Origin: Halorussus halophilus
GTDB lineage: Archaea > Halobacteriota > Halobacteria > Halobacteriales > Haladaptataceae
Reading direction: 5' to 3'
DNA length: 64,000 bases
Assembly (NCBI RefSeq): GCF_008831545.1
Contig: NZ_CP044524.1
Span: 372,001 to 436,000, forward strand
The position numbers and the translations under genes are program-made. Positions 1 to 64,000 of the stretch are shown here, one piece after another; within the stretch, counting starts at the first letter, position 1; each line of letters starts with the position of its first letter. The notes beneath the pieces were generated by a model. That model saw nothing but the letters and a program-made list of their open reading frames with translations, searched no databases and had not been told where the DNA came from.

Positions 1-1
1 G

Positions 2-1411
2 AAAGACCCCGGTGACGACGTACTCGGCGGCACCATCAACGGCGACGGTAGCCTCCGTGTCCGCGTCACTGCGACCGGAGAGGAAACAGCGCTCGCAGGC
101 ATCATGCGCCTCGTGGAAGAAGCACAAGGGAGCAAATCGCGGACGCAAGTCCTCGCCGACCGCGCGGCCGGGTGGCTCTTCTACGTCGCGGTGGCGTCCG
201 CCGCGGTCACCACCGTCGCGTGGACTGTCGCAACGTCGTTCGGTGCGCCAGTCATCGAACGCGCGGTCACGGTCCTCGTCATCGCGTGCCCCCACGCACT
301 CGGGTTGGCGATTCCACTCGTCGTCGCCATCAACACGTCGTTGGCGGCCAGCAACGGAATGCTCGTCCGAGACCGTATCGCTATGGAACAGGCCCGCAAC
401 GCCGACACGGTGGTGTTCGACAAGACGGGGACGCTCACGGAAGGCGAACAGGGCGTCGTAGACGTCGCGACGGTGGACGACTTTTCCGAATCGGAGGCGT
501 TCGCGCTCGCCGCTGCGGTCGAGGGAGACTCCGAACACATGATTGCGCGGGCAATCCGCGAGGCGACGGCCGAGCGCGACGTTTCGGCCCGGACTGCGAC
601 CGACTTCGAGGCGCTCAAGGGTCGTGGCGTCCGCGCGACGGTCGATGGAGAGACGGTGTACGTCGGTGGTCCGAACCTGCTCTCGAAACTCGACAGCGAC
701 GTTCCGTCTGTCCTGACGACGTTCGCCGAGAAGGCAGGGGAGAACGCTCAGACGGTCGTCTACCTGCTCAGAGACGACTCGCCGGTCGCGGCGTTCGCGC
801 TCGCCGACGTCGTCCGCGAGGAGAGCTATCAGGTCGTAGACGCGCTTCACGAGTTGGGCATCGAAGTCGCGATGCTCACCGGTGACTCCGCGGACGTCGC
901 CGATGCGGTCGCCGACGAACTCGGTATCGATACCGTCTTCGCGGAAGTCCTCCCCGAGGACAAAGACGAGAAGATACGCGAACTCCAATCGCAGGGCAAA
1001 CTCGTCGCGATGGTCGGCGACGGTGTGAACGACGCCCCTGCGCTCACTCGGGCAGACATCGGCATCGCCATCGGGAGCGGCACGGACGTGGCGGTCCAAT
1101 CCGCCGAGGTCATCCTCGTGCAGAACAACCCGCTCGACGTCGTCCGACTGGTCAAACTGAGCAAGGCGAGCTATCGGAAGATGCGAGAGAACCTCGTCTG
1201 GGCCGCTGGATACAACGTCTTCGCTATCCCGCTCGCTGCGGGCGTTCTCGCACCAGTCGGTATCCTCTTGTCGCCAGCAGTTGGCGCGCTGTTGATGTCG
1301 CTGAGTACGGTCATCGTCGCCATCAACGCCCAACTGCTGCGACGAGTCGAACTCGACGTTCCCTCGCTACCGGACGTGTCGCCGTCCGGGAAACCGCGCC
1401 CGGCGAACTGA
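2..1411 (+). CDS. Heavy-metal P1B-type ATPase, CPH class (copper/silver export), 5' end missing
   Basis: This is the C-terminal 469 residues of a metal-pumping P-type ATPase. The start lies outside the window, and the reading frame is open from base 2 through the end of the actuator domain (TGEETAL). Then follow a membrane pair, the intramembrane metal motif CPH (codons from base 287), the phosphorylation motif DKTGTLT (Asp near base 419), the nucleotide domain and the hinge [10 protein letters not shown], and two final membrane segments. CPH instead of CPC places it in the CopB-like P1B-3 group, which exports copper or silver. The SEHP nucleotide motif reads SEHM here, with the His kept. A blue-copper lipoprotein lies 1.7 kb downstream. 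Family certain, metal inferred. Confidence 0.9.
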
Positions 1412-1435
1412 GATGGTTCGCCCAATAACAGGGAC

Positions 1436-2083
1436 TCACTGGACGTGGTGACGATACGCTTCGAAGAGCGCAGGGATGCCGAGCGGCAAGGCGAGCGTTC
1501 CGAACGTGGCCAAAGCGTACTTCGCAACCGGTGAGTCACGGGACGCGAGATACGTCGCACCTGCACCAACGAGGGCGACGAGGTACGCTACGTTGCTCCA
1601 GCCTGGGAGATACGACGAACAGTATGCCCAGCAGACGAAGGTGTAGGACGGGGCGTTCCACGACGGCGGGTAGAGCTTCGGCCAGAAGACCCGACAGTAG
1701 GTGGTCACACCGAACATGAACGTGACGGGGAGCGCCGTGAGCCAAACCTTCGGGTCGAATCGACCGACGGAACCCCAGCGGAGATAGCCCTCTAGGAAGA
1801 CGGCCGGAAGGCAAAACACCCACGTCCAGATGCCGAGCGTGTAGGTGACGGGCCAATGTTCGATTCGGGGTTGTACGTACGGGAGTCGATACGTGGCGGG
1901 TAACGTAAACCACGAGAACGACGGATCGGGGACTGGGTTGGTGAATAGGGCGAAGAGACAGAGATCGGTGCCGACGAGCAGACCATACACGCCGAGTTTG
2001 GCGTACCGTTCGAGCCACGAGGGCATCGAATCAGCTCCCTTGAGACCACTCGGAGACTTCGAGGGGGACGGATTCTGGTGCAT
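1436..2083 (-). CDS. Hypothetical polytopic membrane protein
   Basis: I do not recognise the family. The 215-residue product has about five or six hydrophobic segments separated by short aromatic-rich loops (many Trp, Tyr and Pro), with a short basic C-terminus. It starts with ATG at 2083. An internal ATG at 2026 (MPSWLERY) just before the first membrane segment is an equally good start. It is convergent with the P-type ATPase gene, whose stop is 24 bases away, so the two are not one operon. No catalytic motif is visible. Confidence 0.65.
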   Translation of the reverse strand: MHQNPSPSKSPSGLKGADSMPSWLERYAKLGVYGLLVGTDLCLFALFTNPVPDPSFSWFTLPATYRLPYVQPRIEHWPVTYTLGIWTWVFCLPAVFLEGYLRWGSVGRFDPKVWLTALPVTFMFGVTTYCRVFWPKLYPPSWNAPSYTFVCWAYCSSYLPGWSNVAYLVALVGAGATYLASRDSPVAKYALATFGTLALPLGIPALFEAYRHHVQ

Positions 2084-2296
2084 ACTACTGTCTTGGGACT
2101 ACTCGCCTATTGCAGTTATCAATTAAATTCCACGAATCTCGGTCGGATGATTTCCCGAGCAGTCCGAAATCCGGGATGGAGTTCTCGGATAGTAAACCCG
2201 TAATTAGGTGCGACCGAAAAGACAAATTACGGAGTTGGTGAAACACCCGTTTCACCCTACGGTAGTTCTTTCCTTCGCTGACCTGTTCGACAACAC

Positions 2297-3119
2297 ATGA
2301 ACCGACGAACATTACTCGCGACGACCGGTACCACTATCGGAACCGCTCTCGGCGGTTGTCTTGGTGGCTCCGGCGCTCCCGCGGAGACCACGACTGCTCC
2401 AGATCCAGCTGAGAAAACTACGGACACAGCGACTACGACCACGAACGACTCCACGACCAGCGTCTCTCCGACAGAAGGCGTCGCGGTGAGCGATATCGGG
2501 GTTCTGAAGGCCCTCAGGTACGAGTCTATGATGGGTTCGGGCGGCATTCACCTTCGAGACCGACGACCGGTCGTGGAAACCGGGGCTTCCCGACAGTGCA
2601 GGCGCGATGAACAGAACCGTCGCGGGTCACGAAGGTGGACCAATCGGCCGCGGCCCCAAACGCGACCGGTCGTACCTCGCGTTCACGGTTCCCTCGCCGC
2701 TCTCGGCATCGAACCCGCGGATTCAGTACGCCGGGTCCGATAGCGCCCGCTGGTCGCTTCCGACGAAGGCACGAGACCGCTTAGCCGCTTCCGCTCCCCG
2801 ATTCGAACTCGAATCGCTCGAAGTTCCCGACGAAGTCTCGCAGGGAACCCCGCTATCGGTTTCGTTCACCGCGAAGAACGTCTCCGAGACGGACGGTCAG
2901 TTTCTCGCGGCACTCTACTGGCCGACGAAGCGCATCGCGGACGACGACGAGTCTCGCGTCGTCGAGCGGCAGGTTTCTGCTGGCGACGCCGTCACAATCT
3001 CGCTCGACATCGACACCAGTTACACGACCAGCGAAGCAGAACCGGTTACGTTGTCGATTCGGGGGCACGTCTCCGCCGAACGCGAAGTGCAAGTACGAGA
3101 TATCTCCGGCACTAGTTAG
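2297..3119 (+). pseudogene. Frameshifted Tat lipoprotein with extracellular beta-type domain
   Basis: Two overlapping frames make one recognisable protein. The first starts at ATG 2297 with a lipoprotein signal (RRTLLATTG, then GGC lipobox) and a Thr-rich linker, and runs to about residue 82 (RYESMMGSGG). It then leaves the coding pattern. The second frame is open from 2532, contains no start for its first coding-like codons (FTFETDDRSWKPG) and runs to the stop at 3119 with a beta-rich, NEW1/CARDB-like ending (PLSVSFTAKN, TLSIRGH). Joining them near 2540-2548 gives a normal secreted lipoprotein. A single indel, perhaps with a small deletion, would explain it. A sequencing error is the alternative. 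Function unknown. Confidence 0.75.
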
Positions 3120-3814
3120 TGGGAATGACCGTCGGTCGTCTCGGAGTGATTGCCCGAACCACTGCTCCCGTCGGAGTGACCGAGTGCCTCGGACACCTTC
3201 GTGTTGAGCGATTCCAACTTCTTCGCCGTCGCATCGCTGAAACTGTCCTGTGGTGGCTTGAGAGCTAGTTGTTCCTCTGGGTCGGGGTTGCCGACGATGA
3301 CCGTCCCGACCATTCCCGTCGCCTCGTGTGGGATACAGAAGTAGTCGTAGACGCCCTCGGTTTCGAACGTGTGCTCGAACGTCTTGCCCTGTTCGGAGAG
3401 GGTGCCGCTGTCCCACGCACTGGCACCCTTTGGAACGCGCTGCGGTTTGTCGGCGTTGCTGGCGTAGGCGGTCGTCGAGTGCGAACCGCTCTGTAATTTC
3501 CAGGTAACCGTCGCTCCCTGCTCGACCCAGACGACGTGCGGTTCGAAGTGCGACCCGCTGTCGGTCGTTTTCATCGTCACGTTCGCATCGCCACGGGGGC
3601 CATCGAGCGAACTGCCATGTTTCCCGGACTCGTCGTCGTGGGAGTCCGAATGATTGGTAGTCGATTCACCGCTTCCCGAAGATTCGTTCTCGTCGAGGGA
3701 CCCGGTCGTCGAGTTTTGCTGTGGCGTGGAGGTGCTACAGCCAGCGATTCCAACCGTGACGGCGACGCCAGTTCCGGCGAGGAACCGTCGCCTCGTCGAT
3801 TCGCTCTCTCTCAT
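3116..3814 (-). CDS. Blue (type I) copper lipoprotein, halocyanin/plastocyanin-like
   Basis: A 232-residue membrane-anchored electron carrier on the outer face. The ATG at 3814 is chosen because it puts a twin-arginine signal (STRRRFLAG) and lipobox (GIAGC, Cys26) at the N-terminus; an upstream ATG at 3913 would bury them. A Ser/Asn/Asp-rich linker follows, then one cupredoxin domain with all four copper ligands: His112 (SGSHSTT), Cys160, His163 and Met168 (C-x2-H-x4-M). The last 25 residues are His-rich (HSD, NHS, DGHSH), which could bind extra metal. The stop overlaps the end of the convergent lipoprotein gene by a few bases. Copper binding is secure; the redox partner is unknown. Confidence 0.88.
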   Translation of the reverse strand: MRESESTRRRFLAGTGVAVTVGIAGCSTSTPQQNSTTGSLDENESSGSGESTTNHSDSHDDESGKHGSSLDGPRGDANVTMKTTDSGSHFEPHVVWVEQGATVTWKLQSGSHSTTAYASNADKPQRVPKGASAWDSGTLSEQGKTFEHTFETEGVYDYFCIPHEATGMVGTVIVGNPDPEEQLALKPPQDSFSDATAKKLESLNTKVSEALGHSDGSSGSGNHSETTDGHSH

Positions 3815-3952
3815 CGTTCGGTCCAGAGTCAGTCGAGGAGGGTCATTGTTATTGGCGAGATAACCCCTCAGGCGCATTCGTTCAGTCGATTCTGAACCGC
3901 TTTCAGCCGCCACTGAGCGGGTCTATGAACGCCCAACGGAGCCGATACCAGA

Positions 3953-4441
3953 GTGTTTACTTTGGACCCGAATGAACGTCTACGAAACATGCTCGACCTC
4001 CGCTCTCCGAGGACCGACCGCGTCGTAGACCTCGACGACGACGATGCGGACGTGGTGTTGTCGGCACTTTCGAACGGGTCTGCACGACGGATTCTCAGCA
4101 CGCTCAGCGACGGTCCACAGACCGTCTCGGAACTGGCCGAGAGAACCGACTTGACGGCTCAGAACGTCTCGTATCACCTCGGGAAACTCACCGACGCAGA
4201 ACTGGTCGAGACTCGTGGGACTCGCGGCCAGCACGGAAACGAAGCGACCGTCTACGCGCCCGCTCAGAGCGTCGTCGTTTCGACGGGAAGCACGAACGAA
4301 CGACAGTACAGGACCGGAATCGCCGGACTCGTGGCAGGTATGCTCCTCTCTTTCCTCTGTCTTCACTCCGTCGTCGAGCAGCCAGTAGACCCACTAGCGC
4401 TGGTCCAGCATGGGTTTGCGCTTCTCGTTTCGCTCGTCTGA
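3953..4441 (+). CDS. ArsR-like winged-helix regulator with C-terminal membrane segment
   Basis: A 162-residue DNA-binding protein. Residues about 35-100 form a winged helix: ARRILSTLSDG, the recognition region TAQNVSYHLGKL, and the wing ELVETRGTRG. The C-terminal 40 residues are hydrophobic (IAGLVAGMLLSFL...FALLVSLV), suggesting membrane attachment. The longest form starts with GTG at 3953, and ATG at 3989 is a likely alternative. It is divergent from the blue-copper gene with about 140 bases between them, so it may control that gene or itself. No Cys/His metal-sensing cluster typical of metal ArsR proteins is visible, so a metal-sensing role is not supported. Confidence 0.78.
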   Translation: MFTLDPNERLRNMLDLRSPRTDRVVDLDDDDADVVLSALSNGSARRILSTLSDGPQTVSELAERTDLTAQNVSYHLGKLTDAELVETRGTRGQHGNEATVYAPAQSVVVSTGSTNERQYRTGIAGLVAGMLLSFLCLHSVVEQPVDPLALVQHGFALLVSLV

Positions 4442-4607
4442 CCACGAATCGGTTGGACTACAGCGAGGTCCGCAAAGAAACTGCGAAGTTGTGCGACGAT
4501 TCGTCCGAATAGCACGCCGACTAACCGAGCGAATCTATACTCGACTCAGGACTAGTGGTTTTTAGCTGTACTTCACTAAATCCTTAACCACTTCGTATTT
4601 TCAAATA

Positions 4608-4632
4608 CTCTAATATAATTATAAATATCTTG
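4608..4632 (+). promoter_or_regulatory. AT-rich TATA promoter of the subtilase gene
   Basis: A run of alternating A/T (taatataattataaatat) lies 20-40 bases before the ATG at 4651. It stands out in a GC-rich genome and is placed where a haloarchaeal TATA box for a very short 5' leader would be. Confidence 0.55.
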
Positions 4633-4650
4633 CAACCCTGCCTTTGGACG

Positions 4651-5850
4651 ATGTCTCCCGACCACTCCCGTCGAACGCTCTTGAAGAGCCTCGGTGGTGC
4701 TGCCGGCGTCGCCGCAACGAGCGGTCTCTCCAGTGCGACTGCCGCGAGCGACACTGTCGAAGTGAACATCGGATACCAGAGTCGTGCCGGGCGCAACGCT
4801 GCAGAGCAGGCCGCGACCGCCGTCGTTCGTCGGTTCAACTTCGACGCCCTCACTATCGAAGTAGCACCGAACGCTCTCGACGGCCTTCGAAATCGTCCCG
4901 ATATCCGCTACGTCGAACGCAACGGAACGATGCGCGCCATCCACCACAAACCCGGCCACGACAAGGGTGGGAAGGGCGGCGGTGGAGGCGGAGACACCAG
5001 CCAAACGCTCCCGTGGGGTATCGACCGAGTAGACGCCGATGTCGCTGCTGCCAACGGTGAGACAGGGACGGGAGCCGACGTCGCCATCATCGATACTGGC
5101 ATCGACGGCGACCACCCCGACCTCCAAGCCAACGTCGGTACCGGGAAAGCGTTCGTGAACTGTCGGGGCCGTAACTGTAACAATAATTGGTCCGACGACA
5201 ACGACCACGGCACCCACTGTGCGGGAATCGCCGCTGGCATCGATAATTCGCGTGGCGTCGTCGGCATCGGCCCGGACATCACGCTCCACGCGGTCAAAGT
5301 CCTCGACAAGAGTGGCTCCGGCTCGTTTTCCGACGTCGCCGCTGGCATCCAGTACACCGCCGACCAAGGCTGGGATGTCGGAAGCATGAGCCTCGGTGCG
5401 AGTTCGGGTAGTCAGACGGTCAAAGACGCCTGTGGGTACGCGGCCAACCGTGGCGTGTTGTTGGTAGCTGCTGCTGGCAACAGCGGGCCCTGTACTGATT
5501 GTGTCGGGTACCCTGCCGCCTACGAGGAGTGTATCGCGGTCAGTGCCACGACGAGCAGCGATTCGCTCGCCTCCTTTTCGAGTACGGGTCCTGAAGTCGA
5601 ACTCGCCGCCCCCGGTGCGGAAATCTATTCGACAGTCGTCGGTGGGTACGACACCTTCAACGGAACGAGCATGGCCTGTCCGCACGTCTCGGGTGCTGGC
5701 GGTCAACTCATGGCCAACGGCGCATCGAACACGCAAGCAAGAAACGAACTGGCGTCCTCGGCCGAGGATATCGGCCTTGCGAGCAACGAGCAAGGCAACG
5801 GTCTCCTCGACGTCGCCAGTGCGCTCGGCCTCAACTCTTCGGACGACTGA
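4651..5850 (+). CDS. Tat-exported subtilisin-like serine protease (halolysin type)
   Basis: A 399-residue secreted protease. ATG 4651 gives a Tat signal (SRRTLLKSLGG) cut near residue 32; the in-frame TTG at 4630 is rejected. Residues 35-95 are an I9-type propeptide that ends in YVERNG, followed by a Gly-rich linker. The S8 domain has the triad Asp148 (IIDTG), His186 (DHGTH) and Ser340 (GTSMA), with the oxyanion Asn277 (AAGNSGP). Eight Cys in the mature part, including a CTDC pair, suggest disulfide bonds. It lacks the C-terminal extension of roughly 120 residues found in halolysins such as R4, so it is a short form. Monocistronic, with its own strong AT-rich promoter. Confidence 0.93.
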   Translation: MSPDHSRRTLLKSLGGAAGVAATSGLSSATAASDTVEVNIGYQSRAGRNAAEQAATAVVRRFNFDALTIEVAPNALDGLRNRPDIRYVERNGTMRAIHHKPGHDKGGKGGGGGGDTSQTLPWGIDRVDADVAAANGETGTGADVAIIDTGIDGDHPDLQANVGTGKAFVNCRGRNCNNNWSDDNDHGTHCAGIAAGIDNSRGVVGIGPDITLHAVKVLDKSGSGSFSDVAAGIQYTADQGWDVGSMSLGASSGSQTVKDACGYAANRGVLLVAAAGNSGPCTDCVGYPAAYEECIAVSATTSSDSLASFSSTGPEVELAAPGAEIYSTVVGGYDTFNGTSMACPHVSGAGGQLMANGASNTQARNELASSAEDIGLASNEQGNGLLDVASALGLNSSDD

Positions 5851-6147
5851 GAATTCGCCCGTTCAGCGAGTTTCTTTTCTTTCCGGTCACTACGAGCAGT
5901 TTGAGAAGCTCCCGATGGTTCTTCGGCATACTCTGGTATAAGAATAACAATAGAAAATCCCGAGATATTCGTTTGCGGTTCGAGCGGGACTACTCACTAC
6001 TAGCTCCAGATTCAGGAAGTCTATCCCGCCGCAGACGCGAGCCACCACCCGACCAACGCCGAGAAGTGGAATAATCGTTGGACCCTTCTCGAAAGTCGTC
6101 CCTGTTCGCCATGCTCTCTTTTACCGTCGTCTCCCGTACCGACTTCC

Positions 6148-7434
6148 ATGTCTGGGGGGACCGAGGCCGAGTTCGAAGAGGAAACAGACGACCAAGGTGT
6201 CGTTCGACGCACGCGAAACGCCGTCCTCGCGTGGACGCTGGTCGTCTGTCTCGCAGTTACTGCCGTCTGGAGCGGAGTCGAGGGCGACCTCCTCTGGGCT
6301 GGACTCGGCGCGGCGACGATAGCGATTGCAGTCCAACCAGCAGTCGCGTACCGACTTCCGGCGGCGATGCTTCCGTGGGAGATACTACTGTTCGTCACCG
6401 CGCCGTACGTCGGCTACACCTTTCTGGGGGTGCCACGACCGCTCGCAACCTTTCTTGTCGTCTCCGCGCTGGCGCTCGCAGTCGCTGTGGAGTTGGACGC
6501 GTTCACGCCCGTCGAGATGTCGCCCGGGTTCGCGGTGCTGTTCACCGTCACCACGACGATGGCCGCCGCTGGCACGTGGGCGGTCGTCCAGTGGGTCGTC
6601 GATTTCTCGTTCGGCACGCAGACGCTCTGGTCGCTCAACGCCGTGATGTGGTCGCTCGCGGCCGCGACTGCGATGGGGTTTCTGACCGGCGGTCTCTTCG
6701 CGGCGTACTTCCGGCGCATCGACGTCACGCGACTCGGCTTTCGGATCGGCGAGACTCCGGAGCGAGAGTCGCGCCCCGAAACACCCCGTGAGTCGTCCAG
6801 TCGCCGGTTCGGATTCTCGGAACGCAGACAGCGACAGGTCGTTCGGGGCTTTCAACTCGCCTTGGTGGTCGTTCTCCTCTACGGTCTCGTCAATCTGAAC
6901 GTCGGTCTGCTCGTCAACGCCGGAATCGCACTGGCTATCATGGAACTGCCCGCTGTCCTCGAACGCGACTACGACCTGCCAATCGACACGGGACTGACTC
7001 TCTGGATCGTGATTCCGGTGTTCCTCCACGCTATCGGGTCGGTAGGGCTGTACGACGTATTCGGCCTCTGGGACAACCTCACGCATGCGCTGTCGTCGTC
7101 GCTCGTCGCCGCCGCAGGCTACGCCACAGTTCGCGCGCTGGACGTTCACTACGGCGACGTCTACCTCCCGCCGAAGTTCGTGGCTGTCTACATCCTCGTG
7201 TTCACGCTCGCGTTCGGCGTCCTCTGGGAACTCCTTGAGTTCGGACTCGACGGGTTGGCCTCGTGGACCGGCACCGACAGCGTCCTCGCGCAGGTCAGTC
7301 TGGCCAACACGATGTCAGATTTGGTATTCGATACTGTCGGTGGGTTATTGGTCGCCGTTTGGGGGGCGGCCCACCTGACGAGGGTGTCGAACGCACTCGC
7401 GAAGCGAATGGCGACAGAAGGACAATCGGAGTGA
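6148..7434 (+). CDS. Polytopic membrane protein with C-terminal YjdF/DUF2238-like domain
   Basis: A 428-residue membrane protein. The N-terminal half has about six hydrophobic segments, then an Arg-rich cytoplasmic loop (residues about 195-230). The C-terminal half carries the YjdF/DUF2238 signature: WDNLTHALSS, VLWELLEFGLD and DLVFDTVGG, with the conserved His, Glu and Asp in or near membrane segments. The molecular role of this family is not established. The N-terminal half has no recognised domain and may be a separate module. It is followed by a convergent gene 7 bases away. The start at 6148 is the first ATG and precedes a typical acidic N-terminus. Confidence 0.75.
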   Translation: MSGGTEAEFEEETDDQGVVRRTRNAVLAWTLVVCLAVTAVWSGVEGDLLWAGLGAATIAIAVQPAVAYRLPAAMLPWEILLFVTAPYVGYTFLGVPRPLATFLVVSALALAVAVELDAFTPVEMSPGFAVLFTVTTTMAAAGTWAVVQWVVDFSFGTQTLWSLNAVMWSLAAATAMGFLTGGLFAAYFRRIDVTRLGFRIGETPERESRPETPRESSSRRFGFSERRQRQVVRGFQLALVVVLLYGLVNLNVGLLVNAGIALAIMELPAVLERDYDLPIDTGLTLWIVIPVFLHAIGSVGLYDVFGLWDNLTHALSSSLVAAAGYATVRALDVHYGDVYLPPKFVAVYILVFTLAFGVLWELLEFGLDGLASWTGTDSVLAQVSLANTMSDLVFDTVGGLLVAVWGAAHLTRVSNALAKRMATEGQSE

Positions 7435-7441
7435 GGTTCGG

Positions 7442-8017
7442 CTACGCTTCGTCTCGTAGACTCGGCACGTCGTCGGGCGTGTCGAAGTCGTGGAAGTGTT
7501 CGCCCTTCTCCTTGCTCAGGATGTCCAGCGCGGCGGCACCGCCGTCGCCCGCAGAGATGACTGCCTGCCACTCTTGGTCTCGAATCATCGCGCCGGTCGC
7601 GTAGGCGTTCTCGACGCTGGTCTCCATCGAGAGGTCCACGTCGATTGTGTCGTTGTCGTTCGTCTCGACGCCGAGCGATTCGAGGAGTTCCGTGTCGGTC
7701 CCCGTCCCGAAGACGACGTAGTCGGCGTCGTACTCGCCGTCGTCACTGGAGACCGTGAAGCCGTCGCCGTCTGTTTCGACGCTCGTGACTTCCTCTCCCA
7801 CGCGAAGGTCCGCTCCGCGGTCCTCGACTTGCCCGCGGGCGACGTTCATGAACTCGTCTCCGGCGATGCTCCGGACGCCGAGGTAGTTGAACAGGTGGGC
7901 TTTGTGCATCCACGTCTCGTCGGTGTCGAAGACGACTGCGTCGAGTCCGTTCTTGGCGGTGAATAGTGCGGCGCTGAGTCCCGCGGGACCGCCGCCGACG
8001 ATTGCAACTTTCGACAT
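7442..8017 (-). CDS. Short FAD/NAD(P)-dependent oxidoreductase (thioredoxin-reductase-like)
   Basis: A 191-residue protein beginning with a clear FAD-binding Rossmann motif (VAIVGGGPAGLSAAL) and ending in a second dinucleotide-linked motif (SVENAYATGAMI). It corresponds to the FAD half of thioredoxin-reductase-like enzymes. The separate NADPH insertion domain and the CxxC redox centre of true thioredoxin reductases (about 300 residues) are absent. It is probably one of the small single-domain homologues common in haloarchaea. The substrate cannot be told. ATG at 8017; the gene is probably transcribed alone. Confidence 0.82.
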   Translation of the reverse strand: MSKVAIVGGGPAGLSAALFTAKNGLDAVVFDTDETWMHKAHLFNYLGVRSIAGDEFMNVARGQVEDRGADLRVGEEVTSVETDGDGFTVSSDDGEYDADYVVFGTGTDTELLESLGVETNDNDTIDVDLSMETSVENAYATGAMIRDQEWQAVISAGDGGAAALDILSKEKGEHFHDFDTPDDVPSLRDEA

Positions 8018-8159
8018 AGGTTATCACACCACGCGAAGTGAATTAAGTGTTGGTCAACCAGTGAGACCCGCCGATTCAGGGAAAGAGTGTGTTTTACTTT
8101 GGAGGCCTTCGGATGTCACTGATAAATTGGGAAGTATAACTGTGGTTTCGACTTCCTCG

Positions 8160-8262
8160 AAAGCCCCCACTCGCTCGCGGTCGTTCAGCGACATATCCGC
8201 AAACCGTGCGGATAGGGGTCGCTGAAGCGACCAAGCCCTTCAGGCGCGAGCGAGTGGCCCCT
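8160..8262. repeat. Long nested inverted repeat (hairpin element)
   Basis: A composite palindrome of about 100 bases with three nested stems. The outer 13-bp arms are perfect (8167-8179 with 8245-8257). The middle arms are ggtcgttcagcgac and gtcgctgaagcgacc (8179-8192 and 8218-8232), and the inner arms are atccgca/tgcggat around 8195-8213. It lies in the 356-base gap between the oxidoreductase and the ABC exporter. The outer arm resembles a sequence I recall as repeated in other haloarchaeal genomes, which would make it a small non-coding mobile or MITE-like repeat. Only one copy is in this window, so that remains inference. Confidence 0.6.
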
Positions 8263-8373
8263 TTCAGTCCCACCTGCCGTTTGTGTAGTCGAGCGTTTCG
8301 GAGGTAGGTGTCACCGGGCGGTACCGTCTCACCGCCGAGCGAGTCATACTGTTTCAACCCCTATAGAGGTAGA

Positions 8374-10332
8374 ATGGGGGAGAAAGGAAGCCGATTCACC
8401 GACGACCCGATGTGGCGACTCTACTCGGAGTTCGGCGGCCCGAACGCGGGGTACGGTGCGGTCGGCGTGGTCGGGACAGTAATCTCGCGCCTGCTCGGAT
8501 TATTCCCGGCGTTCGTCGTCGGTCTCACCATCGACGCGGTGTTTCTCGGCAACAGGGTCTACCAACTGCCCGGCGTCCCAACAGCGTGGATTCCGACCGA
8601 CACGCTGGGGCAACTCGCGTTCTCGATTGGCGTCCTCGTCGGCGCGACCGCGCTCGGCGCGCTCGCTTCGTGGGTGCAGAACTGGGGCTGGAACAGCTTC
8701 GCCCAGCACGTCCAGCACGCGCTTCGCGTGTCGGCCTACGAGCGACTCCAGTCGCTCGACATGCCCTTCTTCGAGGACCACCGAACTGGTGAACTGCTGA
8801 GCGTGCTGAGCAACGACGTGAACCAACTCGAATCGTTTCTCAACGATGGCGTGAGTTCCGCGCTCCGGATTTTGGTCGTCGTTGCTGGCATCGGTGCGAT
8901 TATGTTCGCGTTGAATCCGCTACTCGCGCTGGTCGCGCTCGTTCCGATTCCCGTGCTGGCCATCTTCACCGCGCGGTTCACGAAAATCATCCAGCCGAAG
9001 TACGCCAGAATGCGAGCGAGCGTCGGCACGCTGAACACGCGCCTCGAAAACAACCTCGGCGGGATGGAGACGATTCTCACCGAGAGCGCCGAGCGGTTCG
9101 AAACCGAGCGGGTCACTGACGCGTCTCGGGAGTACTACGATGCGAACTGGGACGCGATTCGTACGCGCATCACGTTCTTCCCCGCGTTGGCCATCATCTC
9201 GGGACTCGGCTTCGCGCTCACCTTCGCCGTCGGTGGCTACTGGGTGCTGGTCGGCCCGCCGCCGTTCTTCTCGGGGAGTCTGACTGCTGGCGAGTTCGTC
9301 ACTTTCGTCATCTACACCCAGCAGTTCATCTGGCCGATTGCACAGTTCGGACAGATTATCAACGGCTACCAGCGCGCGAGAGCGTCCAGTTCTCGCGTCT
9401 ACGAGCTTCTCAACGCGAACCCGGATCTGCCCGAGAAGCCTGACGCAGAAGCCCTGCGCGTCACCGAGGGGGCCGTCGAGTTCGACCACGTGACGTTCAG
9501 GTACGCCCGCGAAGGAAACGGAGACGAAGATACCGACGACCAACCGCCGACGCTCACCGACATCGACCTCGACGTGCCGGGCGGCGCGACGGTGGGCGTC
9601 GTCGGCCCGACGGGCGCGGGGAAATCGACACTGCTGAAACTGCTCGTACGTCTCTACGACCCCGACGATGGAGCAATCCGAATCGACGGCACCGACGTGC
9701 GAGACGTGACTCAGCGGAGTCTGCGCAGAGCGGTGGGCTACGTCAGCCAAGAGCCGTTCCTCTTCGACGGAACCGTGCGCGAGAACATCGCGTACGGCAC
9801 CTTCGACGCGAGTAACGACGAAATCGAGACTGCGGCACGAGCGGCCGCCGCTCACGAGTTCGTCCAGAATCTACCGGCGGGCTACGACACGGAAGTCGGC
9901 GAGCGCGGCGTGAAACTCTCGGGCGGCCAGAAACAGCGGGTCGCCATCGCCCGCGCCGTGCTAAAGGACCCAGAAATCCTCGTCTTCGACGAGGCGACGA
10001 GTCACGTGGACGCCGAAACCGAAGCGCTCGTCCAGCGCAGTCTCACCGCGCTGGCGGCCGACCGGACCACGTTCGTCATCGCCCACCGCCTCTCGACGGT
10101 CCGGGACGCCGACGCAATCGTCGTACTGGACGACGGGAAAATCGTCGAACAGGGCACTCACGAAGAACTGCTGGAACTCGACGGTCTTTACGCGAACCTC
10201 TGGCGTGTCCACGTCGGCGATGTGGGCGACCTCCCCGAGGAGTTTCTCCGACGAGTCGCCGAACGCGGGTCAAAAATCGAGTTCGACGGGAGCGAAACGG
10301 GCGAGGACGGGGAGTTCGAGTTCGCGCCGTAG
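8374..10332 (+). CDS. ABC exporter half-transporter (fused membrane and ATPase domains)
   Basis: A 652-residue MsbA/MDR-type half-transporter, expected to work as a homodimer. The start is set at ATG 8374, which gives a normal N-terminus; the upstream in-frame extension from 8308 runs into the intergenic region. Residues 1-310 contain six membrane helices, with the family motif MPFFEDHRTGE. The ATPase domain (about 360-610) has Walker A GPTGAGKST, Q-loop VSQEP, signature LSGGQKQR, Walker B ILVFDEATS and H-loop AHRLST, all intact. The acidic C-terminal tail of about 30 residues is typical of halophiles. The substrate, perhaps lipid or drug, is unknown. It is convergent with the next gene, with stops 3 bases apart. 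Confidence 0.92.
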   Translation: MGEKGSRFTDDPMWRLYSEFGGPNAGYGAVGVVGTVISRLLGLFPAFVVGLTIDAVFLGNRVYQLPGVPTAWIPTDTLGQLAFSIGVLVGATALGALASWVQNWGWNSFAQHVQHALRVSAYERLQSLDMPFFEDHRTGELLSVLSNDVNQLESFLNDGVSSALRILVVVAGIGAIMFALNPLLALVALVPIPVLAIFTARFTKIIQPKYARMRASVGTLNTRLENNLGGMETILTESAERFETERVTDASREYYDANWDAIRTRITFFPALAIISGLGFALTFAVGGYWVLVGPPPFFSGSLTAGEFVTFVIYTQQFIWPIAQFGQIINGYQRARASSSRVYELLNANPDLPEKPDAEALRVTEGAVEFDHVTFRYAREGNGDEDTDDQPPTLTDIDLDVPGGATVGVVGPTGAGKSTLLKLLVRLYDPDDGAIRIDGTDVRDVTQRSLRRAVGYVSQEPFLFDGTVRENIAYGTFDASNDEIETAARAAAAHEFVQNLPAGYDTEVGERGVKLSGGQKQRVAIARAVLKDPEILVFDEATSHVDAETEALVQRSLTALAADRTTFVIAHRLSTVRDADAIVVLDDGKIVEQGTHEELLELDGLYANLWRVHVGDVGDLPEEFLRRVAERGSKIEFDGSETGEDGEFEFAP

Positions 10333-10334
10333 AG

Positions 10335-11378
10335 TTAGAAGTCGTCCAGTCGCGTCTGGTCCCCGAGAAACGCTCGCGCGTCCCGGTCGAACTCCGTCTG
10401 CAAGGTGTCTGCAAACTCCGTGTCGAAGCCGTGGTGAGTGTACACTACGTCGGGGTCTACGGCCTCCACGACCGATATCAGTTCGTCGTAGTCGCAGTGG
10501 TCGGTCAGTGGGAACGTCTCGTCGTAGCCACCGCGGTAACGGAACGATTCCTCGACTGCCCACCCTGAGAACCCGACTTTCAGGCCGTCGTGTCGAGTGA
10601 CCAGTTTTTCGACCCACTCCCTTCGGGCGAAGTGACTCGGCAGGACGACAATTTCGTCGCCCGCGAGGCCATCGGCCTCGGAGTACGTCTCTGCCGGAAA
10701 GTCGAGGTCAGTTGCCGACTCGATGGCGTCGTTTACTCTCCGAATCGAGTCGTAGACGACGAGTGGGCGGTTCGTCGCCTCGCGGGCGAGCCACTGGAGT
10801 TTCTGGGCGCGGCCGAGCGAGTAGCCGAACAGGAACAGCGGCCGGTCGTCGTGGTCCCGAAGCCAGTCTCGAATCTGGTTCTGAAGCTCCGCTTCGGGTG
10901 GGAATCGGTACGCCGGGTTTCCGTACGTCGTCTCCATCACCAACACGTCTGCATCGACCGGTTCGAACCCCTCCAGATAGCACCGGTCTCGAACCGAGAA
11001 GTCGCCGGTGTAGAGAACGCGAGTCGGGCGGCCACGACCGCCCGACTCGCGCACGTGAGGAGACTTCGACACCTCGGAGTCACTCGAACAGGTCGTCTCG
11101 ACCAGCGCGGCCCGCGACCCGACGACGTGACCGGAGGGAAGCAAGGTAATTTCGTCGGTCCCTTCGCTGAACTTCGGAACTGCCGCCCCGGTTCGGACTT
11201 CTACGATGGCCGCCGTCTCCGCGGAGCAGACGACGGTCTCCGGCGTCCGTCGAAACGTGTGGTCGGCGTGGGCGTGACTGACGACGTTCACGTCGCCCAC
11301 CGCGCTCGACGCGTCGGCGACCACGGTTCGGCCCGCTCCCAAATCGACGTGAATTCCGTCTTTTCGGCGCACCGCCAT
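10335..11378 (-). CDS. Metallo-beta-lactamase-fold nuclease (mRNA 3'-end processing / DNA exonuclease-like)
   Basis: A 347-residue MBL-fold protein with the dinuclear metal motif SHAHADH near residue 35, TGDFSVRD and METTYG, and a C-terminal beta-CASP-like part (GFSGWAVE, LTDHCDY, YTHHGF). In archaea this group is usually annotated as an mRNA 3'-end processing factor homologue. In bacteria the close relatives are DNA-ligase-associated exonucleases. No ligase gene is adjacent here, so DNA or RNA as substrate is undecided. ATG 11378 is clear. Family well supported. Confidence 0.83.
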   Translation of the reverse strand: MAVRRKDGIHVDLGAGRTVVADASSAVGDVNVVSHAHADHTFRRTPETVVCSAETAAIVEVRTGAAVPKFSEGTDEITLLPSGHVVGSRAALVETTCSSDSEVSKSPHVRESGGRGRPTRVLYTGDFSVRDRCYLEGFEPVDADVLVMETTYGNPAYRFPPEAELQNQIRDWLRDHDDRPLFLFGYSLGRAQKLQWLAREATNRPLVVYDSIRRVNDAIESATDLDFPAETYSEADGLAGDEIVVLPSHFARREWVEKLVTRHDGLKVGFSGWAVEESFRYRGGYDETFPLTDHCDYDELISVVEAVDPDVVYTHHGFDTEFADTLQTEFDRDARAFLGDQTRLDDF

Positions 11379-11530
11379 CGGGTCTCACTCTGGGCTACGT
11401 CGCTATCAGGCTGTGGGTTCCGCGCCTCCTCACGTGGCGAGTGCACTATCCAGCCTGACTATCCGGCCACACCACCGTTTCCGCTGTCCGCCCTTGGTGC
11501 TTTTACTCACGCGGGCCGTCTCTCCGGCAG

Positions 11531-11671
11531 ATGCTCAGGCTCTCCATCCGCCGCTGTCCGAACTGCTGGTACGTCGGGCCGACGCGAAAATTCGCCAACG
11601 AACGGGGCGAGGAGTACGCCTGCCCACGATGCGGACGCGAAGTCGAGGCTCCGGACCCGCGACTGAACTGA
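11531..11671 (+). CDS. Small zinc-ribbon protein (46 residues)
   Basis: A mini-protein with two CxxC knuckles, CPNC at residues 9-12 and CPRC at 31-34, spaced as in a single four-Cys zinc ribbon (rubredoxin-like knuckles). The remainder is basic and aromatic (RRCPNCWYVG). A TATA-like gcttttac about 27 bases before the ATG fits a leaderless transcript. Small double-CxxC proteins are abundant in haloarchaea. Their roles are mostly unknown, with some implicated in stress and biofilm behaviour. A comparable protein occurs at 29521. Function here unknown. Confidence 0.65.
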   Translation: MLRLSIRRCPNCWYVGPTRKFANERGEEYACPRCGREVEAPDPRLN

Positions 11672-11711
11672 CGGCTCGACGCGCTTGACCCACACCATCG
11701 TTTCCGCTGTC

Positions 11712-12632
11712 CTATTTAGACACTTCGACCGCGCCGACCATCGTCGCTGGATTCGTCGTGCTGACGTACTCGGCCATCTCCTCGACGGCGACGAAGCGGA
11801 GCGTCTGGACCTCGCCCACTGCTCGAACCACGCCGCTTCGAGCGACCCGGCTATCGAGCGTCGTCGCCGTCGTGTCGGTGAAGTTGTCACCTCGGCGTCT
11901 CCGCCTGTTTTGTCTGCCGCCGGGACAGACGGTCGTCCCCGTGGTGCCGTCGAAGAACCGACCGCCAGTCGTGCCGTTGAAGAACCCATCGGCGGTTCCC
12001 GTAGTGTCGTCGAAGAACTCACCGTCGGTCGTATCGTTAAAGAAGTCGTCCACGGTTTCGGTCGTGTCGTTGAGGAACCTGTCACCGGTGGTCTCGTCGA
12101 AGAAGCCATCATCCGTCGTGTCGTTGAAAAACCTGCCGTCCGTCGTGTCGGTGAAGTTCCCGTCAACGGTCTCGCTGGTGAAATCCTCGCCTCTGCCAGT
12201 CGTCCCGTTGAATCGATTGCGGATGCGGCGTCTGACGCGACAGTTCACCGTTCCGGTGGTTCCCGTCACCGTCTCCGTCGTGCCTTGTCCGGTCAGTCGT
12301 GCACCAGTCGTTCGGATGACCGGCAGGTAGTCGCCGCTGGAATCTCGGAAGGCGAAGTTCTGTGGGTCGCCGCTCGCGTTCTTCCACGCGAGTTCGTAGA
12401 CGCCACCCGCCCGAAGTTCGAGCGTCGGATTCGTCTGGCCTGCAATCGCCTTCGGCGACCCGCCTCGCCACCCCTGCGTTCTCGCGCTCAGTCGGAAGGC
12501 CGCCGTCTGTTGCTCTCGCTCGTCGGTCAGTGCCTCGCGGGCCATCGAGACGCCGCCGACGCCAGCGACTCCGGCGAGCGCGGTCAGAAACGTGCGTCGC
12601 GTTCGCGTCTCGGTAGTTCGGTCGTCCGTCAC
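11712..12632 (-). CDS. Tat-exported cupredoxin-like protein with repeat insert and lost copper ligands
   Basis: A 306-residue protein with a Tat signal (TRRTFLTALAG). Residues 65-125 and 265-306 are the two halves of a cupredoxin fold. The copper-loop end reads VSTTNPATMVG, where functional relatives have Cys and His at the Ser291 and Asn294 positions, and PQNFAF replaces the usual first-His site; only Met298 remains. Between the halves (residues 141-234) sit about eight units of 9-11 residues with consensus F-N/D-D/G-T-T-D/G-x-F. They are flanked by Arg-rich stretches and two Cys (131, 236) that could close the insert as a loop. It is divergent from a membrane protein gene at 12795. Probably a non-copper structural or binding protein. 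Confidence 0.75.
   Translation of the reverse strand: MTDDRTTETRTRRTFLTALAGVAGVGGVSMAREALTDEREQQTAAFRLSARTQGWRGGSPKAIAGQTNPTLELRAGGVYELAWKNASGDPQNFAFRDSSGDYLPVIRTTGARLTGQGTTETVTGTTGTVNCRVRRRIRNRFNGTTGRGEDFTSETVDGNFTDTTDGRFFNDTTDDGFFDETTGDRFLNDTTETVDDFFNDTTDGEFFDDTTGTADGFFNGTTGGRFFDGTTGTTVCPGGRQNRRRRRGDNFTDTTATTLDSRVARSGVVRAVGEVQTLRFVAVEEMAEYVSTTNPATMVGAVEVSK
11931..12212 (-). repeat. In-frame repeat array (NDTT-type 9-11-residue units)
   Basis: About eight consecutive coding units of 27 or 33 bases lie within the cupredoxin-like gene. On the plus strand they show as repeated gtcgtc/gtcgttgaagaa-type blocks. Units differ at the DNA level, so the array is not a recent perfect expansion, but the F(N/D)(D/G)TT core is kept in every unit. 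Confidence 0.8.
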
Positions 12633-12794
12633 TCGTAGTTCCCCCTAGTCGGGCCACGCCGCCGCTTCGAATAAACCGAGTCCATCGTTCGCTCCGGCCC
12701 CAATCGTTCGCGCTCGGAAACCCGCGATTGGAACCGCGAAGGCCCGATTACTCGCAACCGACGGACCTTTCCTCGCTCGTCTCCGACCCTCTCC

Positions 12795-14153
12795 ATGGTC
12801 GCGCTCCGGCGGGTCGTCGCCCTCATCGGATTCCTCTCTGTTTCCGGGGTCGCCAGCGCACACGACGTGACGACGAAGTTCGAAGCACCGATTCCGCTCT
12901 CGCTGTTGTTCGCCGGTGCCGGTTCGACAGTCGCGCTTACGGCACTGTATCTGGTCGTTTCCGACCACTCCGAAGCGTCACGTTCGTCGTCGCACCGATT
13001 CGTCGTCCCGCAATCGGTCGCCGAAGGCGGTAGGGTCGTCGCCAGCGTGGGCTTCCTGCTCGCGTTTGCGTGGTCGCTGTTCGCAGGTGCGACCGGGACG
13101 ACGGCGGCAGCCGAGAATCCTGCGACGGTGTTCGTCTGGGCGCTCTGGTTGAAAGGGGTCGCAGTACTGGCCGTCCTCGTCGGCGACCCGTGGCCGACGC
13201 TCTCGCCATGGCGAACCGTCTACGAAGGCCTCGTCAGACTCGAAGGCGACGAACTCGCGCTGACCGAATATCCAGACTGGTTCGGGGAGTGGCCCGCTTT
13301 GGTCGGCTTTCTCGCGGTCGTCGGCGTTCTCGAAAACCTCACTGTCGTGCCGAACTCGCCGTCCGCGACGGCTGGTCTGCTCGCGGCGTACGCCGTCGTG
13401 ATGGTCCTCGGCGCAGTCGTCTTCGGCCGCGAGTGGCTTCGCCGCGCCGACTTCTTCGCCGTGCTGTATCGACTGTTCGGCCGGGTCGCCCCCGTGGAGC
13501 GACGGGACGTTTCGGGCGGCCTCGCCATCTCTCTGCGTTCGCCGTGGCGGGCATGCAGAACCCCGGTCGAGAGCTTCGCATTGGCTTCGTTCGTCGTGGC
13601 GGCCGTCTACACAGTCAGCTTCGACGGCTTCGCCAACGCGCCGGAGTACCAGACGCTCCTGTTCGCGGTGCGGGACGCGACCGGTGTCGGCCCCGTGGTT
13701 TCCGCAGTTCTCTACGTGCTGGGCTTCTTGGGATTCCTCGCAGCGTTCCTCGGTGTGGTCGCGCTCACTCGGCGGTTCGGAACCAGTGAACGTTTCGAGT
13801 CGGCGGCGCTCGCACTTGCGCCCACTATCCTGCCGATTGCCGTCGCCTACGAACTCGCGCACAACGCCGCGTTCGTGCTGACGCGACTCGGCGACTTCCT
13901 CGCCATCCTCGGCGGCCCGGACGTCGCGCTATTGGCGTGGCTCTCGCTCCCTGTATTTTGGACTACGCAGGTGCTGTTGGTCGTCGCTGGCCACGTCGTC
14001 GCCGTCGTCGCCGCCCACAGCGTCGTCCGCAAGCGAGTCGCGGGGAGCGCTGGTTCGCGGTCTGTTAAGGTCGGTTACGCTCACGCGCCGCTTACCGTTT
14101 TGATGGTCGGCTACACCGTGCTGTCGCTCTGGATAATCTCGCGGCCGTGGTAG
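12795..14153 (+). CDS. Large polytopic membrane protein (FedB/fenitrothion-hydrolase-like annotation group)
   Basis: A 452-residue protein with an apparent N-terminal signal or first membrane helix (ending SGVASA, then HDVTTKFE) and about ten further hydrophobic segments. A conserved-looking loop PWPTLSPWRTVYEGL lies near residue 155, and His residues occur inside or near membrane helices (ELAHNAAF, VAGHVVAV). Haloarchaeal proteins of this kind are often labelled fenitrothion hydrolase-like without proof, and I do not infer hydrolase activity. It is divergent from the copper-less cupredoxin gene 163 bases upstream; the pairing suggests a shared envelope role. ATG 12795. Confidence 0.65.
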   Translation: MVALRRVVALIGFLSVSGVASAHDVTTKFEAPIPLSLLFAGAGSTVALTALYLVVSDHSEASRSSSHRFVVPQSVAEGGRVVASVGFLLAFAWSLFAGATGTTAAAENPATVFVWALWLKGVAVLAVLVGDPWPTLSPWRTVYEGLVRLEGDELALTEYPDWFGEWPALVGFLAVVGVLENLTVVPNSPSATAGLLAAYAVVMVLGAVVFGREWLRRADFFAVLYRLFGRVAPVERRDVSGGLAISLRSPWRACRTPVESFALASFVVAAVYTVSFDGFANAPEYQTLLFAVRDATGVGPVVSAVLYVLGFLGFLAAFLGVVALTRRFGTSERFESAALALAPTILPIAVAYELAHNAAFVLTRLGDFLAILGGPDVALLAWLSLPVFWTTQVLLVVAGHVVAVVAAHSVVRKRVAGSAGSRSVKVGYAHAPLTVLMVGYTVLSLWIISRPW

Positions 14154-14227
14154 CGTGAGGTGTCGAGGGACAGATTCGAGCGGCCGGGATGATTGAGTCT
14201 TTATTCTCTCGTTGCATAGCGGAGCGC

Positions 14228-14887
14228 ATGGAACCGGAGGACGACCAGCAGTACTCGAAGGATGGCCAGCAGTACTCGGAGGAGAGCCAGCAGTACTGGG
14301 CGAACCGCTCGGAGGAATTCTCGCCCGCCTACTACGCAGACATCGGACAGAACGAAGTCAGCGAAACGCTGGCCAGCGTCTTCGACCACTACGTGCAGGC
14401 AGACGCCGAGATTCTGGAAATCGGCTGTAGCTCCGGTCGTCACCTCGCGAACCTCTTGGACGACGGCTACGAGAATCTCACGGGCATCGACATCAACGAC
14501 GACTCCTTCGAGGTGATGGCCGACCACTACCCGCGACTGGCCGAGACCGGAACGTTCCACACCGGCGCAATCGAGGACCTCCTCCCCGAATTTGACGACG
14601 ACTCGTTCGACGTGGTCTACTCCGTGGAGACGCTCCAGCACATCCCGCCGGAGAACGAGGCGGTGTTCGAGGAAGTCGCCCGCGTCAGTTCGGACTTGGT
14701 AATCACCGCGGAGAACGAGGGCAACAGCCCCACTCGCGGTCGTAAGGGCAAAGAAGTGAGTCTGGTTCACGACGACTTCCCACTCTACCACCGCAACTGG
14801 AAAGACGTCTTCTCCAAGATTGGGCTCGCACAACTCCTCAAGGAACCGGGCAAACGCGACACGGTCCGAGTGTTTCGGGTTCTCTGA
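14228..14887 (+). CDS. SAM-dependent methyltransferase with N-terminal QQYS repeats
   Basis: A 219-residue class I methyltransferase. Motif I is ILEIGCSSGRHLANLL, motif II GIDINDDSF, and motif IV/post VVYSVETLQHIP. ATG 14228 is preferred over 14189 because a TATA-like tctttattc lies about 27 bases before it, fitting leaderless transcription. The first 25 residues hold three short repeats (QQYSKDG, QQYSEES, QQYWANR), an unusual hydrophilic extension of unknown meaning. The last 60 residues (VHDDFPLYHRNWKDVF) are typical of the family's C-terminal beta region. The substrate is unknown. Confidence 0.82.
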   Translation: MEPEDDQQYSKDGQQYSEESQQYWANRSEEFSPAYYADIGQNEVSETLASVFDHYVQADAEILEIGCSSGRHLANLLDDGYENLTGIDINDDSFEVMADHYPRLAETGTFHTGAIEDLLPEFDDDSFDVVYSVETLQHIPPENEAVFEEVARVSSDLVITAENEGNSPTRGRKGKEVSLVHDDFPLYHRNWKDVFSKIGLAQLLKEPGKRDTVRVFRVL

Positions 14888-14921
14888 GTGGTTCGACTGT
14901 GCCCGGACTTTGACCAGAATT

Positions 14922-16670
14922 TTACTCCGACTGATACTCGTCCGTAACGTCCTCTAAGTTCACGACGCCCTCAGGCACCCGATAGGCGGTGACGACTTCG
15001 CGCTCTGCCTCGGCGGAGTTCTCGGTCTTGTCCACCGCGTAGCCGACGTACGTACACTCCTCGCGAGTGAACTCCACGACCGAGTACCCCCAATTGTGGC
15101 TGTCGAAGAACTCGATGTGTGGATTCATCCCCGTAATCAGTTTCGTGAGGATGGGTTCCGTGATTTTACCTCGCCAGCCACGCGTCAGATGAAGCGCCTC
15201 CGCGACGTTCAGCGAGGTGATGGCGGGCGTCATGAACTCCACGCCGATGCGGTCGCCTTGGGCGACGCCCTCGCCGCCAGTCACGCGCCCCGGATAGGAG
15301 GTCTGCTGGTAAGCTGCGATGTAACAGTGCATGTCGCCCGTGAGCGTGACGAAGTTCTCCACGTTGGCCGCACCGATGGCCTCCGTGATTTGCTGGCGTT
15401 CGCGCGTGTAGCCGTCCCAGCCACCCTGCACGGGGTAGACGGACAGCGGGCCGGACCCGAGTCGGAACGGCACTGTCAACACTTCGTCGGCCCAGACCGT
15501 CCACGTCGTGTCGGAACTGGTAATAGTATCGACCAACCAATCGCGTTGCTCTTCGCCGAGCATCGTGCGTCCCGGCGGTTCGTACTGCGGGCCGACGTTG
15601 TCAGGGGTCGGAATCGCCTCTCGCGGTGGGTCGCGAAACAGTCGCTCGTCGGTCAGTGCGATGGAGACGAGGTCGCCGAACTCGAACTCGCGCCAGAGTT
15701 TGAAACGTTCTTGCAACACGTCGCCGCTCGGGTCGTACTCGACGCGCGCTGGCATGAACTCCCACCACGCGTGCATCCCTTCGGCGACCAACTCGGTCAT
15801 GAACTCGGGGTCCTCGCTCTTCGGATGGTCGCCCGAGGGGGCGTCCGTGTGGCGGTCCCAGTACACGTCGTTGACGAGTTCGTGGTCGTCCCACCCCGCG
15901 ATGAGCGTGTGTGATTCGAGCGCTTCTTGGAGAAATTCGTCCTCGCGGTAGGTCCGATGGAGATACCGATAGTCTTCGAGGGTGTGGACTCGCTCGTGAC
16001 CACTCGGCAGTGAGAGGTCCCGGTCCACGTAGTCGTACGACCCGATGCCTTTGAAGTCACCGTTGGCGGACTCGTAGACGAAGTCGCCGACGTGGACGAG
16101 GAAGTCTACGTCTTCCTCGGCGATGTAGTGGTACGCGGGGTAGTAGCCGTTGAGGTAGTTCTGACACGCGAGAACGGCGAACCGCATCGATTCGGGGGAG
16201 TCGTCCAGTCGGGGAAGCGTGTGGCATCGACCGACGCGGGAGGCGACGCCGTCGTAGACGAACCGGTAGTAGTACGTCGAGTTCGGGTCGAGACTACCAT
16301 CGAGGTCCACCTTCACCGTGTAGTCGTGTGCCCGAATTCGCTCACTGTCGGTCACGATGCCGTCGTAGACAACGTCTTCGAGAGCTTCGTCGGTGGCAAC
16401 CTGTACGCCGAGTGGTTCTTCGGGGTCGAACACGTCGGGCGCGATTCGCGTCCAGACGATGGCACCTGACGGTGTCGGCCCGCCGCTGGCCACCGATTGC
16501 GGGAACGCCTCGCTCGGGTCCACATCGGGGTCGAACGCGAACACGTCCTTGTCGTCCTCTTCGCTCGCGCTCATCGCGAACGCGAGGTTGTGGGAGTCCA
16601 GTTCCGACAGTAACTCTGAGTGATTCCCGGATGGCTCGTCCAAGCCGTTCAGCGCATCGTCCCCGGACAT
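14922..16670 (-). CDS. phoD: PhoD-family alkaline phosphatase/phosphodiesterase
   Basis: A 582-residue metallophosphatase of the PhoD/PhoD-N type. After an N-terminal acidic region comes the PhoD_N beta domain (PQSVASGGPTPSGAIVWTRI, then YYYRF). The calcineurin-like metal core follows: ACQNYLNGYYPAY, VHVGDFVYE, IAGWDDHEL and LTGDMHCYIAA. These motifs bind iron/calcium in PhoD enzymes. ATG 16670 is chosen over the TTG at 16757. No signal peptide is visible from either start, unusual because most PhoD proteins are Tat-exported. A perfect 16-bp palindrome covers the start codon (16662-16677). Extracellular phosphate scavenging is the family role; the location here is uncertain. Confidence 0.88.
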   Translation of the reverse strand: MSGDDALNGLDEPSGNHSELLSELDSHNLAFAMSASEEDDKDVFAFDPDVDPSEAFPQSVASGGPTPSGAIVWTRIAPDVFDPEEPLGVQVATDEALEDVVYDGIVTDSERIRAHDYTVKVDLDGSLDPNSTYYYRFVYDGVASRVGRCHTLPRLDDSPESMRFAVLACQNYLNGYYPAYHYIAEEDVDFLVHVGDFVYESANGDFKGIGSYDYVDRDLSLPSGHERVHTLEDYRYLHRTYREDEFLQEALESHTLIAGWDDHELVNDVYWDRHTDAPSGDHPKSEDPEFMTELVAEGMHAWWEFMPARVEYDPSGDVLQERFKLWREFEFGDLVSIALTDERLFRDPPREAIPTPDNVGPQYEPPGRTMLGEEQRDWLVDTITSSDTTWTVWADEVLTVPFRLGSGPLSVYPVQGGWDGYTRERQQITEAIGAANVENFVTLTGDMHCYIAAYQQTSYPGRVTGGEGVAQGDRIGVEFMTPAITSLNVAEALHLTRGWRGKITEPILTKLITGMNPHIEFFDSHNWGYSVVEFTREECTYVGYAVDKTENSAEAEREVVTAYRVPEGVVNLEDVTDEYQSE

Positions 16671-16677
16671 GTCCGGG
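16662..16677. promoter_or_regulatory. 16-bp perfect palindrome over the phoD start codon
   Basis: The sequence cccggacatgtccggg is self-complementary and has the proposed phoD ATG at its centre. Such a site could bind a dimeric regulator or form a hairpin that hides the start codon. It may also be chance, because the upstream gene suggests co-transcription. Confidence 0.35.
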
Positions 16678-16757
16678 TCTTTCACGTTGGGGTGCCATCC
16701 CAGTTTCGATGCGAGGACGTCGCCGCGTCTGCTGTTCGTCCGAGACAGGAGTAGCAA

Positions 16758-17120
16758 CTACTTCTGGTTCGAGTCAGCTAATTTCTTGGCTTTCGCGAGT
16801 CGCGTCGCTAACTTCTCGGCTTTCGAGCCGTTGGCGTGGTTCTGTCGTTCGTAGCGTTCCAACACGGCAACCTCGTCCCGATAGCGCTCCTCCTTGCGGT
16901 AGAGTATCGCCGCTTGTTCGTAGTACCACGGCGCGACGCCGCCTGCTTCCGCTTCCGTTTGGTCCATGCACCAGTCGAGGAGTGCCAACGCTTCCTCGTG
17001 CTTTCTCTCGCGCTTGAGTTGCTTCACCGTCTCTGAGGCGTCTGTGTAGTGGTCGAAGTCGTAGTTCGTGGTGTTCGCTCCGGAACGGAGACGTGACGTG
17101 AGTCGCCCGAGTAGGCCCAT
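16758..17120 (-). CDS. Small helical protein, TPR-like, unknown function
   Basis: A 120-residue charged helical protein. Residues 25-95 look like two TPR-like helical hairpins (KQLKRERKHEEALALLDWCM and APWYYEQAAILYRKEERY), which usually act as protein-binding scaffolds. The C-terminus is Lys/Ala-rich. It is immediately upstream of phoD and in the same reading frame, separated only by its TAG stop and about 87 bases before the proposed phoD ATG, so the two are probably co-transcribed. No enzymatic motif is seen. Confidence 0.65.
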   Translation of the reverse strand: MGLLGRLTSRLRSGANTTNYDFDHYTDASETVKQLKRERKHEEALALLDWCMDQTEAEAGGVAPWYYEQAAILYRKEERYRDEVAVLERYERQNHANGSKAEKLATRLAKAKKLADSNQK

Positions 17121-17234
17121 GTCGTACTGTCAGTTGCAAATAACAATAATCGTTCTGGGGGGGACTCGTCCAGTCGTCTCCGAAAAAATACGGAGACGGT
17201 TCGAACGTTGCGCTTGGACGTTCGCGCGACTTCG

Positions 17235-17672
17235 CTACATTCCCTCGGCGACTTCGTCGAACTCGCGGTCGGTATCGACCGGTTCGCTGAACACGAGTTC
17301 GTAGCCGTCGGGGTCGGTGATTGCGACTTCGCAGGTGTTCCACGCCGTCTCGACCGGGCCGCAAGTAATCGTCGCCTCGCGCGCTTCGGCGCGCTCGGCG
17401 ACGTCCGCGACTGTCTCGTCTTCGACGTTGAAGTACAGTGAGAGGCCGCGGCCAAGGGGCGCGGCATCAGTCGGGGTTCCGTCTGTGTCGTCCTCGGAGT
17501 CGCCGTCCTCCGGAACGAGCATCACGTCGGCGTACTTCCTGTAGCGGAGGTGGACCATGCCAGGCATCGCCATCACCTCGTCGAAGGCGAGTACGTGCTG
17601 GTACCACGACGAAGCGGCGTCGAGGTCGGTGACGGTCAACTGTACGAACATCGGCATCGGATAGATTTCCAT
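17235..17672 (-). CDS. VOC-family (glyoxalase/bleomycin-resistance fold) protein
   Basis: A 145-residue single VOC domain. It opens with VQLTVTDLDAASSWYQHVL and closes with AITDPDGYELVF, the hallmark pair of beta-alpha-beta-beta-beta modules. A central acidic linker (EDGDSEDDTDG) is probably a halophilic loop. Metal-ligand positions are only partly conserved (Gln/His near the start, Glu near the end), so whether it is a lyase, dioxygenase or binding protein is open. ATG 17672, with an alternative Met five codons on. Probably monocistronic. Confidence 0.8.
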   Translation of the reverse strand: MEIYPMPMFVQLTVTDLDAASSWYQHVLAFDEVMAMPGMVHLRYRKYADVMLVPEDGDSEDDTDGTPTDAAPLGRGLSLYFNVEDETVADVAERAEAREATITCGPVETAWNTCEVAITDPDGYELVFSEPVDTDREFDEVAEGM

Positions 17673-17904
17673 GGTTCTGTGGGTGTCAGTGGGTCAATCG
17701 TAGGTGGAAGCTGTCGCTACGCCGGACACAGCAGTCGCTGGTACTTCGACGTAGCAGACAGCACGGCACAGCAATCGCTCGAACCACGAGGAGTGACGTG
17801 CCCCGCGCAGTGCGAGCGCAGAGAAGTGACGGCGTTACAGCATGGTCTTGTTCGACGGTACTCACACTGCGCTCAAGAACCTACCGAGGGTGTGGACTTC
17901 CTTC

Positions 17905-19014
17905 TCAGGGGTCCAACCGGTAGAACCGGAAGAAGAAGTTCTCGATGGGAAGGACCTCGACACTCGAAAAGCCTGCTTCGTCGGCGTACTCGCGGACGGT
18001 GTCGGCCCGCATCACGGTGCCCGTCGCCGCCGATGGCTGGTCGGCCATCCCGACCGGCAGGCAGTGGAGTACGCTGAACCCGTAGAGAAGTCCCTCGATT
18101 TCGGTCCGTTCGGCGAAACTGTCGCCCGCGCGCTCGTCCACGACGAGGACGGTTCCGTCGTCGCCAACGAGTCGCCGCATCGTGGCGAGAACGCCAACCG
18201 GGTCGGACATGTCGTGCAGACACTCGAACGCCAGTACGAGGTCGTAATCGCCTTCGATTTCCGGGTCGGCGGCGTCCCGGTGGTGAATCGTCACGCGGTC
18301 GCCGAGACCCGCGGCTTCGACGTTCTCGCGTGCGGCCTCGACCGACTCTGCGTCCAGGTCGTAGCCGTCTACGTTGGCGTCCGGATAGCTCTCGGCGATG
18401 CCGATGCAGGAGTAACCGAAGCCACAGCCAACGTCGGCGACGCGCGCGCCTGTCGTTCTGAGGCGGTCGTCTACGTCCGAGAGCGTCGGCACCCACTCGG
18501 TTCCCAACTGCTGGAGGAACGCCGCGCGGTTCATCCGCGCCTGCCCTTCGTGGAGGTCTGGACTGTAGTCTTCGAACGGTACGCCATCGCCAGTTCGGAA
18601 GGCGTCCACGACGGCGTGGACCGGCAGGACACTCCCGACCGCGACCTGCAACAGGCCCGCGATGTAGTCCAGACTCTCCTCGTCTGTCAACGACTCGGCG
18701 TGCGCGTTCGGGAGTGTGTAGCGTCGCTTGGCGGGGCCTGCGGTGGGGTCGTCTACGTCGAGGACACCGGCGACGACCTGTCCTTCCAGCCATTCGCGGG
18801 CGTATCGTTCGTCGGTGTCGGTTCGCTCGGCGAGTTCTGATGGGGTGAGCGCAACCGTTTCTGGTTCTGTCGCTCGCCCGACTTCTGCCAGCGCATCGTA
18901 GTAGCCCAACTGGTCGCCCAGATACGTCGTGAAGACGGTGAAGGTTCCTTCGACGGCGTCGAGTAGCTGTTCCGCGAACTGTTCTTTCTGTGCGTCGGTG
19001 GCTTGCTGTGCCAT
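17905..19014 (-). CDS. SAM-dependent methyltransferase with N-terminal winged-helix dimerisation domain
   Basis: A 369-residue protein built like plant-type O-methyltransferases and ubiquinone/menaquinone-type enzymes. The N-terminal domain (residues 1-100) is a winged helix (LTPSELAERTDTDERYAREWLEGQ). The C-terminal domain has motif I VADVGCGFGYSCIGIA, GYDLDAESVEAA, and AFECLHDMSDPVGVL. Its start is 135 bases from the divergent HTH regulator at 19150, a layout typical of a regulator and its target. The substrate is unknown; detoxification or quinone-like methylation are possible. Confidence 0.82.
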   Translation of the reverse strand: MAQQATDAQKEQFAEQLLDAVEGTFTVFTTYLGDQLGYYDALAEVGRATEPETVALTPSELAERTDTDERYAREWLEGQVVAGVLDVDDPTAGPAKRRYTLPNAHAESLTDEESLDYIAGLLQVAVGSVLPVHAVVDAFRTGDGVPFEDYSPDLHEGQARMNRAAFLQQLGTEWVPTLSDVDDRLRTTGARVADVGCGFGYSCIGIAESYPDANVDGYDLDAESVEAARENVEAAGLGDRVTIHHRDAADPEIEGDYDLVLAFECLHDMSDPVGVLATMRRLVGDDGTVLVVDERAGDSFAERTEIEGLLYGFSVLHCLPVGMADQPSAATGTVMRADTVREYADEAGFSSVEVLPIENFFFRFYRLDP

Positions 19015-19149
19015 GGATAGTTCGTGGCCGGGAACGTCGTTGGCCTCACCGGTCGGAACAGCGTTCGCGCCGCGAAACGCGTTTCACGTCGTGAGACACG
19101 TCGATTTTCGTGAGTTAGGGTTAACCGCGTGGTGGTCGTTACGGATGAC

Positions 19150-20088
19150 ATGACACGCGAGTCCGAACGCGAGTCGGAATCTGACCGCAGGGGAAAGTCT
19201 CACTCCAAGTCAGATTCTCCCTCGTCGGCGTCCGGAACGACCGTCTACGACGAACTCGTTCGGACTGCGCACGAACTCCGCCCAGACGAGGACGTCCCAC
19301 TCGACCACGACCGTGACCGACTCGACACGAGTTACCTGCTCGAAGTGGTTCGGCACGGCCCGGTCCTCGAAGCACTGCTGGGCGAACCGCTCGACAGGCG
19401 CGAAATTGAGGACCGACTCGGCGTCTCGCGGGCGACCAGCCACCGTCTCACCCGCTGGCTCGACGACCACGAACTGGTCGAGAAGCGAGAGTCTCGACTC
19501 CACCTCACGGGCAAGGGTCAGACGCTGGCCGAGAGCGTTCTCCGATTCGAACAGACCGTCGCCACAGCAGACCGCCTCGCGCCGTTGCTCGACCTCATCT
19601 GCGACGACCATCAGGACCTCGTGGTCGAACCGTTCGCAGACGCCACCGTCACGGTCGCCTCGCCCGACGACCCGTATCGACCGATTCGGCGGTTCCGGTC
19701 GCTAGTCGAGGAGTCGGAGACGTTTCGCGGGTTCAACACCACCCACGTTGTGCCGCTGACGATGGGGGAGTTCTTCGAAGCCCTCTTCGAGAGCACCGAA
19801 ACGGAGGTCATCTACCGCCCGGCCGTCGTGGAGACGCTGTTCGAGTCGTTCCCCGAGCGCGCCCGAACCGCGGTCGAACGCGGCCAGTTCCGGGTCCGGA
19901 CGCGCGAGGCACTCCCCTACTGTCTCGTGCTGTTCGACGACTGCGTCGGCATCGGCGGCTACGACGAGACGACTGGGGCGATGGAGGTGTTCGTGGACAC
20001 CGACGCGGCTTACGCCCGCGAGTGGGCCGAGCGCACGTACGAGACGTATCGTGCCCACTCGGACCCGTTGGACGCCGAAGGTGTCTAA
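19150..20088 (+). CDS. Haloarchaeal HTH transcriptional regulator (COG4742 type)
   Basis: A 312-residue regulator. After an acidic Ser-rich N-terminus, residues about 55-130 form a winged helix (EALLGEPLDRREIEDRLGVSRATSHRLTRWL, given here as its key helices DRREIEDRLGV and SRATSHRL). The rest is the effector-like C-terminal domain seen in this haloarchaeal family (EVIYRPAVVETLFESF, VLFDDCVGIGGYDE). ATG 19150 is chosen over the GTG at 19129. It is divergent from the methyltransferase at 17905 and likely regulates it. A second member of the same family is encoded at 48037. Confidence 0.82.
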   Translation: MTRESERESESDRRGKSHSKSDSPSSASGTTVYDELVRTAHELRPDEDVPLDHDRDRLDTSYLLEVVRHGPVLEALLGEPLDRREIEDRLGVSRATSHRLTRWLDDHELVEKRESRLHLTGKGQTLAESVLRFEQTVATADRLAPLLDLICDDHQDLVVEPFADATVTVASPDDPYRPIRRFRSLVEESETFRGFNTTHVVPLTMGEFFEALFESTETEVIYRPAVVETLFESFPERARTAVERGQFRVRTREALPYCLVLFDDCVGIGGYDETTGAMEVFVDTDAAYAREWAERTYETYRAHSDPLDAEGV

Positions 20089-20171
20089 CTCTGAGGCGCG
20101 CCACGCCGTGACGCTCTCGCGACGAATCTGCAACTTACATATACCCCGAGTTCGCACCCATCGTGCAACCA

Positions 20172-20393
20172 ATGACCGACGTAGCCAACGTCGTCCCGTC
20201 GCCACTTCGCTCGCCCGTCTTTCAGGGCGTCTCGGGCTTCGTCTTGACGCTCGCGTGTGCCACGCTCGCCGAACAGGCGACGATGCCGACCTTCGCTGTT
20301 CACGGGGTCCTCGCGGTCGGCGTCGTCCTCTTCGTGGCGGGCCTGTGGCGGATGCTTCCGCGCGGCGTCGAAGAGCCAGTCGCGGAGTGGTAG
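20172..20393 (+). CDS. Small membrane protein with two hydrophobic helices
   Basis: A 73-residue protein with two predicted membrane helices (FVLTLACATLAEQA and VLAVGVVLFVAGLW). ATG 20172 is preferred to the GTG at 20163 because a TATA-like acatatacc lies about 30 bases upstream. No family is recognised; similar tiny membrane proteins are widespread in haloarchaea. It precedes the universal stress protein gene by 92 bases, with a separate promoter likely for each. Confidence 0.6.
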   Translation: MTDVANVVPSPLRSPVFQGVSGFVLTLACATLAEQATMPTFAVHGVLAVGVVLFVAGLWRMLPRGVEEPVAEW

Positions 20394-20485
20394 GCGGCCC
20401 GTTTCTGAAAATTCACTCATTTCGTAGTTGGTATTTAGACGTTCAACCGGTTTCTTTATCAACTCCTCTTCTAAATTGGTGGTGC

Positions 20486-20932
20486 ATGGAACGGGCACTG
20501 GCGGTCGTGGACGCAGAGGAATCGACGACAGAACTCGTCCGCGAAGCGGGCGAACTTGCCGCGGCGGTCGATGCGGAACTCGTCTTGCTCCACGTGACGA
20601 CCACCGAGGAGTACGAGGAGAAGCGCAAGACGATGGAAGACATCCCCGACAGTCGCGCCCGCTACTCCGGCAAACAGGCGCTCCAAGGTGCCGAGGCGTT
20701 CGCCGAGGACGTCGGTCGTGACGTACTGGAAGGCGTTGGTGTCGAGTACGAAGCCGTCGGGGCGGTCGGCGACGAGCAGAACGAGATTCTGAAGACCGCA
20801 GCGGAGTACGACTGCGACCACCTCTTCATCGCGGGCGAGAAACGCTCGCCGACTGGCAAGGCGCTGTTCGGCGACCTCACGCAGTCGGTCATCCTCAATT
20901 TCGAGGGTCCCGTAACCGTCGTGACGACGTAG
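20486..20932 (+). CDS. Universal stress protein, UspA family
   Basis: A 148-residue single-domain Usp. It begins with RALAVVDAEESTTEL and ends with the nucleotide-binding loop IAGEKRSPTGKALFG-D-L-T-Q-S-V followed by GPVTVV. The loop resembles the ATP-binding G-2x-G-9x-G-(S/T) motif, with a longer middle part. A TATA-like tttctttatc about 30 bases upstream of ATG 20486 supports this start; the frame runs open further upstream but without coding character. Role: cytosolic stress adaptation; the exact trigger is unknown. Confidence 0.88.
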   Translation: MERALAVVDAEESTTELVREAGELAAAVDAELVLLHVTTTEEYEEKRKTMEDIPDSRARYSGKQALQGAEAFAEDVGRDVLEGVGVEYEAVGAVGDEQNEILKTAAEYDCDHLFIAGEKRSPTGKALFGDLTQSVILNFEGPVTVVTT

Positions 20933-20992
20933 TTTCACCGACGGTTCACAAGACGCAGTTTCGCCGACTGTTCGCACGACATAGTTTTTCGG
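20931..20992 (+). repeat. Imperfect 26-bp tandem repeat downstream of the usp gene
   Basis: Two units of 26 bases (20931-20956 and 20957-20982) share 21 of 26 positions, and a third partial unit starts at 20983. The first unit overlaps the stop codon of the universal stress gene. It may be a slippage product or part of a 3' end or promoter for the next gene. Confidence 0.6.
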
Positions 20993-21014
20993 TCCTTCGT
21001 CTCGTAGGCCCTGT

Positions 21015-22037
21015 ATGGGACTCTACGACCACATCGCCGACCTCCCCCTCTCGATAGCTAACGCGTCCGTCGAGCGCCACGAGCGTGAGACGATGAAGTT
21101 CACTCGGGCGACGACGGTGGTCTCGCTCTCCGGCGAGGGCGAAACTGGTCGCGGCGAAGACGTGACCTACGACGCAGAGTTGCACCCCGCACCTGCGCCG
21201 GACCTCTCCGGCGAGTACACGCTCGCCGAATTCTCGGCCGAAGTCGCCGACCGCGACCTCTTCCCCGAGGGCGACAACGACCATCCGGCCTACCGCAACT
21301 ACCGTCAGTGGGCGTTCGAGAGCGCCGCCCTCGACCTCGCGCTCAGACAGGGAGACACCGACCTCGGGACGGAACTCGGCCGGGAGTACGACCCCGTCAA
21401 CTTCGTCTACAGTCCCACGCTCGGCGACCCACCGAGCGCGGACGCCCTCCACGAGTGGCGCGAGCGCGACCCCGACCTTCAGTTCAAACTGGACGCCGAA
21501 GACGACTGGTCGGATTCGCTCGTGTCCGAACTCTCGACGTTCGGCGTTCGCGTCGTGGACTTCAAGGCGCTCTACGAGGACGCCGACGTGGCGGGCAGTG
21601 CCGACCCGCTCCTCTACGAGCGCGTCGTCGAGGAGTTCCCGGAAGCCATCCTCGAAGACCCGGCGTGGACCGACGACACGTATCCCGTTCTCGATTCGGT
21701 CCGCGACCGTATCTCGTGGGACGTCCCGATTACCGGAGTCGAGAGCGTCCAAGAACTCCCGTTCGAACCGAGTTGGCTCAACAGCAAACCCTCGCGGTTC
21801 GGGTCGATAGAGTCGCTGTTGGACACCATCGACTACTGCGAGAACCACGGCATCGAACTGTACGGCGGCGGCCAGTTCGAACTCGGCGTCGGCCGACGCC
21901 AGATTCATCTCGTCGCTTCGCTGTTCTATCCGAACTCGCCGAACGACACCGCACCGTCGGGGTACAACGACCCGGAGCCACCTGCGGACCTGCCTAAGAG
22001 TCCGCTCGAAATCGGCGACGTGGCCGGGTTCCGATAG
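21015..22037 (+). CDS. Enolase-superfamily protein (mandelate-racemase/muconate-cycloisomerase-like)
   Basis: A 340-residue protein with a capping N-terminal domain and a C-terminal barrel. Putative metal ligands sit at strand ends as in the superfamily: VVDFKALY (Asp), AILEDPAW (Glu) and ITGVESV (Glu). NSKPSRFGS supplies the Lys expected as general base, and the barrel ends with IELYGGGQFELGVGR. The usual KxK motif is replaced by FKLD, so one-base chemistry or a changed reaction is likely. It is shorter than methylaspartate ammonia-lyase and lacks its hallmarks. Reaction unknown. Confidence 0.72.
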   Translation: MGLYDHIADLPLSIANASVERHERETMKFTRATTVVSLSGEGETGRGEDVTYDAELHPAPAPDLSGEYTLAEFSAEVADRDLFPEGDNDHPAYRNYRQWAFESAALDLALRQGDTDLGTELGREYDPVNFVYSPTLGDPPSADALHEWRERDPDLQFKLDAEDDWSDSLVSELSTFGVRVVDFKALYEDADVAGSADPLLYERVVEEFPEAILEDPAWTDDTYPVLDSVRDRISWDVPITGVESVQELPFEPSWLNSKPSRFGSIESLLDTIDYCENHGIELYGGGQFELGVGRRQIHLVASLFYPNSPNDTAPSGYNDPEPPADLPKSPLEIGDVAGFR

Positions 22038-22039
22038 AA

Positions 22040-23533
22040 CTACTCGGTCCAAACTTCGAACCGCGCCCCGCCACCCCAGCCCTCGGTCACGTCGATTTCC
22101 CACCCGTGGGCGTCCACGATGCTGTTGACGATGGAAAGTCCGAGTCCCGACCCGTCGTCTGTCGTCGTGTGGCCGTGGTGAAACACTCGCTCGCGCTCGT
22201 CGTCCGGGATACCCGGCCCGTCGTCGGCCACGTAGAAGCCGCTGACGGACGAGTTTGTCGAACCACCGTCGGTCCTGCCGACCCAGACTGTCAGGTCGTC
22301 GCCGCCGTGTTCGACGGCGTTTCTGAACAAGTTCTCGAACAGTTCTTGTAGTCTGCCGTGGTCTGCCCGAATCTCGCCGAGGTCGCCTTCGACGGAGAGC
22401 GTCGCCTCGCCCGTCGAGACGGTGCCCCACGCCTGTTGGGCCACCGCGTCCAACGAGAGCATCTCGGCGTCGTTCACGTCGTGGCCCTGCCGAGCGAGCG
22501 CGAGCAGGTCTTCGATGAGCGTCTCCATCCGGCCGAGCGACTCCGAGGTCTTCTCGAAGTGTCGCTCGTTGCCGGTCTCCCGAGCGAGTTCGAGGTGACC
22601 CTGTGCCACGTTCAGCGGATTCCGGAGGTCGTGAGAGACGACACTGGTAAACTCCTTCAACCGCTCGTTCTTCCGTTCGACCTTCCGCTTCTGTTCGCGG
22701 CGCTTCGTCACGTCGCGGGCCGACCCGAGGTGGGCGAGTTCGCCGTCGTAGGTGATGACTTGGACGCTCATCTCCATGTAGCGAACCTCGCCCTCCTTCG
22801 AGCGAATTCGAAGTTCGTAGTGCGGTGCGTCGTCCGAGACCTCACGTCGTTGGACTAGCTCTTTGACTCGCTCTCTGTCGTCTTCGTGGACCACGTCCCA
22901 GATGGGCATGCCGCTCAACTCTTCTCGACTGTAGCCCGTGAGGTCCGAGACGCGGTCGTTGACGAACTGAAACCGCTCGTTGCTGTGGATGAAGATGGCG
23001 TCGTGGCTCCCCTCGACCAGCGTCCGGTACTTCTCCTCGCTCTCGCGAAGCGCCGACTGGGACTTGATTCGCGTGATGACTTCGGTGACGTGGGACAACA
23101 ACAGTTCCGCGAGTTCGAGGTCGTCTTCGTCGAACGCATCCGCCTCACGCGACCCGGCCTGAAAGACGCCGTGGTCGCCCAGCGGGACGCTGAGGATGGA
23201 CCGATACTGGTCCTGGACTGGTTCGGCTTCGTCCATCGTCCGAACGTCGGGGATGACGAACGATTCGCCTGTCTGGTAGGTTCGCCCGGCGAGTCCTTCG
23301 TCAACTTCGAGGGCGTCGTACCCATCGTTGGGCATGTCCGTCGAGGTAGCCTTCGGAACGAGATAGCCGCTTTCGGCGATGTCGATGCCACAGATGTCGA
23401 ATTCGAGGATGCCCTCTGCGGCGTCCACGCCGAGTCGGTAGACCTCGTCGGGGTCGTGGCAAGCCTCCATCTCGGAGCCGACCTCGTGTAGCTCTTCGAT
23501 TTTCCGTTTTTCCTCACGTATCTGGTCGCTCAT
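22040..23533 (-). CDS. GAF-PAS sensor histidine kinase
   Basis: A 497-residue soluble sensor kinase. Order of domains: a short coiled coil, GAF (about 20-165), PAS with PAC (about 180-295; FVNDRVSDLTGYSREEL), HisKA with phospho-acceptor His in VVSHDLRNPL, and HATPase with N box FRNAVEHGGDD, G1 YVADDGPGIPDDE and G2 DDGSGLGLSIV. No membrane segment is present, so it senses an internal signal. No receiver or cognate response regulator is adjacent, as is common for haloarchaeal kinases. It is divergent from AMP phosphorylase, with 293 bases between starts. Confidence 0.92.
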   Translation of the reverse strand: MSDQIREEKRKIEELHEVGSEMEACHDPDEVYRLGVDAAEGILEFDICGIDIAESGYLVPKATSTDMPNDGYDALEVDEGLAGRTYQTGESFVIPDVRTMDEAEPVQDQYRSILSVPLGDHGVFQAGSREADAFDEDDLELAELLLSHVTEVITRIKSQSALRESEEKYRTLVEGSHDAIFIHSNERFQFVNDRVSDLTGYSREELSGMPIWDVVHEDDRERVKELVQRREVSDDAPHYELRIRSKEGEVRYMEMSVQVITYDGELAHLGSARDVTKRREQKRKVERKNERLKEFTSVVSHDLRNPLNVAQGHLELARETGNERHFEKTSESLGRMETLIEDLLALARQGHDVNDAEMLSLDAVAQQAWGTVSTGEATLSVEGDLGEIRADHGRLQELFENLFRNAVEHGGDDLTVWVGRTDGGSTNSSVSGFYVADDGPGIPDDERERVFHHGHTTTDDGSGLGLSIVNSIVDAHGWEIDVTEGWGGGARFEVWTE

Positions 23534-23794
23534 GGCCTCGTGTGGTGTGTTCGTCTGGGCGAGACAGTCCGACCGTTCGCCACCGCGTAGTCGGCGCGAC
23601 AGTGACGCTCTTCTCGCCGACCAGTGACGGCGAATCCGAGGGCGAACACCGGGCGAAACGGCGTGATTCGGTTCTGTTGCCCACTCCTTACTTTGGTACT
23701 ACTCTCTACGTTTAAAAATAGGTGGTATTCGCTCCGACGACGGCGAGAGAAACTCTTTCTCGGTACGACTGCTCGACGGCGTTCGACGAATCCC

Positions 23795-23803
23795 GAATTT
23801 ATT
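23795..23803 (+). promoter_or_regulatory. TATA-like element of the AMP phosphorylase gene
   Basis: The gaatttatt sequence lies about 27 bases before ATG 23827, as expected for a leaderless haloarchaeal transcript. A second AT-rich stretch (gtttaaaaatagg, around 23710) could serve the same gene with a leader, or the divergent kinase. Confidence 0.45.
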
Positions 23804-23826
23804 GCGAATGGCGTCGAACGATTCGC

Positions 23827-25305
23827 ATGGAACTGGTCGCTACCGAAATCGACATCGGCACTCACCTCCCGACTGTCTTGCTCAACGGGGCCGATGCGGC
23901 GGAAATCGGCGTTCATCCGCTCGACCGCGTCCAACTCCGGACCGACGGTCAGACGAGCATCGGCATCGTGGAGGTCACCGACGAACTGGTCGAACCAGGG
24001 ACACTCGGCGTGACTCGGCGACTCGGGGACGTCAGCGGTCTAGTCGAAGTGACGCCAGCGACGCGTCCGAACTCGGTCCGGTACATCCGAGCGAAGTTAG
24101 ACGACGCCGAACTCGACGCCCACGAGTTGCGCGCTATCGTCAGAGACATCGACGCGGACCGACTGAACGACGTGGAACTCTCGGCGTACGTCTCGGGCGT
24201 CTACGCGAACGGTCTCTCGGACGCCGAGACGACCCACCTCACGGAGGCGATGGCAGCTATCGGCGAGAAACTGTCGTGGGACGATCCGATAATCGCGGAT
24301 AAACACTCCATCGGCGGCGTCGCAGGGAACCGCGTCTCGCCGATTCTCGTCTCCATCGTCGCGGAAGCAGGGGTCAAGATTCCGAAGACGTCCTCACGCG
24401 CGGTCACGTCGCCCGCCGGGACGGCCGACACGATGGAGGTGTTCTGCGACGTGGACTTCAGTACTGCGGAACTGCGAGCCATCGTGGAATCGACCGGTGG
24501 CTGTCTCGTCTGGGGTGGTGCCGTCGAACTCTCTCCCGTAGACGACAAGATAATTCGCGCCGAAAATCCGCTCTCGCTCGACCCGCCGGGGCAACTCATC
24601 GCGTCGGTTCTCTCGAAGAAGTACAGCGCAGGCTCGACACACGTCCTGGTGGACGTCCCGTACGGCGAAGGTGCGAAGGTTGATGGCCACGCAGAGGCTT
24701 GTGACCTCGCGGCCGACTTCGAACGCGTCGGCGACCACCTCGACATGAACGTCGTGCCGGTCCTCTCACGCGGGAACCAGCCCATCGGCCGCGGTATCGG
24801 CCCGGTGTTGGAAGCCCGTGACGTATTGGCCGTCCTCGACGGCGACGGTCCAGAGGACCTTCGACTCAAGAGCGTCCGACTCGCCACTCTCTTGCTGGAC
24901 CTCTGTGGGGTCGAGGAGAGTGCCACCGAAATCCTCGATTCCGGTCGTGCGGCCGCCAAATTCCGCGAAATCGCCGCCGCGCAAGGGGGCGACCCGGACG
25001 TGTCGCTGTCGGACCTCGTCCCCGGCGACGAGCGTGAGACTGTTCCGGCAGACCACGACGGACTGGTCACGCACGTCGATTCGCCACTGCTCAGCGAACT
25101 CGCCCGACGAGCGGGTGCCCCGAAAGACCGGCGAGCAGGCGTGACGCTCCCGCGACGCGTCGGCGACGAAGTTTCGGCCGGAGACCCACTGTTCACAGTG
25201 TACGCGGAAACGGAGAGTAAGTTGGACGACGCACTAGCGATGGCCGACCGAACCGAACCTGTTCGGGTCCGGACCCGCGACGAGGCGATGGTCGAGCGAG
25301 CGTGA
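23827..25305 (+). CDS. deoA: AMP phosphorylase
   Basis: A 492-residue member of the thymidine phosphorylase superfamily with the archaeal N-terminal extension (about 80 residues, double-psi-barrel-like). It converts AMP and phosphate to adenine and ribose-1,5-bisphosphate, the first step of the archaeal AMP pathway that leads through R15P isomerase to form III RuBisCO. Key motifs: DKHSIGGVAGNRVSPI, TSSRAVTSPAGTADTMEV, and SKKYSAGSTHVLVDVPYG. Length matches archaeal AMP phosphorylases. ATG 23827 is selected; the frame extends upstream without coding pattern. The other pathway genes are not in this window. Confidence 0.9.
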   Translation: MELVATEIDIGTHLPTVLLNGADAAEIGVHPLDRVQLRTDGQTSIGIVEVTDELVEPGTLGVTRRLGDVSGLVEVTPATRPNSVRYIRAKLDDAELDAHELRAIVRDIDADRLNDVELSAYVSGVYANGLSDAETTHLTEAMAAIGEKLSWDDPIIADKHSIGGVAGNRVSPILVSIVAEAGVKIPKTSSRAVTSPAGTADTMEVFCDVDFSTAELRAIVESTGGCLVWGGAVELSPVDDKIIRAENPLSLDPPGQLIASVLSKKYSAGSTHVLVDVPYGEGAKVDGHAEACDLAADFERVGDHLDMNVVPVLSRGNQPIGRGIGPVLEARDVLAVLDGDGPEDLRLKSVRLATLLLDLCGVEESATEILDSGRAAAKFREIAAAQGGDPDVSLSDLVPGDERETVPADHDGLVTHVDSPLLSELARRAGAPKDRRAGVTLPRRVGDEVSAGDPLFTVYAETESKLDDALAMADRTEPVRVRTRDEAMVERA

Positions 25306-25327
25306 GGGCAGTTTCGTTGATTCGAAC

Positions 25328-25498
25328 TTACCAGACCATCTGGCCATCCTCTGTGACTCGGCCGACGTAGAGAAGATGCGTGTAGGGGACGAACGCGATG
25401 AAATTCCCCTCCTCGTCGTACAGCGTGGCTCCCGTGTTGTCTGTCTCGTAATCGGCGCACTCTATCTGTTCGCCGTCAGAAATCTGTGCTTTGTACAT
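25328..25498 (-). CDS. Small acidic protein, unknown function
   Basis: A 56-residue protein beginning MYKAQISDGEQIEC and ending RVTEDGQMVW, with a predicted all-beta pattern (GATLYDEEGNFIAFVPY). The ATG at 25498 is preferred over an upstream start at 25561 that would overlap the divergent gene. No motif is recognised. Its compact acidic beta make-up and position between two conserved metabolic genes suggest it is real. Confidence 0.55.
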   Translation of the reverse strand: MYKAQISDGEQIECADYETDNTGATLYDEEGNFIAFVPYTHLLYVGRVTEDGQMVW

Positions 25499-25559
25499 CC
25501 CAGTAATAGGCGACGCGAACGGACAAATCCTTATCGGCGATGTCGTCGTGTCTCTCTCC

Positions 25560-26072
25560 ATGGGGGGCCACTACGAGTTCGAGGGGACAGCACCGACCGT
25601 CCACGACGATGCGCGAGTCAGCGGCGAGGCCACGCTCGTCGGCGACGTGACAGTCGAAGCGGACGCCAGCGTCTGGCCGGGCGTCGTACTCCGTGGGGAC
25701 GTCGCACCGGTTCGAATCGGCCGACAGTCACACGTCGGCGACAACGCCGTCTTGCACGCCGCGAGCGTCGGCGAACGCGCGATGGTCGGCCACGGCGCGG
25801 TGCTGAACGACGCGACGGTCGAAGACGGCGCGCTCGTCGGGTTCAACGCCACGGTCAACACGGGCGTGACGATTGGCTCGGCGTCAATTGTCGCGTCCGG
25901 GACGGTCGTTCCAGAGGAGTACGAGATTCCACCGGAATCGTTCGCCCGGGGCGTTCCGGCACGAGTGACGCCGCTCGAAGAAACGACCATCGATGCGGCC
26001 GAAATATTCGAGACGTACTCGTCGGGCGAGTACACTGACCTCGCCGCGCGCCACGAGGAGTTGTTCGAGTAG
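25560..26072 (+). CDS. Gamma-carbonic-anhydrase-like hexapeptide-repeat protein
   Basis: A 170-residue left-handed beta-helix protein with the hexapeptide repeats of the gamma-CA/PaaY/YrdA group (DARVSGEATLVGDVTVEADA, in shorter form VSGEATLVGDVTV). Metal-ligand His residues are present in SHVGDNAVLHA and GHGAVLN, the three expected in gamma carbonic anhydrases, and the RGDVAPVRIG motif is intact. It should be a trimer. ATG 25560 follows a TATA-like acaaatccttatc. Many such proteins lack proven anhydrase activity, so CO2 hydration is plausible but not certain. Confidence 0.85.
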   Translation: MGGHYEFEGTAPTVHDDARVSGEATLVGDVTVEADASVWPGVVLRGDVAPVRIGRQSHVGDNAVLHAASVGERAMVGHGAVLNDATVEDGALVGFNATVNTGVTIGSASIVASGTVVPEEYEIPPESFARGVPARVTPLEETTIDAAEIFETYSSGEYTDLAARHEELFE

Positions 26073-26117
26073 GCCGGAACCTGTACCTACAAATGGCGAC
26101 GGCCGAACTGTGGGCGT

Positions 26118-27080
26118 ATGTACGACGTTGGCATCGTCGGATGTGGAGTCATCGGCAACCGCCTCGCCGAGTCGTTCGCCGAACACGAGCGGACGAACGT
26201 CTGGGGCGCGTGCGACCTCGTCGAGTCGAAAGTCGAGGCGTTCGCCGAGGAGTACGACTGCGAGACGTTCACCGACTATCTCGACCTCGTCGACCAGTGC
26301 GCAATCGACGTGGTCTACGTCGGAGTGCCACCGGCGAATCACCACGAAATCGTCTCCTACGCGCTCGAAGCCGACACGCACGTCATCTGCGAGAAACCGA
26401 TTGCGGAGGACGCCGAGCGTGGACAGGAACTGGTCGAACTTGCCGCAGATAGCGACCAAGTTACTGCTATCAACCTCCCCTTCCGCTACACCTCGGGGTT
26501 CGTGGAGATGCGCGAGCGAATCGATTCTGGGGAAATCGGCGACCCGAAACGGGTCGAACTCAAATTTCGGTTCCCCCAATGGCCTCGCGACTGGCAGGAC
26601 GTGGACTGGCTCGCAGGCCGAGAACAGGGCGGACCACTCAGGGAGGTCGGCACGCACTTTCTCTTCGGCGTGCAGGAGATTTTTGGCCCAATCGAGCGCG
26701 TGAGTGCCGAAGTCGCCTACAGCGGTCCCGACAAGTACGAAGATTCGATTGTGGGCTACTTCGAAGTCGAGGCCATCTACGGCACTATCGACCTCGTGAC
26801 CGACCACGACGAGCAGGAGGAGAACTCGATTACCGTTCTCGGTTCTGATTCCCAACTGTCGCTCCGCAAGTGGTACGAACTGGTCGAGGGCTCCGGAGAC
26901 GACGAACGGGTCGTTCACGACACTCGCGAATCGACCACACTCGCGCTCGTAGACGAGTTCGTGTCGTCGCTCGACGGCGGCGAGGGCGACCTCGTCACCT
27001 TCGAAGAGGCCAACCGCGTCCAACGGGTGGTCGATGCAATCTTCGACTCTGAGGGCGTCGAGCGACCACTGGAGGGATAA
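26118..27080 (+). CDS. Gfo/Idh/MocA-family NAD(P)-dependent oxidoreductase
   Basis: A 320-residue dehydrogenase. The N-terminal Rossmann domain has VGIVGCGVIGNRLAESF and the family's catalytic EKP (VICEKPIAED). The C-terminal half is the typical beta-sheet substrate domain (GGPLREVGTHFLFGVQ). Substrates in this family are sugars, inositols or similar compounds, and nothing here singles one out. It starts 46 bases after the gamma-CA-like gene, and co-transcription is possible. ATG 26118. Confidence 0.88.
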   Translation: MYDVGIVGCGVIGNRLAESFAEHERTNVWGACDLVESKVEAFAEEYDCETFTDYLDLVDQCAIDVVYVGVPPANHHEIVSYALEADTHVICEKPIAEDAERGQELVELAADSDQVTAINLPFRYTSGFVEMRERIDSGEIGDPKRVELKFRFPQWPRDWQDVDWLAGREQGGPLREVGTHFLFGVQEIFGPIERVSAEVAYSGPDKYEDSIVGYFEVEAIYGTIDLVTDHDEQEENSITVLGSDSQLSLRKWYELVEGSGDDERVVHDTRESTTLALVDEFVSSLDGGEGDLVTFEEANRVQRVVDAIFDSEGVERPLEG

Positions 27081-27149
27081 CCGAGCGGTGGACGCCTAAT
27101 CGAGTAACTTATCCCACACGTAGCACGATACTGGCAGTAGGCACGTCTC

Positions 27150-27941
27150 ATGTTCGGATTCATCGGCGGAAGCGGAATCTACGACGCACTCTCGCTGGAC
27201 GACGAGCGGACGGAGTCGGTCTCGACTCCGTACGGCGACCCGAGTGCCCCCATCACAGTCGGCACGCTCGCCGGGCAGGAAATCGCGTTCGTGCCGCGCC
27301 ACGGCCCAGACCACACGTACACGCCGACGGAGGTCCCGTATCGCGCGAACGTCTACGCTCTGCGAGAACTCGGTGTGGACCGCATCGTCTCCTCGAACGC
27401 CGTAGGCGGGCTCCGTGAGGAGTTATCTCCGCAGACGCTCGTGGTGCCAGACCAGATACTCGACCGGACGAAACACCGCACCGCTTCGTTCGTTCCAGCG
27501 GACAAGATCGATTTCCCAATTTCTCGCTCGCCGTACTGTCCGAGGTTCGCCGACAGCCTCGCGTCCGTGGCCGAGCGCGCGACAGATGCGTCGGTGAGAC
27601 ACGGTGGCACCTACGTCTGCATCGAAGGCCCACAGTTCGCGACGCAGGCCGAGAGCCGGTTCTACTACGAGTCGGGCGGCGACGTGGTGGGGATGACGAC
27701 TGTCCCAGAGGCGGCGCTCGCACGGGAGGCGGGGTTGTGCTACGCGACGATTACCGGCGTCACGGACTACGGGGTTTGGCTTGGCAAGGAGGCCGACCGC
27801 CTCGAAGAAATTCTGGAGAATGCGGCGAAGAACGAGCAGGCTATCAAGCGAACGGTCGAGCGCGTCGTTCGAGAACTCCCCGCGGAGTGCGACTGCCAGC
27901 ACGCAGACGAGAATTCTGTGGGCGAGAGTGTTCTTCGGTAA
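27150..27941 (+). CDS. mtnP: S-methyl-5'-thioadenosine phosphorylase (or related purine phosphorylase)
   Basis: A 263-residue PNP/MTAP-family enzyme that splits MTA and phosphate to adenine and methylthioribose-1-phosphate. Markers: FIGGSGIYDAL, VPRHGPDHTYTP, SSNAVGGLREEL, CIEGPQFATQAESRFY and VGMTTVPEAALAREAGLCYATITGVTDY. These fit MTAP/MTIP rather than PNP. The sequence from GMTT to Asp in VTDYG places the purine-binding Asp correctly. Halobacterial MTA salvage depends on such an enzyme. Start ATG 27150. The last residues (CDCQHADENS) are an acidic tail. Confidence 0.88.
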   Translation: MFGFIGGSGIYDALSLDDERTESVSTPYGDPSAPITVGTLAGQEIAFVPRHGPDHTYTPTEVPYRANVYALRELGVDRIVSSNAVGGLREELSPQTLVVPDQILDRTKHRTASFVPADKIDFPISRSPYCPRFADSLASVAERATDASVRHGGTYVCIEGPQFATQAESRFYYESGGDVVGMTTVPEAALAREAGLCYATITGVTDYGVWLGKEADRLEEILENAAKNEQAIKRTVERVVRELPAECDCQHADENSVGESVLR

Positions 27942-28014
27942 CGGTTCGAAGCCAGCGCGTGAGACCCGCCCGCCTACCGGGGGCGTTTTACGAAATCCGA
28001 CCGAAGGCAACGCT

Positions 28015-28581
28015 ATGACCAGTGAAGCCGAGCGCGAGCAGGCCCGCGAGCGCGCCGCCGACCTCTTGCACGAGGCTGGCGTAGTGTTGACAGGCGACGA
28101 ACGTCGCGAGATGGAAGTCGTAGACTACAGTTTCGACCGTCTCGAAGAAGTCGGCACGGAAATCGTCGTCTACGAGAACAACGACCGCTATTGTGCGAAG
28201 GAGTTAGTGCTGTTCGACGGGCAGACCTGCCCCGAGCATCGACACCCGCCGTTCGACGACTACCCCGGTAAACAGGAGACGTTCCGCTGTCGCTGGGGCG
28301 ATGTGTATCTGTACGTCGAAGGGGAGGAAGCGAGCGAAAGCGAGAGCGACGGCACACTCCAAAATCCGACCGTCGAACCGCCGTTCCGTGACGAGTACTA
28401 CACCGCGAGCGAGGAGATTCATCTCACGCCCGGCGAGCAGTACACCATCCCGCCGGACACCAGACACTGGTTCGTGGCGGGCGAGGACGGAGCCGTCATC
28501 TCTGAGTTCTCGTCGCCGAGTTTCGACGAGGAAGACGTGTTCACCGACCCGAAGATAGACCGAATGGAAAGCAGTTACTGA
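28015..28581 (+). CDS. D-lyxose isomerase-like cupin
   Basis: A 188-residue cupin of the D-lyxose ketol-isomerase family, which interconverts D-lyxose/D-xylulose or D-mannose/D-fructose. Metal ligands are visible in CPEHRHPPFDD (His, His) with Lys and Glu before CRWGDVYLYVEG, and the final His in PPDTRHWFVAG. Length fits bacterial lyxose isomerases. ATG 28015 lies 74 bases after the mtnP stop, on the same strand. Sugar preference cannot be deduced. Good family match. Confidence 0.8.
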   Translation: MTSEAEREQARERAADLLHEAGVVLTGDERREMEVVDYSFDRLEEVGTEIVVYENNDRYCAKELVLFDGQTCPEHRHPPFDDYPGKQETFRCRWGDVYLYVEGEEASESESDGTLQNPTVEPPFRDEYYTASEEIHLTPGEQYTIPPDTRHWFVAGEDGAVISEFSSPSFDEEDVFTDPKIDRMESSY

Positions 28582-28593
28582 GTACGAGGAGAA

Positions 28594-28842
28594 TTAGTCG
28601 TCGGTGGCGTCGTCGTCACCGTTGCGGTTCAGCAGCGGCGACTCTCTGAGTTCGTCCATGTCGGGCCGCTCGTCTTCGAAGTGGCGCGCCGACTCCAACT
28701 GCGAGTTCACTAGCTTGTTGACTTGTGGTCCCCACACGTCGTCCGGATGGGTGCGCACGTAGTCGGCCCACTCTTTGATGAACTCTAAGCGTTCCTGGCG
28801 GTTGTCGGCGTGTTTCTGCTCAAGTTCGGGTGAGTTGCTCAT
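28594..28842 (-). CDS. Small partner of a nucleotidyltransferase-like protein (possible antitoxin)
   Basis: An 82-residue very acidic helical protein (HADNRQERLEFIKEWADY, then SQLESARHFEDERPDMDEL). Its start lies inside the end of the nucleotidyltransferase gene, overlapping by 23 bases, so the two are translated from one message. This size and coupling are typical of toxin-antitoxin partners, but I find no known antitoxin fold by eye. Function otherwise unknown. Confidence 0.6.
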   Translation of the reverse strand: MSNSPELEQKHADNRQERLEFIKEWADYVRTHPDDVWGPQVNKLVNSQLESARHFEDERPDMDELRESPLLNRNGDDDATDD

Positions 28843-29413
28843 ACTCTTCTGTGACGTCTAGCTCTTCGGCGTATTCTTCGAGCTTGAGGCTATTAAGCGT
28901 TGGTTCGGAGAGACGATGAAGGTAGAGGGCGTCCTCGAAGTCCTTCTGGCTCCCGAGGTAGAGTTTGTAGGCTATCTGAAGCTCGAGTTCGCCGACGCGT
29001 AGTTCCCGGTCGTTCAGTCGAACGGTTATCGTGTTCGCCAGCGAAGCGCGGTCGTACTTGTCACCTGCAAATTTCAGTTCGACGTTCGGAACGCGGTGTC
29101 CGTCTTCTGCGATACGAATTATGGACTCGTCGTTCAGCATCTCGTACATGGAATCTAACGGCATCGCAGATCCCCAATACCCCGCGTCACGAAGTCGAGC
29201 AGACAACTCGGTTGCGGTCGCTTCGGAGAATGGCTCGGTTATCACGTCGATGTCCTCTGTCGCTCGAGACCGCCCGAACAGCACGGCAATGTAGCCGCTG
29301 ACGACGGAGTACGTTATTTTGAGGTCCTCCAAAGTTTCGGTCACGTTGAGTACGAGTTCGTCCAACCCGCTCGGCTCCTTCTCGATTATGACCGTGTCCC
29401 CTCGTATCTCCAT
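28820..29413 (-). CDS. Minimal nucleotidyltransferase-like protein (DUF6036/AbiEii-type fold)
   Basis: A 197-residue protein. Residues about 35-70 carry the nucleotidyltransferase core: YSVVSGYIAVLFGRSRATEDIDV, i.e. a glycine-containing loop and the D-x-D metal pair at EDIDV. ELKFAGDKYD and then LRVGELELQIAYKLYLGSQKDFEDALYLHRL complete the DUF6036/AbiEii-like layout, including the KD-x-x-DA motif. ATG 29413 is preferred over 29473. It is first in a two-gene unit with the overlapping small acidic protein. Members of this fold act as toxins that modify tRNA or other targets, but many are uncharacterised. Confidence 0.75.
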   Translation of the reverse strand: MEIRGDTVIIEKEPSGLDELVLNVTETLEDLKITYSVVSGYIAVLFGRSRATEDIDVITEPFSEATATELSARLRDAGYWGSAMPLDSMYEMLNDESIIRIAEDGHRVPNVELKFAGDKYDRASLANTITVRLNDRELRVGELELQIAYKLYLGSQKDFEDALYLHRLSEPTLNSLKLEEYAEELDVTEEYEQLTRT

Positions 29414-29520
29414 TTGTATTCCGTTCGTATCGCAGACCCAACGGTTTTGCGGTCTGGCGAACGTTTCACGCACCTGCAGATACTCTCAAGTCGATGGAGC
29501 GCGTCCCGTACAGGTCGAAA

Positions 29521-29667
29521 ATGACCCTCCTCGTGGACATCGCCTGCCCGAACTGCGGGCGAAAGCGTACCGTCGAGAAGCGCGGACTCGGCTGGTATCA
29601 CTGCACGAACTGCGGGCGGGAGTTCGGGCAGGACGAGATTTTGCCTGACGCTTCGCGGCGTCCGTAG
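29521..29667 (+). CDS. Small zinc-ribbon protein (48 residues)
   Basis: A mini-protein with CPNC at residues 9-12 and CTNC at 28-31, both followed by Gly-Arg (CPNCGR, CTNCGR): a compact four-Cys zinc ribbon resembling those of transcription and translation factors. It lies in the gap between two minus-strand genes and ends at the base before the stop of the SIMPL gene. No partner can be deduced. It differs in sequence from the zinc ribbon at 11531. Confidence 0.68.
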   Translation: MTLLVDIACPNCGRKRTVEKRGLGWYHCTNCGREFGQDEILPDASRRP

Positions 29668-30312
29668 TCAGTCCTCGCGCAGTTCGTAGGTCGCTTCGAG
29701 GGCCACCGACACGTCGAGGGGACCACTACTCGGTGCGGCCGACTGCGTGGCGACTTCTGCTCCGAGACCGGCGGCCGTTCGACGTGGCTGAACGTCCTCC
29801 CCAGTCGTCATCGAGACGACGCCCTCGACGGTGAGACCTTCAGCGTCGGCAGCCGCCTCGGCTTTCTGCCGTGCCGTCGTCGCGGCGTCTGTGAGCGCCT
29901 CCCGTTCGAGTTCTCGCTTCGTCTCGGTCTGGAACCCGAAGCTTACCGTGTCGATTTCGACACCCGCTTTCTCGACTGCCGCCGAGAGTACGTCTCCAAC
30001 CGCGTCGAGGTCGTGGAGCGTGACGACGAGACTCTCTCTTCCCTTGTACGGCAGTTCGTCGGGGTCTCGGTTCGTCTCCGGTCCACTGTGCGGTCGTCGT
30101 TGGGTCACTCGAAACTGGGCAGTCTTTATTCGTTCTTCGGAGATTCCAACTTCGGCGAGCGCCGTGCGAAGTTCTCCGGACTGTTCGGCGACGACGCGGC
30201 GGGCGCTCAGTACGTCCGGTTCGACTGCCTTGGCGTCGAACTGGACGATAGCTTCGTCCGGCGGTGCCTGCGTCTCTCCGGTCGCACCAGTCGTGATGGT
30301 TCTGTCGGCCAT
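29668..30312 (-). CDS. SIMPL-domain protein (DUF541)
   Basis: A 214-residue SIMPL/DUF541 protein. It opens with RTITTGATGETQAPPDEAIV and has the mid-domain YKGRESLVVTLHDLDAVGDVL and VSFGFQTE motifs, ending with VSVALEATYEL. The related bacterial BP26/YggE proteins are periplasmic and oligomeric and reduce oxidative stress. No signal peptide is seen here, so this one appears cytosolic. The start at 30312 lies only about 80 bases from the right edge of the TnpB element. Confidence 0.85.
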   Translation of the reverse strand: MADRTITTGATGETQAPPDEAIVQFDAKAVEPDVLSARRVVAEQSGELRTALAEVGISEERIKTAQFRVTQRRPHSGPETNRDPDELPYKGRESLVVTLHDLDAVGDVLSAAVEKAGVEIDTVSFGFQTETKRELEREALTDAATTARQKAEAAADAEGLTVEGVVSMTTGEDVQPRRTAAGLGAEVATQSAAPSSGPLDVSVALEATYELRED

Positions 30313-30383
30313 AGCTCGAAGTCGGCCGCTGTTGACATGTGCTTTCTCCCAGTGTGATACTCAGTACGTTCCGCAGTAAGTAA

Positions 30384-30403
30384 CCCACGACTAAAGTCGT
30401 GGG
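30384..30403 (-). repeat. Terminal hairpin of the TnpB element, containing the tnpB stop codon
   Basis: A near-perfect 20-base palindrome (cccacgac / gtcgtggg stems, loop taaa). On the minus strand it is the 3' end of tnpB: the codons for the last residues run into the hairpin and TAG lies in its loop. In IS200/IS605-type elements this region forms the 3' scaffold of the guide (omega) RNA, with the guide copied from the flank just beyond, here toward 30380 and lower. Confidence 0.72.
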
Positions 30404-31695
30404 CTTTCGCGTGGACTCCCGTTCTGACCATCGCTGGCGGGCGAATACTCGCCACTCACGTTCAACGTCCCGCGATTTAGCGCAACACCTACGGGTGCGC
30501 CTCCATCGTCTGCGTTTTGCCGACGACGGAGATACCGAAAGCCGATATTCTTGCTCGCGTTGTAGTCCGCGTGGTTCTCATATCCGCATTTCTGACACTC
30601 GAACGACTCTCCCGACCGATTGTTACCGTGCGTAAACCCACACGTCGAACACCGCTTCGACGTATTCTCCGGCGGAACTTGCTCGACGTTCAGACCGTAC
30701 TCCTCAGCCTTGTACTCGACGTACTCGTATAGGCGTCTGAACGCCCAAACGTGTTGCCACGTCGATTCAGGGACGTTCTCCCTAATGTGGGTCAAGTTCT
30801 CGAAGACGATGGTCGAACAGTCGTTCTCGACGGCTTCTTCAAGAAGTTCGTTTGCCACCGTGTGTAGGTGCATCTCGAACCGTCCAGTCTCTTTTCGCCC
30901 AACGGATTCGATGTTATCGTGGGCGTGTCTCGAACCACACTGTTGGAGCAACCCACGACGTTTCTCGTACTCTCGACGCCAGTGGTTGAATTCGTCTGCC
31001 GACCAGAACTGCCCGGTCGAAGCGACGGCGAGGTTGTTGACGCCTAAATCCACACCAAGGACTGTTCTGTGCTTAGTGTCCGGTTCAGACGACTCCTCGT
31101 CTGCTTCGACTTTTCGCATGGAGGCATGGAGATACCAGTCACCGTCGCGGTACTGGAGAGAGGCCATTCGAAACTCGAAATCGTCGTCGGAGACGTACTT
31201 GGTCGGCGGTTTCTCCGGGTCGTCGGGAAGAATGTAATCGCACTCGACGCGCCCATCTACGGTGGACAGCGATACGTGGTCGCGGTGGAAAGTCGCAGAC
31301 CGCTTGTCATACACCGCACTGTCCGCCGAGAAGTATGGCTTCGACGTACTTTCGCCACGTTTGAGTCGTTCGACACCACTCTTGACGGCTTCGACTGCCC
31401 TGCGAATCCCTTTCTGAACGAGATTCGCGGTCAGGTCGGTTTCGTCGCGGAGTGGGTCGTAGAGGGCGCGTTCGGCGTTTGCTTTCGAGGTAACGTGGTA
31501 GACGTCGTCGTCACCAGAAACGTTCCGCGTTTCTGGTTGGCAGCCAGACTCCTGCGGAGTCTGGCGACGCCCGTGCCAACACCAGTTGCTTGCGCGGTTT
31601 GCGCAGTGTTTGAATTGTTCGACCGTCTCTCGGAGTGCTGAATCGTCGTCCGAGGATGTGTTGAGTTTGATGACGGCGGTTCGCCGGTATTCCAC
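30391..31695 (-). CDS. tnpB: TnpB RNA-guided nuclease of an IS1341-type element
   Basis: A 434-residue TnpB. The RuvC-like triad is intact: Asp216 (VLGVDLGVNN), Glu299 (IVFENLTHIR) and Asp377 (HADYNASKN). The zinc finger CSTCG/CQKCG (Cys349, 352, 367, 370) is complete. Known TnpB proteins cut DNA next to a TAM motif using a guide RNA read from the element's right end, which keeps the element in place after excision. Start is GTG at 31695. The C-terminal tail after residue 395 (GGAPVGVALNRGTLNV) is typical of haloarchaeal copies. Probably active. The neighbouring sugar and SIMPL genes look unbroken. Confidence 0.92.
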   Translation of the reverse strand: MEYRRTAVIKLNTSSDDDSALRETVEQFKHCANRASNWCWHGRRQTPQESGCQPETRNVSGDDDVYHVTSKANAERALYDPLRDETDLTANLVQKGIRRAVEAVKSGVERLKRGESTSKPYFSADSAVYDKRSATFHRDHVSLSTVDGRVECDYILPDDPEKPPTKYVSDDDFEFRMASLQYRDGDWYLHASMRKVEADEESSEPDTKHRTVLGVDLGVNNLAVASTGQFWSADEFNHWRREYEKRRGLLQQCGSRHAHDNIESVGRKETGRFEMHLHTVANELLEEAVENDCSTIVFENLTHIRENVPESTWQHVWAFRRLYEYVEYKAEEYGLNVEQVPPENTSKRCSTCGFTHGNNRSGESFECQKCGYENHADYNASKNIGFRYLRRRQNADDGGAPVGVALNRGTLNVSGEYSPASDGQNGSPRESPRL

Positions 31696-31785
31696 GACAC
31701 TTCACATTACGGCACTGAGTTACTTAATGGTGGGGGAGTCGGCAGGCAATCGTTCGAGGAGAGACTCGTACCATGTTGGCTTTCT

Positions 31786-31805
31786 CCCACGGCTAAAGCC
31801 GTGGG
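31786..31805 (-). repeat. Second copy of the TnpB terminal hairpin, outside the element
   Basis: The 20-base palindrome cccacggctaaagccgtggg matches the tnpB-end hairpin at 18 of 20 positions, and the two changes compensate each other in the stem. Its loop has the same orientation, and it is followed on the minus strand by agaaagcc. No tnpB gene ends here. It may be a left-over right end of an older element or a separate guide-RNA scaffold. Confidence 0.6.
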
Positions 31806-31886
31806 CTTCCGCCTCGAAATTCATGTGACACTCTCTGGGACCCAACCAGTTTTGGGAATCGCCGCCGACACGTCTCCCTGGGACCT

Positions 31887-33530
31887 ATGGGGACGAAGAA
31901 CCGCTGGTACGAAAACGCCGTCTTCTACGCCATCGACGTGGAAGTGTTCGCGGACGGAAACGGCGACGGCGTCGGCGACTTTCAGGGACTGACAGAGCGA
32001 CTAGACTACCTCGCGGGACTCGGCATCGACAGCATCTGGTTGTTGCCGTTCTACCCGTCGCCGAACCGGGACAACGGCTACGACGTGACCGACTACTACG
32101 GGGTGGACAAGCGACACGGGACGCTGGGCGACTTCGTGGAGTTTCTCCGCGAGGCCGACCGTCGGGGCATCGAGGTCATCGTCGATTTGGTTGTCAACCA
32201 CACCTCCGACCAGCATCCGTGGTTTCAGGAGGCCCGCCGCGACCCGGGCTCTCCGTATAGAGACTACTACATCTGGACCGACGACCCGCCGGACCAACCG
32301 GACCCACAGCGCGGCGCGGTGTTTCCCGGCGAGGAGGACACCATCTGGAGCTACGACGAGGTCGCCGAGAAGCACTACTACCACCGGTTCTACCACTTCC
32401 AGCCGGATTTGAACACAGCCAACCCCGCCGTCCGCGAGGAGATACGCAAAATCATGGGCTTCTGGCTCGCGCTCGGCGTCTCGGGGTTCCGCGTCGATGC
32501 GGCGACGCTCCTCATCGACAACAAGGGCGGCTTGGAACGAACGAAACTAGACGACCCCCACGGCGTCCTCCGAGACATGAGAAAGTTCGTCGAACGTCGA
32601 GGCGACGACGCCATCTTGCTCGGCGAGGCCGACGACGCGCCCGACAAACTAGCTGCGTACTTCGGAGACGGAGACGAGTTGAACGTCCTGCTGAACTTCC
32701 TGCTCGACGCGTACCTCGTGTTGGCGCTCGCAGAGGAACGCGCCGCACCGCTGGAGACTGTCCTCGACATGCTGCCGGAGGTCCCTGTCGGTGGTCAGTG
32801 GGCGAACTTCCTTCGCAACTACGACGAACTCAACGTCGGACGACTGGCACGCGCCCAACAGCAGGCCGTCTTCGCGGAGTTCGCACCGGAAAAGTCGATG
32901 CAAATCTACGGTCGGGGCATCCGTCGCCGACTCGCACCGATGCTCGACGGCGACAGAGACCGACTCGAACTCGCGTACAGTCTGCTCTTCTCGTTGCCGG
33001 GGACCCCACTGCTCGTCTACGGTGACGAAATCGGCATGGGCGACGACCTCTCGCTACCGGGTCGAACCGCGGTTCGCGTTCCGATGCAGTGGTCGAGCGA
33101 GAAGAATGGCGGATTTTCGACCGCAGACCCCGACGAACTGGTCCGGTCAGTCGTCTCGGGTGACGACTATGGCTACGAATCGGTCAACGTCGCCGACCAG
33201 CGTGGCGACCCAGACTCGTTGCTCCACTGGTTCTCGCGGTTGATTCACGTTCGCCGCGAGTGCCCCGAAATCGGGAGTGGTGACTGCGAAGTTCTGGAAA
33301 CGACTGACGATGCGGTGTTCGCTCACCGGATGCGGGGCGGCACGGGGCCACGGAGCGAGACTGGAACGCTCGTCGCGGTCCACAATCTCGGCGACGAGGA
33401 GACTACGGTGACGCTCGACTTGGAAGGGTCGCCGACACGATTGTTCGACGGGTCCGAACTCCAGGAAGTCGAGGACGGGTGGCGGTTCGACTTGGGGGAG
33501 TACGGCTACTGCTGGGTGCGACTCAATTGA
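31887..33530 (+). CDS. GH13 alpha-amylase-family enzyme, trehalose-synthase-like
   Basis: A 547-residue GH13 protein closest in layout to the trehalose synthase subfamily (maltose to trehalose). Starting with WYENAVFYAIDVEVFADGNGDG, its barrel motifs include DLVVNHTSDQHPWF, the nucleophile Asp204 (GFRVDAAT), and the acid Glu247 (LLGEADD). Asp313 is the third catalytic residue, but in LRNYDELN, where the family has NHDEL: His is replaced by Tyr. The C-terminal beta domain (TLVAVHNLGDEETTV) is present, while the fused maltokinase of some homologues is absent. Compatible-solute or storage sugar role inferred; altered specificity possible. Confidence 0.83.
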   Translation: MGTKNRWYENAVFYAIDVEVFADGNGDGVGDFQGLTERLDYLAGLGIDSIWLLPFYPSPNRDNGYDVTDYYGVDKRHGTLGDFVEFLREADRRGIEVIVDLVVNHTSDQHPWFQEARRDPGSPYRDYYIWTDDPPDQPDPQRGAVFPGEEDTIWSYDEVAEKHYYHRFYHFQPDLNTANPAVREEIRKIMGFWLALGVSGFRVDAATLLIDNKGGLERTKLDDPHGVLRDMRKFVERRGDDAILLGEADDAPDKLAAYFGDGDELNVLLNFLLDAYLVLALAEERAAPLETVLDMLPEVPVGGQWANFLRNYDELNVGRLARAQQQAVFAEFAPEKSMQIYGRGIRRRLAPMLDGDRDRLELAYSLLFSLPGTPLLVYGDEIGMGDDLSLPGRTAVRVPMQWSSEKNGGFSTADPDELVRSVVSGDDYGYESVNVADQRGDPDSLLHWFSRLIHVRRECPEIGSGDCEVLETTDDAVFAHRMRGGTGPRSETGTLVAVHNLGDEETTVTLDLEGSPTRLFDGSELQEVEDGWRFDLGEYGYCWVRLN

Positions 33531-33546
33531 GTCGTACCGAACTTCG

Positions 33547-33927
33547 TTACTCCGCGCCGAACTCTTCTTCGAGCAGATTCACGTTGCGCTCGTTGGCCTT
33601 CCAGACGGCGTCGAACACCGTCCCAGCGATTGGGACCACGCCCCCGGCGAAGTCGATGCCGACGTTGGCCAGCATTCGAGCGATGGTCCCGGTGGAAGCC
33701 CCCATCCGGGCACCCTCGGCGACGACGTACAGCGAGAGGGCGGCGGAGGCGGCGTCGCCGCTGACCGGCATGAGGCCGAGCATCGGGTCGAGTCCGACCT
33801 TGTAGTTGACGACCGGTAGTTCGACGGCCTCGTCGAGCAAGTTACTGGCCGCGCGAGCGCGCTCTAATCCGGGTGGTTCCTCGGAGACGTTCACTTCGAT
33901 TGGTTCTCCGTCGCTGTCGGTGGTCAT
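33547..33927 (-). CDS. DUF4112-domain membrane protein
   Basis: A 126-residue DUF4112 protein. The core reads LPVVNYKVGLDPMLGLMPVSGD, followed by a hydrophobic stretch (AASAALSLYVVAEGARMG) and VGIDFAGGVVPIAGTVFDAVWKANERN, all characteristic of the domain. Two membrane-dipping helices are likely. Function of the family is unknown. ATG 33927 is taken as start; the open frame upstream lies in the divergent promoter region of the aldo/keto reductase gene. Confidence 0.83.
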   Translation of the reverse strand: MTTDSDGEPIEVNVSEEPPGLERARAASNLLDEAVELPVVNYKVGLDPMLGLMPVSGDAASAALSLYVVAEGARMGASTGTIARMLANVGIDFAGGVVPIAGTVFDAVWKANERNVNLLEEEFGAE

Positions 33928-34029
33928 GGGTAGCACTCTTTGGCGCTCGGGAGCCAAAAGTGCGCTGGCTTGCTGTGCAAGCCTGCCGCCGTACGCAGTT
34001 TTTTCAGTTCGCTCCGCGATAGCACGCGC

Positions 34030-35004
34030 ATGGAGTACACGACGCTCGGCGACACGGGACTGGAAGTAAGCCGCATCTGTCTGGGTTGCATGAGCTTCGG
34101 CGACAGCGACTGGCGGCCGTGGGTGCTGGACCCCGAGGACGGCGAGGAGATAATCGAGCGCGCAATCGACCTCGGAATCAACTTCTTCGACACGGCGAAC
34201 ATGTACTCGAACGGCGAGAGCGAGCGCGTGTTGGGCGACGCTCTGGAGGGCCGCCGCGACGAGAGCGTCGTCGCCACGAAGTGCTACTTCCAGATGGACG
34301 ACGAGGACCCCAACTCGGGCGGTCTCTCCCGGAAGGCCATCGAGCAGGAGTTGGAGAACTCCCTCGACAGGCTCGGCATGGATACCATCGACCTCTACCA
34401 GATTCACCGCTGGGACGACGACACCCCCATCGAGGAGACCCTCCGCGCGCTAGACGACGCCGTGCGCCGCGAGAAGGTCAGGTACCTCGGCGCGAGTTCG
34501 ATGTGGGCCCACCAGTTCGCAGACGCACTCCACACCAGCGAGCGACTCGGACTCGACCGGTTCGTCTCGATGCAGAACCACTACAATCTCGTGTATCGAG
34601 AGGAGGAGCGCGAGATGCTCCCACTCTGCCAAAAGGAGGGTGTCGGTGTGATGCCGTGGAGTCCCCTCGCGCGTGGCTACCTCACTCGGCCCCACGAGGA
34701 CATCGACGCGACGAAGCGCGGCGAGACGGAAGAACACATGTACCGACACCCCTACCGCGAGGGTGGCGGCGACGAGATCAACGAGCGCGTCAAGGAACTC
34801 GCGGCCGACAGGGGCGTCACGATGGCCCAAATCTCCCTTTCGTGGTTGCTCCACCAAGACTGGGTGGACGCGCCAATCGTCGGCACGACGAGTGTCGAGC
34901 ATCTAGAGGACGCGGTGGAAGCACTCGAAATAGACCTCTCGTCGGGCGACTTGGCGTATCTCGAAGAGCCGTACGAACCCGTTCGGGTGTCGGGCCACGA
35001 GTGA
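34030..35004 (+). CDS. Aldo/keto reductase
   Basis: A 324-residue NADPH-dependent AKR. The catalytic tetrad is visible: Asp and Tyr in FFDTANMYSNGESE, Lys in VATKCYF and His in YQIHRWDDD. The coenzyme-binding loop is near ASSMWAHQFADAL and VGTTSVEHLEDAV. It resembles bacterial YghZ/AKR11-type enzymes that handle aldehydes. ATG 34030 is the good start, as the upstream codons lie in the intergenic region with the DUF4112 gene. Substrate unknown. Confidence 0.9.
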   Translation: MEYTTLGDTGLEVSRICLGCMSFGDSDWRPWVLDPEDGEEIIERAIDLGINFFDTANMYSNGESERVLGDALEGRRDESVVATKCYFQMDDEDPNSGGLSRKAIEQELENSLDRLGMDTIDLYQIHRWDDDTPIEETLRALDDAVRREKVRYLGASSMWAHQFADALHTSERLGLDRFVSMQNHYNLVYREEEREMLPLCQKEGVGVMPWSPLARGYLTRPHEDIDATKRGETEEHMYRHPYREGGGDEINERVKELAADRGVTMAQISLSWLLHQDWVDAPIVGTTSVEHLEDAVEALEIDLSSGDLAYLEEPYEPVRVSGHE

Positions 35005-35053
35005 TACCCTACCCAGTAGAGTTACATTGTTGACGCGAGGTACTTCTCACAAG

Positions 35054-35209
35054 ATGGCCAGCCAAGCCAAAGCCCTCAGCGTCTTGGTGGCAGTAGAGTT
35101 CGTCGCCATGGGCGCAATCGTACTGTTCAGCGCACCATTCGAATCTGTCGTGTGGAGCATCCCCCTCTTTCTGGTGTTTTTAGTCGCACTTCTGTTGTAC
35201 TCCCGTTGA
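35054..35209 (+). CDS. Small membrane protein (51 residues)
   Basis: A tiny protein with two hydrophobic helices (LSVLVAVEFVAMGAIVLF and SIPLFLVFLVALLLY) and a short polar N-terminus MASQAKA. ATG 35054 is used. No known domain is visible. It lies between the aldo/keto reductase and the Liv promoter, on the same strand as both. Confidence 0.55.
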   Translation: MASQAKALSVLVAVEFVAMGAIVLFSAPFESVVWSIPLFLVFLVALLLYSR

Positions 35210-35299
35210 GCAATCTATCCCTACCGAACGCGAAATATCAGCACAAATAACACATTTCTCCGACCTCGTCTCCGTTTATCTGCGCTTTCTCGGAGCAAT

Positions 35300-35330
35300 A
35301 CAAAACGAATAATAATTACTGTTATGTGTT
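35300..35330 (+). promoter_or_regulatory. AT-rich promoter of the Liv operon
   Basis: The stretch acaaaacgaataataattactg before ATG 35356 is the most AT-rich in this part and fits a TATA box with a short leader for the five-gene operon. The whole gap 35210-35355 holds nothing else that I can identify. Confidence 0.45.
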
Positions 35331-35355
35331 GCCATGCCGTGCCACTTGCGGAGCG

Positions 35356-36699
35356 ATGGAAACCGACACGTCACGACGGCAGTACCTCAAGGCGACGGGG
35401 GCGACGAGCGTCACGGTACTGACTGGAATGGGGAGTGCGGCGGCACAGAATCAGACAATTACGCTGGGCGGCTCGATGAGTCTCTCGGGGGACAACGCGG
35501 ACCTCGGACAACTGTATCAGGATTCGTACGAGTTGACCATCCAGCGAATCAACGAGGCGGGCGGCGTCGAGGCGGGCGACGGCAACACCTACCAGTTGGA
35601 GATGATACTGCGGGACGACGAGAGCGACGCCTCGACTAGTCGCGCGATTTATCAAGAACTCATCGACCGCGAAGGGGTGAACTACCTGCTCGGGCCGTAT
35701 TCGAGTACGGTCACGCTTCCGGCGAGCGCAGTGGCGGCCCGCAGTCAGAAGCCGATGGTCGAGGGTGGCGGCGCGAGTCCGGAAATCTTCAGTCAAGGCA
35801 ACGAGTGGATTTTCGGCCTCCTCCCGACCGCCGACAAGTATCCGTTGTCGAGCATCGACATGGCGATGGCCCAAGAGAATCCGCCGCAGGCGGCGGCACT
35901 GCTCGCAGAGAGCGACACGTTCAGCCAGAGTTCCGCGGAGGGCGCACGCCAGAAGTTGAACGAAGTCGGCGTGAACATTCCGGTGGACCAGACCTTCCCG
36001 AGCGAAACGTCGGACCTCTCGACACTGCTTGGACGGGTTCGGAGCAGTCCCGCAGACGTACTCATCCTCGCGGCCCACCAGAAGCACGCGGTCATCCTCG
36101 CGCGCCAGATGGAGGCGCAGAACGTCGACGTGGATATGGCGATGGCGACGGTCGGAAGTCTCACTGCGTCGTTCAAGGAACAGACCGGAGCGAACGGCGA
36201 CTACATGTACGGCCCAAGTTCGTGGGCTATCAACGCAGACTTCGAGGACAGCGTCTACGGTTCGACCGGCGAGTTCGTCAGCGCGATTCAGGACGAGTAC
36301 GGCTACGACCCCGACTACCACAATGCCGCGGGCGCAGCCGTCATCGAGACGTTCCAGCGAGCGTTCCAGCAAGTGAACGAACTGAACCCGACGAACGTCA
36401 GGAACGCCATCCGAGACATCCAGTTCACCAGCGCGTACGGTGACATTTCGTTCGGCCAGAACGGCGTCATCAGCAAGAACATGCTCGTCTACCAGTGGCA
36501 GCCACAACAGGGTGGAGGGGGACAAACTGCTGACGCCCCCGCGAACGCCACTGCAACCCAGACTGGGAACCAGACGGCGAACGGCACCGCGACGGGGGGA
36601 GAAGGCGGTCCCGCCGGGTCTCAGAAGACCATCGTCTGGCCCGAAGAAGTTCAGCAGCGTTCGCCTATCTACCCGATGCCCGACTGGTCGGAACGGTAA
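35356..36699 (+). CDS. Branched-chain amino acid (Liv/Urt-type) ABC transporter substrate-binding protein
   Basis: A 447-residue Tat-exported receptor (TSRRQYLKATGATSVTV, cut near AAAQNQ). It has a periplasmic-binding fold I: TITLGGSMSLSGDNADLGQ, RDDESDAS, LLGPYSSTVTLPAS, VDQTFPSETSDLSTLL and the C-terminal RNAIRDIQF. An Asn/Thr/Gly-rich stretch near residue 390-420 is an odd surface loop (GGGGQTADAPANATATQTGN). The first of five genes in an operon with both permeases and both ATPases; ligand probably an amino acid or small amide such as urea. No lipobox, so it may be soluble or anchored otherwise. Confidence 0.9.
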   Translation: METDTSRRQYLKATGATSVTVLTGMGSAAAQNQTITLGGSMSLSGDNADLGQLYQDSYELTIQRINEAGGVEAGDGNTYQLEMILRDDESDASTSRAIYQELIDREGVNYLLGPYSSTVTLPASAVAARSQKPMVEGGGASPEIFSQGNEWIFGLLPTADKYPLSSIDMAMAQENPPQAAALLAESDTFSQSSAEGARQKLNEVGVNIPVDQTFPSETSDLSTLLGRVRSSPADVLILAAHQKHAVILARQMEAQNVDVDMAMATVGSLTASFKEQTGANGDYMYGPSSWAINADFEDSVYGSTGEFVSAIQDEYGYDPDYHNAAGAAVIETFQRAFQQVNELNPTNVRNAIRDIQFTSAYGDISFGQNGVISKNMLVYQWQPQQGGGGQTADAPANATATQTGNQTANGTATGGEGGPAGSQKTIVWPEEVQQRSPIYPMPDWSER

Positions 36700-36705
36700 C
36701 GACGG

Positions 36706-37602
36706 ATGGCTGTCGCACAGTTCGTCGTGAACGGCCTGCTCGTCGGGGCGCTGTTCGCGGCCGTCGCGGTAGGTTTCGCACTCATCTGGGGAGTCGTCGG
36801 TATCATCAACCTCGCACACGGCGAGTTGCTGATGCTGGGCGGCTACGTCACCTACTGGCTAGTCGCGTTCTCGGGCTTGCAGTCGCCGTGGCTCCTGTTG
36901 CTGACCGTTCCGGTCGCAGTCGCGGTGCTGTACGTCGTCGGCTACCTACTCCAGCGACTGCTCGTCTCGCGGGTCACGGACGCCGACCTGTTTCTGACGT
37001 TGCTGGTGACCTTCGGCGTCAGCATCGTCATCCAACAGTTGGCCATTCAGGCGTGGTCCGCCACGCCACGGGCCGTCACGGTCGGGTTCGCGGACCCCTC
37101 GATAGTCGTCGCTGGCGTCGTGATTCCGAAGATGAAGCTGATTGCCTTCGTCGGAGCTATCGTCCTCACACTCGCGCTTTGGACGTATCTCAGACGAACG
37201 CGTCGCGGGCGAGCGATTCGTGCGGTGGCGCAGAACCCCGAAGCCGCACGACTGGTCGGCATCGACGTGGCTCATACGCGCGCAGTGACGTTCGGTCTTT
37301 CGGCGGCCATCGCGGGCGGAGCGGGGAGCTTCGTGGCGATGATTCTGAACGTCCAGCCCCAGATGGGGTTGGTGTACACGCTGAAGAGCTTCGTCATCGT
37401 CGTCTTCGGCGGGTTGGGGAGCGTCCCCGGCGCGCTCGTCGGGGGCTTGCTGTTGGGGTCCGTCGAAGAACTGACCGCCGGATTAGCGGGGAGTCAGTGG
37501 ACGCTCGCAGTGAGCTTTTCGCTTCTTATCGTGCTGTTGCTCGTCAGGCCGAGCGGACTGTTCGGCAGGCCGATAGAGGAGGGTGGCGAAGCACATGAGT
37601 AA
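36706..37602 (+). CDS. livH: Branched-chain amino acid ABC transporter permease (LivH type)
   Basis: A 298-residue inner-membrane permease with about eight helices. Family motifs: GVVGIINLAHGELLMLGGY, the coupling region RTRRGRAIRAVAQNPEAARLVGIDVAHTRAVTFGLSAAIAG, and VFGGLGSVPGALVGGLLLG. It starts 7 bases after the substrate-binding gene and overlaps LivM by 8 bases. Forms a heterodimer with LivM. Clear case. Confidence 0.93.
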   Translation: MAVAQFVVNGLLVGALFAAVAVGFALIWGVVGIINLAHGELLMLGGYVTYWLVAFSGLQSPWLLLLTVPVAVAVLYVVGYLLQRLLVSRVTDADLFLTLLVTFGVSIVIQQLAIQAWSATPRAVTVGFADPSIVVAGVVIPKMKLIAFVGAIVLTLALWTYLRRTRRGRAIRAVAQNPEAARLVGIDVAHTRAVTFGLSAAIAGGAGSFVAMILNVQPQMGLVYTLKSFVIVVFGGLGSVPGALVGGLLLGSVEELTAGLAGSQWTLAVSFSLLIVLLLVRPSGLFGRPIEEGGEAHE

Positions 37603-38614
37603 CGAGCGAACGACGGAGAGCGGTCTCTCACACCTGCTCGCGGCGACAAGTCGCTACGCGTGGGTCATCCTCGCAGTGTTTGTGGTTGTCGGCGCTCTCC
37701 TGCCAGTGTTCGGGCTCTCCGGCTTCTACATGACCGTCGTCGCCGACATGCTGGTGTTCGCCGTGCTGGCCCTGTCGTGGGACCTCGTCGGCGGCCAGAC
37801 CGGCTATCCGAGTTTCGGCAACATGGCCTTCTTCGGTTTCGGCGCGTACACGACGGCGATTCTGTTGAAAGACGTGGGAGTAGCCTTTCCGATGGCCGTC
37901 TTCGCCGCCGGATTCGTCGCGGTGGGGTTCGCGCTCGTCATCGGTCTTGCAGTGCTCCGCCTTCGCGGGGGCTACTTCGCCATCGCTACGCTCGGTGTGT
38001 TGCTCGTGGCGATTCAACTCAGTCGGAACTTCGAGTTCACGGGCGGCGCGAGCGGGAAGATACTGCTCGATATCCCGCCCGAAGAGACGTTCTACTACGT
38101 CTTCCTCGTCATCCTTGCCGTCGAAGTCGCCGTCGTCCTCTATCTCACCCGGACCAGATTCGGCTACGTGCTGAACGCGGTGCGGGACGACGAGGACCGC
38201 GCGATAGCGATGGGATTCGACACTACGTACTACAAGACGGCGGCGTGGATGCTCTCGGCACTCTTCACGGGGTGGGTCGGCGGCGCGTGGGGTGCGTACA
38301 ACACCTTCATCGACCCTCAGACTGCGTACAACCTCGGCTGGAACGTCGAACTCATCACGATGGCGCTCATCGGCGGCGCGGGCACCGTCGCCGGACCAAT
38401 CGTCGGCGCGTTCGCGCTCACGCTGGTCATCTTCGCGGTGAACACGATGTTTCCGGGGTGGCAACTCGTCGCGCTGGGACTCATCATCATCGCCACGGTG
38501 TTGCTCTTACCGGAGGGAATCGTCGGCACACTCGAAGAGCGCGCGAGCGGGATGGAGTACTACAGAGTCGGTGCGGACACAAGCGAGGAGGAAGCGGAGG
38601 TGACCGATTCGTGA
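37595..38614 (+). CDS. livM: Branched-chain amino acid ABC transporter permease (LivM type)
   Basis: A 339-residue permease partner of LivH with about ten helices. Motifs: ALSWDLVGGQTGYPSFGNMAFFGFGAYTTA, VRDDEDRAIAMGFDTTYYKTAAWMLSA and ALIGGAGTVAGPIVGAFAL. ATG 37595 is chosen over the GTG at 37583; either overlaps the livH end. Its stop overlaps the livG start by 4 bases (GTGA), a mark of translational coupling. Cytoplasmic tail is acidic (TSEEEAEVTDS). Confidence 0.92.
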   Translation: MSNERTTESGLSHLLAATSRYAWVILAVFVVVGALLPVFGLSGFYMTVVADMLVFAVLALSWDLVGGQTGYPSFGNMAFFGFGAYTTAILLKDVGVAFPMAVFAAGFVAVGFALVIGLAVLRLRGGYFAIATLGVLLVAIQLSRNFEFTGGASGKILLDIPPEETFYYVFLVILAVEVAVVLYLTRTRFGYVLNAVRDDEDRAIAMGFDTTYYKTAAWMLSALFTGWVGGAWGAYNTFIDPQTAYNLGWNVELITMALIGGAGTVAGPIVGAFALTLVIFAVNTMFPGWQLVALGLIIIATVLLLPEGIVGTLEERASGMEYYRVGADTSEEEAEVTDS

Positions 38615-39423
38615 GTTCCGACGCTGGCGAACAGTCTGCGGCGACTACCGACCACGCGGCGACTGACACCACGAGTACGACCCGAGACGACCCGGTCCTC
38701 CGCGTCGAAGGCATCACCAAGCGATACGGTGGTCTGACCGCGGTAGACCACGTGGACGCCGAAATCTTCGACGGAGAAATCGTCGGTCTCATCGGCCCGA
38801 ACGGGTCAGGTAAGACGACGCTGTTCGACTGCATCGCAGGGAGAACTCGTCCCGACTCGGGGTCTGTCTACCTTCGGGACGAGGAGATTACCGGGTGGGC
38901 AGAACACAAGGTTGCGTCTGCTGGCCTCGGACGGATGTTCCAGCACACGCGCATCTACGACGGGATGACCGTCGAGAAGAACGCCCTCGTCGCGGCGAGC
39001 GAGGACCGGTCGCTGGGACGACTGATGCGACCGCCGAGCGATGCGGCGCGTGAACGTGCCGAGACGCTGCTTCGGAACGTGAACCTGTGGGAACTGCGCG
39101 GGATGCGCGCCGGGCGGATGAGCTTCGGCCAGCAGAAACTGCTAGAGTTCGTGATGGTGCTGATGACCGACCCGGACGTACTGTTGATGGACGAACCGGC
39201 GGGCGGCATCAACCCCTCGATGATTCGCCGACTGCTCGACTACATCCGCGAGGCCAACGACGAGGGACTGACCATCTTCCTCATCGAACACAACATGGAC
39301 GTAGTGATGGACGTGTCCGACCGGGTGTACGTCCTCGCGCACGGCGAGCGAATCGCGGCGGGAGTGCCGGAAGAAATCCAGTCGAACGAGCGCGTCTTGG
39401 ACGCGTATCTGGGGAGAGAGTGA
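38611..39423 (+). CDS. livG: Branched-chain amino acid ABC transporter ATP-binding protein (LivG type)
   Basis: A 270-residue ATPase. After an acidic Thr-rich N-terminus of 30 residues it has Walker A GPNGSGKTT, Q-loop FQHTRIYDGMTV, signature MSFGQQKLLEF (LSGGQ variant), Walker B VLLMDEPAGGINP and H-loop LIEHNMDVV. Start is GTG 38611 overlapping the livM stop. It is coupled to livF by a shared A (TGATG at 39421). The longer open frame upstream is not coding. Confidence 0.92.
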   Translation: MSSDAGEQSAATTDHAATDTTSTTRDDPVLRVEGITKRYGGLTAVDHVDAEIFDGEIVGLIGPNGSGKTTLFDCIAGRTRPDSGSVYLRDEEITGWAEHKVASAGLGRMFQHTRIYDGMTVEKNALVAASEDRSLGRLMRPPSDAARERAETLLRNVNLWELRGMRAGRMSFGQQKLLEFVMVLMTDPDVLLMDEPAGGINPSMIRRLLDYIREANDEGLTIFLIEHNMDVVMDVSDRVYVLAHGERIAAGVPEEIQSNERVLDAYLGRE

Positions 39424-40163
39424 TGGCGGGAGAGAAAGCAGCGGTGGAAGCGAAACCACTGCTGAACCTCGACGGAGTCACGGCGGGCTACGGGAATACG
39501 ACGGTCGTCCACGACGTGGATTTGGTCGTCCCAGAAGAGAAAATCGCCTGTCTCGTCGGCCCAAACGGGTCGGGAAAGAGTACCGTGATGAAGGCAATCT
39601 ACGGTTTCGCGGACGTGTTCGACGGCCGCGTTTCGTTCGACGGCGACGACGTAACCGGGCGCAGTCCGCAAGCGAGTCTGCGGTCGGGGATGGCTTACGT
39701 CCTCCAGTCCTCGTCGGTCTTCTCGGAGATGACCGTCCACGAGAACATGCTGATGGGCGGCTACGTCTTCGACGACGACGAGCGTGCGACTCGTCGCGCC
39801 GAGGAGTTGTACGACGAATTTTCGCGACTGGCCGACCTGCGCGAACAGGAGGCGGGGATGCTCTCGGGCGGCGAGCGACGACTACTCGAACTCGCACGAG
39901 GGCTGATGGTCGAACCGCGACTGATGTTGCTCGACGAACCGAGCATCGGACTGGAACCTACCTACATGGAGCAGGTGTTCGACCGCATCGAGAGCCTGAA
40001 CGAACTGGGCACGACGATTCTGCTGGTCGAGCAAAACGCCGAGAAGGGACTGTCGGTAGCCGACAGGGGCTACGTGCTGGCCAGCGGCGAAATACAGTAC
40101 TCGGGGACTGGGACGGAGTTGCTCGAAGACGAGGAGGTCGGGCGGTTGTATCTTGGTGGGTGA
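39423..40163 (+). CDS. livF: Branched-chain amino acid ABC transporter ATP-binding protein (LivF type)
   Basis: A 246-residue ATPase and the second energy subunit of the transporter. Walker A GPNGSGKST, Q-loop LQSSSVFSEMTVHEN, signature LSGGERRLLELARGL, Walker B LMLLDEPSIGLEP, H-loop VEQNAEKGL. Starts at ATG 39423, overlapping the livG stop. It is the last gene of the operon; the next gene is convergent and its stop is 15 bases away. Confidence 0.93.
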   Translation: MAGEKAAVEAKPLLNLDGVTAGYGNTTVVHDVDLVVPEEKIACLVGPNGSGKSTVMKAIYGFADVFDGRVSFDGDDVTGRSPQASLRSGMAYVLQSSSVFSEMTVHENMLMGGYVFDDDERATRRAEELYDEFSRLADLREQEAGMLSGGERRLLELARGLMVEPRLMLLDEPSIGLEPTYMEQVFDRIESLNELGTTILLVEQNAEKGLSVADRGYVLASGEIQYSGTGTELLEDEEVGRLYLGG

Positions 40164-40177
40164 ATCGGACGAGCAGT

Positions 40178-40753
40178 TCACAGCGCCCGCTCGACCCTCC
40201 TTTCGAATCTTCGAAACTTGTAGTACGACACTTCGCGGCTTGGTTCGAAGCCGTTCGTGGTCAGCGCGCGTTTCGAGATGCCGTTGTCGAGTGCAACCAA
40301 CGTGTAGGCTTCGTCGGCACCGCGCTCCCTCGCTAGCGCGAGCGACCGACGAATCAGTTCCGTGGCGATGCCGCGTCTTCGGTAGTTCGGCGTGACGTAC
40401 AATCCCCAGAGGAACGCCTCGAACTCCAATTCGCGCTCTACCGGCGACATGTAGACAGCTCTGTCGAGACTGAGCGTCTGGAAGCCCACGGGGTCCCCGT
40501 CGGCGACTGCGACGACTACGTCGTCCTCGCAAGTTAGCGCACTTGCGTCCTGACTCGGCGGTGGGGTCAGTTCGTCGGAGGCCCGGACGTCGAAGGAGAC
40601 CGTCTCGAACGCTGTTTGTTCGGCCTCGAAATCGTCCAAATTCGCCCCGTACAGGTGCATCTTCGAGACTTTGACTCCGTGGCGCGCGAGAAAGTCATAC
40701 GCTGCTCTCGTGTATGGGTTCCGAACGAGTCGCCACGGGGAGAGCGTCGCCAT
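40178..40753 (-). CDS. GNAT-family N-acetyltransferase
   Basis: A 191-residue protein whose C-terminal half is a GNAT fold: FLWGLYVTPNYRRRGIATELIRRSLALARERGA contains the acetyl-CoA loop RRRGIA, followed by LVALDNGISKRALTTNGFEPSREVSYYKFRR. The N-terminal 80 residues are not a common GNAT element. Start ATG 40753 is only about 40 bases from the eroded channel coding sequence on the other strand, suggesting a rearrangement junction. Substrate unknown. Confidence 0.82.
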   Translation of the reverse strand: MATLSPWRLVRNPYTRAAYDFLARHGVKVSKMHLYGANLDDFEAEQTAFETVSFDVRASDELTPPPSQDASALTCEDDVVVAVADGDPVGFQTLSLDRAVYMSPVERELEFEAFLWGLYVTPNYRRRGIATELIRRSLALARERGADEAYTLVALDNGISKRALTTNGFEPSREVSYYKFRRFERRVERAL

Positions 40754-40882
40754 CGGCGGCGGTTCTCGGCCAGCCCCGAAAGTCGTGTCGATTAGCTATC
40801 TCGATTCGGTATCGGGTTACTGACCTCCAAAGAAATCACGATCGAGGAGACGTACCGCAAAGCACAGGACAGCGCCAACGCG

Positions 40883-41356
40883 ATGGGCGGCACGCCCGCG
40901 AGCCGCGAGTTCGAGTTCAAGCGGTACTTCTACAACCGCAAGAAGAACATCGAAATCACGCTCCGGGAGTACTCGCTGAACGGGTGGGGCCGCGTGAAGA
41001 AGGGCGCGAGCGTCGGCTTGAACCTCTTCATGCAGATAACGTGTGGGTACGGGAACCGCCTCCCCCGAATCGCGGCGTTCACCTTCCTGCTCCCGCTGGC
41101 GTTCGGCGTCCTCTACGTCATGGGTGGCCCGCTCGAAACTGGTGCGGGCGTCATCTGGAACGCACCAAACCCCGGCGAAGTGCTGTTCAAAGGCGTCTAC
41201 TACAGCTACATCAGCTTCAGCACCATCGGCTACGGGAATATCGGCCCACACGGTTGGCTCGCTCGAATCATGGCGGCGTCGCAGGGGATGCTAAACGGGC
41301 TGTTCTTCACCCTGTTGACGTTCACGCTCTTCAAGCGCGTGCTAGGCGGGAGCTAA
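40883..41356 (+). CDS. Potassium-channel-type membrane protein, probably N-terminally truncated
   Basis: A 157-residue two-helix ion-channel domain: FTFLLPLAFGVLYV, pore region YYSYISFSTIGYGNIGPHGW with the selectivity filter TIGYGN, and QGMLNGLFFTLLTFTLF. The pore motif is TIGYG, as in K+ channels. The frame stays open upstream to a stop at 40793 (TAG) and encodes coding-like residues from 40796 (KEITIEETYRKAQDSAN) but without ATG. That extension resembles the end of the pentapeptide or regulatory domain of larger haloarchaeal channels. It is therefore likely the remaining C-terminal part of a longer gene, or uses an unusual start near 40820. Confidence 0.65.
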   Translation: MGGTPASREFEFKRYFYNRKKNIEITLREYSLNGWGRVKKGASVGLNLFMQITCGYGNRLPRIAAFTFLLPLAFGVLYVMGGPLETGAGVIWNAPNPGEVLFKGVYYSYISFSTIGYGNIGPHGWLARIMAASQGMLNGLFFTLLTFTLFKRVLGGS

Positions 41357-41397
41357 CTCACCCGTCGTTCGGAGTCGAAGTCCGAGGAGACGGGTGC

Positions 41398-42483
41398 CTA
41401 AAACAGGTCGTGCCACCAGCGGTCGGCAGTAGAGTTACCGCTCGTACTCGTGTTCTGAGTCGTCGAGTTTGTCGTTGTTGTTGTCGTAGTCGTAGTCGTC
41501 GAGTTCGTCGTCGTATCGCTCGTCGTGGTGGTAGCGGATGTGGTCGAGGTTTCTGTAGTCGTCGTTGTCGTCTCAGTGGACTCCGTAGTGGTGTCGCTCG
41601 TCGTCTCGGTCCCGTCCGTGGTCGTCGTCTCGGTCGTCGTGCCCGATTCGGTGCCGAGCGCGGCGTTTATCGCACGCTCCAGTTTCTTTCGCTCGGTGTT
41701 CGGCGAGAGCGGCTTCCCGTCTACGACGATCCTCGGAATCGTGGGAATCGGTATCTGCTTGACTTGCTTCATCGTCTGGTCGATGTGGCGTTGATACTTC
41801 CCGGTCTGGATGGCCTCGACGACCCACTTCCGGGCTTGCTTGGACACGCCCGCCTCTTTCGCAACAGCGAGGATGTTCTCGGTGGTCGCCCATCCGGAGT
41901 CGCGCTGCTGGTTGTGGAACCAGAGGTCGAAGAAGTCCCAGAACGATTTTGGCTCGGCGGTCCAGACGGCCAATCCTGCCCGTGCGAGCCGAGGTTCGTC
42001 CGGGCCGTGGAACGGTTCGCCGTCGTTGTACGCCACGCCGCGGAAACGAAGTTGGACCTTCCCCGTTTTCACGTACTTCTTCAGGAACGTCTCCATGTAC
42101 TTGATGGCGAAGTTGTGCGTATAGGGGCACTTCCACCCTCCGTAGAAGGTGAGAGTGAGTGGGGCGTCGTCAGACCCCATGACGGGGTACTTGTACGAGG
42201 TCGGTTGCTTCGGTATCGAAACCGACGAGATGACACCGCCCGGCTTCTGGAAGGAGACGTTGGCTGCTGTCGGGTCTTTGACCGTCGTTTCGGTCGGTCT
42301 CGCGGTCTGAGTTTCCGTCGTCGTGGACTTTTCGATCGTTCCCATGGTCGAACCGCTGGTCGCTCTTCCCGTGGTCGTCTGGTTCGAATCGCCGTTCATC
42401 ACGCTGTTACAGCCCGCTAACGCACCGACAAGCGCAGTTCCACCGAGTTGCAAGAAGCGTCGGCGGTCGTCTTTCTCGGTCAT
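41398..42483 (-). CDS. DsbA-like thioredoxin-fold lipoprotein with CPYT (single-Cys) active site
   Basis: A 361-residue Tat lipoprotein (DDRRRFLQLGG, lipobox ALAGC, Cys25). A Thr-rich linker leads to a DsbA-type thioredoxin domain: PLTLTFYGGWKCPYTHNFAIKYM has Cys119-Pro-Tyr-Thr122, so the second Cys of CPYC is replaced by Thr. The helical insertion and the cis-Pro motif IPTIPRIVVDG follow. A second Thr-rich tail (about 70 residues, nearly all Thr/Ser/Glu) ends in DRWWHDLF. A single-Cys site suggests isomerase, peroxidase-like or binding function rather than an oxidase. Thr-rich regions suggest glycosylation. Confidence 0.83.
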   Translation of the reverse strand: MTEKDDRRRFLQLGGTALVGALAGCNSVMNGDSNQTTTGRATSGSTMGTIEKSTTTETQTARPTETTVKDPTAANVSFQKPGGVISSVSIPKQPTSYKYPVMGSDDAPLTLTFYGGWKCPYTHNFAIKYMETFLKKYVKTGKVQLRFRGVAYNDGEPFHGPDEPRLARAGLAVWTAEPKSFWDFFDLWFHNQQRDSGWATTENILAVAKEAGVSKQARKWVVEAIQTGKYQRHIDQTMKQVKQIPIPTIPRIVVDGKPLSPNTERKKLERAINAALGTESGTTTETTTTDGTETTSDTTTESTETTTTTTETSTTSATTTTSDTTTNSTTTTTTTTTTNSTTQNTSTSGNSTADRWWHDLF

Positions 42484-42657
42484 ACGCGCCACTATCTCCC
42501 GCTCGACCATTATTAGCCGTGAGATAAGCGCTCGTCCCTCCGTCTACAGCGTGATTATTCCCTCGATAAGTGGCTCTTTGACACCAATTAACGGGGTCTC
42601 CCACCAAAACGCGCCGCCGTCAGAAACACTTTGTCGGAGACCGACGAACAGGCACCC

Positions 42658-42921
42658 GTGAGCAGAGAACAACTCAGGAAGGCCGCCGCGAAACTCGAAG
42701 ACGCACGCGAACACACCGACGACGCCGAGACCGACGAGCAACTCGCAGAGTACGCCGACCGACTGCGGAAGATGGCAGACGCCGAGGACGGTCCCGACCA
42801 CGGGGGTCTCGCCAGAATCACGCACAACGTCCGTGAACTCGAAGGGGACCTCGAAGCGTCCGAGATAGAGCAAATCGTCGCCCACGTCAACGCCTACCGC
42901 GAGACGGTCGAGGGCGTCTGA
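42658..42921 (+). CDS. DUF7553-type small helical protein
   Basis: An 87-residue acidic helical protein. SREQLRKAAAKLEDAREHTDDAETDEQLAEY and DGPDHGGLARITHNVRELEGD, with HVNAYRETVEGV at the end, match the haloarchaeal family DUF7553. Start GTG 42658 fits the family's usual beginning (MSREQL); a TTG at 42631 would add nine residues. Role unknown. It lies directly before the tryptophanase remnant, whose stop is 20 bases beyond. Confidence 0.7.
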   Translation: MSREQLRKAAAKLEDAREHTDDAETDEQLAEYADRLRKMADAEDGPDHGGLARITHNVRELEGDLEASEIEQIVAHVNAYRETVEGV

Positions 42922-42940
42922 ATAGGAAAGTTCGACCGTG

Positions 42941-43085
42941 TTATTGTATCGGCTGTAACTCCGCGCTGAAGTGGCGCAACTCGGCCATCTCCGGCTCTTG
43001 GACGATTTCGAGTCCCGTTATCTCGCCAGCGTCGCGGGAGCGTGAGTCAAATCGGTGTGACCACCTTCGGCTTGTCTGCTCGATA
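42941..43085 (-). pseudogene. Collapsed tryptophanase remnant (5' and 3' ends only)
   Basis: The first half (42941 to about 43040) matches the last 33 codons of the intact tryptophanase at 44933 (TGLEIV-EPEM-ELRHFSAELQP), at roughly 80% of bases. The next part (about 43049-43085) matches the first 12 codons of the same gene (KxKVVTPI) in a different frame, and its start codon is lost. So about 1.2 kb between both ends is missing. It is a fossil second copy of tnaA in the same orientation as the intact copy, which lies 1.85 kb away beyond the low-GC gene pair. Confidence 0.8.
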
Positions 43086-43273
43086 CTATCGTAATCGGCA
43101 ACCACAGACGTATGTGTTCTGTGACAGGGCCGTACTTGAGTTGTCGGTTTTGTGATGCTGATCGCCGGAGGTGAGGACTCTGAGGCTAATCTGGACACTA
43201 GTGCGATAGCAGAGTAGAGGCCTCAAAATCATATTTCATTTAATTATTTACGGTATGAATATAACAACGATAT
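43086..43273. other. AT-rich intergenic stretch between tnaA remnant and protease gene
   Basis: I see no gene. The last 70 bases are unusually AT-rich (tcatttaattatttacggtatgaatataac) and include a likely TATA box for the protease gene at 43274. Its base composition is like that of the two following genes and unlike the flanks. Confidence 0.5.
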
Positions 43274-44329
43274 ATGAGAAATAATAACGCGGACAGATTG
43301 TTAGCTTCCCGAAGAGCGACCCTCCGATCAGTAGCCGCTGGTAGCTTAAGTCTACTCGGCACCGGTATTACTAGTGGCCGTGGCGAGAAAGTTGTGGAAA
43401 TACCGAAGTATCAATCTCATGGAGAGGTGATTGCTTGGCAAAGTGTCTCTCGAAGCTGGTTTGAGCGTACGAAACTCGTGGACGAAGTCGTAGATGACCT
43501 CTGTGAAACGTTCCTACGAACTCCTGAGGTAGAAGCTGTCGAGCAAGTCCCGGGGGACAAGTTGACCAAAAATTATCGAACGGGAAAGGTAGTTGTTCGG
43601 GCAAAATCTGATATTGACAAGGTACGAGCGGCAGTGCCGGAATCAATAGACAACGTGCCAATTTCTGTTGAACCTGCCATGAAACTGCATGATACGACAG
43701 TTCTAGAAGGCGGAATGTCGGGAGGAGCTTTCGACAACGAAGCAACGTTGACTAGCAAAGTCACGTACGGTGGTTCGACACGAATAATGACCGCGAGACA
43801 TATGTTTACCGAAAGCGGTCGCTGTGACCCTACCTTGGACAACAACGCAGCGTACTCGGACGACGAAAAATTTGGAGTGGTTACGGACGATTGGCAATCT
43901 CACGACGTTGCGATTGCGGATGCTCGTGAATCCGATTTCGAGATAGGGTCTGGCATTTATAATCAGCCGGGTTACATCGATGGAGCGGTTGCGAAGAAGG
44001 AGTTGCAGAGAATGCGAGACGAGTATGATTACTCCGTTCGTAAGTACGGTCAAAAGTCACAACTGACGACCGGAGAGAGAGTCATCGGGTTATCTACAAC
44101 TATTACCTGCGATATTAGTGGTTCTGAAGATTTGACTGATCTTGTTCTGACATCTGACGCCCAGTTTGGAGGTGATTCTGGTGCGCCACGCTACGTGGAG
44201 GAATATATCGACGACCTAAATCAGACCGTGCAATATATTATCGGACCAGCAACTCAGAAAAATAGCGATGGTAATGCAGTCGGTGCTGGAGCTTACAAGC
44301 TTGAAAATCAAGAGAGTATCTACTTTTAG
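43274..44329 (+). CDS. Trypsin-like (chymotrypsin-fold) serine protease, Tat-exported, low GC
   Basis: A 351-residue secreted protease. N-terminal Tat signal SRRATLRSVAAGSLSLLG. The S1-type triad is visible: His in MTARHMFT, Asp in DVAIAD (SHDVAIADA), and Ser in FGGDSGAPRY. Between signal and catalytic domain are about 100 residues containing the DDLCETFLRTPEVEAVEQ region, perhaps a propeptide. The GC content and codons (many A/T third bases) differ clearly from the neighbours, pointing to acquisition. The following gene is 55 bases away. Target unknown; exact peptidase family not determined. Confidence 0.82.
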   Translation: MRNNNADRLLASRRATLRSVAAGSLSLLGTGITSGRGEKVVEIPKYQSHGEVIAWQSVSRSWFERTKLVDEVVDDLCETFLRTPEVEAVEQVPGDKLTKNYRTGKVVVRAKSDIDKVRAAVPESIDNVPISVEPAMKLHDTTVLEGGMSGGAFDNEATLTSKVTYGGSTRIMTARHMFTESGRCDPTLDNNAAYSDDEKFGVVTDDWQSHDVAIADARESDFEIGSGIYNQPGYIDGAVAKKELQRMRDEYDYSVRKYGQKSQLTTGERVIGLSTTITCDISGSEDLTDLVLTSDAQFGGDSGAPRYVEEYIDDLNQTVQYIIGPATQKNSDGNAVGAGAYKLENQESIYF

Positions 44330-44384
44330 AGTATCTTATTGAGAACTATCCCATTACTTTATTGACGTTCACATCATCCTTCGA

Positions 44385-44882
44385 ATGATGAGTCGAGCGA
44401 TTATCTACTTCGATGGTAGTGATAGGAATGCACAGAATGTCTTCAATATCGAATTCTCTGATGACGAGTCGGCCCCACTTTGTTCTACAGACGAACTGAT
44501 ATACGATGTCGATGCGTGCCATTGGAAGTTCCCTATTGAAGCACTTAGACGCGAACCAGACTTAGGAGACGACGTACAGCCCGTATCCGTCCCTCGCGAG
44601 AACGTATATCGCGTTATAAAGGAACGAAAAGTTGAGACTGTCTCTGGAATTACCACTGCCGAAGATACCGTCGAAATATTGTTCAACTCCTTACCGGGAG
44701 AGTACACAGAACTAACGAATTCAACAGACGATTTTCTGGAGGTACCTTCGTACAACGACGATACCGAACACTGGCAGTTCGTACATTCAGACCCCGCAGT
44801 ACGACACGATGGACAGCGACTCATCCTGGAACAACACGTCCCACGTGAGCGAGTTCTCTACGCTATTGCTGGGGAAATATAG
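44385..44882 (+). CDS. Unknown low-GC protein with internal HWxF/VPRE duplication
   Basis: A 165-residue protein not assigned to a family. It contains two related halves. One has DACHWKFPIEAL and PVSVPRENVYRVI; the other has DTEHWQFVHSDP and EQHVPRERVLYAI. No signal peptide, membrane helix or enzymatic motif is evident. Start ATG 44385 or 44388. A TATA-like ttactttattgac about 27 bases upstream suggests its own promoter. It shares low GC with the trypsin-like protease in front, so both probably arrived together; an inhibitor or immunity-like partner is one speculative role. Confidence 0.65.
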   Translation: MMSRAIIYFDGSDRNAQNVFNIEFSDDESAPLCSTDELIYDVDACHWKFPIEALRREPDLGDDVQPVSVPRENVYRVIKERKVETVSGITTAEDTVEILFNSLPGEYTELTNSTDDFLEVPSYNDDTEHWQFVHSDPAVRHDGQRLILEQHVPRERVLYAIAGEI

Positions 44883-44932
44883 ACCTGTATTTGAAATACG
44901 GAAAACACGAAAACCCGAGTACCGGTCTGCGT

Positions 44933-46288
44933 CTAGTTAACCGGCTGTAGCTCCGCGCTGAAGTGCCGAAGCTCTTTCATCTCCGGTTCTTCGACTATTT
45001 CTAGCCCAGTAGTCTCGCCAGCGTCACGGCGCTCGGCGACCGATTCGAACGTCTCGGCGACGTGTTCGAGGTGGTCCGTGCCGTAGGTTCGGCGCGGGAG
45101 CGCCAGTCGGACGAGTTCCGGCCGGTCGGTGTCGGGGAACGCGAAGCTACCGAGTTCGACGCCGCGAACTGCGCCCTCCCGGTAGAGTTCACAGACCAGC
45201 ACCTGTCCAGGGAACTGCTCGGCCGGAATGTCTGGGAAGAACGCGTCTGCATCGACGTAGATAGCGTGGCCGCCCGTGGGAAGGTGAACCGGCACGTCGC
45301 GCTCGGCGAGTAGTTCCCCGAGTTGCTGGACCTGGCCGACCCGGTCCGCGACGTAGGCCTCCTCGACTGACTCACGCAGACCGACCGCCATCGCTTCGAT
45401 GTCGCGGCCCGACATGCCGCCGTAGGTGGTGAACCCTTCGTAGAGGATGCCGCGCTGGCGTACCCCCTCGTAGAGGCCATCGAGCGCTCCGTCGTCACTG
45501 ATGCCAACGAACCCGCCGATGTTGACCAGTCCGTCTTTCTTGCCGCTCATGATGATGGCGTCGGCCTCGGCGAGTTGTTCGCGGGCGATGTCAGCCACGG
45601 AGTGGTCGGCGAACTCGTCTTCGCGCTCCTTAACGAAGTAGGCGTTCTCCGCAAAGCGACAGGCGTCGATGACGAAGTGAGCGTCGAGGTCGTCGGCGAC
45701 CTCGCGGGCCGCACGCAGGTTCTCGATGCTCACTGGTTGGCCCGCCAGCGAGTTGTTCGTGATAGTCACGAGAACAGCGGGAACGTTCTCCGCGCCGACT
45801 TCGTCCGCGAGGTCCCGAACCTTCTCCACGTCGAGGTTACCGGCGAATTGCTGGTCGCTCGACAGTGCGCCCTCTATCGGACAATCCACAGGTTCTGCGC
45901 CAGCGTTGGCGATGTGAGCGCGCGTCGTGTCGAAGTGGGTGTTGTTCGGCACGTAGTCGCCCTCCGAGACGAGTGCGCCGTAGAGGACGTTCTCGGCACC
46001 GCGACCCTGATGTGCGGGGACGATTCGTTCGAAGCCCATCACGTCCGAGACGGCCGATTGCAGGCGTTCGAAACTCGAACTGCCAGCGTACGCTTCGTCG
46101 CCACGCATCATGGCTGCCCACTGCTCGTCGCTCATGGTGCCGGTGCCGCTGTCGGTCAGTAAATCGACGTACACCGAGTCGGAGTCTAGATTGAAGACGT
46201 TGTAGCCCGCGGTTTCGAGGTTCGCCGTCCGCTCGTCGCGGTCGGGGAGGCGAATCGGGGTGACCACCTTCGACTTGTACGCTCGCAT
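44933..46288 (-). CDS. tnaA: Tryptophanase / tyrosine phenol-lyase family
   Basis: A 451-residue PLP-dependent beta-eliminating lyase (tryptophan to indole, pyruvate and ammonia). Marker regions: MTDSGT-type start LTDSGTGTMSDEQWAAMM, VPAHQGRGAENVLY, ITNNSLAGQPVS, the PLP Lys in IIMSGKKDGLVN, and EGFTTYGGMSGRDIEAMAVGL. Length fits TnaA/TPL. ATG 46288 begins RAYKSKVVTPIR; the extra codons to 46393 are not coding. A TATA-like atatatt lies about 27 bases upstream (46310-46316). A collapsed second copy is found at 42941-43085. Trp versus Tyr preference is not fixed from sequence alone. Confidence 0.88.
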   Translation of the reverse strand: MRAYKSKVVTPIRLPDRDERTANLETAGYNVFNLDSDSVYVDLLTDSGTGTMSDEQWAAMMRGDEAYAGSSSFERLQSAVSDVMGFERIVPAHQGRGAENVLYGALVSEGDYVPNNTHFDTTRAHIANAGAEPVDCPIEGALSSDQQFAGNLDVEKVRDLADEVGAENVPAVLVTITNNSLAGQPVSIENLRAAREVADDLDAHFVIDACRFAENAYFVKEREDEFADHSVADIAREQLAEADAIIMSGKKDGLVNIGGFVGISDDGALDGLYEGVRQRGILYEGFTTYGGMSGRDIEAMAVGLRESVEEAYVADRVGQVQQLGELLAERDVPVHLPTGGHAIYVDADAFFPDIPAEQFPGQVLVCELYREGAVRGVELGSFAFPDTDRPELVRLALPRRTYGTDHLEHVAETFESVAERRDAGETTGLEIVEEPEMKELRHFSAELQPVN

Positions 46289-46307
46289 GTCCGTGGAGTC
46301 GCCGACC

Positions 46308-46318
46308 GGAGATATATT
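46308..46318 (-). promoter_or_regulatory. TATA-like element of tnaA
   Basis: On the minus strand taatatatctc lies 20-30 bases before the tnaA start codon, as in leaderless haloarchaeal promoters. Confidence 0.45.
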
Positions 46319-46522
46319 ACTGGCGTGATGTATCCGTCCATCGATGGTCTGTTTCGGTACGTGGAACCCGACTCTGTCCGTCGGCGGATACAATCACAGT
46401 TCTCTCCCCGCCCGCAACGAAAGCTATTATTTGATGCTTTTCCCGGGGTAAAGTTTAGAATTATTAGTTGTCAGTCAACGCCCGGTAGTATTATAGAACT
46501 GCTCACGCTGTCATTTGGTATC

Positions 46523-46906
46523 ATGTCGGACGACGCTTCGAACGCAGACGACAATTGCAGGCCGTCCTTCGACCGAGAGACGTTCGACGCTTCGCGATTC
46601 TCGGACTCGGATTTGCTCGTGCGTCTCGCGAACCGGCGCTGTCGGTACGTCGTCGAGTACTTCACAGACTCCTCGGTCCGAGTGGCGGACATCGACGCAC
46701 TGGTGGACGAGGTCATCCTCCGGGAAGAGAGCGAGAGTACGCCGACACAACGCAGACACGTCGCCATCTCGTTACATCACAATCACCTACCGAAACTGGC
46801 CGACATGGGTGTCGTGTCGTACGACGCCCGCTCTCGAACCGTCAGATACCGAGACGACCACCGCATCGAGAGCTACGTATCCCTATACGACGAGTTAGAT
46901 TTGTAA
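46523..46906 (+). CDS. DUF7344-type winged-helix regulator
   Basis: A 127-residue protein of the haloarchaeal DUF7344 family, often described as winged-helix DNA-binding. Core: FSDSDLLVRLANRRCRYVVEYFTDSS, then VEVILREESES-like helix, and HVAISLHHNHLPKLADMGVVSYDARSRTV, the recognition helix and wing. The gene is divergent from tnaA (235 bases), so it could regulate tnaA. Preceded by gtattatagaac, a TATA-like site. Starts ATG 46523. Confidence 0.72.
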   Translation: MSDDASNADDNCRPSFDRETFDASRFSDSDLLVRLANRRCRYVVEYFTDSSVRVADIDALVDEVILREESESTPTQRRHVAISLHHNHLPKLADMGVVSYDARSRTVRYRDDHRIESYVSLYDELDL

Positions 46907-47023
46907 ATGAACATCGGCTAATGCGATTATTCCGACCTCATATTTTAGATATGTGTACGATTTCACTCAAATCTCCAAAACGAGCCGATACCAATAAGGT
47001 CGTCCGAATCCATTCGCTCACCG

Positions 47024-48040
47024 GTGGCACGGTTCGACGACTCCCCCGACTCCTTCGAGGCCGTTCGAGGGATCGAGAACGACGACGAGCGGATAGAGCG
47101 CGTCGAGCGCTGCGAACTACCGAACGGCGTCCGGACGCTCGTCGAGGAGTACGAGGAGACGGTCGGGGAACGTGACCGGTTTCTCTGGCAGTGGCTCTAC
47201 TTCATGTTCCCGGCTGTCACGCTTTCCTGTGTCGATTCGACGTTCGAGGAGCGAGTTCGCGACCAGAAACTACTCGCCTCGCTGTTCGTCGTCCTGCTGG
47301 ACGACCTCGGTGAGCGACAGATGGACCGGCCGACCTTCGAAGAGGCGTCGAAGATTCCGTCGCCACATCAGCGTTGCCGACCGGAGCGGGAGGCGGTCAA
47401 CGAGGAGTACGTCGCGTTCGCCGAGCGGGTGTGGGAGGCGTTCGAAGAGCAACTAGCTACCGCACCGCGCTACAGCGACTTCGAGTCGATATTCGAGTTC
47501 GACGTGAAGCAGAACCTCAACGCCATCGACTACTCGTACACGGTGAACCAACACCTCGAAATGGCGACGCTCGACGAGGTTACGACCTACGATTGCCACA
47601 ACATGATGCTGTTCACGTACGTCAACATCGACCTCATGCACTCGCCGTCGTTCGACCGGGGAGAACTGGCGTCGCTTCGACAGGTCGTTTCGCGGGCCCA
47701 ACGAATGGCGCGCGTCGGCAACTGGGTCACGACGTGGGAACGAGAACTCCGAGAAGGTGACTACAGTTCCGGCGTCGTCGTGTACGCGCTCGAAAACGAC
47801 ATCGTCGATAGAGAAGAACTCTACAAACTGAGCGCCGGTCGATTCGGACCAGGGTGTGACGAACTCGTCGAACGGATACAGAACCGTGGCGTCGAAGAGA
47901 TGTTCCTCGACGAGTGGCATCAGAACCACGAGGAGATAGAACAGATACAGAGCCAGTTGACGTCTGTGGACGTCGATTCGTTCCTCTCGGGGATGGAGAA
48001 ACTGCTCTCGTACCACCTTGCAAGCCGAGGTTTGAAATGA
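47024..48040 (+). CDS. Putative class I terpene-synthase-fold protein
   Basis: A 338-residue all-helical protein. Two metal-binding motifs of class I terpene cyclases appear at expected places: LLDDLGERQ (Asp93, Asp94, Glu97; DDxxE type) and VGNWVTTWERELREGD with Asn233, Thr237 and Glu241 (NSE/DTE spacing N-x3-S/T-x3-E). The latter is followed by the typical acidic GD and VVVYALEND, and the distance between motifs (about 140 residues) also fits. Cyclisation of a prenyl diphosphate to a terpene would follow. Homology is inferred by motif only. GTG start at 47024, 27 bases after a TATA-like ccaataagg. It overlaps the following HTH gene by 4 bases. Confidence 0.6.
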   Translation: MARFDDSPDSFEAVRGIENDDERIERVERCELPNGVRTLVEEYEETVGERDRFLWQWLYFMFPAVTLSCVDSTFEERVRDQKLLASLFVVLLDDLGERQMDRPTFEEASKIPSPHQRCRPEREAVNEEYVAFAERVWEAFEEQLATAPRYSDFESIFEFDVKQNLNAIDYSYTVNQHLEMATLDEVTTYDCHNMMLFTYVNIDLMHSPSFDRGELASLRQVVSRAQRMARVGNWVTTWERELREGDYSSGVVVYALENDIVDREELYKLSAGRFGPGCDELVERIQNRGVEEMFLDEWHQNHEEIEQIQSQLTSVDVDSFLSGMEKLLSYHLASRGLK

Positions 48041-48837
48041 ACCGACCAAGAGAACAATCGGGAACCGACTCTCGCTCGATCGACGACCTACTGGTTGACG
48101 CCGTGAAACGCGCCGAACTGTTCGACACGCTCAAACAGGGCCGACACGAAACGCCGGAGTTGGTCGATTCGCTCAACATGTCTCGTTCGACGGTCCACCG
48201 AACGACTCGTTCGTTCAGCGAAAAAGGACTCCTCGAAGAGACGGACGATGGGTACGAACTGACCGAGTTCGGTCACTCGGTCGCCGACGCAGTCGAGGCG
48301 TTCCGGACTGAGGTCTCGACGGCGTACGACCTCGAAACGTTTCTGAACATCGCGGAGCCGACTGCGGTGGACGTTCCGTTGCCTGCGTTCGAGGACGCGA
48401 CTGTCACCCATCCGAAACCCCGCCAGCCACACTTCGCGGTCAAGCGCATCATCGAACTCATCGAGTCGTCCGAATCGGTGCGACTGTTTTCGAGTATCAT
48501 CTCTCCATTTTACGTCGATGTCGCCCACCGGGAGATGCTAAACGGAACGGAAATCGAAGTCATCTTCGAATACGACGTCGTCGATATCATCGCGTCAGAG
48601 TACACCGCCAAAGCGACCGAAGCTGCCGAGACTGGACTGTTCGAAGTCCGCGTCCGCGACGACCTTCCGTTCGAGCTGTTCATTTTCGACGACCGGATCG
48701 GCATGGCGGCACACGACGAGCAGGGAATCGCCCGGGTGTTCGTCGAATCCGAGTGCCCGAAGGCCGTCACGTGGGCCGAGGACGTGTACGAACAGTTCAA
48801 ATCTGACGCCGACGAGGTCTCGATGGCGCAGTATTGA
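48037..48837 (+). CDS. Haloarchaeal HTH transcriptional regulator (COG4742 type), coupled to the terpene-synthase-like gene
   Basis: A 266-residue regulator. The N-terminal winged helix (residues 25-85) is LFDTLKQGRHETPELVDSL and SRSTVHRTTRSF with GLLEETDDGYEL. The C-terminal domain (about 100-260) is the family's sensor-like part (VRLFSSIISPFYVDVAH, LFIFDDRIGMAAHDEQG). ATG 48037 overlaps the stop of the upstream gene (ATGA), so both are co-translated. It is related to the regulator at 19150. It probably senses a signal linked to the product of the upstream gene. Confidence 0.82.
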   Translation: MNRPREQSGTDSRSIDDLLVDAVKRAELFDTLKQGRHETPELVDSLNMSRSTVHRTTRSFSEKGLLEETDDGYELTEFGHSVADAVEAFRTEVSTAYDLETFLNIAEPTAVDVPLPAFEDATVTHPKPRQPHFAVKRIIELIESSESVRLFSSIISPFYVDVAHREMLNGTEIEVIFEYDVVDIIASEYTAKATEAAETGLFEVRVRDDLPFELFIFDDRIGMAAHDEQGIARVFVESECPKAVTWAEDVYEQFKSDADEVSMAQY

Positions 48838-49094
48838 GGACGTTCTGGAACTTCTCTGACGGCAGTCCCGCCAGCGTCGTTTCATCGATGAACAGCTGTT
48901 CACTATCGAACAGCAGTTCAGGAACCAACGTCGTTTCTGAACTGAATCCCGTCCCATAATTCGGTAGCGGCCGCCGATGATTATAAGTGGGTTTGCCCCC
49001 TATGAGTGTGCAACACCTCGGCGAAGGAGGTACTCGAGAGTTGACTCGTGAGTCCAAGTAGCCCCAGTTCTCGTCACAAACCCCCAAGGAAACC
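48838..49094. other. Leader region before the HalOD1 gene
   Basis: This gap contains a TATA-like gattataagt at about 48979-48988, and a possible 19-codon open frame at 49002-49061 that ends in TAG. I see no other gene on either strand with coding character. Confidence 0.4.
49002..49061 (+). CDS. Possible leaderless 19-residue upstream ORF
   Basis: ATG at 49002 lies 20-27 bases after gattataag (48979-48987), which fits a leaderless start. The peptide begins MSVQHLGEGG and ends in a basic RESK, then stops with TAG 34 bases before the HalOD1 ATG. It may be a leader peptide or the start of the message with no function of its own. Shape of evidence is weak, because 19 codons are short. Confidence 0.3.
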   Translation: MSVQHLGEGGTRELTRESK

Positions 49095-49400
49095 ATGCTA
49101 GACACCAACCGACTCGTTGACGACCGAGACTTCATGACCGAACCCCATCACGTTCGGTACGACCCGACGGACAGCACCAACATCACCGAATCGATTGCGA
49201 TTGCAATCGCAGAACTCGAAGGCGTTCATCCCCTAGAGTTGGACCCCCTCTACGGTGCGGTCAACCCCGAATCGTTGGAAAAGTTCGTCGCTCACGGTGG
49301 GTCCGACGAGTTCGGCGGGGAGATGTCTCTCACGTTCGAAGGCTACTCAGTGACGGTACACGCGAGTGGCCTCGTCGAAATAGAACGGATCGACGTGTAG
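49095..49400 (+). CDS. HalOD1 output-domain protein
   Basis: A 101-residue single HalOD1 domain. Core features: ITESIAIAIAELEGVHPLELDPLYGAVNPESLEKFV and EMSLTFEGYSVTVHASGLVEI. HalOD1 proteins are typical haloarchaeal outputs thought to act downstream of signalling modules; many are stand-alone. The N-terminal 25 residues are acidic and not part of the domain. Preceded by aaggaaacc before ATG 49095. Molecular partner unknown. Confidence 0.82.
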   Translation: MLDTNRLVDDRDFMTEPHHVRYDPTDSTNITESIAIAIAELEGVHPLELDPLYGAVNPESLEKFVAHGGSDEFGGEMSLTFEGYSVTVHASGLVEIERIDV

Positions 49401-49871
49401 CTTTTCTGGATAGTCGAAGAGTAGTCCTCGAAAGAATCGCTGGAAAACCGAGAATTGGACCTAGACGGGAGACGTTTTCCTCGGCCCGTACGACCGTGCT
49501 GACTTTTGCCAGTTTCACGAACACCGCTTTCGTGGCGTCCGTTACTTGGTCTTCACGCGTCGCCACCTAGGTGGCTCCGTATTGGGCCGGTTCGGTTCTC
49601 CTTCGGGGTGTTCGACCTCGTGACCCTGTTACAGGTCCTTTAGTTGAGGCCCCTAACTACGTTCTTTTCCATCCAATCGGACAGTTCGAGCGTAGTCGTC
49701 CGGTGAATCCTCCCGGTTCTCGCCAATACTTCGTAGGTCGGGAAAGGTAGTAAACGTTTTTCGGCATTCCATGATAGGTATTCTCTCACACAGTCGTCCG
49801 GGCGAACGTATCTACATCGACGAACGCGATGGGGGAATGGTATTTGCCGATAGCCACGAAACTGTCCCTCA
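49401..49871. other. 471-base stretch without a confident gene
   Basis: No complete gene is seen. On the minus strand a frame is open across 49640-49871 (text such as TYEVLARTGRIHRTTTLELSDW) but continues as antisense into the next gene and has no family that I recognise. Around 49480-49566 a second minus-strand frame has coding-like text too. Both may be relics of an old insertion. Confidence 0.4.
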
Positions 49872-50522
49872 ATGGCCGAGCATCCCCTCAAACAACGGTT
49901 CGTCCTCGACACGTCCGTGTTCATCACAGACGAAATCCGCCGTGGTGACGAGGACGTCGAACAGGCGGTACTCCGCCTCCTCGACCTCGTCGCGGAAGCG
50001 AAGTTGACGCTCAACATCTCCTGTTACGTGCCGCCGTCGATATACGAGGAGTTGACCACGATGCTCGAAAGTCGCGGCGTCTCCGAGGAAGTGTTCTCGA
50101 AACTCAACACGTGGGTCATCAAGAAGAACCCGGCACGCTTCGAGGTGATGATTCCGGCCGAAATCGTCTACGGGTTCATCGACGAGATGAGCGACCGGGT
50201 CAACAAGGGGTTGCGCGTTTCGGAGGAGGCAGTCCGCGAAGCCCACGAACTCGAAGACAAAACGGTCGAAGGCGAAGAGTACATGACCGAAGTGGACGAG
50301 CTAATTTCGGACCTCCGCGACAAGTACCGTCGCGCGCTCCGCCGGGGCGTCCTCGACTCCCGGGAAGACTTCGACCTGCTGATTCTGGCCCGCGAACTCG
50401 ACGCTGGAATCGTCACCGAGGACACCGGCATCGTCGCGTGGGCAGAAGATTTCGGCCTGCGGTACCTGAAGGGACGAGACTTCCCGCTGTTGCTCGAAGA
50501 GTATCTAGACGCGAACGAGTGA
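49872..50522 (+). CDS. HARP: protein-only RNase P homologue / RNA ligase partner (PIN-like)
   Basis: A 216-residue PIN-like nuclease of the UPF0278/RNA-ligase-partner family, known as HARP (homologue of Aquifex RNase P). Acidic residues: [15 protein letters not shown] (Asp), [35 protein letters not shown], then DVDEL-like helix, [34 protein letters not shown] with the catalytic Asp/Glu cluster. HARP can trim tRNA 5' leaders, but studies in haloarchaea indicate it is not the main RNase P. Stop is 46 bases before the next gene. Confidence 0.9.
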
Positions 50523-50568
50523 ACTGCCTGCCCGGACACTCATTACTTCGGGGTACCTCTCGTGCCAC

Positions 50569-51825
50569 ATGAACGTAGACGCCGACCGACTCCGCGCGGA
50601 CATCGAAGCCACCGCGGAGTTCGGCGCGATTGAGACGAACGAGTCAGAGAGCCGCGGACGAACCGTCCTCACAGGCTCCGAAGCTAACCGACGGGCACGC
50701 GAGTACTTCGTCGCCCAGTTGGAAGAGGCAAATCTCGACGTGCGAGTCGATGCAGTAGGCAACGTCGTCGGGCGCTGGACGCCCGACTCCGCGGACCCGG
50801 AAGCGGCCCCCGTCGCCGCTGGGAGTCACCTCGATTCCGTTCCCGAGGGTGGTATCTTCGACGGCCCGCTCGGTGTCTACGCCGCGCTGGAAGCCGTTCG
50901 CGCGATGCAGGAGGCAGGAATCGAGCCTGCTCGCCCCGTCGAAGTCGTCTCGTTCACCGAAGAGGAAGGCCAGCGATTCGCCGACGGCCTACTCGGTTCT
51001 TCGGTCGCCGTGGGCGAGCGGTCGGTAGAGGAAGCGCTCGCGCTCGAAGACGACGAAGGCACCTCCCTCGAAGACGCACTCGACCCGATTGGATTCCGGG
51101 GCAACGGGCGACTCGATGCCAGCGAGTGGGACGCGTGGCTCGAACTCCACATCGAGCAGAGCGAGCGACTGGAGTCCGCAGACGTGCCGGTCGGCGTCGT
51201 CACCTCCATCACGGGCATCACCCACTGCGAAGTGACCATCGAGGGCGAGGCGAACCACGCTGGAGCGACCCCGATGGGAGACCGAACCGACGCACTCGCT
51301 GCCGCGAGCGAGTTCGTCCTCGACGTAGAACGCGCCACGAACGACGTAGTTTCCAGTCAGAGCGAGAGCGCGGTCGGAACCGTCGGTAGTCACACCGTCG
51401 CTCCGAACGCGACGAACGTCGTTCCGGGCCGCGTGGAGTTGGGCGTCGATATCCGAGACGTACACTACGAGTCGATGGAGACAATCGTCCGGCGTGCTCG
51501 CCAGAGCCTCGCTCGCCTCGAACGTGAACGCGGCGTCGAGACGACCTTCCAACGACCGTTCGACCTCGAACCGACCCCGATGGCCGACAGGCTTCGGCAG
51601 GCCGCACACGACGCGGGTGAACGCGCAGGCATCGAGACGCTCGACCTCCACTCCGGGGCGGCCCACGACACGATGTACGTCGCGGGCGTCACGGACGCCG
51701 CGCTTCTCTTTGCTCCCTCTCGGGACGGCATCTCGCACAATCCGAAAGAGTGGACCGATTGGGACGACTGCGCGACGGCGACGCGGGTGTTGGCTGGCAC
51801 GTTGGCGGAGTTGGCAGGTGCGTAG
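50569..51825 (+). CDS. M20-family Zn-dependent amidohydrolase (N-carbamoyl amino acid / allantoate type)
   Basis: A 418-residue hydrolase of the allantoate amidohydrolase and beta-ureidopropionase group. Metal motifs: GSHLDSVPEGGIFDGPLGV (His, Asp), TEEEGQRF (Glu pair), ELHIEQSERLES (His), and C-terminal APSRDGISHNPKEW (His). A dimerisation domain (HCEVTIEGEANHAGATPMGDR) is inserted. Products would be an amino acid plus ammonia and CO2. ATG 50569 follows a TATA-like cattacttc. Monocistronic. Confidence 0.88.
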   Translation: MNVDADRLRADIEATAEFGAIETNESESRGRTVLTGSEANRRAREYFVAQLEEANLDVRVDAVGNVVGRWTPDSADPEAAPVAAGSHLDSVPEGGIFDGPLGVYAALEAVRAMQEAGIEPARPVEVVSFTEEEGQRFADGLLGSSVAVGERSVEEALALEDDEGTSLEDALDPIGFRGNGRLDASEWDAWLELHIEQSERLESADVPVGVVTSITGITHCEVTIEGEANHAGATPMGDRTDALAAASEFVLDVERATNDVVSSQSESAVGTVGSHTVAPNATNVVPGRVELGVDIRDVHYESMETIVRRARQSLARLERERGVETTFQRPFDLEPTPMADRLRQAAHDAGERAGIETLDLHSGAAHDTMYVAGVTDAALLFAPSRDGISHNPKEWTDWDDCATATRVLAGTLAELAGA

Positions 51826-51914
51826 CTTTTTCGCGGCCCTGTGTCTCTTTATTCGCCGCTTTTCGCCCGGATACCGACCCAAACCGTGATGCTCGGACCC
51901 TGCGAAGCTCTCGC

Positions 51915-52583
51915 ATGCTCAGGGCGAAGATATACTTCGACCTCGACCGAGAGTGCGTTCTGAGCGAACTCACGCGTCAGTGGAACCGACCGTTCACGGT
52001 CACCCAAGAGAAAGTCCACGACGACGAACTCATCACGCTCGTCATCGATACCGGAGACCAGCGCGACCGGTTCGAACGGCGACTCCGCGAGTCGTCGCAG
52101 GTCGAGCACGTCGAAGTCGTAGACGAGACGCACCTGCTACTGACGAAGCGGTCCTGTGGGGCGCTGCCGGTAATCCGGTCGAACCACGGAATGTTGTGGG
52201 GGATGGACAAAGTCAACGGCAGTCAGCGAGTCTTCGACGTGGTCGTGTTCCGGCGCGAGGACCTGAAAGCCATCGTCGCCGGTCTCCGAGACATCGGGAG
52301 CGTAAGCCTCGGGCGACTCACCCCCTACTACGACCGTACGGCGACGCTCTCACCGCGACAGGCCGAAATCGTCGAGACCGCACTCGACGAGGGCTACTTC
52401 GACTGGCCGCGACGAATCGACGCCGAGGAGTTGGCCGAGCGGTTCGACATCGCTCACTCGACGCTGCTCGAACATCTACGAAAAGCCGAGAAGAAACTCC
52501 TCGAAGAAGCGCTGAGCGACGAACGAACGCCCGACAGTTCGACGCCGGACGAACGGGCGTTTATGCTCCGCGAAGCGACCTGA
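51915..52583 (+). CDS. HTH-10 (bacterio-opsin activator-type) transcriptional regulator
   Basis: A 222-residue regulator. Residues about 1-155 form the family's N-terminal sensor-like domain (RAKIYFDLDRECVLSELT, DDELITLVIDTGD). The C-terminal HTH-10 reads LSPRQAEIVETALDEGYFDWPRRIDAEELAERFDIAHSTLLEHLRKAEKKLL, in short the helices AEELAERFDI and AHSTLLEHLRKAE. ATG 51915 chosen; the frame opens earlier without coding character. It is 73 bases upstream of a sugar-type ABC operon and is its most likely regulator. Confidence 0.85.
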   Translation: MLRAKIYFDLDRECVLSELTRQWNRPFTVTQEKVHDDELITLVIDTGDQRDRFERRLRESSQVEHVEVVDETHLLLTKRSCGALPVIRSNHGMLWGMDKVNGSQRVFDVVVFRREDLKAIVAGLRDIGSVSLGRLTPYYDRTATLSPRQAEIVETALDEGYFDWPRRIDAEELAERFDIAHSTLLEHLRKAEKKLLEEALSDERTPDSSTPDERAFMLREAT

Positions 52584-52605
52584 CTGTGTTCCTTGTTATC
52601 AAAGC

Positions 52606-52621
52606 CCTACACCTGTAGGGG
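52606..52621. promoter_or_regulatory. Palindrome before the sugar ABC operon (operator or terminator)
   Basis: The inverted repeat ccctaca-cc-tgtaggg lies 36 bases before ATG 52657 and 22 bases after the stop of the HTH-10 gene. Its two-base spacer is more like an operator than a stable hairpin terminator, and it is well placed to overlap the core promoter. Confidence 0.45.
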
Positions 52622-52656
52622 GAAAGAAATCGACGCTTCGGCCGGATAGTTCCTGT

Positions 52657-53985
52657 ATGGGTGGGGAACACATCACCGACAGGCGACGAACCGACACGCG
52701 ACGTCATCTCGGCAGGCGACGATTCTTGCAAGCGACGGGAGCAGCATCGACACTGGGTTTCGCGGGACTAGCCAGCGCACAGGGGCGGACGACGATTCGG
52801 TATCTCTCCGACCGGGGAGACTCGCGGCAGGTCATCGACCAAATCGTCTCGGACTTCGAGTCACAGCAGTCAGAGTACACTGTCGAAGTCACCTACACTG
52901 CGAAGGGAACTTCGACCGACCAAGAGATGCAAAAGATGGTGGCGGCGGGTAACCCGCCGGACATGTTCTTCGACACCTCGACAGACGCGTATCGCTTCCA
53001 ACGCAACGGCGTCCTCGCGCCAGTCACCGAAGCCGTCCAGGGCAATAGCTTGCCGGACCCGGTCAACGTCGGCGGAGAGTCGTACTTCGCGGCGGCCATC
53101 GTCGAACCGCTGATGGGGTGGTACCGCAACGACATCTATCCGGAGAATCCGACGACGTGGGAGAACTGGCTCACCGAGGCCCAGCGAGTGACCGAGAACG
53201 AGGACATCGACGGCTACATCGTCCAATCGGGCCAGACGAACAACGCCGACACGCAGATGACTCAGTACCTCTGGCAGAACGACGTGGACATCTACGCGGG
53301 CGGTTCTGACGCCATCGAAGTCACGGTAGACCAAGGCGAGAACCGACAACTCGCAATCGAGACGTTCGAGTGGGTCAGCCAGATGGCCGAGTACTCCCCG
53401 AACGGGAGCGGCTGGGAGTGGGGAGACGCCATCGCGGCGCTCCAACAGGAGAACGCGGCGGCGGGCGTCAGCGTCGGCGGGTTGCCGATGCTGACCATCA
53501 TGGGGAACCGTCCTGACCTCGTCGAGCGGTTCAGTCCGATGCCGTTCCCCGTTCCGCAGGGGAAGGCTCAGGACAAGTGGTGGTCGTACATGGAGGGCCA
53601 TCTGGTGCGCAACGACGGCAACGCAACCGAAGGCGCACGCCAGTTCGTGAACTTCTTCAACAGTTCCGACAGAGTCTTCGACTTCATCCTCTCGGCACCG
53701 CTGTTCCAGTTCCCGCCGAGTCGGGAGCAACTCGACAGCGAACCGATGCAGCAAAACGAAACGCTCCAACAGTTCCCGGAAGTCGTCCAGATGGTCAAAG
53801 ACAACTGGGACTCGTTCACGTCCGTCCTCGCTACTGGCGACGACGGCGCGCCGAACATCGTCGCGGCAGACGCCTACGGTAATCAGGTGTTCGGGCAGGC
53901 CGCCGACCAGCTGCTCGTCGGTGGACGCTCGCCAGAGGAGACGGTCGATTGGCTCGGTGAGCAACTCCGAGGATTGCAGGGGTAA
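52657..53985 (+). CDS. Sugar-type ABC transporter substrate-binding protein (family 1)
   Basis: A 442-residue solute receptor of the maltose/glycerol-3-phosphate group. Tat signal RRRFLQATGAASTLGFAGLASAQG, in the twin-Arg part GRRRFLQ. Domain order: TTIRYLSDRGDSRQVIDQIVSDFE, VAAGNPPDMFFDTST, LMGWYRNDIYPENPTTWENW, and AIAALQQENAAAGV. No lipobox follows the signal. First gene of an operon with two permeases, an ATPase and a CoA transferase. Ligand unknown. Confidence 0.88.
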   Translation: MGGEHITDRRRTDTRRHLGRRRFLQATGAASTLGFAGLASAQGRTTIRYLSDRGDSRQVIDQIVSDFESQQSEYTVEVTYTAKGTSTDQEMQKMVAAGNPPDMFFDTSTDAYRFQRNGVLAPVTEAVQGNSLPDPVNVGGESYFAAAIVEPLMGWYRNDIYPENPTTWENWLTEAQRVTENEDIDGYIVQSGQTNNADTQMTQYLWQNDVDIYAGGSDAIEVTVDQGENRQLAIETFEWVSQMAEYSPNGSGWEWGDAIAALQQENAAAGVSVGGLPMLTIMGNRPDLVERFSPMPFPVPQGKAQDKWWSYMEGHLVRNDGNATEGARQFVNFFNSSDRVFDFILSAPLFQFPPSREQLDSEPMQQNETLQQFPEVVQMVKDNWDSFTSVLATGDDGAPNIVAADAYGNQVFGQAADQLLVGGRSPEETVDWLGEQLRGLQG

Positions 53986-53996
53986 GCTCCCAATCG

Positions 53997-54908
53997 ATGA
54001 GTACCGAACTCCGAACGCGACTTCCGACGACGCGGTTCGACGGCGCGTCGTTGCTGTTGCTCGCGTGTTTCGTCCCGCTACTGGTATTCTTCGTCGTCGT
54101 GTGGGTCGTGCCCATCGTCTACGCGTTGGCGATGAGTCTGTTCACCAACCCGGTCAGAGACCCCGCGTTCGTCGGCGTCGGAAACTACGTCGCACTACTC
54201 ACAGAACCGTCCTTCTGGGGGTTCCTCTGGAACAGCGTCGTCTACGCGGTTTCCACGACGGCCCTCAGTCTGCTCGTCGGTCTCGGCCTCGCGCTGGTCG
54301 TCAACCAGCAGATTCGGGGCGGGTCCGCGCTCCGGACGATGATGATATTCCCGTATCTCTTGCCAACGCTGGTGGTCATCTTCATGTGGAAGTTCATCCT
54401 CGACCCGAACGTCGGCATCCTCAACCAGTACTTAGAACAGTTCGGGGTCATCGAGGACCCCATCGCCTTCTTCTCGACGCTGCAGTGGGCAATGCCCGCC
54501 GTGGTCGTCACGAGCGTCTGGAAGTTCGGGTCGTTCTCGTTTTTCATCCTGCTTGCGCGCTTGCAGGCCATCGACGGGGCACTCTACGAGCGCGCTCGGG
54601 TCGAGGGCGCGACGACGTGGCAGGCGTTCAGAGACATTACGTTTCCCCACTTGCGGGGAGCAATCCTCATCATCCTCCTCGTTCGGGGCATCTGGATGTT
54701 CAACAAGTTCGACATCATCTACCTCTCGACGCGGGGCGGTCCGCTCGAAGCGACGACGACGCTCCCGATTCGGGTCTTCCAAATAGCGTTCCGCGAAATC
54801 GACTTCGGGCAGGCCACCGCGCTCGCGGGCATCATGTTCTTCCTGCTCGCTGCGGGCGCAGTCGTCTACTTCTGGGCGTTCTCGCCCGAAGAGGAGGTGG
54901 CGACGTGA
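53997..54908 (+). CDS. ABC transporter permease (MalF/UgpA type)
   Basis: A 303-residue permease with about six helices. The coupling EAA loop is LYERARVEGATTWQAFRDITFPHLRGA. Early motif PIVYALAMSLF. It starts 11 bases after the binding protein and overlaps the next permease by 4 bases (GTGA). Forms the channel with MalG-like partner. Confidence 0.91.
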   Translation: MSTELRTRLPTTRFDGASLLLLACFVPLLVFFVVVWVVPIVYALAMSLFTNPVRDPAFVGVGNYVALLTEPSFWGFLWNSVVYAVSTTALSLLVGLGLALVVNQQIRGGSALRTMMIFPYLLPTLVVIFMWKFILDPNVGILNQYLEQFGVIEDPIAFFSTLQWAMPAVVVTSVWKFGSFSFFILLARLQAIDGALYERARVEGATTWQAFRDITFPHLRGAILIILLVRGIWMFNKFDIIYLSTRGGPLEATTTLPIRVFQIAFREIDFGQATALAGIMFFLLAAGAVVYFWAFSPEEEVAT

Positions 54909-55771
54909 GCTTCGCCGAGCGTACTCCGAAGCTTTCGTTCAGCACCCAACAGCGACTCAAACGGGTGGCGCTCTACGTCACTGCACTGCTCGTGGCGGTG
55001 TTCGTCACCGTCCCGGTGTACGTGATGGCCGTCATCGCGCTCCAGACGCCAGCGGCGACGTTCGCGGGTGGCCGGGTCAATCTCGTTCCGACAGAACTCA
55101 CGCTGCGGAACTTTCGCGTCCTCCTCGATTCGACGCTGACGGTGCGGTATTTCACGAACAGCCTCATCGTCACGGGGAGTTCGACACTGCTATCGACGGC
55201 GATTGCCGTCGCGGCGGGTTATGGTCTCACTCGATTCGAGTTCACGGGGAAAACCGTCGCGGCGAGAGCGGTGCTGTTTTCCTACATGTTCAGCCCCATC
55301 GTGCTGGCGATTCCGCTCTACGTCATCTTCTTCGCGCTCGGGATGCTCAACAGCTACTTCGCGCTCACACTGGCACTGACTGCCATCTCCGCACCGTTCT
55401 CCATCTGGCTCATGTGGCAGTACTTCCAGACCGTTCCCATCGCACTCGAAGAGTCGGCGTGGGTGCGCGGAGCAGGTCGCTGGCGCACCGTTTGGGACGT
55501 GGTACTCCCGGTCGCTCGGCCGGGCTACATCTCGGCGGCCATCTTCTCCTTCGCGGTCGCGTGGAACGACTTCACGATGTCGCGGGTAGTGATGAGCGAA
55601 GACACGATGTACCCAATCACGGTCGGTGCGAGTCTCTTCTTGGACCGCGTGACTATCGGGTGGGGCGAAACGATGGCCGTCTCGTTGCTCATCTGCATTC
55701 CGCCGTTCCTCATCGCGCTGTTCCTCCAAAATTATCTCCTACAGGGATTCAGCGTCGGAGGTATCGAATAA
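54905..55771 (+). CDS. ABC transporter permease (MalG/UgpE type)
   Basis: A 288-residue permease partner with six helices. EAA loop: LEESAWVRGAGRWRTVWDVVLPVARPGYI. Start is GTG 54905 overlapping the previous stop. Typical MalG ending IALFLQNYLLQGFSVGGI. The upstream extension of its frame is antisense-like noise. Confidence 0.9.
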   Translation: MSFAERTPKLSFSTQQRLKRVALYVTALLVAVFVTVPVYVMAVIALQTPAATFAGGRVNLVPTELTLRNFRVLLDSTLTVRYFTNSLIVTGSSTLLSTAIAVAAGYGLTRFEFTGKTVAARAVLFSYMFSPIVLAIPLYVIFFALGMLNSYFALTLALTAISAPFSIWLMWQYFQTVPIALEESAWVRGAGRWRTVWDVVLPVARPGYISAAIFSFAVAWNDFTMSRVVMSEDTMYPITVGASLFLDRVTIGWGETMAVSLLICIPPFLIALFLQNYLLQGFSVGGIE

Positions 55772-55772
55772 C

Positions 55773-56939
55773 ATGGCCAAAGAAATCGCGCTCGACGGCG
55801 TACGCAAGGAGTATCGCACCCTAGGCACGACTCACGTCGCGGTAGACGACGTGACTCTCTCGATTCCAGCAGGGTCGTTCACCACCATCGTCGGCCCCTC
55901 CGGATGCGGAAAGACCACGACGCTCCGGATGATTGCCGGACTCGAATCGCCGACCAGCGGTCGAATATGTTTCGGCGAGACTGACGTGACCGACCTCCCT
56001 CCACAGAAGCGGAACGTGGCGATGGTGTTCCAGTCTATCGCGCTCTACCCGCACATGACGGTGAGGCAGAACGTCGGCTACGGCCTCAAAATCGCGGGCG
56101 TTCCGAAGCGAGAGCGAGACGAGCGCATCGAGGAAGCCGCAGCGACGCTTCAAATCTCGGACCAACTCGAAAAGAAGCCAGCAGAGCTATCGGGCGGCCA
56201 GCAACAGCGAGTCGCGCTCGGGAGCGCGTTCGTCCAGGACCCCGACGTTCTCTTGCTCGACGAACCGATGAGCGACTTAGACGCCAAACTGAAAGCCGAA
56301 CTTCGAGTGGAAGTCCAGCGACTCCACCAGCAACTCGATACGACCGTCGTCTACGTCACTCACGACCAGACGGAGGCGATGACGATGAGCGACTACGTGG
56401 TCCTGCTGAAAGAAGGCCACGTCGCGCAGTTCGACCCGCCGAAGACGCTGTTCGACTACCCCGACTCGGAGTACGTCGCCCGATTCATCGGGACGCCATC
56501 GACTAACGTGGTCGATTGTACAGTTAGAAACCGTGACGACGCCACTGGTGACGGAGACAGCGACGGGCACGGTGAGGGAGTCGTCCTCGAAGGACACGGC
56601 TTGACGATTCCGATTCCGGGCGATACGCTGGGGAAGCGAGCGGGAGAGACTGTCGGCGTCGGTATCCGACCGCAGTACCTCACCCCTGCGGGCGGCGAAC
56701 ACACCTTCGAGATTACCGTGGAAGTCGTCGAACCGCTGGGGACCGAGTCCGTCGTCCACGCCCAAACTGCCGACGGGACTCGCATCGACGTGGTGACAGA
56801 CGCAGTCGGCGGCCTCGACCACGGCGACAGTCTCGTCGTCGGCTTCGACCGCCGCGACGTGTTCGTCTTCGACGCCGAGGGCGAGACGATTCTGTTCGGC
56901 GATTCGCTGGATGCCGAACGTCCGGAGTCGGTACAATGA
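55773..56939 (+). CDS. ABC transporter ATP-binding protein (MalK/UgpC type)
   Basis: A 388-residue ATPase with a C-terminal regulatory OB domain. Walker A GPSGCGKTT, Q-loop VFQSIALYPHMTVRQN, signature LSGGQQQRVALG, Walker B VLLLDEPMSDLDAK, H-loop YVTHDQTEAMTM. OB-like tail: VGVGIRPQYLTPAG, VEPLGTESVVHAQTADG. An acidic inserted loop (DDATGDGDSDGHGEG) is a halophilic feature. ATG 55773; its stop overlaps the CoA-transferase ATG (ATGA). Confidence 0.93.
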   Translation: MAKEIALDGVRKEYRTLGTTHVAVDDVTLSIPAGSFTTIVGPSGCGKTTTLRMIAGLESPTSGRICFGETDVTDLPPQKRNVAMVFQSIALYPHMTVRQNVGYGLKIAGVPKRERDERIEEAAATLQISDQLEKKPAELSGGQQQRVALGSAFVQDPDVLLLDEPMSDLDAKLKAELRVEVQRLHQQLDTTVVYVTHDQTEAMTMSDYVVLLKEGHVAQFDPPKTLFDYPDSEYVARFIGTPSTNVVDCTVRNRDDATGDGDSDGHGEGVVLEGHGLTIPIPGDTLGKRAGETVGVGIRPQYLTPAGGEHTFEITVEVVEPLGTESVVHAQTADGTRIDVVTDAVGGLDHGDSLVVGFDRRDVFVFDAEGETILFGDSLDAERPESVQ

Positions 56940-58138
56940 CGATAGCGAGCGATTCAGAACCAGCGATGCCACTCGACGGCGTGACCGTCCTCGAACTCGG
57001 CCACATCGTCGCCGGGCCGTTCTGCACGCTCTTGCTCGCGGACCTCGGCGCGGAAGTCGTCAAGATCGAACATCCGGAGGGCGGCGACTCCGTGCGCGAT
57101 TCGAGTCCGGTCGGCAACAGCTCGTTCAACTACGTCAATCGGGACAAACTGAGCGTCACGCTCGACTTGAAGTCCGAGGGCGGCCGCACCGTCTTCGAGC
57201 GACTTCTCGAAGAGTCCGACGTACTGGTCGAAAACTTCGGTCCCGGCACCGTCGAACGACTCGGCGTCGGCTACGAGGACCTTCGTGTGAATCGTCCCGA
57301 ACTCGTCTACTGTTCCATCAAGGGGTTCAATCGCGGCCCTTACGAAGGGTATCCGGCACTCGACCCCGTGGCAGAGGCGATGAGCGGTCTGATGAGCGTG
57401 ACGGGGAACCCCGGTCAACCGCCCGTCAGAGTCGGGACGAGCATCGCCGACATGACCGCGTCGCTGTACGGGGCAATCGCAATCCTCGCGGCCCTCCGAC
57501 AGCGAGAGACGACTGGCGAGGGCCAGAAGGTAGAGGTCCCGCTGTTCGAGAGTACCGTCGCGCTCATGGGGTACTGGTTGGCGTACACCGAAGCGTACGA
57601 CGCGGTGCCGGAGCCGCTCGGTGCCGGACATCCGAACTGGTCGCCCTACGACGTGTTTCGAACCGGCGACGAGAGTTGGGTGTTCGTCGGCCCGTCCTCG
57701 GAGCGCCAGTGGGTCGCGCTCTGCGAAGCCCTCGACTGCTCGCTCCACGAAGACGAGCGATTCGACTCGGCCGAAGCGCGCCGAGCGAACGCCGAAGAAC
57801 TCGATGCGATTCTCCACGCGGAGTTCCGTAGGTTCGAGACCGACGAACTTCTCGAACTACTCCGGGACGCAGGTGTCCCCGTCGCGCCCGTCAACGACAC
57901 TCGCGCCGTCTGCTCGGACCCACATCTAGAAGCGACAGACGCACTGACGACGGTCGAGGCCGTCGAAGGCGACGGTGGGACGGTCCGCGTCCCGCGTTTT
58001 CCCGTCCTCGCCTCCGGTTTCCCGCGCATCACCTCCAGCGACCCGCCACGTCTCGGTGCGGACACAGAAGTGATTCTTCGGGCACTCGACTACACCGCCG
58101 AGGAAATAGAGGCACTGCGAGAACAGGGCGCGGTTTGA
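56936..58138 (+). CDS. CaiB/BaiF-family (class III) CoA transferase
   Basis: A 400-residue CoA transferase of the formyl-CoA/carnitine-CoA type. Family hallmarks: LDGVTVLELGHIVAGPFCTLLLADLGAEVVKIE-type N-terminus (DLGAEVVKIEHPEGGD), LKGFNRGPYEG-like ISIKGFNRGPY, and the active-site Asp in VRVGTSIADMTASLYGA. Then GEGQKVEVPLFES and the linker NWSPYDVFRTGD. It is translationally coupled to the transporter ATPase, so it probably activates a carboxylate derived from the transported solute. Specific acid unknown. Confidence 0.9.
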   Translation: MTIASDSEPAMPLDGVTVLELGHIVAGPFCTLLLADLGAEVVKIEHPEGGDSVRDSSPVGNSSFNYVNRDKLSVTLDLKSEGGRTVFERLLEESDVLVENFGPGTVERLGVGYEDLRVNRPELVYCSIKGFNRGPYEGYPALDPVAEAMSGLMSVTGNPGQPPVRVGTSIADMTASLYGAIAILAALRQRETTGEGQKVEVPLFESTVALMGYWLAYTEAYDAVPEPLGAGHPNWSPYDVFRTGDESWVFVGPSSERQWVALCEALDCSLHEDERFDSAEARRANAEELDAILHAEFRRFETDELLELLRDAGVPVAPVNDTRAVCSDPHLEATDALTTVEAVEGDGGTVRVPRFPVLASGFPRITSSDPPRLGADTEVILRALDYTAEEIEALREQGAV

Positions 58139-58158
58139 AGGGAGGGGGTCAGGGTCAC

Positions 58159-59244
58159 TCACTCGACTTCTTTGGCGAGGGCGACGGCGTCCACGAGTTC
58201 TAAATCTCCTCCTTCGGTTCGGAGCGCATCCAGCAGTCTGTCGATTCTCTCTGCTGTGGGTTCTCGGTCGGCCCGTTCCAGCAGTCGCCGGGCACCACCG
58301 CGACCGGTCGCCGCGCCGAACAACAGCGTTCGCTCGCCACCGAAGGTTGCGGGGTCGAACGGTTCGAAGGTCGCCGGGTCGTCCAACATCGCGGCGGTGT
58401 GAAGTCCCGACTCGTGCTGGAACGCTGTTCGACCAAGAAGTGATTTGCCGGGTGGAACTTTTTCCCCGAGTGTGTCGAGGATGGACCGCGAGAGCGAAAG
58501 TAGCCGCTCGCGTTCGACGCTCACCTCGACTGGCTCGGGTCCAACTGCGCCCGAAACGACGAACTCTTCGAGCGCGGTGTTGCCCGCGCGCTCGCCGACA
58601 CCCGCTACGGAGACGTCTACTTTTCCGACCCCGAACTCCGCTGCGACGAGCGCGTTCGCAGTCGCAACGCCGAGGTCGTCGTGGAAATGGACGCCGAGCG
58701 TGGAAAAATCGACGCCCAGCGAATCGAGTGCGTTCAGAGTCTCTCGGACGCCTCCCGGCGTCGTTCCGCCGACCGTATCGGCGACAGTGACGTACTCGGC
58801 ACCGACGTTCTTCGCGAGTGCTGCGAGAACGTCGGGGCTGGTTCGAAAGCCGTCCATCGCCGTGAAGTGGACCTCGTGGCCCGTCTCGTGGGCACGGTCG
58901 ATAGCGCCGTCAATTCGTCGTTGAAGTTCGTCACGTTCGACGTCGAGCAACTGCGTTCGCTGGCGGTCGCTCGTCGGTGCGAAGCAATCGATTACGTCTA
59001 CACCTGCGTCTACTGCCGCGTCGATGTCGGCGTCGATGACGCGAGCGATACCGGTTGTTTTCGCTTCGATGTCGAGCGTTTCACAGACGCGATGCGTGCG
59101 GTCGTCGGCGACCGGAAAGCCGATTTGTACGTACTCGACGCCGAGAAGAGAGAGCAGTTCGGCGGCTTCGACCTTCTGTTCGACGGTGTAAGTCGTCCCC
59201 GCACGCTGTTCTCCTTCGCGGAGCGTCACGTCGAGAAGTTTCAT
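58159..59244 (-). CDS. HMGL-like carbon-carbon synthase (LeuA/citramalate/homocitrate synthase family)
   Basis: A 361-residue DRE-TIM enzyme that condenses acetyl-CoA with a 2-oxoacid. MKLLDVTLREGEQRAGTTY has the DRE-like core (DVTLREGEQ), GIAR near residue 60, FHDDLGVATANALVAAEFGVGKVDVSVAGVGERAGNTALEE binds metal and completes the barrel, and GKSLLGRTAFQHESGLHTA follows. It lacks the C-terminal LeuA regulatory domain and is shorter than full 2-isopropylmalate synthase, more like homocitrate synthase or citramalate synthase without regulation. ATG 59244. Convergent with the CoA transferase. Confidence 0.8.
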   Translation of the reverse strand: MKLLDVTLREGEQRAGTTYTVEQKVEAAELLSLLGVEYVQIGFPVADDRTHRVCETLDIEAKTTGIARVIDADIDAAVDAGVDVIDCFAPTSDRQRTQLLDVERDELQRRIDGAIDRAHETGHEVHFTAMDGFRTSPDVLAALAKNVGAEYVTVADTVGGTTPGGVRETLNALDSLGVDFSTLGVHFHDDLGVATANALVAAEFGVGKVDVSVAGVGERAGNTALEEFVVSGAVGPEPVEVSVERERLLSLSRSILDTLGEKVPPGKSLLGRTAFQHESGLHTAAMLDDPATFEPFDPATFGGERTLLFGAATGRGGARRLLERADREPTAERIDRLLDALRTEGGDLELVDAVALAKEVE

Positions 59245-59425
59245 CGATTGAGCTACGCGCTTCCTCAGCAAGGCGCTATCCGATTAGCTCACCCAAAGGT
59301 CGCCGAAACTATCGAAACGTCCCTCATAAGTTCGACTTAATCTTCGTATTAGGGTGTTTCCGAGACGAATTGCGGCGAACAGTCGCGCTCGTTTATTCTC
59401 GGCGCTGTCGAGCATCGACGCGGAA

Positions 59426-59989
59426 ATGACAGTACGCGCGAAATTTGGGGTCATCCTCGTCGCAACGCTCCTCGTCACGAGTGGAATGAGCGCAGTCGTC
59501 GGCGCGACTGCTGTGAGCGACACTGGCACAACTTCTGCAGAGTCGCTCTCGCAAGATACGCAGACGAACCAGACGACGGAAGCATCCGCGACGGTTACGT
59601 TCAGCGACCAACCGTCGAACGGGTCGGCCGTCGTCGTGAACGCGACCAACGTCTCGGAGGGTGGGTTCGTCGTCATCTTCGCACAGAACGGCACGCTGTT
59701 GGGCAATTCGACGTATCTCGAACCGGGCGACCACGAGAACGTCACCGTCACGCTGAACACCTCTATCGGGCGCTCGCAGGTCCTCGTCGCAGTGCCCCAC
59801 CAAGACACCAACGACAACCAGCGATTCGACTTCAACGCCACGGCGGCCCGACAGGCCGCAACGACCGCACAGAACGCTTCGAACGTCTCCGTGACCGACG
59901 GACCGTACGTTCGTGGTCGCCTGCCGGTCAGCGCCGTCTCGTTCGTGACGGTTTCCGGTGACGACCGGCGGCGCAACGCTTCGGAGTAG
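59426..59989 (+). CDS. Secreted DUF7282-domain protein
   Basis: A 187-residue protein with a Sec signal (KFGVILVATLLVTSG, cut near VGATA) and a Thr/Gln-rich linker. The DUF7282 domain reads TVTFSDQPSNGSAVVVNATNVSEGGFVVI, then GTLLGNSTYLEPGDHENVTVTL and VPHQDTNDNQRFDF. ATG 59426 sets the signal correctly. Asn-X-Ser/Thr sites are numerous, so glycosylation is likely. Function unknown. No membrane anchor at the C-terminus. Confidence 0.82.
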   Translation: MTVRAKFGVILVATLLVTSGMSAVVGATAVSDTGTTSAESLSQDTQTNQTTEASATVTFSDQPSNGSAVVVNATNVSEGGFVVIFAQNGTLLGNSTYLEPGDHENVTVTLNTSIGRSQVLVAVPHQDTNDNQRFDFNATAARQAATTAQNASNVSVTDGPYVRGRLPVSAVSFVTVSGDDRRRNASE

Positions 59990-60058
59990 AGAGGACGGGA
60001 AGGCTGAAGAACAGCCAGGCTACCAACAGTTACGTTTTCGGCGTGCGAACGTGGGACC

Positions 60059-60724
60059 ATGAGCGACGTGCTTCCGGAGCAGACCGACCGATTCGTGCGC
60101 GCGATGGTTCCCGAGAGAGACGACGTACTGGTCGAGATGGAACGTCACGGCGAGGAAATAGGCTTTCCGACGGTTGGCCCAGCAGTCGGTGGGTTCCTCC
60201 GACTCGCGGCCCGGATGGTCGGTGCGGAGCGAATCTTCGAGTTCGGGTCGGGATTCGGCTACTCTGCGTACTGGTTCGCCGAAGCACTCCCCGCAGACGG
60301 CGAAATCGTGTTGACCGAACACGACGAAGACGAACTCCAGCAGGCCCGCGAGTATCTGGAACGCGGCGGCTACGCCGACCAAGCACGATTCGAAGACGGT
60401 GATGCGTTGGAGACCATCGAACAGTACGACGGTCCCTTCGACGTGGTACTCATCGACTGCCACAAGAGCGGCTACCCCGACGCACTCGACGCCGTCCGCG
60501 AGAAGGTCGCGGAAGGCGGTGTCGTCATCGCGGACAACGCCATGGAGAGCGGCATTCAGGACTTCGAGAAGATCACGGAAATCGTGGAGGGCGGCAGTCC
60601 CTCGGACGTAGACGAGGAGACGCGCGGCATCGCCGACTACCTACTCGAAGTCCGGGACAGCCACGAGTTCGAGACGAGCGTGATTCCGCTCGGTGAGGGC
60701 ATCGCGGTGAGTTATCGCAACTGA
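60059..60724 (+). CDS. O-methyltransferase (class I SAM, COMT-like family 3)
   Basis: A 221-residue methyltransferase. IFEFGSGFGYSAYWFAEAL is motif I, VLTEHDEDELQQAREYL motif II, and FDVVLIDCHKSGYPDALDAVREKV includes the Asp/His metal part of family 3 O-methyltransferases, followed by GGVVIADNAMESG. These usually use Mg2+ and act on catechol-like compounds. ATG 60059. Probably monocistronic. Substrate unknown. Confidence 0.85.
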   Translation: MSDVLPEQTDRFVRAMVPERDDVLVEMERHGEEIGFPTVGPAVGGFLRLAARMVGAERIFEFGSGFGYSAYWFAEALPADGEIVLTEHDEDELQQAREYLERGGYADQARFEDGDALETIEQYDGPFDVVLIDCHKSGYPDALDAVREKVAEGGVVIADNAMESGIQDFEKITEIVEGGSPSDVDEETRGIADYLLEVRDSHEFETSVIPLGEGIAVSYRN

Positions 60725-60810
60725 ACAGGCACATTCTATCGTCACCGCGGTGCCCGACAGAACCCCGTCATCTGTAGGAAAGGTGTCCATCTGCAGAGAC
60801 CGTCCGCTCG

Positions 60811-62094
60811 TCAATCGTCACACGAGATGTCGGAACCGGGTTCGACCGGTGGTGTGTAGTCTCCGCGAGTAGGATGGGTCTCCCGCATCCAAGCCAGCGC
60901 GAGACCGCCCGAGACGAACATCGCCGCCGCGACGCCGTAGAACGCCGCTTGAATCGACGCGAAGTCTGCAGTCACGCCGATCAGAATCGCTCCGAATCCA
61001 TAGCCAGCGTCACGCCACATCCGGTAGACGCCGAGGCCAGTCGCCCGCCACGTCGGATGTGCGGCGTCTCCGACGACTGTAATCAGGTTCGGGTAGAGCA
61101 AGGCCATGCCGACACCCGTTACCCCGGCCGTCACGACCCAGAGCCAGTAGCCGTGAACGAGGGCGGTCGCAAGCACGCCGAAACCCGCGACGAACATCCC
61201 CGCGACCACTGGCGGTCGCCGACCGATGTCGTCGGCGAGTTTTCCGGTGTAGAGTTGGAGTACCCCCCAAACTCCACCGTAGACACCGACCACGACGCCG
61301 ACTTGTGCGACCGACAAGCCCTCGGTCGTGAGATAGAGTGGATACGCGATCCAAACGAGCGCGTCGACGAACTTCTCGACGCTCCCGGCCTGGGCCGCTG
61401 CAAACAGCGTCTTGTCCCCCCACGTCGCGCGCTTGAGTATCTCGACGAACGGGAGATCGGCGTCCGTGTCGTCTGTCTCGTCGTCGGCCTCGGCCTCGGT
61501 CTGTGCGTACGGTAGCGTCTCCTCCACAAATAGGACCGAAATACCGAGTGCGACGACGACGACTCCCGCGAGGAAGTAGAACGGTGCCGGTCGAAGACCA
61601 TACTGGGCGGCGATTACGCCCGTAATCCACGTCCCGAGAGCAACCCCACCGTATCCGAACGCTTCGTCGAGACCGACGGCGAACCCTCTGGCGTCACTTC
61701 CTGCGAGGTCTATCTTTGCGTTGACGCTCATACTCCACGACAGTCCTTGGTTGATGCCGAGGAGGACGTTCCCGACAGTGATCCACCACCAGTTGGGAGC
61801 GTAGACGATAATCGCCGGAATCGGAAGCGCGACGAGCCAGCCAGCGACGAGTATCGGCTTCCGACCGTACGTCTCGGACCACTTTCCGCCGTAGAGGTTG
61901 AGTAGGGCTTTGACGAACCCGAAACTCACCACGAACGACCCGATGACTAGAATCGACTCGACGCCGAGAACGTCTCGGCCGATGATGGGCACGACGTTGC
62001 GCTCCACGCCGATGGTAAGGCCGACGGCGAATACGGTGAGGAGTTGTAACGCAAACTGCGACCAATTCCGTCGGATACCTTGAGTGTACGTCAT
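60811..62094 (-). CDS. Major facilitator superfamily transporter
   Basis: A 427-residue 12-helix transporter. N-terminal half: VGLTIGVERNVVPIIG, LLNLYGGKWSETYGRKPIL (the A-motif between helices 2 and 3). A central acidic loop (TEAEADDETDDTDAD) separates the halves. Second A-like motif YTGKLADDIGRRPPV. Resembles drug or sugar efflux MFS members. It follows the rhodanese-MBL gene by 20 bases and may be co-transcribed with it. ATG 62094. Confidence 0.9.
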   Translation of the reverse strand: MTYTQGIRRNWSQFALQLLTVFAVGLTIGVERNVVPIIGRDVLGVESILVIGSFVVSFGFVKALLNLYGGKWSETYGRKPILVAGWLVALPIPAIIVYAPNWWWITVGNVLLGINQGLSWSMSVNAKIDLAGSDARGFAVGLDEAFGYGGVALGTWITGVIAAQYGLRPAPFYFLAGVVVVALGISVLFVEETLPYAQTEAEADDETDDTDADLPFVEILKRATWGDKTLFAAAQAGSVEKFVDALVWIAYPLYLTTEGLSVAQVGVVVGVYGGVWGVLQLYTGKLADDIGRRPPVVAGMFVAGFGVLATALVHGYWLWVVTAGVTGVGMALLYPNLITVVGDAAHPTWRATGLGVYRMWRDAGYGFGAILIGVTADFASIQAAFYGVAAAMFVSGGLALAWMRETHPTRGDYTPPVEPGSDISCDD

Positions 62095-62114
62095 CGGGTA
62101 AACGGCCTCGGTCG

Positions 62115-63236
62115 TTAGTTAGCCGCGCAGTTGTTCGGGCCGAGTTCGAGCGACTCGACGTCACCGTCTGGCTGTTCTTTCCCCCAGTTGATCTGCTTGA
62201 TCTCGTTGTAGTTCGCGGGTTCGTCGGCGAGACTCTCTACGATGGTCTCGACGAACGCGGTCTCGTCGTCGTCCTCGACGTAGCCCAGCAGTTCGTTGGT
62301 CGTCTTCTCACGGAGGTCACCGAGTTCCGTCGCCAGCGGCCGAATCTCCTCGTCACTGAAGTGTCCGGGGAGGACGACAGTCTCGTCGTCGAGGGCAGTC
62401 AGGTCTTCGAGGCTGTCGAATAGCCGACTTGCGGCCTCACGGACGGCGTCTTCGGAACTGTCTTCGAGGTCGGGGCGACCGACGCTCCGGAGAAACAGTG
62501 TGTCCCCGGAAAGTAGCGCGTCACCGTACTCGAACGAGACGCTACCCGGTGTGTGGCCGGGTGTGTGGTAGACGTCGAGTTCTCGACTGCCGACCTGAAT
62601 GGTGTCTCCATCCGCTATCTCGGTCACGACGTCGAGGTCGCCAGCGTCCTCACTGTGGAGGTAGTAGGGGACGTCGAGTTCACCGGCAAGTCGTCCCGCG
62701 CCGGACACGTGGTCTGCGTGTGCGTGCGTGTCCGCCACACCGACGATGTCGAGGTCACGCTCGTCTGCTGCGTTCAGGTACTCGTCGATGTACAGCGAGG
62801 GGTCGACGACGACCGCTTCCCCGCCGTCGTGGACTAAATAGGAGACACAACCCGTACCGGGGCGGACGATTTGGACGACGTTGTCGGACGCGTCGATGTC
62901 GTATTGGCGATGGACGCGGCCCCATCCGTTCATGCCATCGTCGATGGACTCGGCGTCGTAGCCATGTTCGCGGAGGAACTCGGCGGCACGTGCGGAGGTG
63001 ATGCCAGCGACGCAGACGACCGCTATCTCACGGTCTTCGGGTAGTTCGTCGAGATGTTCTTCGAGCGAGGAGTAGTCGTAATCGAGGAGTTCGTCGTAGA
63101 TCGGCAGATTCGTACTTCCCGGTATCTGCCACTCTTCGTAGTCTTCTTGCCGTCGAACGTCGAGGACGAACAAGTCTTCGGTGTCGTCTCGTACTTGTCG
63201 CGCGACTTTCGAGGGCGCGAATCCTGTATTGCTCAT
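62115..63236 (-). CDS. Rhodanese + metallo-beta-lactamase fusion (persulfide dioxygenase-like)
   Basis: A 373-residue protein. N-terminal rhodanese (residues 1-110): FVLDVRRQEDYEEWQIPGSTN and the active loop VVCVAGITSARAAEFL with Cys. Then an MBL domain: THAHADHVSGAGRLA, PGHTPGSVSF, LLSGDTLFLRSVGRPDLED and LPGHFSDEE, matching the ETHE1-type persulfide dioxygenase layout. It probably oxidises glutathione-like or protein persulfide. ATG 63236. Followed by an MFS gene 20 bases on, perhaps sulfite or thiosulfate export. Confidence 0.9.
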   Translation of the reverse strand: MSNTGFAPSKVARQVRDDTEDLFVLDVRRQEDYEEWQIPGSTNLPIYDELLDYDYSSLEEHLDELPEDREIAVVCVAGITSARAAEFLREHGYDAESIDDGMNGWGRVHRQYDIDASDNVVQIVRPGTGCVSYLVHDGGEAVVVDPSLYIDEYLNAADERDLDIVGVADTHAHADHVSGAGRLAGELDVPYYLHSEDAGDLDVVTEIADGDTIQVGSRELDVYHTPGHTPGSVSFEYGDALLSGDTLFLRSVGRPDLEDSSEDAVREAASRLFDSLEDLTALDDETVVLPGHFSDEEIRPLATELGDLREKTTNELLGYVEDDDETAFVETIVESLADEPANYNEIKQINWGKEQPDGDVESLELGPNNCAAN

Positions 63237-63478
63237 TGCATACACAACTGTGAACTACTCACGTTTAAATCTGCTGGCGACAGTGCAGACTGCCGGAACG
63301 GGATATCCGTGAACTCCTGCGCCACTACTTGCTTTTCGAACCACCTTATTTGGAAGTGCGGGACGCGTCCGGAACGAGTATTGTGTACTCCACGACCGCG
63401 GGTATTGTTTTATTTATGCACTATTAGTGCGGGGTGCGACGATTCGCACGATTCTCGACTGGTGTTTTCCTCTCTGAA

Positions 63479-64000
63479 TCATTCCAATCCTGCCTGCGCA
63501 CCGACCAACACCAGAGAAATCACGAACAGACTCACCGCCCCGTCCCAGAACAGCAACACCCACTGTGAGCGACCGAGACGCGCAAAGGTCCGAGTTGCAA
63601 CTGCGCGACGAACCGTCGCCGCGACCGCCCGATAGCGCCGCTCGTGTTCTCTGACCAACGCGTACACCAAGTTGTCGAGCGCAAGAACGGCGAACGGTGC
63701 CGGAACGCCGACGAGCAGTGCGAGCAATAGGGTGTCCCACTCCGTGGTAGGCTGGACGCCAGCGAAGAACGGGTGGTCGAAAATCGGCGTCGGAATCTGG
63801 AGGAGTGTCACGACCACGATAGCGATTAGCCGAACGACGGTCGAATTGGCTGCCGAGACCGCTATCGGTGGCTGTTCCACGACGAGGTAGAGCGCGACCG
63901 GCGTTATCAGAACGTATGTCAGAACGCCGAGTTTGGCGAATCGACGCGCGCTCTGCCACGAGCGTTCGAGGCTGTCGTCGCGGACGGGAAGGTCGGAGTT
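63479..64000 (-). CDS. Hypothetical membrane protein, 5' end missing
   Basis: At least 173 codons of a membrane protein whose start lies beyond the window end. The frame is open to base 64000, beginning NSDLPVRDDSLERSW, and then AKLGVLTYVLITPVALYL gives the first seen helix. A total of about four helices follow, with an Arg-rich cytoplasmic stretch (EHERRYRAVAATVRRAVATR). The GTG at 63880 is internal. No family recognised; topology hints at a small transporter or stress membrane protein. Confidence 0.6.
   Translation of the reverse strand, partial: NSDLPVRDDSLERSWQSARRFAKLGVLTYVLITPVALYLVVEQPPIAVSAANSTVVRLIAIVVVTLLQIPTPIFDHPFFAGVQPTTEWDTLLLALLVGVPAPFAVLALDNLVYALVREHERRYRAVAATVRRAVATRTFARLGRSQWVLLFWDGAVSLFVISLVLVGAQAGLE

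Follow-up and report, generated by a model that had tools for sequence, protein, structure and literature searches.

The window analyzed here, the whole 64,000-nucleotide stretch of Halorussus halophilus DNA, appears to hold a real, conserved terpene-synthase operon that includes its own regulator. Specifically, the best explanation, and one that we consider quite likely, is a small regulated operon in which genes for a DUF7344 protein and a class I terpene synthase are followed by one for a regulator with TrmB architecture (Table 1). Archaea live on isoprenoids, and to our knowledge class I terpene cyclases outside the lipid and carotenoid pathways have hardly been described in them. A family whose catalytic residues hardly vary across haloarchaea and some methanogen-side families makes terpene production by archaea, and its purpose, directly testable, and the conserved operon, with a TrmB-like regulator of its own, provides a genetic handle on the product.

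Table 1. Features of the predicted terpene-synthase operon, in window positions.
Feature	Position	Strand	Details
DUF7344 protein, first gene of the unit	46523..46906	+	127 aa; Pfam PF24035 E 9e-20
Class I terpene synthase-like enzyme	47024..48040	+	338 aa, GTG start
Metal motif 1, D93 D94 L G E97	47300..47314	+	end of helix 72-98
R230 and metal motif 2, N233-x3-T237-x3-E241	47711..47746	+	end of helix 212-243
ATGA stop/start overlap, synthase TGA with regulator ATG	48037..48040	+	predicted translational coupling
Regulator, winged HTH and TrmB-type PLD-like sensor domain	48037..48837	+	266 aa
HalOD1 domain protein, possible fourth member	49095..49400	+	101 aa; PF18545 E 9e-18

The preliminary description of this DNA had reported a 338-residue open reading frame with the two metal motifs of a class I terpene cyclase, and all of the positions it gave were recovered. 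LLDDLGE supplies Asp93, Asp94, and Glu97 and conforms to the Asp-rich motif DDxx(D/E), while NWVTTWERE supplies Asn233, Thr237, and Glu241 and conforms to the NSE/DTE triad (N/D)xxx(S/T)xxxE. The motifs are 140 residues apart and, in the AlphaFold model, each closes a long helix; helix ends are the expected location of metal motifs in class I cyclases. Taken alone, the pair is only suggestive, and weak evidence for a terpene synthase, because DDxx[DE] with Nxxx[ST]xxxE 125-155 residues further on arose in 0.27% of shuffles of the same protein and was also present in four of 431 other open reading frames of similar size. Counted against the terpene-synthase reading were the form of the second motif, NWxxT, with Trp where the usual NDxxS has a second Asp, and the finding that no conserved Arg was seen among the relatives about 46 residues before N233. 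Bacterial synthases carry their diphosphate-sensor Arg at about this distance before the Asn of the second motif. We assume that R230 may stand in for that residue, as in plant synthases; among the 118 relatives it was present in every one of the 106 that are not methanogen-side and in half of the remaining 12.

What decides that the motifs are real is the conservation of the metal ligands, rather than the motif pair alone. Across 118 synthase relatives, spanning down to about 25-30% identity, D94 and N233 were kept in every sequence, D93 in 115, and an acidic residue at position 97 in 117; T237 and E241 were missing only from one or two rows, which had a gap or variant there. Homologues lacking both metal motifs, a possibility raised beforehand, were therefore not what the alignment contained. 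Additionally, a comparison of the gene with that of its nearest relative (70% identical) gave a frequency of third-position differences of 0.445, as against 0.19 and 0.18 at positions 1 and 2. This more than twofold excess points to purifying selection, as would be the case for functional enzymes.

The assignment of the synthase rests on its fold, motifs, and relatives, because NCBIfam gave no match for the protein and sequence searches of the PDB, both with the single sequence and with a profile, returned nothing significant. The AlphaFold model, built from the alignment of relatives, reached a pLDDT of 90.8 and a pTM of 0.90 and had the alpha-helical class I isoprenoid fold. Foldseek matched it to class I isoprenoid enzymes, with E down to 1.8e-4. 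In the VIA comparison with the PDB each of the best 50 entries was a terpenoid cyclase or synthase (Z 20-22), aligned at an rmsd of about 3-4 Å across 260-290 residues, and the top matches included bornyl-PP, taxadiene, aristolochene, and bacterial synthases. The enzyme class and barrel-type fold that had been put forward from the sequence are supported, in that the modelled fold is that of class I terpenoid cyclases and both metal motifs are present.

The profile PF19086 (Terpene_syn_C_2), to which the protein had been provisionally linked, gave a divided result. It was matched by 19 of 25 aligned relatives at E <= 1 (best 1.7e-7), whereas the window protein alone scored 16.6 bits (E 0.0068), below the gathering cut-off of 23.7 bits; the synthase is therefore class I by fold and motifs but is not counted among the PF19086 members. 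Five of the same 25 relatives matched PF03936, and none matched a polyprenyl-synthase or squalene/phytoene-synthase profile. With the PF19086 synthases Sat1646, hydropyrene synthase, and T-muurolol synthase the window protein has in common the fold, the metal motifs, their spacing, and their placement at helix ends. It differs from these in being archaeal, in having NWxxT instead of NDxxS, in its identity of 9-16%, and in falling under the Pfam cut-off.

Archaeal terpene cyclases had been presumed to be few, a view that does not hold for this family. Among 84,980 species representatives scanned, at least 115 synthase-family loci were found, almost all with haloarchaeal titles. Of 393 genomes surveyed in the phylum, 38 carried a member, and some of these belong to families other than those of the haloarchaeal order. 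Among 99 relatives of the window genome, 28 had a synthase match and some had two or three copies. The family is thus widespread but patchy. In loci L012, L013, L035, and L083/L146 the synthase genes have internal stops or a frameshift, and these are perhaps decaying copies, or perhaps reflect sequencing error in a MAG. The member on L103, a contig titled as a Lysobacteraceae bacterium (MAG), grouped with Methanohalobium, and this contig is probably misbinned.

The overlap of the synthase stop with the regulator ATG, part of the preliminary description, was confirmed; its two-gene operon was too short. The unit comprises at least three genes, with the overlooked DUF7344 gene first, and often four, the last being a HalOD1 gene that in the window starts 257 bp downstream of the regulator. 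The order DUF7344-synthase-regulator was found in six genomes, namely that of the window and those of loci L110, L111, L112, L113, and L146. The ATGA overlap is present in five of these, and in L110 the regulator ATG lies one base after the synthase stop. A second overlap, of the DUF7344 stop with the start codon ATG of the synthase, occurs in L111 and L112. A HalOD1 gene identified by Pfam follows the regulator in the window and in L111, and related small genes are found in L113 and L146. In a tree of 105 relatives the six module-bearing synthases did not form one clade, with three changes of the module, two of them forced by starred branches; several branches were long and this placement is unsure. 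The six best matches of the regulator across the 99 genomes were exactly the six that adjoin a synthase, and the next best was a paralogue in the same genome (42% identity) that is not beside a synthase. Since gene order, overlap, and this pairing recur, the module would be difficult to account for if synthase and regulator were not functionally linked, consistent with the proposal that the regulator is made together with the enzyme. A second paralogue of the regulator, with 32% identity, lies in the window at 19345-20085 (+), with no synthase match adjoining it.

The designation of the operon as a secondary-metabolite unit fared less well. The operon holds neither a tailoring enzyme nor a prenyl synthase, its immediate neighbours are regulators, and none of the cytochrome P450s listed in our survey was near the synthase of the window genome; by gene content, the locus is not a biosynthetic cluster. 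A search for inverted repeats found no operator-like one upstream of the operon, which counts against the proposed explanation. Precursor genes are located elsewhere in the genome and comprise two polyprenyl synthases and two genes of squalene/phytoene-synthase type, with the prenyl synthases lying on contig C1.

Divergent from the operon lies a tryptophanase-type gene (window 44933-46393, -; NCBIfam PRK13238, E 1e-188), and among the module genomes the same divergent arrangement (80% identity) was found only in L110. The tryptophanase was considered as a part of the unit and dropped, the divergent gene being confined to the window and L110. Two kilobases away, the stretch at 42944-43036 (-) encodes 31 residues that are 84% identical to the tryptophanase C-terminus and is apparently a decayed partial copy.

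The regulator was assigned by Pfam to HVO_A0261_N (5e-21) and FilR1_middle (2e-31), and its model (pLDDT 92.9) shows a PLD-like domain together with a winged helix and a linker helix. The Foldseek list was headed by TrmBL2 (E 2.5e-14), and VIA aligned the TrmB sugar-binding domain over 132 residues at Z 15.1 and an rmsd of 2.6, such that both parts of the TrmB architecture, the winged helix and the PLD-like sensor domain, were recovered. The sequence lacks the HKD nuclease motif. With a winged helix, a TrmB-like PLD domain, and no HKD motif, the protein has the appearance of a repressor or activator that responds to a ligand. It differs from TrmB and TrmBL2, with which it shares the winged helix and PLD-like ligand domain, in having 11-16% identity to them, in being filed by Pfam with HVO_A0261/FilR1, and in its pairing with a terpene synthase. 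FilR1 of Methanosaeta harundinacea likewise combines a FilR1_middle domain with a DNA-binding N-terminal part, and carries in addition a receiver domain and has a cognate kinase (PMC3991700). In contrast, a Pfam scan matched no receiver domain in the 266-residue window protein, which is therefore not a response regulator of the FilR1 kind.

Under the preferred explanation, the three genes would be read from a single transcript. The synthase would most likely bind three Mg2+ through D93/D94/E97 and N233/T237/E241, ionize an all-trans prenyl diphosphate, FPP or GGPP, and quench the resulting carbocation to give a terpene hydrocarbon or alcohol. Because the genome encodes polyprenyl and squalene/phytoene-synthase-type enzymes, FPP or GGPP should be available in the cell, where they would serve squalene, carotenoids, and membrane lipids. 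The regulator would be translated off the synthase message by way of the stop/start overlap, so that its level would follow the enzyme level. A small ligand, be it the terpene or its precursor or a signal of stress, probably binds to the PLD-like domain, and the regulator probably controls the promoter of its own operon. That a synthase gene from a family spread over many haloarchaea and some methanogens shares an operon with its own DNA-binding regulator suggests that archaea carrying the family make terpenes under tight control.

We weighed these predictions against other readings of the same genes. The synthase could be genuine and the regulator a mere neighbour that controls, for example, the divergent tryptophanase, with the overlap reflecting genome compaction; such a gene does lie upstream in the window and in L110, and most synthase loci are without this regulator. 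However, the pair recurs in six genomes, four of them lacking the tryptophanase, the same overlap recurs with it, and the closest relatives of the regulator are exactly those adjoining a synthase, so that we regard this reading as unlikely. A regulator linked to its synthase, as preferred here, leaves the reaction itself to be considered, since a class I fold might serve for prenyl transfer or for hemiterpene (isoprene) synthesis. Substrates cannot be separated by sequence, and the Foldseek matches included FPP synthases and a Pyrobaculum isoprenoid synthase. Still, all relatives have as their second motif an NSE/DTE one, the cyclase type, instead of a second DDxxD, the only profiles matched by the 25 relatives were those of terpene synthases, and terpenoid cyclases fill the best 50 places of the VIA list, though one is an isoprene synthase. 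We therefore consider a different reaction quite improbable. The retention of all metal ligands in nearly every relative, which a mere binder would hardly need, also makes it very improbable that the protein is a synthase-like prenyl-diphosphate sensor without catalysis that serves the surrounding regulators, even though the genes adjoining the family are often those of sensors and regulators and not of tailoring enzymes.

Beyond the terpene-synthase operon, this adjacency extends to other branches of the family, and the neighbours differ by branch, being TrmB-like, DUF7344, Bat, HalOD1, or histidine-kinase genes. In an HMM survey of 94 loci on six-frame translations, in which raw counts were taken and kinship of the loci was ignored, 51 had a regulator or sensor of one of six kinds no more than 1.5 kb from the synthase. 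Bat-type (bacterioopsin activator) PAS/GAF/BAT/HTH_10 proteins, which adjoin many other members of the family, gave 58 matches within 3 kb of a synthase as compared to 10 farther out, and the regulator family gave seven near synthases, all within 2 kb. The counts of an earlier neighbourhood survey are lower bounds, as its simple gene caller missed the synthase open reading frame in about 12 loci. The window operon has no Bat-type regulator and instead has the DUF7344 protein and the TrmB-like regulator. Furthermore, a PAS histidine kinase is encoded directly upstream of a distant synthase relative, on the same strand, in L151, L152, L153, L154, and L155; these belong to one methanogen-side family, and the kinase was identified in L154 and assigned in the others by clustering. 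A broader proposal would be that class I terpene synthases of a large clade in archaea are connected to sensory proteins and not to tailoring enzymes; the unmodified terpene would then serve haloarchaea and methanogens as a signal or against stress, and the co-translated regulator would be its receptor. We offer this tentatively, and think it rather unlikely as it stands.

The enzyme class is not new to archaea, to judge from the title of a preprint by Samusevich et al. (bioRxiv 2024.01.29.577750; cited in PMC12797696), which already claims terpenoid biosynthesis in archaea; the likeness of that work to the window synthase extends to what the title conveys. The suggestion that the operon represents a new type of unit accordingly falls for the kind of enzyme taken alone. 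For the regulated operon it may hold, in that a literature search, covering sources other than bioRxiv preprints, found no published description of such an operon or of a repeated synthase-sensor pairing. Overall, what had been observed in the sequence was confirmed, and its interpretation was partly supported.

Finally, only one locus resembled a classical cluster. L119 (G002:C1:3295000-3314500), from the same genus, has a P450 between two divergent synthases and looks like a terpenoid gene cluster. The two synthases also flank two related proteins of 180-205 aa, of which the one scanned had no Pfam match, and a small protein similar to these adjoins the synthase in L121. In L117 and L118, also of the same genus, a gene for a KaiC-type ATPase is convergent with that of the synthase, next to PEP carboxylase.
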